Shown piece by piece: positions 1 to 64,000 of a DNA stretch of 64,000 nucleotides. A program made the position numbers and the translations under genes. The notes beneath the pieces are model-generated. The model ran no database searches and had not been told where the DNA came from. It saw nothing but the letters and a program-made list of their open reading frames with translations. Numbering within the stretch: the stretch's first letter is position 1; every line of letters begins with the position of its first letter. The stretch comes from Coffea arabica (lineage: Eukaryota > Streptophyta > Magnoliopsida > Gentianales > Rubiaceae). Location: contig NC_092312.1 of assembly GCF_036785885.1 (NCBI RefSeq), positions 11,922,001 to 11,986,000 on the forward strand. The letters are read 5' to 3'.

Positions 1-860
1 CCAGAGTCCAACCTCCCTCAGGCCTGTCTTTATTCACTTTTTCTGTTATTTGTTTACTTATCTAAAGGTGGTTATTTTGGTTTCTCAGCTCCATTTTTTG
101 TTTGGGGGGTTCTGGCAGTCCCCAAGTGAAGTTGGCGTTAAATGTATCTACATCTTCTTCGTTTTACAGTTATTTGATTATTCTGGAAATTAGACTGGCA
201 AGATATGAATTTTTCTGATCATCTTAAAGTTTTGAGCTGTGAAAGAAGTACTTTCACGTCGAAGTAGGCGTCTGGGTAGGCGAGCATAAACAGACATTTT
301 ACTTGATGCCTGTGAGGATCAACCTAATTCCTTCTTCCTTCCAGCTGTTACACTTTCACTGGATTACCACAGCATACAACACCTGGTGCATTTGAAGGAG
401 AATGACCTGAATGTTATTGAAGCATGATAAATATATATTGCTTTCATCTTATTTCGTTGCTTAAGAAAGAGATCTTGCTGAATTTTGTTCCTTAGCAGCG
501 GGCTGCAACTGTCATTTGTTGCACCGATCACAAGCATCTTATGGATATGTAGATATATCGTCCTTTGACTTTGCATTCTGTGTCAACATGGGGTAATGAT
601 GCATGATTAATTATGCTTGCGGATTTTTTGTGTCCACTTTGTTGTGAATGAAAAGTTTTGTTTTTTTTTCTGTAATTTGCAAAGATATTTTTAGCTCTCT
701 CATTCCACGAGCACCAAAATTTGTTTTCCTTTCACCTTCTTCTTCCCTAAACTTTTGACTCCCAAAACAGAGAAATGAATCCATCCTATGACAGCTGAGA
801 AGTGCACTTTTTCTTGACTTCGACTTGCAAACCTTCTTGTGCAGGCAGGCAGGATACATA
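1..860. other. Left edge: possible intron and last exon of a gene truncated by the window
   Basis: A pyrimidine tract followed by CAG ends at 344, a good 3' splice-site shape. After it the plus strand is open in two frames: one stops at 403-405 (ending in residues GAFEGE) and one at 425-427 (ending in NVIEA). AT-rich sequence resembling a 3' UTR follows. This would fit the terminal exon of a plus-strand gene starting left of the window, with 1-344 as intron. I do not recognise either short peptide, so this is a weak inference. From about 430 to 860 no gene is visible. Confidence 0.2.
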
Positions 861-1930
861 TCTTGATTCCTGTCATCGGATGCTCGTGGAAAACTTTAAA
901 ACAAATTGTTTAGCCGAACGAGTATAGGAAGTCCGTGATTGGACTGGGTTGTATCATGAAATTCCTTCTACTTAACGTAACGAGACCTTGCATGCTACCC
1001 GTGATTGTTTAGCATCTTTAGTGCTGCTGCTTGATACACGACTGTGTCTATTAAATTTGCAAGTCTAGAGAATTTTTTTCTCTAAAATTTTGGATTTCTA
1101 TACTTCCCACGTCAACATGTTTACTCGAACGCCAATTGTATTGTATTAAAGGAAACTATTCCATTAATCGGAAGCAAAGAATAATTTTGTCTAATCACTT
1201 AATATAATAACCATTGGGACCAGAATTAGAAGGGTTAAGATGAAAAATACACTTTATTATTCAGTATTACAAAAGACGAAATGTAATGATGGTAAAGCAA
1301 AATGTATTTTTCTTCCTAAGTCCTAACCTTTTTTTATTCTAGTTTCGATGGTTATATTAAATGGACGGACACAAATTTCCTGTGGTTCTGACTGTCACTT
1401 ATGATTAAAATGGGCAGAAAACCTGAAAGCATACACTTTCTAATCCTTCGAGGGATGCACTGAGATAAATTTTAAATTAGAGACCAAAACTTGATAATAG
1501 AAATAGTTTACTATTAAGAAATTGGGGCATATTTCTGACAATTTGTTTTTGAAGGGCCAAAAGACGACAGTGGAAATAGTTTAGGGACCGGCTCGCTGTA
1601 CCTCTTTGTTTGTTTTTCGGTCGGTCACTCTCAAGAATTCATCAAACTTAGGCAGTTTCGTCAAAAAGCAAAAAGCTACTGTACCATAATTTCTTAACCC
1701 TTGAGAAGGTTGTCTACGATTGTGTTAAGTGCGAAATTCATCATCTATCAGTATCTTCACAAACCGTCGATGCTACAGCCACTTGGTAAGGTTCAGGCCC
1801 CCCACGAGAAAAATCTTGGGACTTGGAAAAAGTATCTATGCACAAAAAATCTTCACGTAATGTGAAGATATCTGTCAAAATCGCGGGATGTAACGATCAC
1901 CACAAGAAACACACCAAACGTTTCATGACC
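861..1930. other. Intergenic, no gene seen
   Basis: AT-rich sequence without a convincing ORF, RNA gene or complete mobile element. Confidence 0.5.
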
Positions 1931-2140
1931 TTTTTTTTTTTTTTTTTTTTTTTGTCGACGGAGGGGTGTCCGGATCAATCCTTACGGGACCCGACTAATT
2001 TTCTGCGGCCCGAGCTCGATGCCCCAACTCGGCCCGAATACGTTAAGTGTGCGGAGGAATCCAGCGAAGCGGAGACTCGAACTTGTGACCTCAAAATTCA
2101 CTGGTGAGAGGCGCTGCCGCTGGACCATTCATGCGGGGGC
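1931..2140 (-). mobile_element. tRNA-derived SINE, minus orientation
   Basis: Read on the minus strand, a head near 2140 has an A-box-like TGGTCCAGCGGC and a B-box-like GTTCGAGTC, as in RNA polymerase III promoters of tRNA-derived SINEs. A GC-rich body follows, then a poly(A) tail seen as a run of 23 T at 1931-1953. The 3' part (ATTAGTCGGG, then a GGATTGATCCGGACACCC-type stretch, then GACAAAA) matches the SINE at 60067-60216, so both belong to one family. I could not find a clear target-site duplication. The short ORF across it is an artefact of the SINE. Confidence 0.75.
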
Positions 2141-4704
2141 TTTATTTGTCTAAATTCTGTATTTTGGTGCCTCGCGATCAAAATAAGAAATTTTTTAAAA
2201 TAATAAAGTACTCTCGCATAATACCTCTGAAAAGTTATTTAAAATTGTTTTTTCCTTTTCCTTTTTGACTTTTGTTTTTTAGTTTTTTTTGTCTGCTTTT
2301 TCTTTAGCGTAAACAGAAAGGACTTATACTTTCTCTCTGCAATCCGCCTAACCCATTCCACCCCCTTGTTTTTGGTTAAAACACGGTAGTTCTATGGGTG
2401 GATTTCTTTTTATTTGACATATTATACTAACAGAATGAGTTTGAGAATCAATATATCAAACCACTCAACCAAATATATATATATATATATATCTCTCTCG
2501 TTGCAAAAAGGCCATTCCTGGTTTGCCTATGGGCTCTTGAGAGACTTTTAATTGATTTGAAAACCTACTTGTAAGGTATTAATATTTGAAAGAAAAAATT
2601 AATCTCCAGCTCTTTGCTGCTGTAACCATCAGCACATACAAGCTGGTCGAATATAATATCACACAATTAGCAGTAAATTTGTAAAAGATGCATGTGAATT
2701 GATTTTATACGAGCAGTCTTCTTTGACGTCAGATTTAAAATTCGAATCCTGCTCCTGACAATTGGAAGTACGAAGGATATAGGAAGGGGTGAAACAGTTA
2801 GAAAAAATATAGGGTCAAGATTCAAAACATCATTTGTATGGGATGGAATCCTTTTGAAACCGAAGTAAACTCCGACTTGAGCGCGCCTAAGCTGTGATAG
2901 TTGTCAGGTTTCTTGTTTTTACTTTGAGAAATGATTTACAGGGCTGTCATCTGTCTTAATTCAGTTGTGATATTGCAAATTTAGTAATACCAATTTTGCA
3001 GAAAGCCTTGTTCTACAACTCATTCTGTTCTTCAATTTTAGGGCTGTAGTATTGATTAACCACTAACTAACTTAAATAGGTAGTAAGAAAAAATTTATAT
3101 GCATTAACCTTGTAATAACTAGCAACAATTAAATAGCTGAATTAAGGATTTCCATTTCCAACTAGGGAGGCTTAAGCTAGATCAAAATTTATAGAGTATA
3201 ACCGAAACATTAAAAAAAAAAAAATTTGGGAAAGAAAAACGGCATAATTATTGACAATACACATATGGAGGCTTTATTCTCTTTTCTTTCAAAAAACCAA
3301 AAAAAAAAGAAAGAAAAGCACAGCCCACAAATATGAAAATAACAATATAGTGAAACTACATTCGATTCGTTAGCCCATACTCCTCAACTTCCCAAACTGC
3401 GGAAAGCGTCAAGTAACCGGGAATAGGGGGACGTACATTAGCCCATTTGTCATGCAAGGTCTACATGCCCAGCCGAAGATAGATAGATGGTTGGCAAAGA
3501 CAATTTCATTGCCATTGCCCCATGGCTGGGCCTAACCAGGGCGACCCACGAAAAAGCTCAAGACCTGGATAGGCTTCAATAGAGGCCAGGTGTAATCTTG
3601 CTAAGATCCACCTCAACTGGCAAGAATATTTACCCGGTACATATATTGATGGGGATTTATTCCTCTAGCTTTTTCTCGCTCATGCCCATTTCGTCCTTCA
3701 ACATTGTTTTAGTGTCCATTTGAGGTTCCGGTGTTTTCGGTAAAAAAAATATTTTTGATTGCTAAAAGTACTTTTTAGGCATTTGATGAATATCATTTCG
3801 TAAAATTATGAGTGAAACTTTCGTGGTTATAAGATCAAATTTGATACCTTTAGAATAGCTTTTTGTGTTTTTTAAAAAATAAAATATTAAGTTTAATCAT
3901 TTTTATCCTATATTATGAACTAAAAAAGAAATAAATACATTTAAAATTTTTTGAATTACACGTTGTCCAAGACAATAAGAATAAGTATATATTGAATTGT
4001 ATATCCAAATAATATATTTAAAAGCGCTTGAGCATTTAATAAGTGATTTTATTAAAAGCTCGATTAGGTAAAATACTTTTCAATAAACTATTTCAAAGTA
4101 TGTTGTTTGGATAAAAGCACTTATCAAGTGCGGCCCTTAGTCTAATTTAGTCTTTGAACTTAAATTTTCTTATCTAATTAAATCTTTTTATGGCAGCACC
4201 AATTATTATAATCTTTCTAGCAAAATCACCAACCCAACCCGTCAAGGATAATATGAGAATCGGAGGCCAGGGCCAATATCCAAAAGAATGTGCATGGAAT
4301 ACAAGTGTCGGATGTTAAATGGTTGCCAATATACACCACATGAGGATTTATGTACACCTAACTATTTAAATCACATCCCACATTTCAAAAACTAGCAAAA
4401 TTTTGGCGCCTATGTAGACTCGATCTAGCAAATATTTGGGTAAATTCGATCTATGTAGAACTAGTTACTCAAAATTAGTCATACTATCTCACCAATTTAA
4501 ATAATAAAAATGTAATAAAATTTGGGTCATTAAATTTACAAGATCAAGTCTATCCAAATTTTTGTCAATTTTGGCAGTTCAAATTCTTTATGTTTCCTTT
4601 TGACAAAGAAAAAAGTTTTTTGCCTTGATTCGTGACGTGGAGCGAACCGAATCCATCTAAACTCGTTATTATTATTATTATTATTATTTTTAAAAAGGAG
4701 CTCT
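2141..4704. other. Intergenic, repeat-derived, no gene seen
   Basis: Contains a (TA)n microsatellite at about 2472-2492 followed by a short CT run, A-rich tracts near 3210 and 3295, and around 3713-4143 sequence resembling degraded MITE material (GTCCATTTGAGG near the left, CACTTATCAAGTGC near the right). A trinucleotide ATT run lies at about 4667-4688. No coding region is supported. Confidence 0.45.
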
Positions 4705-4718
4705 AACCATCTTGGACG

Positions 4719-4909
4719 AACCACTGGGCCAATGGCTCAGTGGCCACCAGGGAGGGACTTAAGTCCCTCCTTGGGCTGTTGAACCCTCACCAGTAGCGAA
4801 AAAAATCTAAGAGTTGTGTCATAGCACTTCCTTGATTTAGATGGGTCTGTATACCCACTAGCCCCTACCACAGCCTCCTTAGGCTCCCCTCCCCCTAGAT
4901 TAGAAAAAA
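4719..4909 (+). mobile_element. SINE with a perfect 14-bp target-site duplication
   Basis: The 191-bp body starts with a tRNA-like region: an A-box-like TGGCTCAGTGG at 4733 and a B-box-like GTTGAACCC about 45 bases later. It ends in TAG plus an A run. It is bracketed by identical copies of AACCATCTTGGACG at 4705-4718 and 4910-4923, the signature of target-primed reverse transcription. It differs in sequence from the SINE family at 1931 and 60067. The perfect duplication suggests a fairly recent insertion. Confidence 0.85.
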
Positions 4910-4923
4910 AACCATCTTGGACG

Positions 4924-7900
4924 TGTTATGGATCAGGGCAAGTGAAATGGTAATGGTTGCCAGCTTTAAAAGGTTAAGAATTGGGCAGCAAAGCAAATAC
5001 TCACACTGAAAATGTTTGGTTGAGCCAAGGTCAGTATAATTCTGATAGAATTGGTACACGTTTTAAAAAAAAAAAAAAAAAACTTACTGTGAACAATTAA
5101 TTTTTAACAATTTTGTTATAAAAGTATAACAGTTATTCATGGAGAAGTTACCGACTTACCGTCTGTAACCTTCGTAGATGATGATACATATATACAATGA
5201 CCGATGGCACGCTGCGAAGTGCCATCTCCTGATTCAGGACATGCGGAAAAAAAAAAAAAACCATTTTCACAAGGTTTTCGTTGCCTCAATTATTCAATAA
5301 TGGCTACCCCAGGCAGGCCTAGCCCCAAATTTGTTGTCAGGGGGCTATCCTAATTTTACATCTTTCACTTTCCCTCAGATAATTTTACATCTCTTTTTCC
5401 CTGGTCAGAAATCCTCTGCTAATCTAAGTGTTGAAATGGTCCCCAAACTCTTCCCATTCCCCACTTCATTCCTTGTGACACGTGGAATTAGGCTCGTCCC
5501 AGCTGACAGCCATTGTTGCACAAAAAAGGAACCAGGAATCGACCATTTTTTTCGGTATATTATTTTAATTGGAGCACACACATATTTTTTGATCTATTTT
5601 TTAATATCTTCAACAAAATTTTTTTTTATCTCACAAGTATTATATTAAAAAAATTGCTATCATAGTATTATTCTAAATAATTTATTCAAATAATCACCTA
5701 TCGAAATACACGCAATCGAGGGGTCAATTGAATAAATCAAATATGATATTAGTCGAGTAAAAAATTTGCGCATCGATACATTGAGTATGAGTTTAATATC
5801 ATATGTTATCATGGATTCACAACCAAATTCCAGAACATGGAATCTTGATTTTCACTAAGAAATTGCAGGAAAAATGAAAGCCCAAAAACTGGAAGAAGAA
5901 GAAAAATAGGAGCTTGGAAGGAATGCAAGACAAATATTCAGAAAAAAAAAAAAGAAGCTCGGAAGTCAAAGGCTTTTCCCACATTTCTCGGCAATTGGGT
6001 TCAAGACTTCTCATCATTTATAATCTCTCTTGTCTTTCCATTCAACCTAACCCTCCATCGGTGAGAAGACTATTCGCACAAGAGGATCTCACCAATCATA
6101 ATTTTATCTACGTGAGACAATTTTATGGTGCAGATTTAAGTAAGTTTAAATGTCTAACATAAATATACAAGTTTATATTTGTTATGCTAAGCATAATAAG
6201 TTGTGCTCAAAATCATTTGGGTGGAATAATCGGCTTGTTTCAGCTGATGACGGATTTAGATATTTCCCCCTTTAAAATTATGCCTACGATATATAGATAA
6301 AAAAACACACTATATATATATATATATATATATATATGGGGCATGCCAAATTGGAACACCTAAATGCAACCCCCAAAAAAAAAAAAAAAAAAAAAAAAAC
6401 CACAAACAAAAGGAAGAAAGTGGGACAGCAGCATGACCTTGATAAAGCTTGAGATTGTTCGAACTCGAGATCCAACTAACAAATGTTGAAGTAAGCAAGC
6501 TAGTTTTTGTCGAGTTGAGCATGAATAACTGCCCGACTTTTAAATGTTTCTTCTTGCCTTCGACCTTGCTCGGTGTGTATCATACCCCCAAAAGCAAAAG
6601 TTTGATGTTTCTTTTTTTATTCCAGAATGAAGCAAGTTAAGATGCTTTCAAGCTACGCTAGAACATTTTTCGAACTTGAGTTCTCTGGTTACAATGGATT
6701 CGAAAATGTCAAGAAAAGGAAACTCTCTGTTTCCTTCTCCTCGCAAGTCCCATCCCCCACAGGTTTCCTTTTCTTGCAAAAACATGCCAAATCTAGGGAA
6801 CAAAAAGTTTGGCTTCGTGCATCCAACAATTCAATATCTGAATCAGTACCGCAAAAAGCTTAAAATTGGATATGTCTCCTTTGCGATCCAAAGCGCCCGA
6901 ATATGCGCGGATTTCTGGCGAGGACGTCTCTCTATTTGATCCTCTCATCTCTAAATGGTTTCCAGGTGTCCAAACTGATATGGCCCTCCAATCGCCAGCT
7001 TAAGACCAGTCATTTTTATTACTTGTCAACAGCATTGTCAAAAATGCTCAAGACTGGTCACGTGATTCACATGTCATGTCAGCATCATAACAAAAGGAAA
7101 TACTTCATCCCATACTCCACTTCTTTGTTTAGGCACTATGGTTTTTGTTAACATTCATAAATTCTAGCATTTTAAATTGAAAAAATAAAATAATTTTTTT
7201 TGAGTCCAGAGAATAAGGAGTTTCTAGTCTTAAAAAATTAAATTAAAAAAAAAAAAGGAATGCATGTGATGGAGCGTGTAAACCATTATAATTGTTTATC
7301 GTAAAAGAAAATTCTTTAGCACGTTATTGTCGAAATCTGTATGCAGTACTAGGAATAAAGGAGGAGGAAAAAAAATCCAAACATAATAAATAAAAGAAGG
7401 AAAAGTAGAGAAAGTAGATAAAAATCATTATTGTCTTTTTCTATCTTGGATTTTTTTTTTTTAAATTATAAAGAGGTAATTTGTAGTTTGGCGAGTACAA
7501 ATCCCTTATCACAGGGTGGCAATTCGAATTCAAGCGGGCCTTGCCAAATGTACTATATTCATCACGTGCTGTGCACAATTCTTTCTATCTTGCATTTTTT
7601 TCTTTTTTTTTTGACAGAACCAAATGAGCGACGGAATTGCATTGGGAAAGGGACAAAAACAATTATGAGCACAAGACAAGTTGGTTGGAGTATGAACTCA
7701 ACGTTTTTATTTTATTAGGTAGGTTTGTTAGTTTTTACCTTTTTTTTTTTTTTTGGAAGAATTTCAGTGGACTCGTCCGAAGCCGTGGCCCTCCAAAACG
7801 ATCAAAAGATTGGACAATGCCAAGTGGTTCATTGCCATTAGATTAGACTACTTACAAATCGACAAGTTTTTCTTTCCTTGTCCTCTTTTTCCTTCCTTCC

Positions 7901-8516
7901 ATATTGTGTGGTAGTGGGGGGGGGGGGGGGGGGGGGGGAGTGGGGGGGGTCAGTTATCCGCTTTGTTTTGTGCTGACAATTGACTGAATTCAGATGGGAC
8001 AAATGCGTGTAAACACACGGGGTGGTCCATTGCCAATGTACTTCTTAAGATCAAATACGCTATGATCTCTTAACTCAGTCAAATGTGAACTTGGAATCTC
8101 ATTTTTACGTAGCCTCAACTGTGTGTTTGTTGTCTTATAACTTCTGACAAATTCTCAGGCGTCGAAAACATATTCTTTTGACATTGCATATAGTATCGAA
8201 TAGAAAATGAATGACTACATGCCCAAAAATATATCCGTAGTGCAAGTGTTGGAAATTTTTTTTTTATATAAATAAAAAATTTTGAATTCAGAATCCCTTA
8301 CTTTTAATTTGTTAATTTCTCCGATCCAACCCTCCCTCGTATGAGTGAGAGTGCTGGATCAACTGTTTGCCACCAAGTAAATTCTCGGGGAGTCTGTTGG
8401 TAATTTCATAAACAACCTCAATCTCGTTTTAACTCGCAGCCCGTAAAGTAATTTCGGCCTCGCATCATTGGAGTGCGACTTGCGAAACGATTGCTTAGAC
8501 AGCACGTGAGTGGAAA
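4924..8516. other. Intergenic, low-complexity, no gene seen
   Basis: Holds homopolymer A/T runs (5065, 5247, 6374, 7740), a (TA)n run at 6311-6337 and a run of 23 G at 7916-7938. Small open frames here lack family signatures, paired splice sites or promoter context, and several are made mostly of homopolymer translation. I see no supported gene. Confidence 0.5.
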
Positions 8517-8604
8517 ACACCGGAGAAATTTCTAAAATTATGATAATTTTTAAAAAAATTCTACAAAAGGGGTATTTTGTGTACTGGTTTCTGTTTTTGG
8601 GGTC

Positions 8605-8780
8605 TTCGCATTCTTCAAATGCGAGTTCCTTGAGCTCGCATTTGCTGAATGCGAACTCTCCTTAAATTTTCTACCACCGAAATTTAAAAAAAAATCAAAA
8701 AAAAAACTGACCTCGCATTTCACAAATGCGAGTTATATGTACCTCGCATTTCTGAAATGCGAGGTCATGTACCTCGCATT
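8605..8780. repeat. Left hairpin array of E1 (CTCGCATT / AATGCGAG units)
   Basis: Four hairpins plus a half unit. Each pairs CTCGCATT with AATGCGAG across 3-6 bases, for example CTCGCATTT-CAC-AAATGCGAG. Linkers are short (TTCCTTGAG, TTATATGTAC, GTCATGTAC). Confidence 0.85.
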
Positions 8781-8968
8781 AAACCACAAAACCTCTGTTG
8801 TCCAGTGGGCGCTGCAAGCTGCAATTTTACACTTATGATTATTGCTAGTGATCAAGTATTCACTATGTACCTATGTTGTTTGCTTTCCAACAACAGGATT
8901 CTAGATTTTGCCTAAAAATTTTTCTTTTTGCTTCAGTTGTAATGCCATTTTCTCTTGCTTTATGATTT

Positions 8969-9015
8969 CATTGCAAATTGTAAATGCAATTGTAAATCAT
9001 TTACAATTTGCAATG
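8969..9015. repeat. Perfect 18-bp inverted repeat inside E1
   Basis: Arms 8969-8986 (CATTGCAAATTGTAAATG) and 8998-9015 are exact reverse complements, separated by 11 bases. The structure is unrelated in sequence to the CTCGCATT hairpins. Confidence 0.9.
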
Positions 9016-9555
9016 CAAATTTTACTACTTAAGGCTCTAAATTCATCACAACTGGGAAAAAAAAAAGATCCCATAATATTGGCATCAATAGTTGATAATA
9101 ATTTGGGGGAATAAATCTTAACCAATCTAGAAAGCTTTTTGGTTGGACTTTATCTTGCATCCAATAAATACGAATTCCTAGAAAATTGCATAAAAAAATT
9201 CTAATATTTTTTAAATTACTTTTTAAATTTGTTTATTTGTTAAATTCATTCTTAATAATTTACCATAAACTCTTTGTTGTTAAAAAATATATGTAGCTGA
9301 TGTTGTAAAGTGTATTAATCTAGTAATTCAATAATTTAAGTATCTATAAAGTAATTGAGAATTCGTAGTTACTCAACTACTTATATTAAAAGTAACATAT
9401 TATATACCACATAAAAAAGAAAAGTTAGCAATTATTATTTATAGTGAAATAAAAAATAAGAATGAACAAGAATAGTATTTTATTTTTTTGTTATTGATAC
9501 TACTAATAATTGATTAATCAATTTCTCTAATTTGCTATTATGTAGTGGAAAAGTT

Positions 9556-10300
9556 AAATTTCTTAAATGACATTTATAATACATTTATAAATATTTGTAA
9601 ATAAATGTATTTATGTATTGATAAAAAAATCTGTAAATGTATAAATGTATTATATTATATATAATACGTAATATAAATATATTTATAAATGTGTAATTAA
9701 TATAAATGTATAAATTATAAATGAATATTATATAAATCTATAATTTATAATTTATAAATATATATTAATATTATGTATAAATGTATAATTAATAGTATTT
9801 GTAATTTATAATTTTTATTGTTTAAATATTTATATACATTTATGTGTTTGTAATACATTTATAAATATTTATAAATAAATATATTTATATAATTATATAA
9901 AAATACAAAAATATATTATATTGTATATAATACATAATATAAATATAATATAAATGTATTAATTGTATAAATTAAAAATGAATATTATATAAATGTATAA
10001 ATTAATATATTATAAATATATATTAAATTTATGTATAAATGTATTAATATAATTAATATAAATGTATAAATGTATTATATTATACATAATACATAATATT
10101 AATGTATATTATAAATATACATAAATGTTAATATAAATGTATAATTACATAAATACATATATATATAAATGTATAATATATATTAAATATATGTTAAATA
10201 TATAATATTTAAATAAATGTATAATTACATATTTATATTATACATAATTTATAAAAATATATAATATTTATACAAATATATTATAAATATATAAAAATAT
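9556..10300. repeat. AT-only low-complexity block inside E1
   Basis: Almost pure A/T sequence made of shuffled TATAAATGTATAA-like words in both orientations, with many small palindromes. No open frame. It separates the left hairpin array from the ORF remnant. Confidence 0.85.
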
Positions 10301-10664
10301 AGTTTGTAGGGGTTTTTTGCATTAACCCTTTATGAAATGATTATTACGTGATTATTTATAACTTAGATTTGCTTAGATTATTTATAACTTAGATTTGCTT
10401 ATTTGTTTATTGTAATTTATTATGATTAATATACATACATATATACATTTATTTTTATTTTTGGAAAAAATTTGACAGAGTCTCCCCTTAAAAGTGGCCT
10501 AAACTCCCTGCCAGCAAATCCAAAATAGAAAACATTTAATCTGAACAATAAATCGTACATTGAAATAACAATATATTGACATGTCAACTGTGTTAGACTT
10601 GTAACATATGTCTAGCACATTAGCTACAAAAGATTAATCTAAAAACAAAGATTATAGCCTGTGA

Positions 10665-11257
10665 CTAATTTCCGTGTTCATTTTGCTCCACTCGACTTGT
10701 GTTTTGACCACCACTCAATGCCTCCAATCTGTCTTCGATCGCAGACAATCGCCCCTCGACTGCATGTATTCTCCCATCCAACCGATCAACCACTTCACGC
10801 ATTGCACGCATCTCAGTGATCATAGCTCCAATCATGTCTTGAATCGTTCGCCCATTCGTAGCCTGAGAAGACCCTGCATCAGTTGTGGCCTGCCTGTTTT
10901 CGCCGTCTTCTTGTTGTTCTTCCTCACCCAATTCCGTTTCATCGCGATAGGCAATTCGGTCCATTGTGGCTTGTTCACTATTGCTGATGCAGTGTTGTAC
11001 GATTCGCCTATCAAATTTACACCGAAGTACTCAAAGATACGCGTTAGTGTCCTAGCATAGGGTAGTGCTTTCTTAGCCCCCTTAAACCCTGCAGTTCTTG
11101 ACATGGCACCGAGTATGATTGTGGATATTGGAATCCCAGATACATTGCCTAAACCAGCCTCTAATTTGTCTAGGAAATACACATCCATTACCCGGACTTC
11201 ATTCTTGCTGCTTGAAGCCGGCAGATTTTTTTTTTTTCCAACATTTGATTTGCCCAA
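10665..11257 (-). pseudogene. Frameshifted ORF resembling the C-terminal part of a putative plant transposon protein
   Basis: Minus-strand reading from 11257 gives a segment with MSRTAGF, KKALPYARTLTRIFEYFGVN and LIGES. This order resembles the uncharacterised 'putative plant transposon protein' domain, where a LPYG-LLT-IF-FGV-L-GE pattern is typical; that assignment is from memory. The good frame then shifts near 10950: the overlapping frame ending at 10665 continues with an acidic Glu/Gln/Asp linker and a heptad-rich coiled coil (VDRLDGRIHAVEGRLSAIEDRL). No ATG-initiated N-terminal half is visible upstream, and a poly-T tract at about 11227 interrupts the region. It is therefore 5'-truncated and frameshifted, probably non-functional. 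Its position, reading inward from the right end of E1, suits an element-encoded gene. Confidence 0.55.
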
Positions 11258-12282
11258 AACATTGTTACACCATTAAGGATAACTTAATAACAAGTTGGCA
11301 TAAGAAGATTAAGTAATTAACATGCTTCAATTGCAAAAATGAAAAATGAAAAGGATAGACAAAAATTAATGGATAAATTCGAAAGTATGTAAATAAATTG
11401 TTTTTATTTTAATTTTTTGTAAGTGCATAAACAAATTCTTACTCCATTTCTTTTTCAAAGTACAGACAGCAACATGGGAAAAAATTCAAAGGATAGCATG
11501 ATCTTAAAAGTTATATCAGATTTACTTGCTAGATCTTTAATTGCTAGATCAAAAAAATTTTATTATATAAGGATATTCAAGCACTCCTGCGCATTGTGTG
11601 CACGTAAAAAGATTCCTGTCCTTTATGAATTTTCATAGCATGATTGATCTTTAAGGTATCTGACATGCTATCTTCTTTATTGTCTACATTTATCATTAAA
11701 CCAACCGAAACTTAGGACAGGCCATTCTTGTAATCAACCACAAGAAGAAACTTAGCTCCGATAACAAGCAATGTACAATCCAAATAAATTGCCAACCGAA
11801 ACAACAACAATGTCCAATAAATTGCCAAATCATAAAAGCCACTTCAATTCGTAAAAACAAAAAATCCCAGAAAAAAAATTAAACCTCAGAAAAAAAAATC
11901 TTACCTCTTATGCTGTTTCTGGTGAAAGGAATGGCAAATGGAGAAAGACGGATGCCGGACTTAAATGGAGCTAGCTACCAGAGATGGGTTCCCAAAGGGG
12001 AAGCTCTGCAATGGTAGAGAGCTTCCGATGAAAGCTTCGGACAGGAACAAATGCCGCCTTTCTGGTTTCGTCTGAGGAGAAACGCCGCAACTCTACAAAA
12101 TTGCAGAGCTTCCGAGGAGAAGGTCGACAGATTCCGACGACAAAGCTGTGGCTCTGATTTCCGATGACAAAGCTCAGACCAAGATAATTTTGAGAGTGAG
12201 GAGGCTGCACGGAAAGAGTAAAGGGAGTCACGACTGAAGAGAAATGCGAAATTGGGAAGTCTGATTGATTTCAGATTGAGTA
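11258..12282. other. Non-coding right interior of E1
   Basis: No convincing protein. A minus-strand open frame at 11971-12231 has no recognisable domain and may be leader sequence of the ORF remnant or a captured fragment. The stretch 11980-12180 is more GC-rich than the rest of the element and repeats the word GAGCTTCCGA. Confidence 0.35.
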
Positions 12283-12415
12283 CCTCACATTCATGAAATG
12301 CGAGGTACTAAGCTCGCATTAGGAGAATGCGATATTCTTTTTCTTTTTTCGTGAAAACACTTACCTCGCATTGGTGAAATGCGAGGTACCTGAACTCGCA
12401 TTTCACAAATGCGAA
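12283..12415. repeat. Right hairpin array of E1
   Basis: Four hairpins pairing CCTCGCATT-like and AATGCGAGG-like arms, joined by short linkers such as TACTAAG and TACCTGAA. It mirrors 8605-8780 in inverted orientation and ends with AATGCGAAGA next to the outer TIR segment. Confidence 0.85.
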
Positions 12416-12789
12416 GATCACAAGTCTGGAATCAACTCCACAAATTACCTCCTTTGTAGAATAACTTTTTTTTTTCATCATAATTTAAGAATTTTCTCAA
12501 AACACTGGGAAGATGGATCTTTTATATCCTTGGTCCATGCGGATAACGAGAGAAATTACCACGTTCTTCATTTTTTCCTCTTTGATCTCGTAAACCTATG
12601 AATCTGCAACAATCAGGGATGTGATATATTGTGTCCATTCCATGATGCTAAGTCCATGCTTACAAATTTCTAGGACACGTGAAAGTTGTATTTTGCTGGT
12701 CAAATTACATCAGCCACATATATTAGTCCTTGATATTTTGTCAAGAACGCGAGAAAGCCTCAAATCATCAGCTAGATCTCTCCTCAGAA

Positions 12790-12905
12790 GAAATTATTTT
12801 AATTCCTGAAGTATGGTTCAAATTGAGGAAAACATGTCTTGTGCTCTCCGCAACATGTCTTGAATCACAAATTCGAACCATACTTGAGGATTTAAAATAA
12901 TTGTT
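12790..12905. repeat. Small foldback sequence (possible MITE)
   Basis: The two flanks are imperfect inverted copies of about 35 bp: AAGTATGGTTC near 12819 pairs with GAACCATACTT near 12884, each next to AAATTATTTTAA-like sequence. The centre has a direct repeat of ACATGTCTTG. Confidence 0.6.
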
Positions 12906-15364
12906 TCTTTTTTATTTTTCTTTCAATTTATCTAATTTTTAATATTCATTTTTAAGATTTAAAATAATTATTGATTCAAAACTATTTATGGAAGCAAAAA
13001 TATGATTTTTATAAAATAATAAGCAAAAACCTTTTTCTATTTTTTTGTATTACTTGAAGGTTAATAAATAAAAATATGTTCTTTTTTTAATGCAATATGG
13101 CCTAAAAAATGGCATTTTTGGCATTAATGGGGTTTTTGTTAAATATTTGATCATTCAAAGGGTGAGACCATTATTTGGACAAATTACAGGGATTGATTGG
13201 TAATATGGTCAAACCTCAGGGGAGGTAAATGTAATTAACTCTTTTATTAATTGCAATATATGACTCCTATCTTAGCCTAGCTACAACTAATTTCCAATTA
13301 TGTGGTGGCATCCGTCTATACGTGGACGCTAATTGGGTTCAGAATTTGGTGAAGGGTTAAAAGAACTAATGAAGAATGAGCAGCTATTGCCTGCCTGTTT
13401 TCAACATCAAGTATCCAACATATTTATTATTATGATTATAATATGGCCATTGCTGATCTTTACCTCTACGAGATGGACCAGCTAGAAGGCCTAGGGTGGT
13501 ACCACTTTTAAGTTTTGTCCCTCACTCGCGCTGTTGGTCAAGATGCAAAGAAAAGAAACGATCTAATCTTCTCTCTCTCTCTATATATATATATTGGAAA
13601 AATTATTTAAAATATTACTTACATTTTGTTGAATATAATTTTTTGCTACTATTTTTTAAAATAACTCTACGTCGATATAAAATCAAATTGACAAAATTTA
13701 GTTCTAATCTCTAGGGTTTTTAGCTATTTTTTATCATTATCATTTTTTTAAGGGCAAAGTGATGTCGTACGATGATCAGGGCTGCTTTCCAAGCAATTAG
13801 AATGCAGAGACAAAATCTGAAAACGTTTACTGCGGGATCAAGTCACATTTCTATATGAAATATGAACGACCCACCCACATTCTCATTCTAAACAATTTCT
13901 ACCCCGAATTATTGGAGAGCATGCAGGAGGCCTGTTCGTGGAAGTGACGTAGTACTTCTTTTTCTCAAATAGGAAATCATAAAATTAATTCATAAAATTA
14001 TCTTCTAGAAGAACTCCGTACATAATTAGTATATTAGAAACATAAATGATTTATTAGTCTTCCCGCATTTTTTTATTCTAGTTTTGGTACGACAACGGCA
14101 TATGTGAATGATATTTTGAAAAATCGTTTAAGACATTTCGTCAAATGAATTTTTTTGCTCTTCATTTTTAAAATAATAACTTTACGTCATTGACAAATTT
14201 AATTGAGCAAAATTGAGTTTTAATCTAAGTTTTTAATCAATTTTTTAGTTTGAAATCATCGCGTGATCCACATACAACCATTTTTTATACACACGAATGT
14301 CATATTTCACTTTTATAACGGCAAAAATGAATATGAATCGAATCAAATCTCACTTTTTTAGAAACAAAAATATGAATATAGTTCGGATCAGTTCTTACTT
14401 TTTTAGGAGTAAAAACTAATATGGATCTAATCACCCGTATAATTACAAATAAAATCTAACTTTTTTTCCCTAAAACAATAACCATGCATAAGTCCCGATT
14501 TTGTAAGAAACTTAAAATTACTATTTTAAAAGTGGGGGTATGAAAAAAGTCATTTAAAGAAATATGATGGACGTTTTAACCGATTTTTTCCTGATATTTT
14601 CTTCTACGAAAAGGAACACTTACACTATACTACTGCAACAAGGGAGGAAGAATTATCCAATTGGGTTATAAAAAAAGAAGATTAGATGGAAAGGCTTATC
14701 TAGACCACACAATTGTACTCACACCCTCTAAACCTTTTTTTGTTTTTGACCGAAGAGCGTCGCAGAAATTCTTGTGGCCGACTACGTTGAGGGTGGTTAA
14801 GGAGTGTGGATATCGGTTCTTACACCTTTCAAAATTCAAGGACTGACGTAAATGCTTCCGGACAAAGAATGATGAACTTCCTCCCTCTCATGATCTCCAG
14901 CCTAATTCAAAGCATGTGCTAATTAATACTACTATCTTGAACTGACTCATGCAATGTGAATCACGGTTCAGAGACATTTCTATCAGCCATCAGGTTCGTT
15001 GTGTGTGTAAATCAAAAGCCGATATCAAAACAGGTTTTGCTTTCCAAAATTCTACCAAACATAGATGGTCAAAAATTGTATTTGTGGGGCACCACAAAAC
15101 TCATCCAGACCCCACCAATTTCCCTTATCTGGACCTTTCTTTGCTCCGGCTAATGATAACTTTGTGCACTGTACAGTTCAGCATTCGGCCCTTTCTCTTT
15201 TCAGTTCAGGTATCCTTTTGCTGCATAGTTCAAACCATATGTCTTAGGCATACTTACCAAGAAGCAAAACTTATCCCCAGCATGGCCATTTTTTCTTAGG
15301 TGAAATCTTCTGTGCTCAAGTTCCTAGTTCCCACTGCAGGAGTAGAATATAATAACATATCCAC
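12906..15364. other. Intergenic, upstream of the bHLH gene
   Basis: AT-rich. Two segments, about 13590-13740 and 14100-14260, share words such as TTTTTAAAATAA, AACTCTACGTC / AACTTTACGTC and TTGACAAA, so they look like diverged copies of one repeat. Several 60-116-codon frames near 14950-15300 overlap one another and show no family features. I cannot identify a TATA box for the bHLH gene with confidence. Confidence 0.4.
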
Positions 15365-16203
15365 ATGGAGCAAAACCCTAGTTCATCTAAAGCTGACAGA
15401 AAAACCATTGAGAGAGACAGAAGAAATCGGATGAAGACCCTTTATTCCAAGCTCACATCTCTTATTCCTCCTCAATCCAGGGTTCCTTCCTAGCCCAGAA
15501 CACGTCTTCATATATAACCTGCATACACCTCACTTCTTCTTCTTTGTTTTTTTTTTCTTTTTTTTTTTTTTTTTTTTGCCCTTTTTCTATGTTTTTATAG
15601 GGGAAGTGTGGCAAAGAAGTAAAAAATCTGGGAGCAAATGTGTTTGGTGTATGTTCATATATCTCGAAATTATGTTAAGTTTTTTTTTTTCCTTCTTTTC
15701 ATGTTTCCAGGAAGCATCATCTCTGCCAGATCAACTTGAGGAAGCCACAAATTACATAAAGAAGATGCAGATCAAGTTGGAGAAGTTGAAGGAGAGAAGA
15801 GATTTTACTAATGGAACAAGATTAAGCAGTGATACAGATACAGCGTCTGCAGGTCTGAGACTGCCACATATTGACATTCAAGAAAGGGGTTCGGCTCTGG
15901 AAGTGGTTCTGATAACTAAGTCGGATTGCCAATTCATGTTCACTGAGACCATCCGTTTGCTCCACGAAGAAGGAGCTGAGGTTGTCAATGCCAGTTTTTC
16001 TGTGCTGGGTGAAACCATTTTCCACACTGTACATTGCAAGGTAACCACTAGCCTGCTGTCTTTTCATGCTTTTTTCTGCCATGTCTAAGAGAAATCTGAA
16101 CTTTTCTTCTCTTTTGTGTCTTTAGATAGGAGAATCAGCACCTTGTTCTGCAGCAGCAAGGATATCCGAGAAGCTAAAGAAGTTTGTTTACGGTGACAAT
16201 TAG
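15365..16203 (+). CDS. bHLH transcription factor, bHLH162-like
   Basis: Three exons, 15365-15481, 15711-16040 and 16126-16203, joined by GT-AG introns with phase-0 junctions, give 174 aa. Residues 11-22 are a basic region (R12, E16, R19, R20), 23-35 helix 1 and about 44-69 helix 2 (LPDQLEEATNYIKKMQIKLE). The rest, from about 88, resembles the ACT-like C-terminus of plant bHLHs. The start MEQNPSSSKADRKTIERDRR matches the style of the bHLH162/118/36 group. The His usual in the HER triad appears to be Arg12, so E-box binding may be atypical. As a nuclear dimerising regulator its targets cannot be read from sequence. The first donor is weak (AGG|GTTCCT), and retention of intron 1 would stop translation after four codons. 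Confidence 0.9.
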
Positions 16204-18365
16204 TTAACTGATCTGACATGTTTTTCGCTTGTTTTTCATTAGTTTGAGTCTTGACTTGTTATCATTCCAAATGGAGATCAATTCATTTTCCCTGCCGTTT
16301 TTGTGTCACGTCTGAGGTGTAAGATATGAATCTCTTGAATCCGCTTCAATCTATTGACTGATTATATGCTTCTTGTAGTCTTAAACTTTTTCTTCTTCTT
16401 CTACACTAGGATTAGGCCCTCCTCCGTATACCATTTAGATATAATCGTGCATCATTAAGATTGAAAATGAAAGTTAGGTACATACATTATCACCCACATT
16501 TTCCTAGCAAACATGGGTTGTTTTGCAAGTGAGATACCAGCGTTGCTACATAGTTGTTGGTATTCGCCAACACAGGCTTAAGTTAGTTGCATATGCAAGA
16601 TTTAGATCATATTTGGTCAATAACCAACCACCAAGGTTTAAGTATGTATTTCTAGTGCTTCGAAGCATGCACATGCCATTTGATACTTTGATTAAGGTTC
16701 ACAGGTTCAGCGTCTACGTCTTAATTCCACGAGGTCTGGCCACAGTGCAAAGAAAGCCAGTACTTTATTTTCTGAAGTTGTTGTTGTTAACTAGATGCAA
16801 ATAACTATAATTACTAGTACCAGTAGTGTTTATCAGCCATGAGATGATTCCGTTCAAGATGTTTGATCCTATTCCTAAGAATCACCAAGTCATATGCCAT
16901 TTGTTCAAGATATGTTAAGAACCAGTAGTGTTTTATGTTCTAGATGGATGTGTGATAGCTCTATGTACGTACAAAGATTCCCTAGGATATTATTTGTAAC
17001 TGGTCAACGTCAAGTTCTCAGGAAATAAGGGATCGTGTTGAAATCTAGAAACGTGAAAAAATGAAATATAAAACAGCCTTCGGGGTAGTTGCAGGCTTTT
17101 TCCCTCTCACAAGTTAAACTAGAGAATGGCATTGGATCACACGAGCTCTTTTTGATCCTCTCATTGAGCGCAAGTTGGACTAAATTATTAGATTAACCTA
17201 ACCCTTGTTCTCATTGCAGAATTTTTATATACAAATGGTCTGGTGGTAGATGAAATAGTGGTTTAGGTTGCGCATGTATATGGTCCCCCACCCCACCCCC
17301 CCCCCCCCAAAAAAAAAGACAATCCATAAGTTATCTCTCGTTCTTTACCTTCTTGCATGCATATGGATCAGGAGTTTATAGGGAATGTTTTTCTAGTTAG
17401 AAATCAGTGATACTTAAATTTGTCAAGTAATGTTAAGTTATGATGGTAGTGATATATGCTTACTAATTACCAATAGATGAAATCCTACCACTTTCACAAT
17501 CAATCTTAACATTCACTTAAGAAACCTTTCTATTCACTAGTTGTCCTTACTGTTTTGTCTTGTTTGTCTATTTATGGTCATTTTCAAGATAGGACTGAAA
17601 GCAATGGTAGAATTGCATTGAAGACATGTTTGAACTGTCAACTACAGAAAATATATAGGCCTTTTTCTGAATGCCCAGTGCTTTTCATTCGAAGTGTACT
17701 TGGAGCTTTTGCTCTTGTAATTTACAAGGCGGAAGAGCAAATTGTGGCTCCATGGTGCTCTCTTTGGTTGGACAAAGTGTCAATTTGCATCTCTTTTTTT
17801 GCGATGACAAACCATCTATTTAAAAAGCCAAGAGCTGATTTAAGTGGCAAGAGACAAAGCCCTCAATCTACATATTAGAAGTCGATCGAAGAGGCTTTGA
17901 TCTAACTAGCTACTAAGGTTGAAACCTCAAAATTTAGAGATCTCTCTCTCTCTTTCTCTCTTTGCATTTTAAATCCCCTACCCCTATTTTGCTGAAAAAA
18001 TTAAAAACAAATACATATTAGAAATTAACATTCAGCCATAGTATGTGCTCAAAATTAACCACATTGAACCAACAATATGTTTGAGTTGCCAAGATAACAA
18101 GTCTCTTCATCCTAATTCGCTTTTGAATTTCAATTTGGGTCCATCTATAAAAAGTTGACTCTAAATTACAACGTTAGTAAGGAGCGATAAACACAAATAT
18201 GAAAATTCCTAAAATTAAGGAGATGGGTTATCCAGTAATTTGTAAACACAAATATAGAAAGCCTAGCTTGTAAACAATAGAAGCCGAAGGGCTAACGCAA
18301 TTTTATATTGACAGACATGAAGGACTTCACAAGCCCACAATTATATATCCTATAAAAAGTATTAA
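16204..18365. other. bHLH 3' flank and intergenic DNA
   Basis: Presumed bHLH 3' UTR, then AT-rich sequence with a C run at 17297-17309 and a CT microsatellite at about 17940-17960. Frames of 93 and 107 codons at 16523 and 17555 have no domain, signal peptide or splice support and are probably chance. No gene supported. Confidence 0.45.
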
Positions 18366-18640
18366 GAACTATTGAGAAAAAGTAAAGAACTTTCCAAGAA
18401 ATTTATGTACTCTCACTTATTTTATCAGTATGACCTTGATAAACAGACAATAAAGAAAGTGTTGAGAAAATAGCAAAGGACTTTCCTAGAATTCTTAGGT
18501 ACTCTCACTCATTTTACCAATATGACCTTGATAGACAGACAATAAGGGAACTATTGAGAAAAGGTAAAGAACTTTGCAAGGAATTTAAGTACTCTCGCTT
18601 ATTGTATCAATATGACCTTGATAAACAGATACTGTACAAT
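18366..18640. repeat. Tandem array, about three copies of a 90-bp unit
   Basis: The landmark TTGAGAAAA recurs at 18372, 18462 and 18554. Each copy continues with AAAG-ACTTTCC, GTACTCTC-CTTATTTTA-like and TATGACCTTGATA-ACAGA. Copies differ by scattered substitutions. No open frame runs through the array. Confidence 0.85.
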
Positions 18641-19373
18641 ATAAGAGGAGGGCACAAACGGTAGACACGGCCGCCAATCCCTTGGTAAACTAGGCAACTT
18701 CGGAGGAGTAATTAACAACTTTAGTGTACGCTTCCGAAGAGCGAGCCCCCGAAACAAAAATTGAAGGCATGTGGCGTCCCGAATTTTGAGCGTCGATTTG
18801 GACCAACGTCCGCCCATGAACGGTAGACGTTATACACTTTTGTTAAGAATATTACAAGATTCATTTTTCAAGTGCGCCTATGAATTCAGAACTTGTTTAC
18901 AAGAATGACGATTCTGTAAGACAATTCCTCTTGCCAATACATTTGCAATAATTTTTTATTAGTAGTAAAATTAGATGCATGTCCTCTGCTTAATTTTATG
19001 TGTTATCCAATAAAGTAAAATTCTCATATTATTGATTTCAGAAAAAAAATTTTATGTTATTTTTATTGAGCTTTGATTAAGTTCAAAATAGGGTTCGAGA
19101 TCCACTTTGACATTGAGAACTCCTTAAAATTGGATTCAGATCAGCTTAATTAAATCAAAATTCAACTCAACTCAAAATTCAACTCAACTCGACTGCCTTG
19201 CAGCCGAGTTTCAAGAGATAGAAAGTAGTAGTGACTTCCGCGGTGATTTCTATCATTCTATTCCCTGCCCTTCTCTTGAACAACATCCACATGATCACAC
19301 TGACCAAATTTCAATTATCCATTACGCCAACGATTGCATTGGACCGTAAAACATTTGGATTTCCGTATATCCT
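18641..19373. other. Intergenic, no gene seen
   Basis: No supported coding region. A direct repeat of AAATTCAACTCAACTC lies at about 19157-19188. Confidence 0.5.
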
Positions 19374-19481
19374 AGCCCAAGTACTGGAAATTTCATTTTC
19401 TTGAATTTCTCTTGGGCCCGTCTTACCCTGTTTGGGCCCATCTTCAACCATAAACCTTTACCAGAGACTGAGCTAGGGTTT
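19374..19481 (+). promoter_or_regulatory. eIF3d promoter region: three site II motifs and a telo-box
   Basis: AGCCCA at 19374, TTGGGCCCG at 19412 and TGGGCCCA at 19433 match the plant site II motif (TGGGCY, bound by TCP factors). CTAGGGTTT at 19473 is a telo-box. This pairing is known from plant ribosomal-protein and translation-factor promoters. A CTT-rich leader (19495-19545) follows. No TATA box is obvious. The motifs lie 100-215 bp upstream of the ATG. Confidence 0.7.
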
Positions 19482-19588
19482 TTCTTATCGTTCTCCTTCT
19501 CTCTTCTTCTTCTTCTTCTTCTTCTTCCACCTCCTCTTTCTCGGTGAAATAGAAACCTTCTCAGTAAGCTCCGATTTGGATCAAAGTC

Positions 19589-21352
19589 ATGGTGGGTTTT
19601 GAAGTCGGAGCGGTTCCGTTCAATCCTGACGGTTGGGGCCCACCCGATTCCTCCACCGCCAATTCCATTTCCGTCCCAAACCACCCATCCAATGTCCCCT
19701 TCGCCCCGTTTTCCCGGTCTGACAAGCTCGGTCGAATCGCAGACTGGACCCGAGCTATTTCCAACCCCAATCGTCCTGGATCTAATCCATCCAACAAAAA
19801 TGTTTCTGACTCTGCCTTTGATTTCACCGGCGACGACTCTTTTGCAACCTTAGCCGCCGACGAGGACTCCTCTTTCCGTTTAGTTGACAATGCCGCCTCG
19901 AAATCCCACCACGGCCACCATCAGAACCGCCCCAAATTCAACCCCAGGTGGCGTTTCAACCCCCACCACCACCGCTCTCAGCTACCCCAGCGCCGCGACG
20001 AAGAGGTCGAAGCCCGAAAACGCGAAGCCGAGAAGGAACGAGCTCGTAGAGACCGTCTTTACAACCTCAATCGCTCTTCCACCAACGCCGGACCTCGCCG
20101 CGAGTCTGCCGTCTTCAAATCGTCCGTCGATATCCAGCCGGAGTGGAATATGCTCGATCAAATCCCCTTCTCCACCTTCTCCAAGCTCTCCTTCTCCGTA
20201 CCCGAGCCGGAAGACCTCCTTGTATGCGGTGGGCTCGAATTTTATGACCGGTCATACGATCGAATCACCCCCAAAAACGAACGCCGTCTGGAGCGCTTCA
20301 AGAATCGCAATTTCTTCAAGGTGACAACCACTGATGACCCTGTAATCCGCCGCCTGGCCAACGAGGATAAAGCTACAGTTTTTGCAACAGATACGATATT
20401 GTCAAGTTTAATGTGCGCTCCCAGGTCAGTTTATTCATGGGATATTGTGATTCAACGCGTTGGGAATAAGTTATTTTTTGATAAGCGTGATGGATCGCAG
20501 TTGGATTTGTTATCCGTGCACGAGACTTCTCAGGAGCCTTTACCTGATGTGAAGGATGATATAAACTCTGCTTATTCATTAAGTGTCGAGGCTGCTTATA
20601 TAAACCAGAACTTTTCGCAGCAGGTTTTGATTAGGGACGGGAATAAGGTTACTTTTGAGGAGCCGAACCCATTTGCAAACGAAGGAGAGGAAGTGGCCTC
20701 GGTGGCTTACAGGTATAGGAGGTGGAAGTTGGATGATGATATGTACTTAGTTGCACGGTGCGAGGTTCAGAGTGTGGTGGAATTGAATAATCAAAGGTCG
20801 TTTTTGACTCTTAATGCGTTGAATGAATTTGATCCTAAGTACTCGGGTGTTGATTGGAGGCAGAAGTTGGAGACTCAGAGGGGTGCTGTCTTGGCCACTG
20901 AATTGAAGAACAATGCCAATAAGTTGGCTAAATGGACTGCTCAGGCGCTTTTGGGTAGTGCTGATATGATGAAATTGGGGTATGTTTCTAGGGTTCATCC
21001 AAGGGATCATTTTAACCATGTGATATTGGCTGTTGTTGGATATAAACCGAGGGAGTTTGCTGCGCAGATTAATTTGAATACCTCTAATATGTGGGGCATT
21101 GTGAAGAGTATCGTGGACTTGTGTATGAAGTTGAATGAAGGGAAGTATGTGCTTGTTAAGGACCCATCCAAGCCACAAGTGAGGATTTACGAGGTCCCAC
21201 CTGATGCATTTGAGAATGACTATGTGGAGGAGCCGTTGCCAGAGGAGGAGCAGGTTCAGCCTCCTGCAGAGGATGCTGAAGGTGGGGAGGCGAATGCTAC
21301 GGCTAATGATGTGGAGGACAAGGATGTCAGTGCTGAACCGGTAGCAGCTTGA
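19589..21352 (+). CDS. TIF3D1: Eukaryotic translation initiation factor 3 subunit D (eIF3d)
   Basis: A single uninterrupted frame of 587 aa starting MVGFEVGAVPFNPDGWGPPD. The length and the conserved blocks fit plant eIF3d (eIF3-zeta): an N-terminal FAPFSRSDKLGRIADWTR block, a DRITPKNERRLERFKNRNFF block and a conserved core through YKPREFAAQINLNTSNMWGI. The end is acidic (EEPLPEEEQ). eIF3d is part of the cytosolic eIF3 complex that brings the 43S pre-initiation complex to mRNA, and in other eukaryotes its core has a cap-binding fold. The coding exon has no intron. Codon use changes visibly: the first ~770 bases favour C-ending codons, whereas after about 20360 T/G-ending codons dominate. The start is the first in-frame ATG after a CTT-rich leader. 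Confidence 0.96.
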   Translation: MVGFEVGAVPFNPDGWGPPDSSTANSISVPNHPSNVPFAPFSRSDKLGRIADWTRAISNPNRPGSNPSNKNVSDSAFDFTGDDSFATLAADEDSSFRLVDNAASKSHHGHHQNRPKFNPRWRFNPHHHRSQLPQRRDEEVEARKREAEKERARRDRLYNLNRSSTNAGPRRESAVFKSSVDIQPEWNMLDQIPFSTFSKLSFSVPEPEDLLVCGGLEFYDRSYDRITPKNERRLERFKNRNFFKVTTTDDPVIRRLANEDKATVFATDTILSSLMCAPRSVYSWDIVIQRVGNKLFFDKRDGSQLDLLSVHETSQEPLPDVKDDINSAYSLSVEAAYINQNFSQQVLIRDGNKVTFEEPNPFANEGEEVASVAYRYRRWKLDDDMYLVARCEVQSVVELNNQRSFLTLNALNEFDPKYSGVDWRQKLETQRGAVLATELKNNANKLAKWTAQALLGSADMMKLGYVSRVHPRDHFNHVILAVVGYKPREFAAQINLNTSNMWGIVKSIVDLCMKLNEGKYVLVKDPSKPQVRIYEVPPDAFENDYVEEPLPEEEQVQPPAEDAEGGEANATANDVEDKDVSAEPVAA

Positions 21353-22898
21353 ATGGTATTTTTACTAGTAGACATGAATAGTTGCATTTGGTTATGTTTG
21401 TTGCTTCTTCCTAGTAAGAGCATATTGATTCAAGAAGTTGATTTACCCTTTGATGCTGTTCTATGTCATCTTGTTAGTTTTTTTTTTTAACAAAACTATG
21501 CATCAAGTCCTTTTCCAGTGGCTGATATACTATTACCTTGTAAGTATGTTATGGTTTTCTATAATACTGGGAAGGTTTCTCTTAGAATCGAATTGGATAT
21601 GATATGAGAATGTATTCTTTGGCTGTGAAATTGAATCCTTTCAGAGATGATATATTTTTATTCTTGGTCAAAATAAGTGTGGCCTTTCTGTGGCATTGAT
21701 TTACTTAATTGTATAACAAAGATTATCGGTTGGTTTGCAAATGATTTGTGGAGGTGTTATTATCCTGTGAAATGGGTGGTAATCTTGGATTTGGTGGTCA
21801 CTAGCTGAAGTCCTTAAATAGCTGAGTTGACCTCTTTTATATATTTGTTCTTGTTGTTTTCAGCAAGAAAGAGATAAGGAAGAGATAGGATTACCTTTCA
21901 TTTTCTGTTCTCCCCAATAAAGTCATATTAGGCTCTGAGTCTTCAGAAACTAGCCTCTTACCTGGACCTTGAATGTGCTTTATCTTGTTCTGCTTGATGT
22001 TTCATCTGAGATTAACAAATGTTCTTTTGGCTGCTTATACAACCTTCTAAGTATGATGTATGTGAACATGTATGATTGTTCTTCAATTGTATTAGAAAAA
22101 GTCTATGTGGGCATGGATGATCTAGGTTAAATGTTTGTGTGTGTGTGTGTGGGGCATAGGCAGCTGTTTGGTGTTTCTACGGCCTAGTTCATTAGCTTTT
22201 GCATGGACCCTGATTTACATGTCAAAAAGATATAAACCATCTGATCATCGCAACTTGGACATAGTCTCGTATTTGGTGAAACTATTAAGCTGGTAATTGG
22301 AGTTGATCCTAAATGCTCCAGTTATAGTATTCTTGTGGGTTCTTTTAATCTTGTTTTCTGATGAAGTTCCTTTCTTGTCACTGAAGCTTGCAACTCTACG
22401 TGAAGTTTTAATTTCCCAACGTGCTAGCAAAATTTCTTGCGACATATGGTTCCATGTCTTGGTGAACGGCAATACAACCACCCTCTCTCTCTCTATCTCT
22501 CTTTCTGTGGATTGCCCTGGTAGATTATGTCAGGGGCCTTGTGGCTTTGTCAGCTTGTTTTAACTAGTTAAATAAGTTTATGCACAATCATATGGAGTAG
22601 TAGATCGGTCTTATATGGAGGTATGATACCGCTATTTATGTTGTATTTGCAAAAGATTTTGAATGTTGTGCTTGCAGATCTTACCGCTGTGAATGACCAT
22701 GCTTTTGAAGGACAAAATTTCATCCACCTTTCATATGAACATGCTATGATCTTCTTTAGTTTCCTCCTTGAATTTTGTACCATCTTGTTAATAGTTCAGG
22801 GTAGTTCTTGTTGATTTATCTACTTGTGTTGCATGTTTTTCTGGCTGAGTTGGATGATGTATTTCTTCCTTTGTTGTCCCTTTTGCAGGTTAGAAGCT
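21353..22898. other. eIF3d 3' flank
   Basis: T-rich sequence typical of a 3' UTR and downstream DNA, with a GT run at 22136-22151 and a CT run at 22484-22504. Short open frames on both strands here overlap and show no family features. Confidence 0.5.
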
Positions 22899-23035
22899 AA
22901 GATAATGGTTCTAGAAGCTAATCTAGCGGCAGCTGTACGTGCTTTACGTGTCTAAAAGTTGTTGATAATGGTTCTAGAAGCTAATTCCGGGATTATTATA
23001 GCCTCAGCTGTACTTGCTTTACATGTTCAAAGGTG
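22899..23035. repeat. Diverged tandem duplication, about 70 bp
   Basis: ATAATGGTTCTAGAAGCTAAT occurs at about 22902 and 22965. Each copy is followed by CAGCTGTACGTGCTTTACGTG or a close variant (CAGCTGTACTTGC then TTTACATG). The second copy carries an extra stretch of about 14 bases. Confidence 0.8.
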
Positions 23036-24752
23036 GTTGATCCCCTTTTCTTTTTTTTTAAAAAAAGTCAACTGTATCGTTTGAGTTGTTTGTGGCCATC
23101 TTGTGGCTGTGAAAATTTTGCTAGGTTGCTTTAAGGATATGACACAATGAGTCAGCAGTTTCAAAGGATTTTTCTGTCCATCTATCTATTCTGATACAAA
23201 TCTAGAGAAGTTAATTATGTGATTAGTAATAGCATGGAAACTGTTTCACTCATCTGTTGTTCTCTTGTCAATCAAAGCGTGACCCTGTTGCTTTATGATG
23301 ATCAAAGATTGAACAGTGCCTGTTGCTTTATGTTAGATAGATAGATAGAGAACAATTTAGTCTCAAAAAAAAAAAAAAAAGGGTTTGGTGTGTCCTCTTT
23401 GGGAAAATAGAATTTCAGCGTAGCTACAGGATGGTGTTTTTGACAATGGATGTATCAGAATATATCTCATGCTTTCATAATGCCCGTTGCTAGAGGGTTA
23501 AATTTGCTGAAGTATGTAGTCCCTTGTTAGAGAGTTGGATTTGCCTCAAGTATATATTCAAAGTAAGAATCTGAAGCACGTCGATGCAAATATGACGATA
23601 ATTTGCTTGTTCTGTTTGATTGCGGGGAGCCCCAAACCAACAGCTAATCCCTAGGGGTAAATCTTCATGCTCCAAAAAAAAAAAATTAATAAATAAGGGC
23701 CAACATATATATATATATATTTTTTAACAAAAATGTATCCAACATCAAAACAGCTACACCTACCGTACTTTTAGGGGGTTGAGAAAACTTGTAAACGGTA
23801 CATCGTTCACGTTTCTGCAGGGTGCACCGCATGCTAAGATTGGGCAGGAATTTGGAGCAATTTCTTGTGCCATACAACTTCTATTCTTGCAAAAATTTTA
23901 TTTAGCATGAATGGATTTCGAATTCGATACCTTTTACTCGCGCTCGTTCCGCTTAATCACGTAACCCATTGCCTTGATTCCCGAAGAAGAGCGAAATTTT
24001 AGAATTGGACATAAATTTCCCCTCTACAATAACGTAAATTACAAATAGCCGGTCAATGCCTTCTCTTTGCATTCATCACGGTCAACTCTGGAACTAGCGG
24101 CCAAAAACAAGAAAAAAGAAAGCTTTCAATGGCATCAAGGTTTCTCCGGAACAAAATCCCAGTATCTAGAAAAGTAAATGGTTCCGTAAGAATTGGCCCA
24201 GACATCCCTTAGTCGAAAAAAAAAATAAATGAGAAAATGAAATGTTTCATCCCTTATATTTTATAAAAATATTCTTTTCATCCCTCACTTTAAAATGAAG
24301 CAATTTCATCCCTGACATTTAAAAATTAAAACTATTACATCCCTGAATCTAATTTTCAATCTAAATCAAACCATCCAATATCTCAGTAATAAATTTCGGA
24401 GATAGAATTGATAGGTCACTTGGTTAACTCAACTTGAACAATACATGGGTCTGTGCTAGATTAATGTGTGATTTCAGGATAATGATTTTAGAAATTGATT
24501 GGAGTAGTGTTTATTACAGCTGGACGACTTGAATGAATCTAATGAGTTACTAGATGAAGTAGGATGTATTAGTAATTGACAACAAAAGATCCAAATTACT
24601 AAAACAGTGGCATCGCTTGGAGCGGGAAAAAGGTTCAGACTTGAAACCAGCGCCGAGACTGTGGTCTTTTTTATCCATTTTTGGCGGCATTTTTAATGTT
24701 CGGTTTGATCAAGACTTGCTCGATTGCGTCTGCACTTTTTCTAGGTTTATTA
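23036..24752. other. Intergenic, no gene seen
   Basis: Contains an A run at 23366, a TA run near 23706, and at 24240-24350 a repeated TTTCATCCCT-type motif resembling degraded MITE sequence. No coding region supported. Confidence 0.45.
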
Positions 24753-25033
24753 CTTCCTCCGTTACAAATTATTTGTCGCATTTCAGGATTTCAACTTTTT
24801 TAAAAATATATGATTGATGGTGATGTTAGTGAATTCATTTTCAAAATTATTGTTGAAAATTCAAATTTAAAATTTGAATTTAATATGAAATATAAATAAA
24901 AGTGGAGATAACATTAAAAATTGATACTCTCAAAAATAATTTTGAGTTCAATAAGATAATAAATATTTTAAAATATATTACTAAAATAAAAAATATGACA
25001 CTTTTAATACTTCCGACCGACCGACGGAGGGAG
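24753..25033. mobile_element. Stowaway-like MITE
   Basis: The left end CTTCCTCCGT and the right end ACGGAGGGAG are inverted copies of the CTCCCTCCGT terminus of Stowaway (Tc1/mariner) MITEs, each next to a TA dinucleotide. The interior is AT-rich and non-coding. Related interior sequence (AATTTAATA-GAAATATAAATAAA) recurs at about 25670-25710, suggesting a second, end-eroded copy. Confidence 0.75.
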
Positions 25034-26297
25034 TAACAACCAAAGGAAGAGCATACAGAGGGTCAAGGAACCAACAAATACCAGCTAGCAAAAGGAACCA
25101 ACAAATTACACTACATGTCTACTGCGGCGAGAACATTTTTCTGGTCAAAATCCTTTGGCCTTTAATTCTGGTTTTATTGAACTAATTCAAAATGGAGGCA
25201 TGAATTTAATTGAGCTTGAAATTTAATGGCAAAAGTAATTGCAGCAGCGTTCACTAGTTTTTGACGGTTTATATGGTCAATACTTTTTCCCGCTGCTGTA
25301 GTAGTTGAAGGATTAACGAGCGCTAATAAATTAGTCATAGATAACTGGCGATTTATTTCGCCGATTACGTGTATTAGACGGTTGACCGAACCTTCTATTC
25401 CTTTTCGTTTCCGGTTTGCCGTTAGCCTGTGGTTAGTTAGTGACCTGTTGCAGGTCTTTTTTCCATTTTCGTGTCCTAAACGATACATACACCTTCACTT
25501 GTCCATCTATTTGTCACTCGGATATCTTTTCCTCATTTTCTGTTTGTTCTAGAAAAAAGAAAATGTTTCAATTCCAAAACTCTAATAATTCAATGTAAAA
25601 GAAAATGCGACTAAATTGACGGTGATGTCAGTGGATTTATTTTCTAAATTGTCCTCTGAAGTTTAAACTTTAGATTTGAATTTAATACGAAATATAAATA
25701 AAGGTGAGAATAATTAATATTTAAAAAAATATATCAAAAATAACTTTAATTTATATATTTCTGAACAATTCAAAAGTACGAATATATGATAATACTTTGT
25801 ATCAGCGTATTAGTACCTGACTGACTGACTGCCAAAGTACTTTGTAGAATCAGTATGTATGCTAAAGTAAATGCAAAAGGTGCTTAGCGATTGATCGATC
25901 GGGCTTAGTCGCCAAATACCAGATCACATGGCAGGGTTTGATGGGTTTGTCTTGCTTAATAATATTAACAATCGGCCGCGGTGGGAGAATGGGACTGCCT
26001 CCTGAGTCCTGAATTGGTACTGTCGATGGCCCCAAGGCCGAAACCAGGAGGCGGACACGGTCCATGTGGCATTACATTAGATACCAGCAATCAATCAACC
26101 AGCCAGCCAACTGCTTTTAATGTTGCCCCATGTTTTTCTCCATCACATTTATTAATACTCAGCATAGAAATCAGATTTTAAAAAAAGAAAAAATAATAAT
26201 AATCAAACTAGCAACAGGGGAGAAAATAATTCAGTGGGCTAGGCTAGCCACTTTACACTTTCTTTTCTCTTGTGCTGAACAACCACTTTTGCTTGCT
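25034..26297. other. Intergenic, includes a degraded second MITE copy
   Basis: The segment about 25580-25800 resembles the interior of the MITE at 24753, but its ends are not recognisable. The rest has no supported gene. Confidence 0.4.
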
Positions 26298-26304
26298 TAT
26301 AAAA
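26298..26304 (+). promoter_or_regulatory. TATA box for the small ORF at 26450
   Basis: TATAAAA preceded by GCTTGCT, 152 bp upstream of the ATG at 26450. It is a good plant TATA sequence; the assignment to the ORF is by position only. Confidence 0.4.
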
Positions 26305-26449
26305 GCTTTTGTGTTGTAATTAACTTTCTAGCCAACCTGTCTTTCTGTCAAGCATCAAGAAAGTTTTTTCGCTTCAGTATTTCACAGCAATCTTTCATTA
26401 CTCTGTGCCTGTGGAGGAAAACCCTCAGCAGCTTTTCTCAGATCAATCA

Positions 26450-26689
26450 ATGGCTTCTCTTGTTCTTCTTCTATCCGAACTAATTAGACATGAAAATCCA
26501 GACCACCTAATTTCATTGCCCGCTTTTTCTTCTAAAACTACTACTGCCACGGCTAATCCCAGGAACCCAAGTGCTGCAGCATCCACCGCCAAAAGGGATG
26601 TCAAGATTTCCTCCAGTACAAGGTCAAGCGATTACGAGGCAGAGCAAATGCAAGATGATCTGCCAAGAGTTTGTGTGGACCTGGTTTAG
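26450..26689 (+). CDS. Hypothetical small protein, 79 aa
   Basis: The ATG context TCAATCAATGGCTTC is good for plants, and the frame continues from MASLVLLLSELIRHE to a C-terminal DDLPRVCVDLV. The middle is Ser/Thr/Ala-rich with basic residues, and the C-terminus is acidic. No signal peptide or known domain is recognisable, although a short hydrophobic stretch (LVLLL) lies near the start. A TATA box and a plausible leader lie upstream, and a T-rich tract follows the stop. Codon content is more balanced than in the chance frames nearby. I do not recognise the family; it could be a real stress-type small protein gene or a chance frame. Confidence 0.4.
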   Translation: MASLVLLLSELIRHENPDHLISLPAFSSKTTTATANPRNPSAAASTAKRDVKISSSTRSSDYEAEQMQDDLPRVCVDLV

Positions 26690-28552
26690 GGTTTTTTTTT
26701 TTTTGTTTTCCAATGTCAATGTAGTGCAATTTTAATACCAACAGATGTAGATGTGTTTATGCAAATCATTTCAAATCTAAAATTGAATTATGTGATATAT
26801 ATTTATTAATTTATACCCCGCTTTTATATTTACCGAGAGTGACAGCGCATAAAAAATTACCAATTATTTTTCCTTCAAGTTTCACTAGCCGGGATTTTGA
26901 CGTCTGATGGTGGGCCGTAACACATGAATTTCTAGCCCACAACGCTTTGAACCTTCAAAATATGACACAGCGGATTCTCCAGGCATTGCTGGGACTGGAT
27001 AATGTCAGCCCAAAAACAAAAGGCCTTCTTGGGCTTACGTGAAGAATAAGGCTTATTAGGAATGCAAATTAATGTATTTTTGGCAGGAAGGCAATCTCGG
27101 TCGGACGCCGGGCTGGAGCGGTTGTTCTGATAACCGCTCCGGAAGGTATAACATCATTTGTACATGATGTAACAATAGAACAACAGCGAGTAATATTAGA
27201 ACAACATTTTTGTGAGTTACAAGACGTGATCTGAGCCCCACAAATTTTTGAGGCCTCGTCCAGGCCGTGAACTGCCTGGAACGGTTGTCTCAGTCTTAGT
27301 CTGCAATTTAAGGTTGCATCTTGTCATCCTATGTGATAGATGCAACTCGCAGTCAAGAAGTAATCTTGATTTCCACTTTGGTCCCCCTCCAATTGGGAAA
27401 AAAATAAAATTTTTTTTGTTTGGTCGTTTGGATGTTGGACAATTCTACTTGATTAATTTCAAGAATTCACTTATGAGTGTTGCTTTTTCTCTCTCATTTG
27501 GGGACCAAGTTGCTGTCCAAGAAAACAAACAAACAAAAAAAAATGATTTGACATCGGTACCTCATTTCAATCTCTTGTTTGTTGGTTTTTGTAAGATTTG
27601 TTTCCCATTTGTGATCAATTCAAACAAGAACAAACTCGGTTCGCTAGGCTACGATCAAAAGTTTTCTTTCCACACCACACAGTACGTGAAATATTAATGG
27701 TGTATTAACAGCTCGTTTGAATTGCATTTTTTTTCTGAAATTTTTTTTTAAGATACTATGTATGTGAAGTTAAAAAAAAAAAAGTTAAAAAATGTGTTAA
27801 AAGGATATTTCCATTAAACTCCCAAAAAAAAAATGTAGCCCAATATTCTCCCCACCGACGGTGTAATGGACCCAAACTCGAGCCTCAACCCACGCTTCAA
27901 TGCACATGTTAATGAACCTAGAATTTATAATTTTGGCTTATAAATATGGATTAATTTTATTTTTACAATAAGCATAGTTGCATGCATGTTATGTATCAAA
28001 CTTTAAGTTTTTCTTACGCATCTTACGTGCATCCAAGTTACTTAGTATAAAAAAAAAAAAATTCCTATAAATATTATACATCACAATTAACCTGAAAGCT
28101 ATCACAATTATGCATCCTCCAAGCCCTTCTGTAATAAAATCACTACTGTTTAACATCACCACAAGCCCCTACCCGAGAAAGACCCTCCCTCATCCTTATG
28201 TACGATTTATTTTCGATTGACTTTGTTTAGCTCTACGTTCTTATGATAAATTAATTATTTTCTTTGACTTTGTTCTCTCGAATTTTCTCGAATCATGCCA
28301 TATACCAACTTAACTCTCGCCGCTGTATCCGCTCTGGTTTTTGTTTTTTTTTTTTGTCTTTTCTCCCCAACAATTGAAGGACGTGTTTGTTCGATTTCCA
28401 TACACTCATTTGTGGTAAATCTTTTGGTCCTAGTACTGCACATCTCGAACGTTTTGAGCTTCTTTTCTATCAGCGAACATTTTAGCTGAACTGTTTTCAC
28501 CATCACCTCCCACAGGCAATGTGTCATAGTACGCGTTTTTAAGAAGAGTAAG
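26690..28552. other. Intergenic, no gene seen
   Basis: Includes a GC-rich hairpin at 27115-27140 (GGAGCGGTT pairing with AACCGCTCC) and sequence from about 27712 that resembles the left end of the MITE at 28553. A 149-codon frame at 27248 has no domain and crosses low-complexity sequence. Confidence 0.45.
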
Positions 28553-28722
28553 AGCCTGTTTGGATTATTATTTTTTGAGAGTTTTTATTGGAAATTATAC
28601 CGTAACACTTTTTTTTGAAAATGTGACGAGCGTGAGATAAAAACGTGATTCGAAAATGTGTTAAAAAATATTCTTACAAAATTCCAAACATGTTTTACCG
28701 AAAAAGTACAATCCAAACAAAA
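28553..28722. mobile_element. Short MITE with GTTTGGAT / ATCCAAAC ends
   Basis: Starts with GCCTGTTTGGATT and ends with AATCCAAACAAA, inverted copies. The interior has AAAATGTG-type words and no frame. A sister copy lies at 47939-48082. Such ends are common in plant hAT- or Mutator-type MITEs; the superfamily is unresolved. Confidence 0.65.
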
Positions 28723-30254
28723 AGTGACCGTAACCAACTACTTTAGAGTAGTTGATCACCAAAAAAGTTGCTCATCAGAAAGACGAGAATTTGTCATATA
28801 TTGCTCCGTGAAATCCTCATTAATGACCACTTAGCACACACTACCCACATTAATGAAACCGACTCAGTTGGCCGCCACGGGACTTAAGTTCCTTCCTGGC
28901 CAAATCTCCCTAGCTGCTTGTACTCTGATTCAAGCTTTTCTGAAAAAACTTCGTCACAGGGTGCATGAAACATTGTCCAATAGCGTTTCAATCCCCTTTG
29001 ATTTTTCATTGATGGATCCACCTCTTCACCTACCTTCATGTAGAATAGAAGTAAAAATAGAATATAAATTATTGCATCAATAGAAAAAGAAAAAAGACAA
29101 AGTACCCGTAATGATGCGATTAAGAATTCATAAAGATGGTGATGTTTGTGCAATAAGCGCAATCAATGATTTCATTTCAACCCAAAAGAAAGGTCAGAGA
29201 GCTGCAAACACGAGAAATTAGATTGGATCTAAAGTTAATTAGTGATATTACGCGTTTGAGATTTTTTTCGGGTCTTCCAGTCGATCTACCCGGTGCACTA
29301 TTTGACACCGACAGCTGATTAACTCTAATCCCGAGATCTTAATACCATTTTTTTTTTTTATTTTGATCCCATTACTTCGACGACTATTTATGGGCGCATT
29401 TCTCGGAATATAGAGAATAAAATAAAGAAAAGCTACAACCAATCTTGAATCCAAATCAAACAAATGGTTGATCAGTAACATTGCTTGAAATTGCTGAGTT
29501 GTTCGCGGGTTTTGAAGTAAGAGTACGAGGTATCAAAGCTTTAAATTAAGCACGAAGGAGCCACAACAGATCTTGTACGTGATGAATTAATATCCGTTTG
29601 TTCTAATGATTACAGATCTTTGATCACAGAGAAATTTGTTCATCTCAGAGCTTGCAATAGATAAGTTGCAATTATATCACAAAATATGAGGAGGGGAAAA
29701 GGAAAACAAAAAAGAAAAAGAAGTCGAGAGTACAATCGAGTACATTTTGGACGGTTTTTTCTTAAATGAAGAAACGAATGTATTCTGCTAATGTAGAAAA
29801 CCAACATAAAGGTGACAAATGGATAGTGGTGGGCCAAGCAAGCAAGGACAAGCAAACTTGTTAACCGGCCAGGCATCAAGGGCAAAACCGGCAACATAAT
29901 TTGTTGTGGGACCTCTCGGAATTGACAATGGCGCGAAATGGTCAGTAAAACCTTCTGTTGGCGCCAAAGAAATGCAATGGCGCGAAATGTATTCTGACGA
30001 TTAAGATATTTCCAAATTGCCCGCGTGCCACTGGTCAGGAGGGAGATTTGTTATCAAAACTTGGATTTGTTTAAAGGCGTGCTCTATCATTTTGGCAAGT
30101 GGCGTGCTTTAACTTTCATGAAAACCACACGCTTTTAAGTTATTATAATTAATTGATATATATGAGATCATATTAGTAACTTTAATCAACTATGTTCGAC
30201 TTAGTTGACCATGAACAATCATATAAATTAGTCCTATTAATAGTTGTATAAATA
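28723..30254. other. Intergenic, no gene seen
   Basis: No supported gene. ATGGCGCGAAATG occurs twice (about 29928 and 29978). Confidence 0.45.
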
Positions 30255-30890
30255 AGCCTAAGTAGTTATAATCGTTGGAATCCACTATCTGACAATGATC
30301 TAACAACAAATTGAGAGATAACAATGATCCATATCTATCACCATCTTATGAGCTAGCATCAAGGAATCGACAATAGATTAGACCCTTAATTAGTTATAAT
30401 CGTCGGAATTGACTGTCCAATTTAATTGTTATAATGAGTTGTTATCATCTTAGCCCAACAACGAATTGGGGAATTCATAGGAAGATGATCCATATATACA
30501 ATCGTCTACTTATGAGGTAGCACCAAGGAATCTATAATCAAATTAGAGACTTAATTAGTTATAATCGTCGGAATTGACTATCCAATTTAATTGTTATAAT
30601 GAGTTGTTATCATCTTAGCCCAACAACGAATTGGAGAATTCATCGATTCCGATGATCCATATCTACAATTGTCGACTTATGAGTTAGCACCAAGGAATCT
30701 ATAATCAAATTAGAGACTTAATTAGTTATAATCATCGGAATCGACTATCTGATTAATTGCTGTAATTAGCTATTATCGTTATAGTCTTACAACGCATTAG
30801 GAAATTCATAACGAAATGATCCATATCTATTACCATTTTCTTATGAGCAAGCACCACATCTATCGACTATCGGATTGAATGCATAATTAG
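30255..30890. repeat. Tandem array, about four copies of a 166-bp unit
   Basis: The landmark AGTTATAATCG (ATC in the last copy) starts at 30264, 30392, 30557 and 30724, giving spacings of 128, 165 and 167 bp. Each unit also carries GTTATCATCTTAGCCCAACA-type, GATGATCCATAT and AGCACCAAGGAATC blocks. Copies 2 and 3 are the most alike. The array is non-coding. Confidence 0.85.
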
Positions 30891-31698
30891 GTGGTATTTG
30901 GTAAAAAGGTTTCGGTATAGAGAATTGAAATAAATCTCATAATCATTGTTTGGATTACTACTATCGGAATTGAAATTTTGGAATTATATCTAAAAATTTG
31001 GAGTTTTCCAATTCCCTAGTAATTTGAAGGGTATTGGATAAAAGCCAAGTCTGATTCCCTTTTAGAAACGAGGCTCGTCCCACTACTTGTTAAAAATTAA
31101 TATATAATTATATAATATATTTATAATAAAAAATGTAAATGTAATTATATTTATAAATATTATATACACATGTATAATATATTATATAAATATATATTAT
31201 ATAATAATATATTATATTAGTTAATTAAATTCATAAGGAGAGGAATTATCATATTAGGAGGTTTAATCTTTATTGCCTTATTTTCTTCCATCTTAGGAGT
31301 TTTAATCTTTATTACCTTATTTTCTTTACATGTATATTAGTACTAGTATTCATTTCATTGAATGTGAATTAGTAACACTACTAGTTTTCAGTACACGCGT
31401 GGCACGTACTAGATTTAGCATTGTTACAAACTAGTATATCATTACCGTGTATTATATATTAACTTTGGTTTACACGTGTATTAATTCAACTACTTATATC
31501 CATATATTGGCATCTCAAGACCGATCATTAAACACGAATTACAGAGCATGCTTGAACAAAAAATACAAAATAAAAGTCAATGTTAATGACGATAATTACT
31601 CTGCATGCATGCAAAAATTGCAAATTAAATGAGCGTCTGGATAACAACGCATAACTGCCACGTTGGCATAACATATTCTTCAAGTATGAACATGGCAC
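30891..31698. other. Intergenic, AT-rich
   Basis: An almost pure A/T stretch at 31095-31220, then a direct repeat of TTTAATCTTTATT-CCTTATTTTCTT at 31260-31326. No gene supported. Confidence 0.5.
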
Positions 31699-31787
31699 GT
31701 GGTAATAGTGAATTCTTACATTGTGATGAAAAAAAAAATGATTCTACAACGAGGGCGTATTGTGAATGGTTTTCTGGAATTGGGGTC

Positions 31788-31936
31788 TTCGCATTCTCAG
31801 AATGCGAGCTCATTGAGCTCGCATTTTGAGAATGCGAGCTCAGTGAGAGCTCAACATCAAAATGCGAGTTCAGTGAGCTCGCATTCTGAGAATGCGAGTT
31901 CAGTGAGCTCGCATTCTGAGAATGCGAGCTCGCACT
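31788..31936. repeat. Left hairpin array of E2
   Basis: About five units in which GCTCGCATTC and GAATGCGAGC alternate. Linkers are themselves palindromic (GAGCTCATTGAGCTC), so each arm can pair with the neighbour on either side. Confidence 0.85.
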
Positions 31937-32417
31937 AACGTTGAAACCCGCAAGCGGGATTCTGTGTTTTTTCTATTTCAAGGTTAGCTCGCATGCGGGT
32001 TAATGTTATATTTGAGCGCGAGAAGAAAAAATTGGTAATTAGGCTCTTTGGGCATTATAAGTAAATATTTAAATTAATGGCAGTTTTATTACACCAATAT
32101 TATTGTATTATCATTATTATGATTATTGTATTATTTCTTATGCAAATATAACATTTAATTATTTAAATTTGATTTTATTTTTACAATTTATAAAATTTTT
32201 ATCACTTATATAATATTTTTAAAACCCTAATACATCTAAATTTGATTTTATTTTTCAAATTTATAAGATTTTTATTTAAAAAAATGGGATACGGATAAGA
32301 TATCCGGTTGGTTCGATTTGCATAGGTGCATATGAGAATATCCGAATACTCTTTAAACCCGCATGCGTGTTTAAGGAGATTATGGCAACTCTCTGACACA
32401 CTAAATAAAAAAGATAA

Positions 32418-32602
32418 GAGCTCGCATTTGCTTCCTAGAAATAATTCCCTAGCTCTTAAAAAAGGAAAAAAAAAATTGAGAAGAGCTCGCATTCGTGGAA
32501 TGCGAGCTCAATAACCAGAGCTCGCATTCCACGAATGCGAGCTCTTGTAAGCTCGCATTTGTGAAATGCGAGCTCATTGAGCTCGCATTTCACAAATGCG
32601 AA
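32418..32602. repeat. Right hairpin array of E2
   Basis: Starts with an unpaired GAGCTCGCATTTG, then four alternating arms from 32484 to 32602: GAGCTCGCATTCGTGGAATG, its inverted copy, GCTCGCATTTGTGAAATGCG and a final TTTCACAAATGCGAAGA. Confidence 0.85.
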
Positions 32603-32689
32603 GACCCCCTGACGGAAATTAAACCTAAAATCACCCTTTTTGTAGAATTTTTTTAAAATTCATCACAAAGTTGGAAATTTCTCCAACAC

Positions 32690-35587
32690 TCTTGTATGTT
32701 TGTCGGCAAGCATTAGATTCTTCATAAGACAAATGGTGTCGGGTTGGGCAGCCCTATATGTGTCCTTATATATGTTAAATTCATTTTTTACCCTTTAAAC
32801 AATTTATCATTTTTTTAGTTGGTCAAATGAAAGCTTTTACTTCTACAACCGGTATCCAACCACTACATCTGAAATCGTGCCACTTCTTCTAAGTAGGATC
32901 CAACGGCTATATTGCACACAAGTCCATCTTATGGTTCAAATTAAATTTCTACCACAACAGACAAAAGAATTATTTCTGTGCTGAAGTGATATCCCATTTT
33001 GGACCAAGTTGTGGACCTCATCATTAGTTGGAAAATTAGTTAAAGTACGTGTTATCTTAGGGCCTATATTTGTATATACGAAGTTCTGTACGTACCATGT
33101 ACACTTTTCATTTCTTTTATACATACATGTTTTGTTTTTTTCTTCATCTCTTTTCTGGACACGTTTAATTTTTTTCCCCCTCTTAATGGCAGAATCTACT
33201 GAGTACTACCAGTACATATTCAATCTTGATCACCACCCATTTCTATCGCCAACATTTAGCGGTCTTGCCTACAAATTGCGGTTAAGCCCAGCAAAATTAA
33301 TAACTTGATAGTAAACATGATCTATTTGCAGAAATTAGCTGATGAAGTTTTGATCTAATGACTAAAGTTATGGTTTCAAAAATTAAAAGTTTCCTTCTTG
33401 CTCGTTTCTTAAGTATCATCTTTTCTCCGTTGAAAAGGCGTTTCTTTGAAAAGTTTACACGTTAAAAGTGGGATTTGGAGCACATGTGATTGTATTATGT
33501 CCAGTTCCGTCTTATAATTATATTTGTTATGATATTTGATGTATAATTATATTACGTTATTATGCGAAATATATATATGAAATATTTTATTCATTTACAC
33601 CAACATTTTTACAAATATGACAATATTATGCAATTGTGCATTAAATAATGTAAAGTATACTTCAACCTCACAAAACCTGATGAAATCACAATTGCCACCC
33701 CCCTTCCCCCCCCGCGCGCGGGCGCGCCTCAGCTCCGTGATTGCATTCACCATTTCTTGCGGAAGTTCCCGCGTTAAAAGATGATGCATTCAGGGTTAGA
33801 CCAAACATTGAGTGCTTAAATTAATTTGTCATTGAATGAACCTATTCAATTTCTTTCAAATAATTCACCACTCTAATATTTCTTAGATGCTAGACAGCTA
33901 AATAGCCCTTTAAGCTGAAAAAAAAAACAAGCCACATGACGAAGAGGATAGCCAGTTCACAGTTGCAGAGTTTTCACATAAATGGTAGCATTATTCACTT
34001 TCATTCTTCGGGTTTTGTGGCATTGAAAACGCAGGAAGAGCATGATGTGTTTTCGAATCTAAGTTGCCAAACCACATTAAAGTCATTGGATTCTAATTTC
34101 CTGAAGAGGGTACATGAAAAAGAAAAAAAAAAGTAAGTTGAAACTTGCAGATTGCGACCTCGCAAGCCGTGCAGTGAACAAAATTCATCAACCCCACCTC
34201 TGCATGTGAAAGTAACAAGCCACATGTACTGTTCCGTGATTCACTATCAAGAACAAACACTATTTGAGGCAAGTTTAATGGGATTATTGCAGCAGCCTTA
34301 CCTCAAAGTCTTTTCTGTCTTTCATTTTCTTCTTCTTTCCTAGCCTGTAGTAAGTTACAGTGCTATTTTCTGAAATTTTTGGTGAAGTTACAAAGTACAA
34401 ACAACGTTATAAAATATGAGTGAGCCTCCCTCAGTTTTCCTGTCTTATTAAAATGGTCTTTCTAGAATTGAAATGTTTGTTTATATCGTCATCAATACAT
34501 TTGTGTAATATTTAGACAGAAAAAGGAGGTCAGTAATTTTTTGGAATATTGGGTGCATAGCCACACAAATGCTATAGCTCTTGAGAAAATGTGGTCAGTA
34601 ATTTTTTTTTAATTTTTGCCTCAATGTCGGTGACATCATAGAACACTGCATCATCTAATCGAAAAATTAGTTGGCTTCTCAATACAATGAATCCTTAAAA
34701 AACTAATTTTAGTTTTTCTGCTATAACTTATAAGCCTCATTTGATAACTCGATTCAGCACTTAAATTTAATAGGTTCGCACCTTGATATGTTCAAATGTA
34801 TTTGATAACTAAACATAGAATGTTTTTAATTAATTAAATGACTCTGAATTGCTTAAGCAAAACTTATTCTATAAAATAAGTGATAAGTTGTTCACTTATC
34901 ATTTGAATATGCTAAAATGTTAGGATTTTAATATTTAACAATTTAGTAACTCAACATATTTATGTTTCAGATTTCAAATTTTAGATTTTAATTTTATGAA
35001 ACACACCCTTAGTATCAAACTGCTTGTTGGAATTATCAATTTATCATGACATATATAACGATTATTAGTCCATGCAAAATAAATGAATACAAGTCACCTT
35101 ATTATATGATCCAACATCCATATATGTATGTATTTTTTTTTCAGTGTAAGTAGGCGTGTGTATGTTTTATTTTTTTTTCCGAGCCACCAGCTGTCAAGTT
35201 GTATCCAGAGGTGTGTATGACGACCTTACAATGCCCTTATTCGCTATAGAAAAGAGTAGAGTAGAACATAAGATTAGTAGGGAATTTATAATTTTGACCC
35301 TTAAATGGTTATATTTATGGAGTGAGACTGGGAACCAAATAAGTCGTCTTCCTCTGGAATCTGGACTAGATATGTGTACAGTGTAACTTAAGGGTTCAAT
35401 TGTTGGATAAAATATCAGATGGCATTGACATCAAGCGAGGCAGATGTAAATTTTGAGTCTGAATCCTTCGTAGCCTGTCTTTCTCAGGAATTCTCAACAG
35501 CAATATTTTAAGCCTCCCGCAGTATTAAGTAGGCCCGATATGAAGATTAGAGCAAACTCCCACCCTAATATGTCGACTTCAAAGCCC
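32690..35587. other. Intergenic, upstream of the AGP31-like gene
   Basis: AT-rich with a CG-rich palindromic island at 33711-33727 and, at about 34735-35012, sequence with MITE-like ends (CCTCATTTGATAA on the left, GAAACACACCC on the right). No supported gene. Confidence 0.45.
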
Positions 35588-35595
35588 TATAAATA
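35588..35595 (+). promoter_or_regulatory. TATA box of the AGP31-like gene
   Basis: TATAAATA, 86 bp upstream of the ATG at 35674, predicts a short leader. The placement is typical for a strongly expressed plant cell-wall protein gene. Confidence 0.75.
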
Positions 35596-35673
35596 CACTC
35601 CCCAAAGCTTACTAAAACCCACGAACTAAGTCACAAACCACACACCCCCTTCCACTGCCCAGCATTGGCCATC

Positions 35674-37526
35674 ATGGCTTCTTTCTCAGCCAAAATCCCT
35701 GTTCTCATGCAGCTCTCAATGCTTCTGCTCATAAGCTCATCAGTTTTTGCTGACCAGCATGAACATTCCAAATGGCCAGCACATCCACCAGCTGAAGCCC
35801 CTGAACACCACAAGGGTCACCACCACCACCACCACCACCACCCCCCAACCTACCCTCCAGCGAAGCCTCCGGTTCATCCACCGGTTAAGCCTCCAGTGCA
35901 CCCTCCCGTGAAGCCTCCGGTTCATCCACCAGTGTACCCTCCCGTGGAGCCTCCAGTTCATCCACCGGTTAAGCCTCCAGTGCACCCTCCCGTGAAGCCT
36001 CCGGTTCATCCACCAGTGTACCCTCCCGTGAAGCCTCCAGTTCATCCACCGGTTAAGCCTCCAGTACACCCACCGGTTAAGCCTCCAGTGCACCCTCCCG
36101 TGAAGCCTCCGGTTCATCCACCAGTGTACCCTCCCGTGAAGCCTCCAGTTCATCCACCGGTTAAGCCTCCAGTACACCCACCGGTTAAGCCTCCAGTGCA
36201 CCCTCCCGTGAAGCCTCCGGTTCATCCACCAGTGTACCCTCCCGTGAAGCCTCCAGTTCATCCACCGGTTAAGCCTCCAGTGCACCCTCCCGTGAAGCCT
36301 CCAGTACACCCACCAGTGTACCCTCCCGTGAAGCCTCCAGTTCATCCACCGGTTAAGCCTCCAGTGCACCCTCCCGTGAAGCCTCCAGTACACCCACCGG
36401 TTAAGCCTCCAGTGCACCCTCCCGTGAAGCCTCCGGTTCATCCACCAGTATACCCTCCCGTGAAGCCTCCAGTTCATCCACCGGTTAAGCCTCCAGTGCA
36501 CCCTCCCGTGAAGCCTCCAGTACACCCACCGGTTAAGCCTCCAGTGCACCCTCCTGTGAAGCCTCCAGTTAAGCCTCCAGTGTACCCTCCCGTGAAGCCT
36601 CCAGTCCACCCTCCGGTAAGGAAGCTTGTGGCGGTACAAGGAGTTGTTTATTGCAAGACCTGCAGTTATGCTGGTTTTAATCCCAAGGCAGCTGTGCCTC
36701 TCCAGGGTACGTCCATAACGCTACTTTAAACATCCCCTTTTCACAATTTTCCGTTCTTCTTTTAGGTGTTTTTTTCTTATGCTTTTTAGCTTAGGAACTT
36801 GTAGAGGACAGCATTTCGTGAGTACCACAAAGTATTGTTCCAAAAGATACTACTCTCTCGTGCACCCTTTCATTTTGCCCTTTTATTCCAAAACAATCCT
36901 GAGCTACAATGTCATGCACAAGAACTGATTCGTGTTGCTCAAACAAAAGAAGCCGAAACCAAGAAACCTTGAAGAATCGAAATGCTACAATTGGAATAAG
37001 GAAATAGAGTTTGTCACGTGGGCCTGTTGTTAAAAGTCATAAACCTTCATGACACTAAAGTGAGCTAAACGACAAAAATCAAAGAATGTTCGCGCATGGT
37101 TAGGAAAGAAGGAATGGCTAATAATTTGTTTGACCGAGTCTTTTTTACGTTTTTTTTTTTGGTGAATTACTCTGGGACTTCATGATGTATTGTTACTGTG
37201 GAATTGCAGGTGCTGTGGTGAGAGTTAGATGTCATAATACCCGGTTTAAGCCTGTGGTGGCAGAAGGCAAGACAGACAAGAATGGTTACTTCTTGATCGT
37301 GCCAGAGATGGTGACCAGCGTCGCTGCCAGCACTTGTAAGGCGTATCTAGTGAAATCGCCCTCCATGAAGTGCAGCGCTCCGACAAATCTCAATTATGGA
37401 TCGACGGGAGCAGGCTTAATGCCAAATCCAGCTCACAAGCCCAATCCTTTGGCACCAAAATATGCCCTGTACAATGTTGGACCTTTTGCCTTTGGACCAG
37501 CAAAGCTGACCCCATGCCATCGTTGA
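35674..37526 (+). CDS. Non-classical arabinogalactan protein, AGP31-like (proline/histidine-rich, PAC domain)
   Basis: Exon 1 is 35674-36706 and exon 2 is 37210-37526. The phase-1 intron runs from G|GTACGT to TTGCAG, and the product is 449 aa. Residues 1-26 are a signal peptide ending SSVFA. A His run (eight consecutive His) follows, then about 270 residues of PPVHPPVKPP repeats with PPVYPP inserted at intervals. From RKLVAVQG onward is a Cys-rich Ole e 1-like / PAC domain (VYCKTC, RCH, CKAYL, KCSAPT), ending FGPAKLTPCHR. The architecture matches AGP30/AGP31-type extracellular proteins, whose prolines are hydroxylated and glycosylated and which bind wall polysaccharides. The first ATG after the TATA box is used. 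The repeat DNA is highly homogenised (about 84-bp modules), so copy number may vary or be misassembled. Confidence 0.93.
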
Positions 37527-39058
37527 GATTCCTCCAGCATTGATCTCTGAATTGTCAAGTCTTCAGTATTTCAGCCATGTCAAAGCCTATGAAGTGTGTT
37601 ACAGCTCTCCTTTTTTTTTTTTTTTTTGGGTTAAATTTGGGTCCTGCTCTTTAATAAGTTATGCCCACTGTCAAAAGTGCCAGTCTGCAAGTCTGCAGTG
37701 TGGGAATTGAAAAATTACTGTATTGCTATGGTAATGCAGTATTAAAATTACTGTTGGGCTTATTATTTTTTATGTTCAGAATTACTGTATTCTCAAGTTG
37801 TATTGAAATATTTTGGAATGTAACACTATGGTATTAAAATAATATTATGTCCGTCGTACTATTAATGTCATATTTTTATTTTTTCGAATGTTTCAAAAAG
37901 GAATCACTCTCTAAAAATTAACATCATGTTTTATTAGTCTTTTCACCTTGTCGACGTTTTCCACCCTTCCAATGCATTCCTCATGCTTTTAAATTATGAA
38001 TTTGAGAATAACATATTGTAAAGTCACCCAAATCTAACTCCTCCGAATACAATGGAGCTGGTTACAATGATTACATGTTCTGTCAAAGAGCTGGTTTCTC
38101 GACAAACGAATCAAATTATGGAACCGATGGAGGAGTACTTTTATTTGTGAATGAAAGAGAATTGCTGATTTGATACTCTACTATTCTTTTTCTTAGTAAA
38201 TTATTAACCTTTGTGAGTCAACTGGGGCATTCTTAAATTATTACAAACCTAAAGCTGAGTAGTCAATTAGCGTACAACTGCACCAATTGTGGGGGACATA
38301 GATCCGACTTTTTCTGCAGCTGAACCTTTTGAAGCATGAACAGCTGGATATTGCCACGCTACAAAGTAAAAATCAAATTAATCCTCTGCAGACTGCTGCA
38401 TTACCCATTAACGACAGTTAAGTTCAAGAAGGTTCACCAGTCCAGTGTCCTTTCCTTGGATGCCAATCATCTCCATAAAATTTGTTGGATGTTTGTTTGC
38501 TTTTTGGCTATGTACTCTCCCTGTCAGCGTGCCATCAAAGCAAAGGCACGTCGGGTTTTTCAAGGTAGGCTCTGAACGGTGAATGCCAGCCGATTTTGCC
38601 ATTCAGGGGATCCAAAGATTCCTGCTTTCTCTTCTCCTTGCAGGCAACCATTAACAATTTCGAGAAGGCCATTTGCGTTATGATCAATGTGAAAAAGTGT
38701 GGGGAATAATTTTGGATGAGAACGCGTTGGTACCCTACTAGTGCTGGCTGGTAGAGGGGCAATCCGTATTTGCTACCCCAGATTCTTGATAGCATGCTAC
38801 GGTGCTTATTGGTTTTTTATGAACGCTCTCTGATATTGCTTGAGAACGCTCTCTGCAAAATGTACACGAGTTTGTAAAATATTTTTTATGAAACAATATT
38901 GGTTTTTTTTTTTTGGCTAGAAACTGGAGATTGTTCTAACCCAATACGAAAAGAGAATAATCAATTATCAGAGGTAACCGTCATAAAATGGAAATGTTAC
39001 AGGGATTTTGATTTAGAAAAAACAAAAAAGAAAAGGAAAAAAGAGATGTATGTCCGTC
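37527..39058. other. AGP31-like 3' flank and intergenic DNA
   Basis: Probable 3' UTR to about 37760 with a T run at 37610-37627, then AT-rich sequence. Overlapping frames at 38336-38795 on both strands have no recognisable domain. Confidence 0.45.
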
Positions 39059-39288
39059 CATATATCACTTGAAATTCTCGGTGACATGTTTTTCTATGCC
39101 AATTCAATGCCACCTATAGTATTGCGCCAAGTGTCCCATTATTATTTACACTTTAATTTTTTAATAATTCAACTTAGTTTGGTTTAACACAAGTGTAAAT
39201 AATAACAGGACACTTGACACAATATTATAGGTGGCATTGGGTTGGCATAAAAAACATGTCATCGAGGATCCCAAGTGGTCCACATATA
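39059..39288. mobile_element. Foldback MITE, about 230 bp
   Basis: The two halves are inverted copies over roughly 100 bp: GTGACATGTTTTTC, AATGCCACCTATA and AAGTGTCC-TTATTATTTACAC on the left recur reversed on the right. Only about 40 bp separate the arms. No coding capacity. Confidence 0.85.
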
Positions 39289-40144
39289 GGCCATAGCTCG
39301 TTAATTTGCTAGAAGCTTTGTAAGGGCATTGACATCCTTATTTACCAAATGTAACTTTGATAACAGTCACAATTAAGAAAAAGAGATTACATCTGAGCGA
39401 GCGACCAATAAATCTAACTTTCTATCAGAAAAAAAAAAGAATAATCTAACTGCTTTTTCAATAAGTCTAACTTCAAAGGACAAAGGACCTTTTTATAAAG
39501 TTTAATATTCTCCCCGCCGTAACTCAATATTCTCAAGGCGTTAAAAATACGAAGTCCTTAAATTCTTCTGCTCAGATTTGCCTTCAAGTTGTGATTTTCC
39601 ACCCTAGCAGTAAACTTAGGTCACAGATTCTCGGTCGAAACACCTTATTCTCAAGTCTAGTGCTTCATGGAAAGGAATAAATTCTGCGACTTGAGAATGA
39701 AGTGTAGACAGGCATGCCGAAGGCCAATATAGCCCTCCAGACGAAGTTTTTTTTTTTTTTTTTTCATTAACCATAGCAATTTCAATTACATTCACGATTG
39801 TAGGCTTATATAACTCCAAAGGGTTCAAAGAAAATCAGGACCGAAAGGAAAAATGGGAAGATTACTCGACCAGCTATCCCTAGCCATTGACGGTCCTATG
39901 GATCCTCAAGTTTACTGGCGGTTTTTAGATAACCTTTTGGATCTGCGGAATCCACAAAAGAGAGGTAGTATAAGATCCAAATCACAATGGTTGTTGTTGT
40001 AAATTGCAGTCTTAAAAATAGAATGCGTTCATTCATGTCAGCTTGTACAATGACAACCGTGCATGTGTAACCATTCCAACTGTTACGTACTGGTATATGA
40101 TTTGTGAGGTTCTTGCATGCATGTTGTAGTGGGACCCACCCACG
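39289..40144. other. Intergenic, no gene seen
   Basis: A T run at 39747-39764 and short minus-strand frames without family features. Confidence 0.45.
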
Positions 40145-42257
40145 TGTCGGTTCGAGCATGAAGACATGGCAAGTCGGGTAGGTCAGCTCGGGAAAATAAA
40201 AGGCCAGTTCGCGCAAGGCCGCCGATTCCCAGCTGGATGGGCTTGATGGGCCGTGGCACCCGAACTTGTCGGAACCGACAGACGGATCCCTAGAAAGACT
40301 CTCTCTCTACCAGGACTCATAGTCCTATAAGGAAACTACTACCCAGAACTCTATAAATACAACACAATAGACACTACAAGAAAATTGGTCATTAGTGATA
40401 AGTCATTTTTGTCACAATAAAATTAAAAGTCGTCACTGATAACTTTTATTGACAACTTTCTAGTCGTCACACAGTCGTCGCTGAAGGCCCGTTGGTAAAA
40501 GTACATGTGACGACCCTAAAAGTCGTCAGTGAATCAAACTATTTTGTGACAACTGGTATCGTCAATAATTGTTGTAATTTTAGTGATGACACAGTATCAT
40601 GTCAATGATGTACAAAGTAATGTCGTCACTAAAACTAATCCATAGTTGTCATTGGTATAGATTAATTATTGACAACTTTTGTTGTCACTAAACACTTTTT
40701 AATTCTATGACAATAGGTTGTTATCAATGTAGAATTTTAATTCAGTGACAACACTTTATCACTATGAAATTTGAAGATTTTCCTGATACAATTATATCTA
40801 AAAATGGCAAAAAATGACAATGCTTGATAATTAACAGATGAAGGCATCCAATACATTACGAAATGCCAAAATATCATATCAAATATTCGAATATCATAAT
40901 GAAGTTCAACAACACCCTACAAATAGTTTGATAAGTGGTATTTGGCCTAAACTTCACATATAAGTCAAGGTAGCTTTACAAAAAAAATCCAAGTCCCAAA
41001 AAAAATATGTGCTGTCAAAACATTTCCTAGGTATAAGATTTTCTTTATAGTTCTTGAGTTAATTAGCAACTCCTGCTGCTTATCTTCTAAAAAGCTAAAA
41101 TGAGCAACATATTTGCAGTGAAGTCCTGCAATTATTAGTTAGTCATAAGCAAAACTTGAGACAAGAAAGAGAACCAAAGAATTTGCAAGAAAATAAGGTA
41201 AATCATTCCTTTGAAGTATAATCTAGACAGTGACTAAATAAGAGCAAAGTAAGAGATAAAGCACTTAGAACATTAGAGTTCAAGAAACACTTCTTTTACT
41301 TCTACTAAATTATTAAGAACTTAGGAAACAATTAATATGCTTATGCTACCATATTAAAAACCAAACAGTGATCCTTCTATGGCTTCGTAGGCTCCATTTG
41401 TATGGTTCATTCAATAGATCATGCATAGCAACTTCAACTTTTCAGATATTGAAAACGATATTATTTACCACTAGACCAAGTTTCGATGACAAATAAAACT
41501 CCAACATATATAGAGATTCTTTGCACCCATTGGTAATGTTTTATTGATTTTAATAACAAAAATTTGATGCATCTAATATTTTAGTGAAACTGTGTAAAAT
41601 AATGAAAAAGATGCTCCATTATAAATCAAAGCTTTAGACTATGAGGTGAACTAGTACATTCACTAACCAACCTACTTTCAATTTTCAAAAGTTCTAATAG
41701 CAAATATCTCATGCTAGTAGCTTTAATAGCATAAAAGTAAGTAATTATCAAGAAAAGTATGCATTAGATGTCATGAAATATCAGATTATGAAATTTCTTT
41801 TTTACTAGTTAGATTAGAGACCATTTGTAGCTTGGTTATATGCAAATGTCTCCAAAAACAAATTGAAAATTGTCACTTTTATAGAAACTTGGTTGATAAG
41901 ACCCAACTATTTGAAACAAGTATAGCATAGATAGAAAGGAGTATAAAATTACCCCAAAAACAACACTATAATTGAAAATTCCATAGCAAGGACCAATAGA
42001 AAAATAATAAATTGTTTCATTCATGTACCAAGATTTGGGATTATTACAGCTTACAAGCTTTCATACTAAGCATCAAGAAGAAGCAAAAATATAATATGTT
42101 ATCTCTGATCAATAAAATTAAGGTACAACAATTCTATTAATCTTATTCCTCTTACTCATCGCCTACATTAAAGAAGTGAAAGGATTAATCAAATTCAACA
42201 AAATATAGCATGTATGGTACTAAGAAATAGTAATTGAAAAACAATCAGGCCATTTAC

Positions 42258-42803
42258 CTTAAATTCAGGACTGCAAAAGTAGTTACAAAGGAAACTCCAA
42301 TCATTTTCTACCACATATGCAAGATGATTTGCTAGTGCTTCCTCCATTATCCCAGATTGTTTGAAGATCTTATCAAATGTATAATGCCGACTTCGGTATT
42401 GTGAATTTAGTTGCTTAAGCAATGCTGACTTAATATCTTGACATTCATCATGAGTGAAACTATTCTGAAATATGAAGTTCGATCATACCAAAATTAGTAA
42501 AAAATGATACAACTTGATAAGTCAAGTGGAAAATTGTGTCTCTCCTATGAAGTTAACTTACATTAGTGAGTTTCAGCATTGTTTCTCTGTCAACTTCTTC
42601 AAGCTTAGACCATTTTGGTGCTTTTCATTTCCCATATTTTTGAATCACACAACTTGCCTCTGAGATAAACTTTTGAGCACCTTCTCCAATTATTTTTCCA
42701 CTCAATTCTGAGACGTTAACTTTTACTTTCTTTCCAGCCATTTTTTCCTTAAACAATGCAATGTTATGAGTATGACCTCTCTTCCTACTTAAGTTCACAT
42801 GGT
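42258..42803 (-). pseudogene. Remnant of a CACTA accessory protein (TNP1 / Transposase_24-like)
   Basis: Two exons on the minus strand: 42803-42562 and 42464-42258, joined by a GT-AG intron (donor AAT|GTAAGT, acceptor TATTTCAG). The first exon reads RKRGHTHNIALFKEKMAGKK, then VNVSELSGKIIGEGAQKFIS, resembling the conserved 'RGPT...GKK..V.....G.P.G' start of plant En/Spm Transposase_24 proteins (from memory). An in-frame TGA at 42625-42627 interrupts exon 1 after QKYGK. The second exon continues with a helical segment (HYTFDKIFKQSGIMEEALAN) and has a donor at its end. Further exons were not traced. Broken and incomplete. Confidence 0.6.
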
Positions 42804-44579
42804 CTAACCAAAACATATTTAGAAGATTATTAATATAAATAATGAAACATGACATGAGATATATTAAGTTGTAATGCAGTTACAGGTAGATCTTACAAAC
42901 CATTTCCATTGTCATGAAGATCCTTGCTCTCATTAGGTGTATTATTTCCACCAACGGACTGGTTAGATACAACCTGCTACAGTAGGAGGCTCATATGTTT
43001 GCATCTTAACAGATGTAGAAGATGCCAATCCATCCCTTGATGATGTTGCAACAATTTTTTGACTAGCTGATGCAGTATGAACCCATATATTCTAGCCATG
43101 TATACAAGGACATAATCAGTATAAGCAGCTAAATGACAACCTCCTATCGAGACACCGAACCCATGTTAGCAGCTTCAAGCATAGTAAAAAAAAAATACAA
43201 ATCATAGTACAAACAATTTAAGGTTTTGGAGTCTAATTCACATCAAATTGTACATATGTAGATGGATCTAATAAGGCCTGAAACTATGAATTTAAATAGA
43301 ACATTATTGCTCAAAAGTTAAAGGAAAATCAAGCATAGTCAAGCGTAATCTGTGTTTCAGCTAATTAGTGGTAAATGATTTTTAACAACCAGGGATGACT
43401 ATGTTCCAAAGATCATTTTAGCTAATCAAAAGTAATCTATGCTCCAAAGATGACTTTTTAACAAGCAAAAATATAACAGTAAGACAGTAAGAGGATTAAA
43501 TGAGACAAAATAGACCATACAAGATGCTGGACAGATTGCAGAATACTTGAACAAAACATTTGACCATCTTTGGGGACATTTCTACTTGCAAAATTTGAAG
43601 TGTCTTATTCTTTAAAATTCTCTTATTTCCCTCTTCCAACATCTATAACTAAATTCATAATCCTTCCACTAAATTTTATAAACCCTAGACCTGCAAAATA
43701 CCTTTCTCTCTATACCAAAAAAATCCTCCCAAAAGGTATCCCCTAAACAAAAAAACAAACTCAAATCAAACACTTGGTGGACTAAACATAACACCAGAAA
43801 TGCTGGCCAACTACTCACCATTGTGTCAATTCTTGGGCTTACAGTAATTTTCTTCAATGTGGTTGATAATTACCAAACTAGTATTCCGGGGCTTTAGAAC
43901 ATTGGGGACGTTGTAGTTTTGGGCTAAATATATCCCAAAAACCATACCTACCGTGAATGAAAAACAGTCATAATTAATCTCATTCTTGTATTTTTTTTAA
44001 GTTCTTATTGTCTATGGGCTTTTCGGTAATCCGAAGAATTGAGGATGGAAGCTCTAATACATGGAAGAACTAATGCAACGGAGAAGGAGATTATTGCACC
44101 CACAACTTAAATCTTTCTATGAGATTATTGAACCCACAACTCAAACAATCTAAAAGAAAAAAAATTAGTGCAACATAATTGGGGGAAAAATAAGAAAAAC
44201 AATGAGAGATATGAGAGGACTTACCTTAGAGTTAGGGGAGAATGAATCGATTTCAGCTTGGGGAATCCATATTTGGCCGAGAGTTTATGGAAAATGGAGA
44301 GTGTCTTCTCTTCTTTGAGGGATGCGAGATAGAAAAGTGAAAAGTCAGAGTGGGGAGTTTGGGAAAAGGAATGGTGGCTTGTTTCTCTCTGGAGAGTACT
44401 GAGAGTTAAAGGGTGTTTCTTTCTCCCAATTTTCAACAAAAGAGTCCCCGCCAACTTTTTTACTATTTTGCCGTCACAAAGTTTCGGTACTAGTTAATTC
44501 AATCAATTTTGTAACTTTAACTTTTATTTGAATTTACTAACATATTAAATTTTTTGAAAATAATTTACTAATGTATTAT

Positions 44580-45093
44580 TAGGCCTGTCAACGGGTCGGG
44601 TCTAGACCCGGATCCAGACCGGATCCGTGAAATTATTGCGAGTATGGGTAGAGATTTAATTTCGTTTCCCGGATTCGGATCCGTTTTGTAAAAAAAAAAC
44701 AGGTCGGATACGGAATATAGTATTCCGACCCGTATTAGACCCGGATCCGGATATAAAATGAATTAATAATTTAAAATATATATATTTATCAATATAATTT
44801 GATTAGGTTGATGTATTTGAATAAAGTCAATTTGATTTCTTTTCTTATTTGATTTTTTCTTTGCATTAGTTAGAAATTAGTTTACAAATATTTTTTTTTC
44901 TCATTTTTATTAGAAATTATAAATTTTGCTAAATTTGTTCGGGTAGATCCGACCCGGATCCGGGACCCGCCGGATCCGGATCCGGAACATAGAATAAAAG
45001 ACCCGTAGGGTAAACGGGTCGGATCCGGGTCCGGTATAGTAATTCGGGTCCGGGTCATTATTCCGGTCCGGACCCGACCCATTGACAGCCCTA
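44580..45093. mobile_element. Non-autonomous hAT element with perfect 8-bp TSD
   Basis: The TIRs are TAGGCCTGTCAACGGGTCGG and its inverted counterpart CCGACCCATTGACAGCCCTA. The 8-bp duplication TGTATTAT lies at 44572-44579 and 45094-45101. The 514-bp body is built of GGGTCCGG / GGATCCGG words near both ends around an AT-rich middle, with no transposase. The 8-bp duplication points to hAT. It sits inside the CACTA element, so it is younger than that insertion. Confidence 0.9.
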
Positions 45094-46127
45094 TGTATTA
45101 TTAACCATTTCTTGTTAACCATACTGTCTCAAAATTGTAATTGGTAGAAATTTTAAATAGATCATATTCAATTAACAAAGCACATTTTAAATAGCGCACA
45201 TTCAATTAACATCCAATACAAAACTTCACTATTAATCCATTATCTTCAAATAAGAAAAAAAATGCACAATTAAACTAATACATAAAGTGTATTAGTTAAT
45301 TAAGTATGGAGTTTAGGATTTATCCACTTCAATAGCTAGTTCAATTTGAAAACTCTTATTTATATTCATATCAAATTAACTAATAATCATTCTAAGTTAA
45401 GTAGTCATAAGTTTATTTACACTAATGAATTTTTTATTTTTTAATTATTATTATTCTAATGAAATTATTACATATACAAGAAAATTAAACTAATAAGGAG
45501 GTTCATAAGTATATAACAGTTAAAAACCATTAAAAAACACATAGTGATTACAAAAAATTAGGAGTAATAGTTGCAAAAAGCAATAAATATTTTAAATCAA
45601 ATAGTGACAAAACTAGGTTGTCACTAACGGCTATACAATGTTATCAGTAACAACAATTGCAAAGTTGTCAAAGAAAGTGCTATTAATACTGACAACTTTT
45701 AGAAAGTTGTTACTGTTGCAGTTCCCGCTCTCTTCATGGCTCCTGACAGGAATTGAACTGTGACGACAATGCAAGGTCGTCACTGATGTGTTGACTCCCT
45801 TGACTCAATTGTGACAACTTTCTGTATCGTGGTTAAAGGACCCCATTCTGTGACAATTGTTTTTCGTCGCCGAAAAATGTTGTCACTAATAACCAAATTT
45901 CTTGTACTGGGGGTAAAACAAGGTACGTTGTCTACTATACTCTATATTGTTACTCTGATCAAAAAGCTCTCGTTGAATTGTTCGTCGGAGTGTCGCCGAG
46001 GAGCCAACCCCGTCTTTCACCTCTCTTCGCAGGTCAATTGGCACGCGTCTCTTTCTTTCGTCAGCCCGTTCCTACCCAGTTTGCCCAGCTCGTGCGGTAC
46101 AATTCAGATCTTGCTTCGGTAGTCGCA

Positions 46128-47938
46128 TCACGTGTATTGTCGATAAAATAGATAAACAAAAACAATTTTGATATCACTTTGCTTTCTTGAGAAAAAAATA
46201 TGGTAATAGATCAAACCTCCTATATATACTTAGCACTTGAGTAGGAGATGACTAATTCTAGATCAAAGAATAGAATTTTGAACTTAGGTTGGATTCAGCA
46301 TTTAAGGAGATACTAATAAAAATGACAACATTAATCATTTGTAATCACGAATCAACCACCAGTTAACAATATCTGAATATACATTGTTATAGCTCTTATT
46401 TCTATCCAATTGAGTATCGACATCTCATGTGACATTTCCTCAAAACAAAAAAAAAAAAGTGGCATAGGAGTGTAAATGAATCTAATAAAACTGAACATCC
46501 TAATGTTCAAACTTGTTTGATTATTTTAACGAGTTTAAAATTTTTGTCAATTTTGATTTATTTATTTGCCAAATCGAATTTGAACGAATTTTTTTATCAA
46601 GTTTAAAAATTATCGAACATGAAATACTGTTTAAACTACTCTTGACTGGTTGACAAACAAACTCTTATCAAATCGAATTCGATTCAGATATTAAATAATT
46701 TAATTCATCCTTCAACTCTAACGTGACATTTCATCTCCAAAAACTCGTTCTAAAGTATGTAATGGAACGGAGAATCGGCCTACCGACAATGGTAAGATAC
46801 TAGATTTTTAACTTCTTGAACTCTGACGGGCCTCGATTGTCCGAGGTCCATAAACTCCTGATGTATATTCCTCAAGTCCGAGCCCAGTTGAAATGCATAC
46901 TTGATTTGTTGATTAAGGTTCTGTTTTACCGGAAACAACTTGCAAGGACTATCAGTAGGGACAGTTGCGGGGCAGTGTCATGTGCAGGCCCAAAGGTTCC
47001 AACATGCTGCGGTGCTCAATGGCTGTAGCTTTTATGGCCTGAAAGTAATAGGGAAGTAGAAATGTTAGAAACGTTGAAATTTTGAAAGTTATGAATTACT
47101 TCAAATCTTTTTTTTTTTTTTAAGCGTAAGTGGAAGATTCCTCTCACTCATACTTCCTTTACTGTATTATCTAAGTTATCCCTCCTTTATTTGCGATTGT
47201 TTGGATCTAAGTTATCCCTCCTTAATAAACTACTTCTAATCACTAATTTTTAAAATATATCACTATTTATCCATCACCTTGTGAGCACTTTTGTGAATTT
47301 TTAAAATTCCAAGTGATACAAAGTAACAATTGAAAGAGTTTATATACGTAACTTTCAAGAATCGTATATAATATCTTGTAACAATTGTTAAGTTAGGTTT
47401 TTAAGTGACGTTTTATCAAACACGCAATTTCTAAATTGTTAAAAGCTAATCAAACTATGATACTCCACAAAACAAGTTTTATCAACTTGTGAAGGGAAAG
47501 AGAATAAAACAAGAAGACTGTTTTCCAAGTTAGGTTTACACTAGCAATGAAGTTTGAAGAATGCATCCATTATCATCGGGAGACCACAAGTTGTCTGGAT
47601 ATCCCGAGTCCTCGTCCCGGCAACTTCTCTTTGTGAACAACATTTTATAGTCGATTGATTAATCGCACTTCTTGATGAAGTTGCTTGATGAAACTCCACA
47701 TTAAAGGTGACCAAATTATCTTGATTCAATTATCCTCCATGGTATTACGTATGTAATATAGTGTGGAAGTATTTGCTTCGTTTTGACCGGCTGTTTTTTA
47801 TGGAATTGCGCCGTATATGTTTCAACATATTTGAAAATTTAGAGAAAAAAAAAAGAGGGAAAATTTGGAGAATGAATACAAAACCACCCATAAATTGCTG
47901 GATATTTTTCTTTAAGGACTCCCGAACAACACTTAATT
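46128..47938. other. Intergenic, no gene seen
   Basis: AT-rich. A 70-codon frame at 46816 and frames near 47541-47993 lack family features. Confidence 0.45.
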
Positions 47939-48082
47939 GCTTGTTTGGATAGCCATTTTCTACCGAAAAATAGGCTTGTTTTTCCGTGAACACATTTCCC
48001 TATCACCTTTTTACCTCACATATATCAAATCGCTACAGTATTTTTTCAACGAAAAATTCATGGAAAATACAATCCAAACACA
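47939..48082. mobile_element. Short MITE, sister of 28553
   Basis: Starts GCTTGTTTGGATAG and ends ACAATCCAAACAC; the interior contains CGCTACAGTATTTTT. Inverted ends and size resemble the copy at 28553-28722. Confidence 0.6.
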
Positions 48083-48707
48083 CACTTACACTTTTTCCTC
48101 TCTTTTCAAACAACAAGGCCTTTGTCGTGGCTTTATTATTTATGAAGAGCAAGGGCTTTATGTGGAATAGCACATAATTAATTGGCAAAAACTTGAGTAG
48201 ACATTAATTGTATATTAGTCCTCGTTACTCAAATTTTGTCACATATTTATGATACATTTAATGTTTGAATTGGTGAGTTGGCGTAACAAAATTTGAATTA
48301 CTCCGGTCTGGGGTAGATCTGCACTAGTTTTTGCATAATAACTTCACTGTTGTTCTTGTTTTTCTATATTATGAAGTATTAAATTTTGTCGAGATTGACG
48401 TAGTAATAAAAAAAAGAAACTGACTAGGACAATAATTTACTAATCTTTTTGAGAATTTCGGTAGCAAGGAAAGACTAGATGCCAAAATCAAAACGAAAAG
48501 TTAAAAAATATTTAATCAACGGAGCAGCCGGATGAGACAACCTTAGATTCCCGTGCAAGCGGATGATGATATTTTAGATGTGTTCTGTATGCCCATGTGA
48601 TTCATGTGGGGTAAAAAATTTGGAGAGTGAATTTTGTACGCAGCAATTTCAGTGCTCATTTTAACCATAATGAGCCTTAAAATTGTAAGTTATTACAACA
48701 GAAAATA
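48083..48707. other. Intergenic, no gene seen
   Basis: No supported gene or complete repeat. Confidence 0.5.
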
Positions 48708-48996
48708 CTCCCTCCGTCCCATTTTGATGGTCATGTTTCTTTTTTCACACATTTTAAGAAAAAATAGTTAATTTTATTAAAAAAGTAAATTTAGATTGCT
48801 ATTTTCCTAAAATACCCTCACATTAAATATGGTATAACTTTATGGAAACTTGAGTTGATGGTCAAAAAGGGATCAACTCTCATTAAATGAGGTAGGTTTA
48901 TAGTAACAACTACTTACATTGAATAAGGGTATTTTAGAAAAATTAAAATACAACTACATTGTTCAATAGGAAAGTGAACTACAATACAGGACAGAT
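48708..48996. mobile_element. Stowaway-like MITE with eroded right end
   Basis: The left end CTCCCTCCGTCCCATTTTG is canonical and preceded by TA. The right end CAGGACAGATG is a degenerate inverse. The non-coding interior is of MITE length. Confidence 0.65.
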
Positions 48997-50700
48997 GAAA
49001 AAGAGTTTTTTTTTTTTTTTGTTTTTTTGGAAGGATGATGTGTATATATATATATATATATATGTATGTACTTCAAATACCTTGTTTAATGATGTATAGA
49101 GTTTTTTTTTTGGAAGGATGATGTATAGAGCTTACTCTATGCTGAATGATGCCATAAGAAACTTGGGCATGTAAACCAAATGCATGCACTATGAAGCATT
49201 AATTGATTTATTTATTCTTTTGGGTACATTGCATTCGCTAGCCGCAAGAGCACATCCGGTCAAAGAGAACCCTTCATCTTCATAGTATTTGACAAGGCCC
49301 TACATCACAAAGATTTTTGTAACTCATTAAAGAACTTTGACAAAATATTTGAGAAGCAAATGTTCTTTTTTTTTTTTCTTCTTCAATAGGCAACATCCCT
49401 ACTATTTCTCTTTTTTTTTTTTTTTTGCTTATTTAGACTAAAAGAGGAGTGTCAGATTCGAACCCTCCTTTTAGGATTTTTTTTTTAATAATAGAGTGCG
49501 GGATTCGAACTCTCAACCTACTTCCTAAAAAGAAATTTTTAATGTCCAACTTGCTTGAGACAAGTTGGTTGGGAAGCAAATGTTTTTATTCTTTATTTTT
49601 TTGGTTCTTTTATTTGGAACCATGCAGCTAGAGTCAATTAGTCAAATGGAGGTCACCCTCCCAGCTGAAACCTGTAAATGCCACTTGAAAAGTTCACACA
49701 ATTAAATGTCGTAGAGGCGGCTACTTGCTTGCTACGGTACAAAAGTAAAACAAGTTGCGGCTTCCAGTTTCAGAATAGTTCCCAACCTGAATGAATCAGT
49801 AGTTTTCCAGAACACCAAAGACGAATTCTGATTTCTGAGCAAATTGTCAACTTGCAAAGATGAAAAGCAACTACTCCGTTTCAGGTCTTGAAAACTTGAA
49901 ACTAAAAATTCAAAAAAAAAAAAAAGAAAAAGAAAACTGGGATCTAAATAACCAAAACTGTTTTTTTTTTTTTTTTTTTAATTATTGATAAGGGTACAAG
50001 AATTGTGCATGTCCTTTAAGCTGAATGGGGTCCATAAATTATGAAAAAACAATTCTTTGGACACGTGTGCCGTGTACTCCATTCTTCGATATTTTGTGAC
50101 TATCTATATGTTCGATGAGTAACATGTTAATAAATGTGCGTGTGATATCACCTAATATTGACTAAAAAAAAAATCATATGCAATTCCGTCTTTAGCTTGG
50201 GACATATTATTATTCTACGACTATTTTAAGTAGAGTACATAAATAAAACTGCATGCCTATCTTGGTAGAGACATTATTTATTTATTTATTTTTTAATCAT
50301 GTGCTAAGACTACTATTGGTGACAGTACTCTGTGGCAGTAGTCCGTATTAAAATATCTCTTTACTTTAGTCTTCTCCTCCGAAGGCTAGAAACAGTCAGG
50401 AAAAGAGGGCCATGACTCACAATTAACACCAATGATGCTTGCTACTAGATAGATTATTAGTCAGCTATCCAAAAGACAAAAGGGACCCCTTTCGGGTCAA
50501 TGGCACATATTGAAACTTGTTTGACAAATTCCCCTCTCTCTCTCTCTCCCTGGACCCCACTCCCCCCCTTCCCCCAAAATCTGGTCTGAAATTCCAAGCA
50601 TCACCAACACACTGGTAACAGTTGGACCCTAATCCGTCTTCCACCACCACTCTCTCCAACCTCCCCTGACCTCCCAACCCTGTCTGAGTTGCCTTACGCG
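48997..50700. other. Intergenic, upstream of the VQ gene
   Basis: T runs at 49008, 49415 and 49961, a (TA)n run at 49043-49063, and two B-box-like words on opposite sides of a T run (AGATTCGAACCC at 49454, GGATTCGAACTC at 49501) that may be SINE debris. No supported gene. Confidence 0.45.
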
Positions 50701-50856
50701 TCGATGTGCCATTGGCACGTGGCACCACGCGCCATAGAGAGAGATGGCATTGTTTCGTGGAATACTCAAAGTCTTCCCAACAAAAACTTTCTTACCAAAC
50801 TGAAGAAAGTAACAAAGTGCTGCAAAAATGCCAAAGCTCCCCCATTTCAAAGTACC

Positions 50857-51040
50857 CCTCTCTCTCTCTCTCTGCTCCATTCCCCATCTCTCTCTCTCTC
50901 TATATTTATCAAGCTTCATTTTTCAACCCTTTCTTCTTTCTTTTCTTTCTTTCTTTCTTTCTTTCTTTCTTTCAAGTTTTCAACCTTCACTCTCTCTCTC
51001 TCTTTCTCTCTCACACACACAAACACGCAGAACACACACA
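50857..51040 (+). promoter_or_regulatory. Pyrimidine-rich leader of the VQ gene
   Basis: CT dinucleotide runs at 50861-50874, 50887-50900 and 50991-51012 and a CTTT tetranucleotide run at about 50938-50973 precede the ATG. TATATTTAT at 50901 is a possible TATA box. Such CT-rich leaders are common in plant regulatory genes; length polymorphism is expected. Confidence 0.5.
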
Positions 51041-51057
51041 CACGCAGCAATTCAACA

Positions 51058-51831
51058 ATGGAGAACTCAACAAGAGGGCTTCAAGAAAACCAGAACCCAT
51101 GTTTGCTTCCGTCCCCGAAGAGCTATAGCACCAATAGTTCCAGCAGCAGCACCAGCAGCAATGGACTTCACCACCATCACCACCACGGCCAGCTCCCTCC
51201 GCCACCCACCCCACCACCTCAGGTTCCCGTGCCCATCACCAGATCCGAACCAAACAACCCGTACCCGACTACCTTCGTCCAAGCTGATACCTCCTCCTTC
51301 AAACAAGTCGTCCAAATGCTCACCGGATCTTCCGAGACGGCCAAATTGGCATCCGGATCTTCCCGACCCGAACCCGGATCAGCCCCCGTGAAGAACCACG
51401 CCATCCCGCCCATCAAGACCGGGCCCAAGAAGGAGAAGTCAGCCTCCCGGCTGTATGAACGGAGGAACAGTCTGAAGAACTTCAAGCTCAGCCCTCTGGC
51501 ACCGGGATTGGTGAGCAGGCCCCAATTTTCCTCCAATTCGCCCCGACCCGTCACACCGGAGATCTTGTCGCCGAGTCTGCTTGATATTACTTCTCTAGTG
51601 CTCAGCCCGGTTACACCGCTGATACCCGACCCGTTCAACAGATCTCCTCATAGTGGGTCGAGTACTAATAGTAATTTGGACGTCGAGGCTGAGGACAAAG
51701 CTATAGCTCAAAAGGGATTTTATTTCCACCCATCACCCTCAAATACTCCTAGGGATTCGGAGCCCCGACTATTACCCCTATTTCCGGTGACTTCACCGAG
51801 AGTCTCAGGTTCTTCAAGTTCTGATTCTTAA
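51058..51831 (+). CDS. VQ motif-containing protein, VQ4 / MVQ-like
   Basis: Single-exon, 257 aa, starting MENSTRGLQENQNP. Residues 38-43 are a His run, followed by a Pro-rich stretch. The VQ motif FKQVVQMLTG is at 81-90 and matches FxxxVQxLTG. Basic KKEKSASRLYERRNSLKNFK and many Ser-Pro / Thr-Pro sites (NSPRPVTPEILSPS, LSPVTP, RSPHS, FHPSPSNTP) follow, and the end is GFYFHPSP then Ser-rich. VQ proteins bind WRKY factors, and this subgroup is phosphorylated by MPK3/MPK6 in Arabidopsis. By that analogy this is a nuclear cofactor in defence or stress transcription. The ATG at 51058 is chosen because an N-terminal extension of the open frame to 50689 only translates the CT-rich leader. Confidence 0.92.
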   Translation: MENSTRGLQENQNPCLLPSPKSYSTNSSSSSTSSNGLHHHHHHGQLPPPPTPPPQVPVPITRSEPNNPYPTTFVQADTSSFKQVVQMLTGSSETAKLASGSSRPEPGSAPVKNHAIPPIKTGPKKEKSASRLYERRNSLKNFKLSPLAPGLVSRPQFSSNSPRPVTPEILSPSLLDITSLVLSPVTPLIPDPFNRSPHSGSSTNSNLDVEAEDKAIAQKGFYFHPSPSNTPRDSEPRLLPLFPVTSPRVSGSSSSDS

Positions 51832-54800
51832 ATTATTTTTTTTTTCTTTTTCTTTCTTTTTTCCCGTTCTACTTTTTGATGTGTAACGATTTCATATGTA
51901 AAACCACATAGATATGATATGATTTGGAATTGACGAGGCCCTCGCAAAAAAAAAAGCTAAAAAAGAAGCAATTGGAAGGCAATGTTGTTGTCATATCAAG
52001 TAATATCTGTAATTGGCAAATTGGGAAAGAATGGATGGGGGTTGTATAATTTTATAATTCCATCTCAAATTTCTTGCATTGGCTATTTTCTCGTCGGTTT
52101 ACAAATTTTCTGAAAAAGGCTGAAGGTTTTTTCCCCATCTCTGTTACGTTGGCATGATAAAATAATGCTAAAGGTTTCCTTCTGCTTTTGAACATTATTG
52201 ACTGCTGCTTAATTGTGAGCATTGGTGAGCTCAGGTGTTAAAGTTACGCTTCAGGCAAAAGTCTGGTGTTAAGAATTTTCTCGCGCCCATCAACAGCATA
52301 TCTTTTTTTTTGTGTTTGTTGGCGGGGGGGGGGGGGGGGGGGGGGGGTTGCCCTTGGATACCAAAAATAAATTAAAAAATAAATAAATAAAAGAAAGAAA
52401 GATGTGGTAAGCAAGAGTTTGACCGTGTTGATTAGAATGAATAAATCACTGAACCTAATATAATTATGGAAGTTAATTGTGGGGCATTAACGAAAACTTT
52501 TTTATACTAGTCAAGAAAGCAGAGCGCACATGGTATGGAGCAAATAAAAGAGAGGAAAAAGGGGAAAGTGGGTTTTGGCCTTTGGGGGAAGGGAATGGAG
52601 GCGGGGGGAGGTTGGAAGTAATTATCAAGTGGGATTAGCAAATGGTCCTAGCTGTCAATGGAGGAGTAGAAGCATAGGCAAGGAATCTTGACTCTTTTGT
52701 TGTTGTGTTTTGCAATTGAAGGAAGATGCCAAGATGGGGCAGGCACGAAGCATACTAGTCTTCTACGTGCTTATTTTATAAGCATCCAATTATTTTCTCT
52801 AATCATGATTGCTGCTAACTTTATATATATATATATATATATATATAGCGGCATGAACACTGTAGTTGTATTAACTAGTATTATGTTATGTAGCCTCATG
52901 CCACTGTAGTTGTTTATTTCTGTCACAGCATCCTCTTTTGTTTTAGTACTATTGGAAACAGCTCTCCACAGTTCCTCCTCCTCTCTCCACCACCCCCCCC
53001 CCCCCCACAACAAAAACAAAAAAAGCGACAAACACAAAACAAAAAATCCCCACAACAAAGAAAAAAGACCAAAAAAGTTATAAAAACTAGGGAGTAACAA
53101 AAAGAAGCTTTTAGTTGGCATCTGAAAAGGGTTCAAGATTATAACTTTTGCCCGAGTTCTTGAGAGTATTCGAGTAGTGGGGAAGAATAAATGACGAATT
53201 TATTTTAGAATATTTTTGTATGTGTTTCGTAGGCTCGTAGCTAAGAATAGGCTAATGGGATCTGATTGGAAAAAATGATGAAGGGTTCCGGCATTCAAGT
53301 ATGGAGTTATCGAAGAATAAAAAATGGGCCAGAGATGTACATTACCGGCATTTAAACAGAAACTAATTATTGTGATCACTAAAGAATAGATTTGCCGGTC
53401 TTGATTGACCAAAAGAAAGCGGTCTGAGCCACAGACCCTTGTAGTTGGTGGGATCCACCAGTCATAAAACGGGAAGGTGAGAACCGAGGAGGTGAAGACG
53501 ATAATGGTATTTGATAGGGAAATTGACTTGGGCAGGCCAGCCCATTTCTGAATTTTCCTGCGTCTGGGACTGGGGGGAGTAACACAGCAGGAGTACCTTT
53601 AATGCAACTTTGAAAAATGCTGCAGGAGAGGTAGTTTTCTCCTTTACCTGAGCCTAACACAATCAATTCTCTTTTTTGACTTGGAAAGAAAGAAGCAGAA
53701 GCAGGAGAGGAGGAAAGGAAAGGTAATGAATGGAGACATGAGAAAGTGAGGGGGGGGTGGGAGAGGGGAGTGGGACTTTGTGATGATGAAAGGAATTGAA
53801 AAGAATAGCCAACTAGGCCCACGGCTGAGAGGGACTTTCTATTGCTACTAGTAGTAGTAGCATACAGCTCTAGATTTTTGAAGAAGATGGGTCATGGCGC
53901 CATGGGTGGGGGAAAGAAAGGAATGCCAGAAAAGTAGGAGTACTAACATGGATGAGATGATATATGATGATATGCATGGCATGGGGGCCAATAAACTTGT
54001 TTGTGTTTTTGTTTGTTTGTCTGGCGTGTATTTTTTTTTGGCTCACTGTTGTTGGTGTTGGGTTGTCGTGGTGGACTGTGATAGCATGGATTTGTGGTGG
54101 TTTGGTGAAGTCATTATTAATTGCAAGGCTTTGAAACTTTCGGCTTCTTTGCTCTCTTGCACCATTTTGTTGCCAATCATCAGCACCACTTCCTTAATGG
54201 TGATATTATCATTATTTTTTTGCCGTCAATTGTTGACTACTATAATCCTTCTTTTTTATTGAACAAAATGATACGACTGTAGTAAAACGGTTGGACAGAT
54301 TGCTCTTGCTCCTCTTGCTTTTTTTTCCCTTCTTTAGGTAAACTTCTGACGTTTAGGACGAAAGGGTTTTTTATACTAACTCTCTGTTCTCTAGTCTAGC
54401 TAAAAGAAACAAATCATTAGCTGGTGGATGAATTAGGAATTCAGGATTTGGTTTCACATGAACTAGTTACTACAGCATTTGACAGACGGGACATTATTAT
54501 TATATGAACTGAAACTAGTAAAATTCCAGCAAAACAATAATAATGATTGAAAGTTTTTGTCCGTATACACGTGCCAATATTTGTGTATGAAGCGTTTTGC
54601 TTTTACCATTGATGGAGAATCATTGGCAACAGCAAATGTACGTACAATTTTACTCCGCAAAGTTTTGGCAACAGCAAATGTGGTCCCTAACATTACTAAT
54701 TTGAAGTAGATTTAGGATAATTAAAGGATTTTTTCAAATACTGACAAAATCAATCGGGTGCCGTCGCGTGCTAGTTGAATTAATAATATTTCTCAAAAAA

Positions 54801-55816
54801 AAAAAAAAGAATTAAAATGGCGAGTAACATTGAACAATAAGAGTAATGCACATGCTATCATGTTAATAATGACTGGTTAACTAGGAAACATAAAAAGAAA
54901 AGAAATTTGTTAATCTACAAGAATAAATTCAAGTATTACAGTTGTTTGCTTAGGGGCAACGAGGATAGAGGGTGAAAATGAATTCTGAATCAATAAATCC
55001 GGTGCTCTGACTTGTTTTAATTTTTTAGTTTTAAAAAATTCCTTCTTTTCGCTAGTTAATTAGTTAATAAGTGAGTTATTAGTTCTTAAATTTGTTATTT
55101 AAAGTTAGACACATGACTTTTTTCTTTTTTCCATAGACAGAAGAAGTAACACACACAATTAGGTTAGAAACACTCAGAAGTCATCGCCAAATCGAATCCT
55201 AAAATCAGTCTAAGGGAGACCTACAAATCAACACCATCCAGCCAATTGGTGACAGGAGGTGCGGTTGAGGACCTTAAACCAAGAGTAACTATCCCACGAT
55301 CTTTCGACGTGGAATGGACACATGACTAGACATGCTAAAATTCTATCAATAATTGAGAAAATTTTTCAAATGTCCTAAATCTACCTTTGGAGACTAAAAT
55401 GCACATGTGCTATACATTGAGAATTATATTCACTTTTGTCAAAACTTTGAGGATTAAAACTGTACGGGGGCTAAACATTTAGAGACCAAAACATAAATTT
55501 TTTTTTCCCTCAAAAAAAAAAAAAATTTTTTCCCTCAATAAGATGGTATTTCTCATTTCTGGAGCCTTAGAGACCGCTGTAGCAAACTATTTCGAGGGCA
55601 TGCGCACGGGACAAAATGACGTGGACGGCGGAAGTTGTTACATCATCATTCGGTCATGCCAACTTTGACTTGTCCTCCTTTTCCTTCTCTCATTTTATGT
55701 ACGTTTGTGTTTATGCGGTTCTCTCATTTTAATTCCGTACTCACCAATAGAGTCACCTGTTCGTACGAGAGCAACGAGACTGCCACATCTGATCCAGAAG
55801 TTAGGTCTGATGGGTT
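51832..55816. other. VQ 3' flank and intergenic DNA
   Basis: 3' UTR-like to about 52100. Then a run of 24 G at 52324-52347, (TA)n at 52822-52847, a C run at 52986-53006 and various A/T runs. Frames of 122 and 147 codons at 53894 (+) and 53379 (-) have no domain; the latter is Ser/Pro-rich low complexity. No supported gene. Confidence 0.45.
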
Positions 55817-56350
55817 TAGGTGCGTCAACGGGTCGGGTTTGGATTCGGACTTAGACTCGATAAATATTTTGGGTGTGGATTAAAAATTAATTTCGATGTC
55901 TAAGCTCGAATTCAAACCCGTTTATTCAAACAAAAAATAGGTTGGATACGGAATAGAGCATTTCGACTTGTAATCGACCCAAATCCAAATAATATATTAA
56001 TAATTATAAAATATAAATATTGTTAAATACATTTTTTCTTACCAAATTAATAATTTAGTAATAGATTGATTTGTGGTTAGTTTTGGATTGACTATTGCGA
56101 GTTATTTGTGATTTAGTTTTGTAATTTGATTTATTTAAATTTGAAAATTGGATTTGTGATTGATTTTAGATTTAATTTTGAAATATTTAAATTTGGACCT
56201 TTTAGACCCGAACCCGTTGGATCGGGTTTCAAAATTCTAAGGTCAAGATTCGGCGGGTATACGGGTCAGATCTGGGTCTACCACGTAAAAAAACGGGTTC
56301 AGATGCGAAATTTTCGATTCCGGCCTGAACTCGACTAGTTGACACCCCTA
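55817..56350. mobile_element. Second copy of the hAT family seen at 44580
   Basis: Starts TAGGTGCGTCAACGGGTCGG and ends with the inverted ACTAGTTGACACCCCTA. It is flanked by GATGGGTT (55809-55816) and GATGGGAT (56351-56358), which match at seven of eight positions. Its 534-bp body has the same GGGT-C-G words near the ends and an AT-rich middle. The more diverged ends and duplication suggest it is older than the copy in the CACTA element. Confidence 0.8.
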
Positions 56351-57611
56351 GATGGGATTTTCAAAATTTACTCATGTGTCATCCATCTAACCGTGATAGT
56401 GTATATATTGACAGTATATATAAAATTAATCCAAAAAAAACCCAATGAATTATAGAGTAAATGAAAATAAAGTTGTCACTTAATGTGATTTTTTTTAGAT
56501 TCATATGGGTGCGTAATATATCTATATGGCCCGATGATAGTTCAATTTCCGTTGGTTCCTTGTGATCCTATTGGATCATCTTTAAAATAGGTTAAAGTAG
56601 AAGTATGAGTAGATATAGACGATGACAATTGGAAAAAAGAAAATGAAAATGAAGTTAGTCAGAATTCACACAAGTTTTTCGTTTGAGGGGAAAACTGATT
56701 TGTACTTCTTTCCTCCTTTAGGCTCTCGCGTGGAGTGAAACATGTAGACGGGTTAACCATCCCCTTCCCAACATACACTGATACACATGATCACGTAGTA
56801 ATTTGTAGGGAAAATGCCAGTTTTCATCCTCAAATTTTGAGCTATGAACACATTTCATTTTTAAACTTTTGGGCATAACACATTTAGTATTTGAATTATT
56901 AATTTTTAACCAGTTTCATTCTCAAATAGAAAATAGACCAAACAAAAACGATTTTAGGACTAAACTGTGAAATATTTAGAGTATAAGGGACCCAAAATAC
57001 TTCATGTTTCACGTCCAATGGGAGAGTTTTGAAGGGTACAAACTGAAAACGAGAGATACTAATATTTGTGCTATTTTACCTAATTCTTTTGGTTATTTTC
57101 CTGTACTTTAAGGAAAGGGTAAACTGTGGATTATGATATACATTATACACGATATAACTGACAACTCGAAGTAGAATTATGATTTTATTAATTAACTAAA
57201 TAATTATATTGACACTTTCACACATATGCCTGTGCTTGTGTATCTATACTAGATTTTCAATGGAAAAAGACATCTTTCAATAATAAGTAAGTATTCTAAA
57301 GTTTTCTAGTTCTATTATCTGACAGTAATTTATAAGCAACTTGATACAATTGCATAAAAAAAAAGTGGAAATTAGTATATTAGTTTTTTTTTTTGTGAAC
57401 TTATTATATTAGTTGCGGCTTTTGCAGTGGACGCTAGGCGTCCTTTCATCAATCACTAATTAAATTTAATTCATTTGAAGTTTCTACATAAACTTGGTGA
57501 TCCGTACCAAGCAATTCGTATCTTTTGATGGATTCATTCGACAGGTTGATCAAGTCAATGCATGAGGTTTAACTGCATCAGTTGTCTAATTTGACTAAAT
57601 GGATGAGGCCA
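56351..57611. other. Intergenic, no gene seen
   Basis: AT-rich. At about 56810-57060 is a CATCCTCAAATTTTGAG-type sequence resembling common plant MITE debris. No gene. Confidence 0.4.
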
Positions 57612-57916
57612 GGTCCGTTTGGTTGAGGGTGGAAACAATTCCTTCAAGAAAATGTTTTACATGAAGGGTCTGTTTGTTTTGGCGAAAAATGTTTTCCAGA
57701 AAACATTTTTCACATTTTCTATTGTTTGGTTGTTAATTAATTTGGGAAAATGATTTCCAATGGAAAAGAACTTACACCTAGAGAAGGAAAATAACTTCCT
57801 TGTCTATCATTCTGAAGTTATTTTCCTTTCACACAGCTTTCACCGAAAGATGGAAAATCACGGCCTCACTCCACCTCCCATTGAGACAATTGAAGACCCA
57901 CTCCACCACCCAGCTT

Positions 57917-57953
<37 letters not shown>

Positions 57954-58680
57954 GGATATCAAAACACTTATAATTATCTTTTCTTGGCCCCTAGCAATTC
58001 CAAACTTGAATAATATTTTGAAGAGCTAAGAACTCTGGTTTCCGTATATCAAGAAAACAGAGTAGTATTACTTTGAGTTCGGTCAACTTTGATTAGTTTT
58101 CATGAGGTACTAACTACATAGTGGCAGCGACTTCTGGTATCATGTACCTTTAATTTACTACCTTTAGTTGCCACAGTTCACTTAATTAACGATTATATGC
58201 ATGCAGTCAATTAATAATTATATTAAATTTTCATAGATGGATCTCGGTAGTGATCATCAATTAAACTTTCAAATTTTCATAAAAGAGACTTTTCTCCCCT
58301 TAATGATTTTTTGAAAAGGAAGATAAAAAGTCAATTAATTAGTATCATTAATAATTCCATTTAAGAATTCATGGTGTAATATGAATAAATATTTTATAAA
58401 AATGATAATATGATTATAATGGATAGAAACTAAAACTAACTTGTAATAAAATGAATGTTTTGAAAGTAGAAAACATTTGCAACATATCAACAAACACATC
58501 AGAAAATATTTTACTAACAAACCAAACACCGGAAAATAATGAAAAAAGGAATTTGAAAAATATTTTCACTAAATAACCAAACACGGGAAAAATATAGGGA
58601 AGGAAGTGATTTTCTAGGAAAATGACTTCTATCGAAAATATTTTCCTAGGGAAAATATTTTCAGTCCAACCAAACGGACC
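57612..58680. mobile_element. About 1.07-kb element with GGTCCGTTTGGTTG inverted ends
   Basis: Left GGTCCGTTTGGTTGAGGGTGG and right CAGTCCAACCAAACGGACC are inverted. Inside, further copies of the same type of end occur (GGGTCTGTTTGTTTTGG at 57666; AACCAAACAC at 58518 and 58577), and GAAAATATTTTCC words abound near the right. This suggests nested or tandem MITEs. A CT run lies at 57925-57952. No transposase. Confidence 0.6.
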
Positions 58681-59322
58681 CGAAAAGTATTTTCTGATAA
58701 ATCAAACACTTTCCTTCTTTCCTTATTATTTTTCTGGCGTTTGGTTACATATCGATAGCCGCTAGAAAACGTTACTCTATTAATTAGCTATATTTATATA
58801 TATATATAGAAAAAGGAAATAAAACAGTGCTCTATGAATTATCTTCATCTCTTTATACCGGCTAAATATCCAGAAACTGGGAAAACGTTTTTGCAACCAA
58901 CCGAACAGACCCTAGAGGAGTATTGAGGGGCAATAGATTCACATTTATGCAGGTTTGTAATTTCTTATTGCATGGTTCTCATTTATGCAAATTTGTATCT
59001 TTCTTGTTGCTCCTCCCCTAGAAGAGGAAAATGGCAAACTTTATATACTATTTCGTTTTGCCCGTTGTTGGACAAAACAAAAGGAAATTATTTTCTCACA
59101 ACATATTATTTCTTTTCTTTTCTTTTCTTTTACTGTAATTTTATTACCATGCTTGGAATTTCCGCTACCTACTACGTACCTTGTGGTTGTGAATTGCGTA
59201 TCCCCTTCCACATGAAGATGTGAAAGGGGCAGGTGGAGCAACTTTCAGGCTTGATTTCAATGACAATTAGGTTATTGGAAAAACAATCATCTTGAAAACA
59301 ACTAAAGCTTGTATGTATTATA
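58681..59322. other. Intergenic, MITE debris
   Basis: A further end-like word CAACCGAACAGACCCTAG at about 58899 and a (TA)n run at 58795-58807. The overlapping 60-80-codon frames at 58972-59241 have no family features. Confidence 0.4.
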
Positions 59323-59635
59323 CTCCCTCCGTTTCTTATTAGATGTCCTAATCCATTGTTTCTTTTTATCTGTCATTTTATGATATCAAGAAAGCATTTA
59401 TGAACTTTTTTCCAAATTTACCCTTGCTTACCCTTTCAACTTTCTTGAATTGGAACTCTAAATAATTAAATGCAGTATTTGTAGCATTAACAATAAAAGT
59501 AGTTGAAGAGATGAAGAGAGATAAAGGGTAATTTTGAGAAGTAAAGTTAAACTTTTGTTGACTTTTAGAAAATAATCAATTTTTTTAATCTAAGAGAATT
59601 AGTTATTCAGGCCATCTAATAAGGAACGGAGGGAG
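59323..59635. mobile_element. Stowaway-like MITE, intact ends
   Basis: CTCCCTCCGTTTCTTATTAG at the left and its inverse TAATAAGGAACGGAGGGAG at the right, flanked by TA on both sides (59321-59322 and 59636-59637). 313 bp, non-coding. Confidence 0.85.
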
Positions 59636-60066
59636 TATATCTTCGTAATTATTGCCCCACAGGTTCAGGCAATGAATCCGACATTAGCATCACTAAGTGA
59701 AATGTAAGCGGTCAAATGCTAAATAACGAAGGGACGCAAGCCAAACTTGTGAGTAGTAGTCAAGAGCTTGGGTCCATTCGGAGTTGAGTGCTTTCATTTT
59801 GATTTAAAAGCTAGCACTTTTAATAACGTATTTGGTGAGCATCGTCCCTCGAATTTAGGAGTAGAGTTTTTTTGTCAACAAAGCATTTTTGGTATAAAGT
59901 CAAAATTAATATTTTTAGAGTAGTTTTTGTATTTCAAAAAATAAAAAATCAACTTTAACAATTGGATTATAAATTTTGAACTAAATAAAGAGATAAATAT
60001 ATTTTAAAAATTTAAAATTACACGCGAGTATGCATCCAAACAAACAATTTGATTGAACACTTAATA
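59636..60066. other. Intergenic, no gene seen
   Basis: No supported gene. Confidence 0.5.
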
Positions 60067-60216
60067 CGGCGACCTTCCTGGTCTATCCATGGTTCGAGTC
60101 CCGTTGTTAACATGTTCGATGTGGAGTGGGACCTCCTCTCCTGGGTCGTAGGGGATTAGTCGGGCCTTATAAGAATTGACCCGGACACCCTGTGTTGACA
60201 AAAAAAAAAAAAAAAA
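60067..60216 (+). mobile_element. SINE, same family as 1931-2140, probably 5'-truncated
   Basis: A B-box-like GGTTCGAGTCCC at 60091, then a body ending GACCCGGACACCC, TGTTGACA and a poly(A) run (60200-60216). It is flanked by GAACACTTAATA (60055-60066) and GAATACTCAATA (60217-60228), matching at 10 of 12 positions. It is shorter than the copy at 1931. Confidence 0.75.
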
Positions 60217-61333
60217 GAATACTCAATAAGTGTTTTGATCAAATTTGAGTACTTTTTGATATGTCAGGACAACCCCCAATGGGACCTTATCAATTTTTTT
60301 TATGCTATTTATATTTACCTTCCAAGTGGAAAGCATAAATGCGATGGATGTGACTAAAAGAATTGGTCAAAAACTTTACAGCCTATAAGTTAAAGAGGTA
60401 CGTCATCCCTTAATACTCTAGAATCATTAATCCTTTATTAGGAGCTGTGGATTGAGAATAAATTCTTTTCTTTATGAAACTTTGAAAGTGCTATGCCTAT
60501 TTTGCTTTTTGTTTTTCAAGGATGTCGTTTTCATGTTTAGCTTGTGATGAAAATTTTACAAAACAAATACGTGTACCATTTTTTTTTTTCTAAACTATCC
60601 AATAATTAAGAGAATTTGTCATGGATTGTTCTCTAATTACTTTTAGTCGCAAATCCATACCTCAAGAAAAAAAAAATGAAAAAATTTGAGAGTCGAACAA
60701 AAAGATTTTGTGCCTAGAGTTCCTGATGGACCAGGTTAAAGTCATACTTTGCAGCTCCAGCTTTTAGTGCAGCTTGAAGTGGCTTTCTTATCTGTGGACC
60801 TGAGATCTTTAATGCCCAATTTGACATAAAAAATGACATCACATATAGTTGAGATCCGATTCATCCGAATGCGGATGAAGGCTACAAACCTCTCTCTGAA
60901 ATTTCTTCTTGGTAACAAAAGGAAGTAATATAATGATCCCCGTAAAGAAGCGACATGTATAGCTCAAATATATATGTTTAGCTAACAAGATCTTCTAGCT
61001 TTTCATGACCTAATTAAAGTCCTAAACAGTTGACACAGTATATTTTCCAAAGGGCTAAAATCACTTAATTTGAAAATTTTAAAATTCCGTTCGCTTGTGG
61101 TGGATGTTTAGTCAGGCAATAAAGCAGAAAAACTACTTATTTCTTTTTCCTGCATTCCCATGCACAGCAGGTGATGCATCTTTCACCTTAGAACCGATGA
61201 TATTGCCACAGGCCGACAGCAACGTATAAATGAACTTGTACAATAAAATGCCTCCATGAAATCAGTTACTTAAACAGAGATCAATCGAATCTGGCTTTGA
61301 ATTTTTGTTGGAGGTCGTTGAACTGTATTATTA
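60217..61333. other. Intergenic and RALF 3' flank
   Basis: No supported gene. The part next to 61333 is presumably the 3' UTR of the minus-strand RALF gene. Confidence 0.45.
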
Positions 61334-61708
61334 TCACCGAGTGTTCCTTACACAATTTGTAATTCTGGTGCACCCTCCAGAGTAAGGATTGATCTTTTGA
61401 TGCGAACCACAGTTATAGTAAGACGAACCCCGTCGGCTGCATGGGATATTACCTCTACGCAGGGCATCATAACTAATGTAACGAGTTTGAGCCAGTACCC
61501 GCCGGCTAGCCTCAGAATCAAGCATCATTTCTTCAGCTTCATCGATGCAATCGCCGACTCGACCATTGCATGTAGCTATGCCATGAGAAGGGATGACGGA
61601 ATCAATGTCGAACAGGGCTTCTTTGTAATCAGCAAATGACGATTCCGCTGTCAGGAAAACCCTGGCCAGCAAGAGGATCAGAAGGCAATGCAGATATCCC
61701 ATTCCCAT
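61334..61708 (-). CDS. Rapid alkalinization factor (RALF) preproprotein, RALF1/33-like
   Basis: Single-exon, 124 aa. Residues 1 to about 25 are a signal peptide (LHCLLILLLARVFLTAESSFA). The propeptide contains CNGRVGDC (47-54) and an acidic EAEEMMLDSE stretch, then the dibasic site RRVL at 69-72, the S1P-type cleavage motif RRxL. The mature peptide, about 50 residues, has YISY at 77-80 (FERONIA-family receptor contact motif), GNIPCSRRG, and four cysteines at 90, 100, 113 and 119 in the RALF spacing. Secreted RALFs bind CrRLK1L receptors and LRX / LLG partners, raising apoplastic pH and restraining growth. Two ATGs are possible (residues 1 and 3); both keep the signal peptide. Confidence 0.95.
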   Translation of the reverse strand: MGMGYLHCLLILLLARVFLTAESSFADYKEALFDIDSVIPSHGIATCNGRVGDCIDEAEEMMLDSEASRRVLAQTRYISYDALRRGNIPCSRRGSSYYNCGSHQKINPYSGGCTRITNCVRNTR

Positions 61709-64000
61709 GTGGTTTTTTTCTTTTGAAAATTTTGGAAGGATGAATTGATGGAATGTGAAGATTTTGTGTTGGTCAGGTTTGCGTTATCTGTTTTGAGTGT
61801 TATTGTGAATAGAGAAGCATGAGAGAAAATTATATGGAAAGTGGAAACTGGATAATGTAAGCTTGGATGAGGTTAGCACATGCATGCATGTGTCTCTTAA
61901 GGGTTAGCGTTTTGGAAAATTGGCCTGTTTTTGCTCCTATTTCTTCTCTAGTTAACGGAGGTGGTGCTGGTGGTGGTTGTTGCTGTTCTATCTGTGCTGT
62001 CGAGGGGGGGGGGGGGGGGGGGGAAAGAAGCTGAATTTGCATTCACTACTGCCATTTGCCACCAGTAGGATATTGGCTTTTTTTTTTTGGGCCAAAAAGT
62101 AGTACCATTTGGTCGCCCACCTGTATATGTTTTCTTTTTATTGCTCATATTAGGACTCTGACTTCTTTTTTTATGGTTGGTCTGCGGTCCTTGTTGGACA
62201 CTATTTGAGTTCTCATGGAGTCCAACAAGTACTTGGGTAGGATAGGGTAGATAGAGATGGTTAGGTCGTGTTCTGCTTTGTGAGTGATTATCCAAAACTC
62301 ACAATAGCCCATACAAGGTAATGACAATCAGGGAGCTGCTTCACCTTGAATGGCAACGGGTAATAAAACCCGATATTCGTGAATATCCAACCAGACAGTT
62401 GATCTGATCATACAATTGATTCACTCTTCATTAGAATTTGGTATGGAAGAGAGATTATTAATGGACAACCTGATAGGTTTTGATGCGAGGTTCAAAAAAT
62501 TTAATGCTCATACCCGATGTATAAGTTCACATATATAATATGAATAAAATATATACATACACACAATTTCATGGTTGGAAGTTAGAAAAGGAATATATAT
62601 ATATATATAGAAATTGTGATCAAAACCATTTTTTATGGGATTAATAGACCTTGATTGTTGCTTCTTGGCATGCTAGGAAAAGGATCTATTGACTTTCTAA
62701 TTCAGTAAAAAAAAAAAATCGATTTAATGCAGTTTTGGTTTGTCTTATTAGTGCAAGACTCCTCTTGCAATTAAGTTGCCCAAAATTTTCTGAAACTTCC
62801 ACAGATTAGTGTAAAAGAGGATTTCGTGCAGTGTGATTACTATAAAAGAGGGTTTAGAGCAATATGATTACTAAAAATCAATCTTTAAATCCGGAACTTC
62901 TTATATACTATCTCCAAATGACTCGTCAATACCGCTTCAGTCTGCAACACAATTTATGTTATCCGGCTTCAATATCAAGTTGTTCCTTTCTCAAGTCTTT
63001 GCAAGATAAAGTCTTTCTCTGTTTTTTCTCACTCTCTCGTCCTTTCTCTGTCTAGGGTGCACTTTTCCCCTTTCTCTTACCCTTTTTTCTCTCTAACCTT
63101 TGTTCGTTGGCCTGTAACTGTACCTTTAAACCAATGCTAGTAAATGTTGACTTGTACCATAATTATTCACCATTAATTAGGCGGGCATAATCAATAATGG
63201 TCTCAATCAGACAATTAAAAACTTGCCACCAGAAATGGTTAAGAGTATTTATGTGTGATATGCGCTTCCACAACATCTCCCACTCAGAAAATAAAAAACC
63301 GAATCCATAAGAAATTAAATCCCCCTATACTCCTTTACCATGTGGCTTCTTCTAGTAGTGAAGAAGCTAAAAAGAGTTTAGTGGATTCAAGAGGGCACCC
63401 TCGGACCCCAGACACGGAGTCGTCAGTGACAATCGTTCAAAATAGTGTAATACTTTTTAAATAAGTTATAATTACATCTTGCCTACTCGTACATATTTAT
63501 AATAGAAGTATAATATTCTATCACTATTCATGTGATCAGCTCCATGTATAATAATTACATATGTATACATATGTTATGAAATTTTACAAATAATTCACGT
63601 AAAGTTACGAGGTATTTAAAAAGCATTATATCATTTCGAAAACGATTATCACTGAAAACCCTCCGTGCCCGAGTACCTTCCTCTAATGGTAAGATTTATG
63701 ATTTTTAATTGATAAACCCTCCGTGCCCAGGATGGAAGAAACCTGATCAATCTTCTCAGGCGAGTGGAGTAGCTGTCTACATGACTACATCATTGAATGT
63801 TCTCAAGAGGGCAGTAGTCCACCTCTACATGATGGGGATGACACGAGCTGGATATTTATCCGTGGACTAGTTCACAAACCGCTACATTTATTGTCAGTTG
63901 TGAGTTGGTCCAAATTATCGACCTAATCCCTGGTGGCCCAGGTGCCTGCATTATCCTTTTGAGTTCGATCGGGTTAACTCTCTACTGCTTGTAGGTCCGC
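61709..64000. other. RALF upstream region and right edge
   Basis: CCATATAAT-like sequence on the minus strand at about 61829-61838 could be a TATA box. A G run is at 62004-62023 and a (TA)n run at about 62597-62610. AACCCTCCGTGCCC occurs at about 63657 and 63715 flanking a short insert. Small frames at 62864 and 63255 lack features. The last 250 bases are more GC-balanced but show no coding signal that I can identify. Confidence 0.4.

What the first reader, a model, noticed from the sequence alone, without database searches (positions are those of the whole stretch)
8517..12505. A transposon family whose terminal inverted repeats are arrays of CTCGCATT / AATGCGAG hairpins
E1 and E2 (31699-32689) share outer end sequence (ATTCTACAA, TCTTCGCATT) at all four ends and then, instead of a simple TIR, an array of short hairpins. 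This is a structure inside a structure: the long inverted repeat pairs across the element, while each unit also pairs locally. I do not know a named family with this layout. The arrays may be transposase-binding sites, cruciform-forming ends or siRNA sources.
Basis: partly seen in the sequence, partly recalled or inferred. Interest (0 to 1): 0.8.

Follow-up and report, generated by a model that had tools for sequence, protein, structure and literature searches.

The report
Coffee transposons with palindrome-array ends
Two degenerate DNA transposons in a coffee-plant genome, probably of the Mutator kind, have ends built from near-identical short palindromes set in mirror-image pairs, most simply read as protein-binding arrays; this is an unusual version of a known end design, not a new class of mobile element.

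Summary
Two elements, E1 (8523-12498) and E2 (about 31709-32684), share tip sequence, and each of their four ends carries four TCGCATT-N5-AATGCGA units: 16 in all, 15 exact, against 0.01 exact expected. E1 has a Mutator-sized 9-bp target duplication, 8 of 9 matching; E2 has none. No transposase was recognised. The host is a Coffea species.

The nesting needs correcting. The variable 5-nt cores do not pair across the element (11 of 40, p 0.77) but are reverse complements within adjacent hairpin pairs (30 of 40, p 3e-5): each end is two mirror-image dimers. Arms are 223/224 identical while tips are 60-72% identical, and the core is always 5 nt: a protein-binding palindrome fits better than a hairpin needed for shape.

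Best reading: non-autonomous Mutator-like, Foldback-type elements whose end arrays are repeated binding sites, with local palindromy made or mended by template switching. The kind is known (Muta1, Tm1); the layout is a new variant. Genome-wide copies could not be searched.

The parts
8514..8522 (.). left target-site duplication of E1, AAAACACCG
   Evidence: 8 of 9 equal to 12499-12507
8523..12498 (.). element E1, 3976 bp
   Evidence: tips, arrays and duplication
8523..8605 (+). E1 left tip (starts GAGAAATTTC)
   Evidence: 60-72% identity among the four tips
8606..8654 (+). E1 left, outer hairpin dimer (cores CTTCA, TGCTG; 3 of 5 complementary)
8713..8762 (+). E1 left, inner hairpin dimer (cores TCACA, TCTGA; 4 of 5)
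8773..8780 (+). E1 left, unpaired extra arm CTCGCATT
10698..11257 (-). broken ORF fragment resembling Transposase_32 (PF20167), continuing in a second frame
   Evidence: E 0.01, below the Pfam cut-off; relatives P0046, P0047
12243..12250 (-). E1 right, unpaired extra arm
12285..12332 (+). E1 right, inner hairpin dimer (cores CATGA, AGGAG; only 1 of 5 complementary; one arm TCACATT)
12366..12414 (+). E1 right, outer hairpin dimer (cores GGTGA, TCACA; 4 of 5)
12416..12498 (-). E1 right tip (reverse complement starts GAGAAAATTC)
12499..12507 (.). right target-site duplication of E1, AAAACACTG
31709..32684 (.). element E2, about 976 bp; left boundary uncertain, no duplication found
31709..31788 (+). 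E2 left tip
31789..31837 (+). E2 left, outer hairpin dimer (cores CTCAG, TTGAG; 4 of 5)
31861..31868 (-). E2 left, single arm of a decayed middle unit
31879..31927 (+). E2 left, inner hairpin dimer (cores CTGAG, CTGAG; 4 of 5)
32421..32428 (+). E2 right, unpaired extra arm CTCGCATT
32487..32540 (+). E2 right, inner hairpin dimer (cores CGTGG, CCACG; 5 of 5), folds as a 29-bp stem with flanks
32553..32601 (+). E2 right, outer hairpin dimer (cores TGTGA, TCACA; 5 of 5), folds as a 23-bp stem
32603..32684 (-). E2 right tip (reverse complement starts GGAGAAATTTC)

Best explanation
E1 and E2 are old, non-autonomous Mutator-like elements of one Coffea family with Foldback-type ends. The constant 19-bp palindrome TCGCATT-N5-AATGCGA is a site for a protein binding as a dimer, most likely the family's transposase supplied by an autonomous copy elsewhere. 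Four sites per end would raise end recognition, as repeated sites do in other long-ended transposons. The mirror-image dimers were made, and are mended, by template switching between inverted halves during DNA synthesis, so the variable cores stay complementary within a dimer while the left and right ends drift apart. Shown here: arrays, constant arms, fixed core length, dimer complementarity, one 8/9 duplication. Inferred: Mutator membership, protein binding, which protein, template switching, mobility of the family.
For: Same plan at 4 of 4 ends. 8/9 duplication of 9 bp at E1. Arms 223 of 224 letters constant between tips of 60-72% identity. Core length 5 in 15 of 15 exact units when 1-12 was allowed. 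Dimer cores complementary 30 of 40, p 3e-5, against 11 of 40 across the element; dimer pairing above 500 of 500 shuffles on 3 of 5 measures. Precedents: Muta1 and Tm1, Mutator-type elements with repeat-built ends (passages and sections); Galileo end repeats bind their transposase domain in vitro (passages); template switching makes and mends stems (abstract).
Against: E2 has no duplication. No transposase in either element and no autonomous copy known. One of 8 dimers matches at only 1 of 5. Randomising orientation only, p is 0.020; per element p is 0.037 and 0.029. 2 of 5 dimer measures are reached by 63 and 110 of 500 shuffles. At single-hairpin level covariation is weak (288 of 500 shuffles reach the double-changed-pair count; the -2 slide scores higher). 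Galileo belongs to the P superfamily, so it is an analogy.
Confidence: 0.55

Rival explanations
1. Same kind of element, but the arrays are sites for an element-encoded anti-silencing protein, as VANC proteins read short repeated motifs in Arabidopsis VANDAL elements, and not mainly for the transposase.
For: VANC target motifs are short, dense, in non-coding parts and spread by repeat formation (passages of PMC5735166). A CpG sits in 31 of 32 arms and CpG observed/expected in the arrays is 1.06-1.46 against 0.70 for the window.
Against: [quoted passage not shown] No VANC-like gene seen; an autonomous copy is not known. E2 interior also has a high CpG ratio (1.4) without an array.
Confidence: 0.15
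2. The arrays matter for shape: cruciforms in DNA, or RNA hairpins that feed small RNAs.
For: Five array stretches fold as single-stranded DNA far better than shuffles (z -7.4 to -20.3); E2 right gives perfect 29- and 23-bp stems; dimer cores keep complementarity.
Against: A shape role would tolerate other loop lengths and paired changes in the core stem; core length is 5 in 15 of 15 and 6 of 7 core-stem pairs never vary. Single-hairpin stems are short (7-13 bp). No small-RNA data here.
Confidence: 0.12
3. Neutral by-product: inverted duplication and slippage expanded a chance palindrome, and sharing between copies keeps arms alike without function.
For: Variable distance between dimers (start-to-start 31-77 nt) and an extra or decayed arm at each end; E2 left is one large palindrome with 58-nt arms at 91%.
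Against: Arms stay the same between ends and between elements while the adjacent tips differ by 28-40% and the cores, inside the same units, differ freely between ends (4-6 of 20 in 5 of 6 end pairs).
Confidence: 0.13

Closest known systems
Muta1, Aedes aegypti Mutator-like element called a type 2 Foldback (PMC5225508, passages seen)
   Same: Long inverted ends made of repeated short units inside a terminal motif, 8-9 bp duplications, many non-autonomous relatives with unrelated interiors
   Different: Muta1 has 9 copies of a 12-bp repeat described as tandem with 3-4 bp spacers; here a 19-bp palindrome in inverted dimers, about 30 nt apart; animal, with a known transposase
Tm1, root-knot nematode Mutator/Foldback family (PMC3169594, sections 5 and 11 part 1 and passages seen)
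   Same: Composite inverted ends with repeated short units, 9-bp duplications, some copies without duplications
   Different: 13-15 bp tandem motif, not palindromic dimers; one copy encodes a Phantom-type transposase
Plant MULEs with multiple long TIRs (PMC3310237, abstract, section 3 part 1 and section 4.3 seen)
   Same: Plant Mutator-like elements with repeated end sequence, thought to help recognition
   Different: Whole TIRs of at least 100 bp are duplicated, not 19-bp units
Galileo (P superfamily, Foldback-like; PMC3688188, passages seen)
   Same: Repeat-built long ends with several sites for the element's own DNA-binding domain, shown in vitro
   Different: Other superfamily, other site
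VANDAL elements of Arabidopsis (PMC5735166, passages seen)
   Same: Dense short motifs in non-coding parts, read by an element protein
   Different: Motifs in one orientation, 9 or 8 bp, not at palindromic ends
Alex-1 MITE of Coffea (PMC3180848, part 1 of 3 seen)
   Same: Non-autonomous DNA element in coffee, able to form secondary structure
   Different: 178 bp, 18-bp TIRs, 3-bp duplication: another family
FARE foldback elements of Arabidopsis (not held; known here only as cited in PMC3169594)
   Same: Plant foldback-type family with a MULE-domain transposase, as cited
   Different: End sequence not compared

Membership tests
Mutator-like elements (MULE) | target duplication of about 9 bp (8-11) | tested here: inconclusive
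   E1 8 of 9; E2 none
Mutator-like elements (MULE) | long terminal inverted repeats (for TIR-MULEs) | tested here: met
   tips of about 80 bp at 71% (E1) and 60% (E2) left to right, plus arrays
Mutator-like elements (MULE) | MULE transposase in the family's autonomous copy | not testable with these tools
   no such domain in 14 ORFs of E1 and E2; genome not searchable
Foldback-type elements (structural class) | long inverted ends made of internal short repeats | tested here: met
   4 units at each of 4 ends
Foldback-type elements (structural class) | the two ends complement each other along the repeats | tested here: inconclusive
   97-nt arms at 73% in E1, 59-nt at 83% in E2, but the cores do not match across the element (11 of 40)
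VANDAL elements | VANC gene and its motif | not testable with these tools
   no autonomous copy; motif differs from YAGTATTAY and AGTTGTCC/AC
CACTA elements | tips CACTA and 3-bp duplication (recalled) | tested here: not met
   tips GAGAAA in 3 of 4, E1 duplication 9 bp
Alex MITE family | 178 bp, 3-bp duplication, 18-bp TIRs | tested here: not met
   3976 and about 976 bp, 9-bp duplication in E1

The most novel reading that the evidence does not exclude
A plant Mutator-type family whose ends are self-mending palindromic operators: a dimeric element protein reads a 19-bp CpG-containing palindrome, while template switching inside mirror-image dimers keeps each pair complementary, so each end evolves as its own unit independently of the opposite end, and left-right matching is kept only in the tips and in the letters that are read.
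Probability: 0.25. Interest if true: 0.6.

Novelty: new variant of a known kind. Interest (0 to 1): 0.42.

Why it matters
Whether the repeats in Foldback and Phantom-type ends act as binding sites was stated to be untested in a 2013 paper (PMC3688188, passage; later work not checked). Here constant arms, free cores and fixed spacing separate recognition from shape within one element, so the question becomes testable with a few short DNA probes. The dimers also look like a natural case of template-switch homogenisation at a transposon end. If ordinary, it is one more non-autonomous family in coffee.

Tried and rejected
Genome-wide copies: one and the same request to the genome search (own genome, query 8517-8800) was sent eight times and never answered.

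Copies in other collections: CTCGCATT-N4-8-AATGCGAG gave 21 viral stretches, each with one palindromic site, about what I would expect by chance in a collection of that size (own rough estimate); the longer end pattern gave 0 there and a shorter one gave 2 single matches in prokaryote assemblies. No stretch held more than one site of the pattern searched. These loci were not read further.

Translated end sequences as a protein query: 18 candidates, none at E 10 or better.

Known coffee elements: Alex-1 rejected. Sequences of the other elements named in PMC2656508 (Gerard, Anis, Jose, Arnaud, Deless and others; passages) and of the MuDR-like transcripts in PMC3823963 (passages) were not available, so identity with one of them is not excluded. 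A text search for the octamers gave 61 papers, of which the 20 listed look unrelated by title and abstract start.

Transposase_32 fragment in E1 as the family's transposase: not accepted; below the Pfam cut-off, only the C-terminal part, and broken into two frames. It may be capture, nesting or decay.

The Drosophila Foldback4 paper PMC2955051 (passages) and the VANC/MuTAnT and other listings added nothing decisive. PF20167 literature: 6 papers listed, none useful by title. Rfam: no match in the window. E1 and E2 interiors: no blastn match at E 0.1.
Full report
What is there. The window is plant DNA. A RALF-type peptide gene at 61334-61783 is 99% identical to a Coffea eugenioides protein over 68% of its length (and to an unnamed ENA protein over 98%), with Cinchona (75%) and Oldenlandia (58%) next, so the host is most likely a Coffea species; this rests on one gene. 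Two elements share tip sequence: E1 at 8523-12498 and E2 at about 31709-32684. The four tips align over about 80 bp at 60-72% identity; three of four start GAGAAA, E2 left does not. E1 is flanked by AAAACACCG and AAAACACTG, 8 of 9 equal; random 9-mer pairs from the window reach 8 of 9 at a rate of 0.00038. A 10-bp reading (9 of 10) is possible by shifting one base, and a scan of offsets also returns equal scores inside the tips themselves, which are inverted repeats; the 9-bp reading is preferred because both tips then start GAGAAA. E2 shows no duplication: the best within 15 bp is 6 of 8.

The arrays. Inside each tip lie four units TCGCATT-N5-AATGCGA, 16 in all, 15 exact and one with a CpG-to-CpA change. 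With the core length free from 1 to 12, 15 exact units were found, all with five bases. Each end also has one extra or decayed arm: 8773, 12243, 31861, 32421. Unit spacing within pairs is 30 nt in five of eight, otherwise 29, 31 and 35; between pairs it is 31, 52, 60 and 77 (positions).

Three levels of symmetry, tested apart. Level one, the unit: of the seven arm pairs six never vary in 16 sequences. Covariation at this level is weak: the number of double-changed pairs is reached by 288 of 500 shuffles and of pair types by 141; cells paired, double-changed cells and the score are reached by 17, 12 and 9; and the version slid by -2 has a higher score, 0.172 against 0.154. Level two, the dimer: units 1-2 and 3-4 of each end have reverse-complementary cores, 30 of 40 letters against a permuted mean of 13.7, p 3e-5. 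The eight dimers score 3, 4, 1, 4, 4, 4, 5 and 5 of 5. Randomising orientation alone gives p 0.020; E1 alone p 0.037, E2 alone p 0.029. On the alignment of 8 dimers 92.9% of cells pair with 13 double-changed cells, and these two and the score exceed all 500 shuffles, while double-changed pairs and pair types are reached by 63 and 110; shuffles do not allow for relatedness. Level three, across the element: 11 of 40, p 0.77. So the left-right inverted repeat survives in tips and arms, not in cores. Units 2 and 3 do not match (8 of 20, p 0.39); units 1 and 4 do so weakly (12 of 20, p 0.058), and E2 left as a whole is a palindrome with 58-nt arms at 91%.

Ends of the same side. Cores of the two right ends agree at 13 of 20 (p 0.020, one of six comparisons, not corrected); the other five at 4-6 of 20. 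This hints that the right ends descend from one right end.

Folding as single-stranded DNA, five stretches: z from -7.4 to -20.3, none of 200 shuffles as good in any. Five of the eight dimers fold as one dimer stem (two in E1 left, the outer one in E1 right, two in E2 right; the E1 left stretches were cut to one dimer each). The inner E1 right dimer folds as two single hairpins, and E2 left folds as one long stem over its first units plus a single hairpin at 31909.

Coding content. Fourteen ORFs of E1 and E2, not every ORF, were scanned against Pfam (4, 10). One gives a transposon-type hint: 10832-11257 on the minus strand resembles the C-terminal part of PF20167 (E 0.01, below the cut-off); 10665-10964 gives only sub-threshold coiled-coil matches; the other twelve gave nothing. 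P0046, a relative at 74% over 84 residues, does reach the PF20167 cut-off. P0047 matches at 78% and then continues in another frame to 10698 at 53%, so the fragment in E1 is broken. No MULE transposase was found. E1 and E2 interiors share no similarity, as expected of non-autonomous relatives that share only ends.

How it probably works. The arms keep letters and spacing where the surrounding tip has drifted by 28-40%. At the mean tip identity of 0.665, 56 equal arm letters between two ends would have a chance of about 1e-10 if positions were independent; shared history and arm duplication make this too strict, but the contrast is large. A shape-only role would allow other loop lengths and paired changes in the core stem; neither is seen. 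Hence reading by a protein on a two-fold symmetric site is the better account. The cores match within dimers, which binding does not ask for; template switching between inverted halves gives it as a by-product, a process reported to create and mend stems (PMC8794818, abstract and opening seen). Independent inverted duplication of each dimer would look similar. Which protein reads the sites is inferred. A transposase is the first guess because Galileo end repeats bind theirs in vitro (PMC3688188, passages) and Muta1 and Tm1 are Mutator-type elements with repeat-built ends. An anti-silencing protein as in VANDALs is the second (PMC5735166, passages); the CpG in 31 of 32 arms makes it worth testing.

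Comparison. The structural class, Foldback-type ends on a Mutator-type element, is known. The specific layout, a 19-bp palindrome with free core in mirror-image dimers, was not seen in the listings or in what was read of the ten papers opened. These searches cover one open-access library; repeat databases and coffee repeat annotations were not available, so the family may already be catalogued.

Limits. Two copies, no genome search, no autonomous member, no expression data. That the family moves rests on one imperfect duplication and on the shared end plan.

Noticed in passing
9601-10301: Very AT-rich, degenerate tandem array inside E1 (periods near 8, 30, 63 and 99 reported by TRF).
   Followed up: no
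8966-9018: Imperfect palindrome of about 53 bp (85%) near the left end of E1's interior, found as a self-match in blastn.
   Followed up: no
31941-31961 and 32352-32372: A second pair of GC-containing motifs inside E2, CCCGCAAGCGGG and CCCGCATGCG, related to each other at 81%.
   Followed up: no
8460-8478: A hairpin like the array unit with 2 mismatches, 45 bp outside E1; may be chance or a relic.
   Followed up: no
35593-36729: ORF with long PPVHPPVKPPV-type repeats, a proline-rich cell-wall-like protein by look (not searched).
   Followed up: no
15435-16088, 19568-21352, 50590-51831: ORFs that look like part of a bHLH factor, eIF3 subunit d and a VQ-motif protein (recognised from memory from the list, not searched); the elements lie in a gene-rich stretch.
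   Followed up: no
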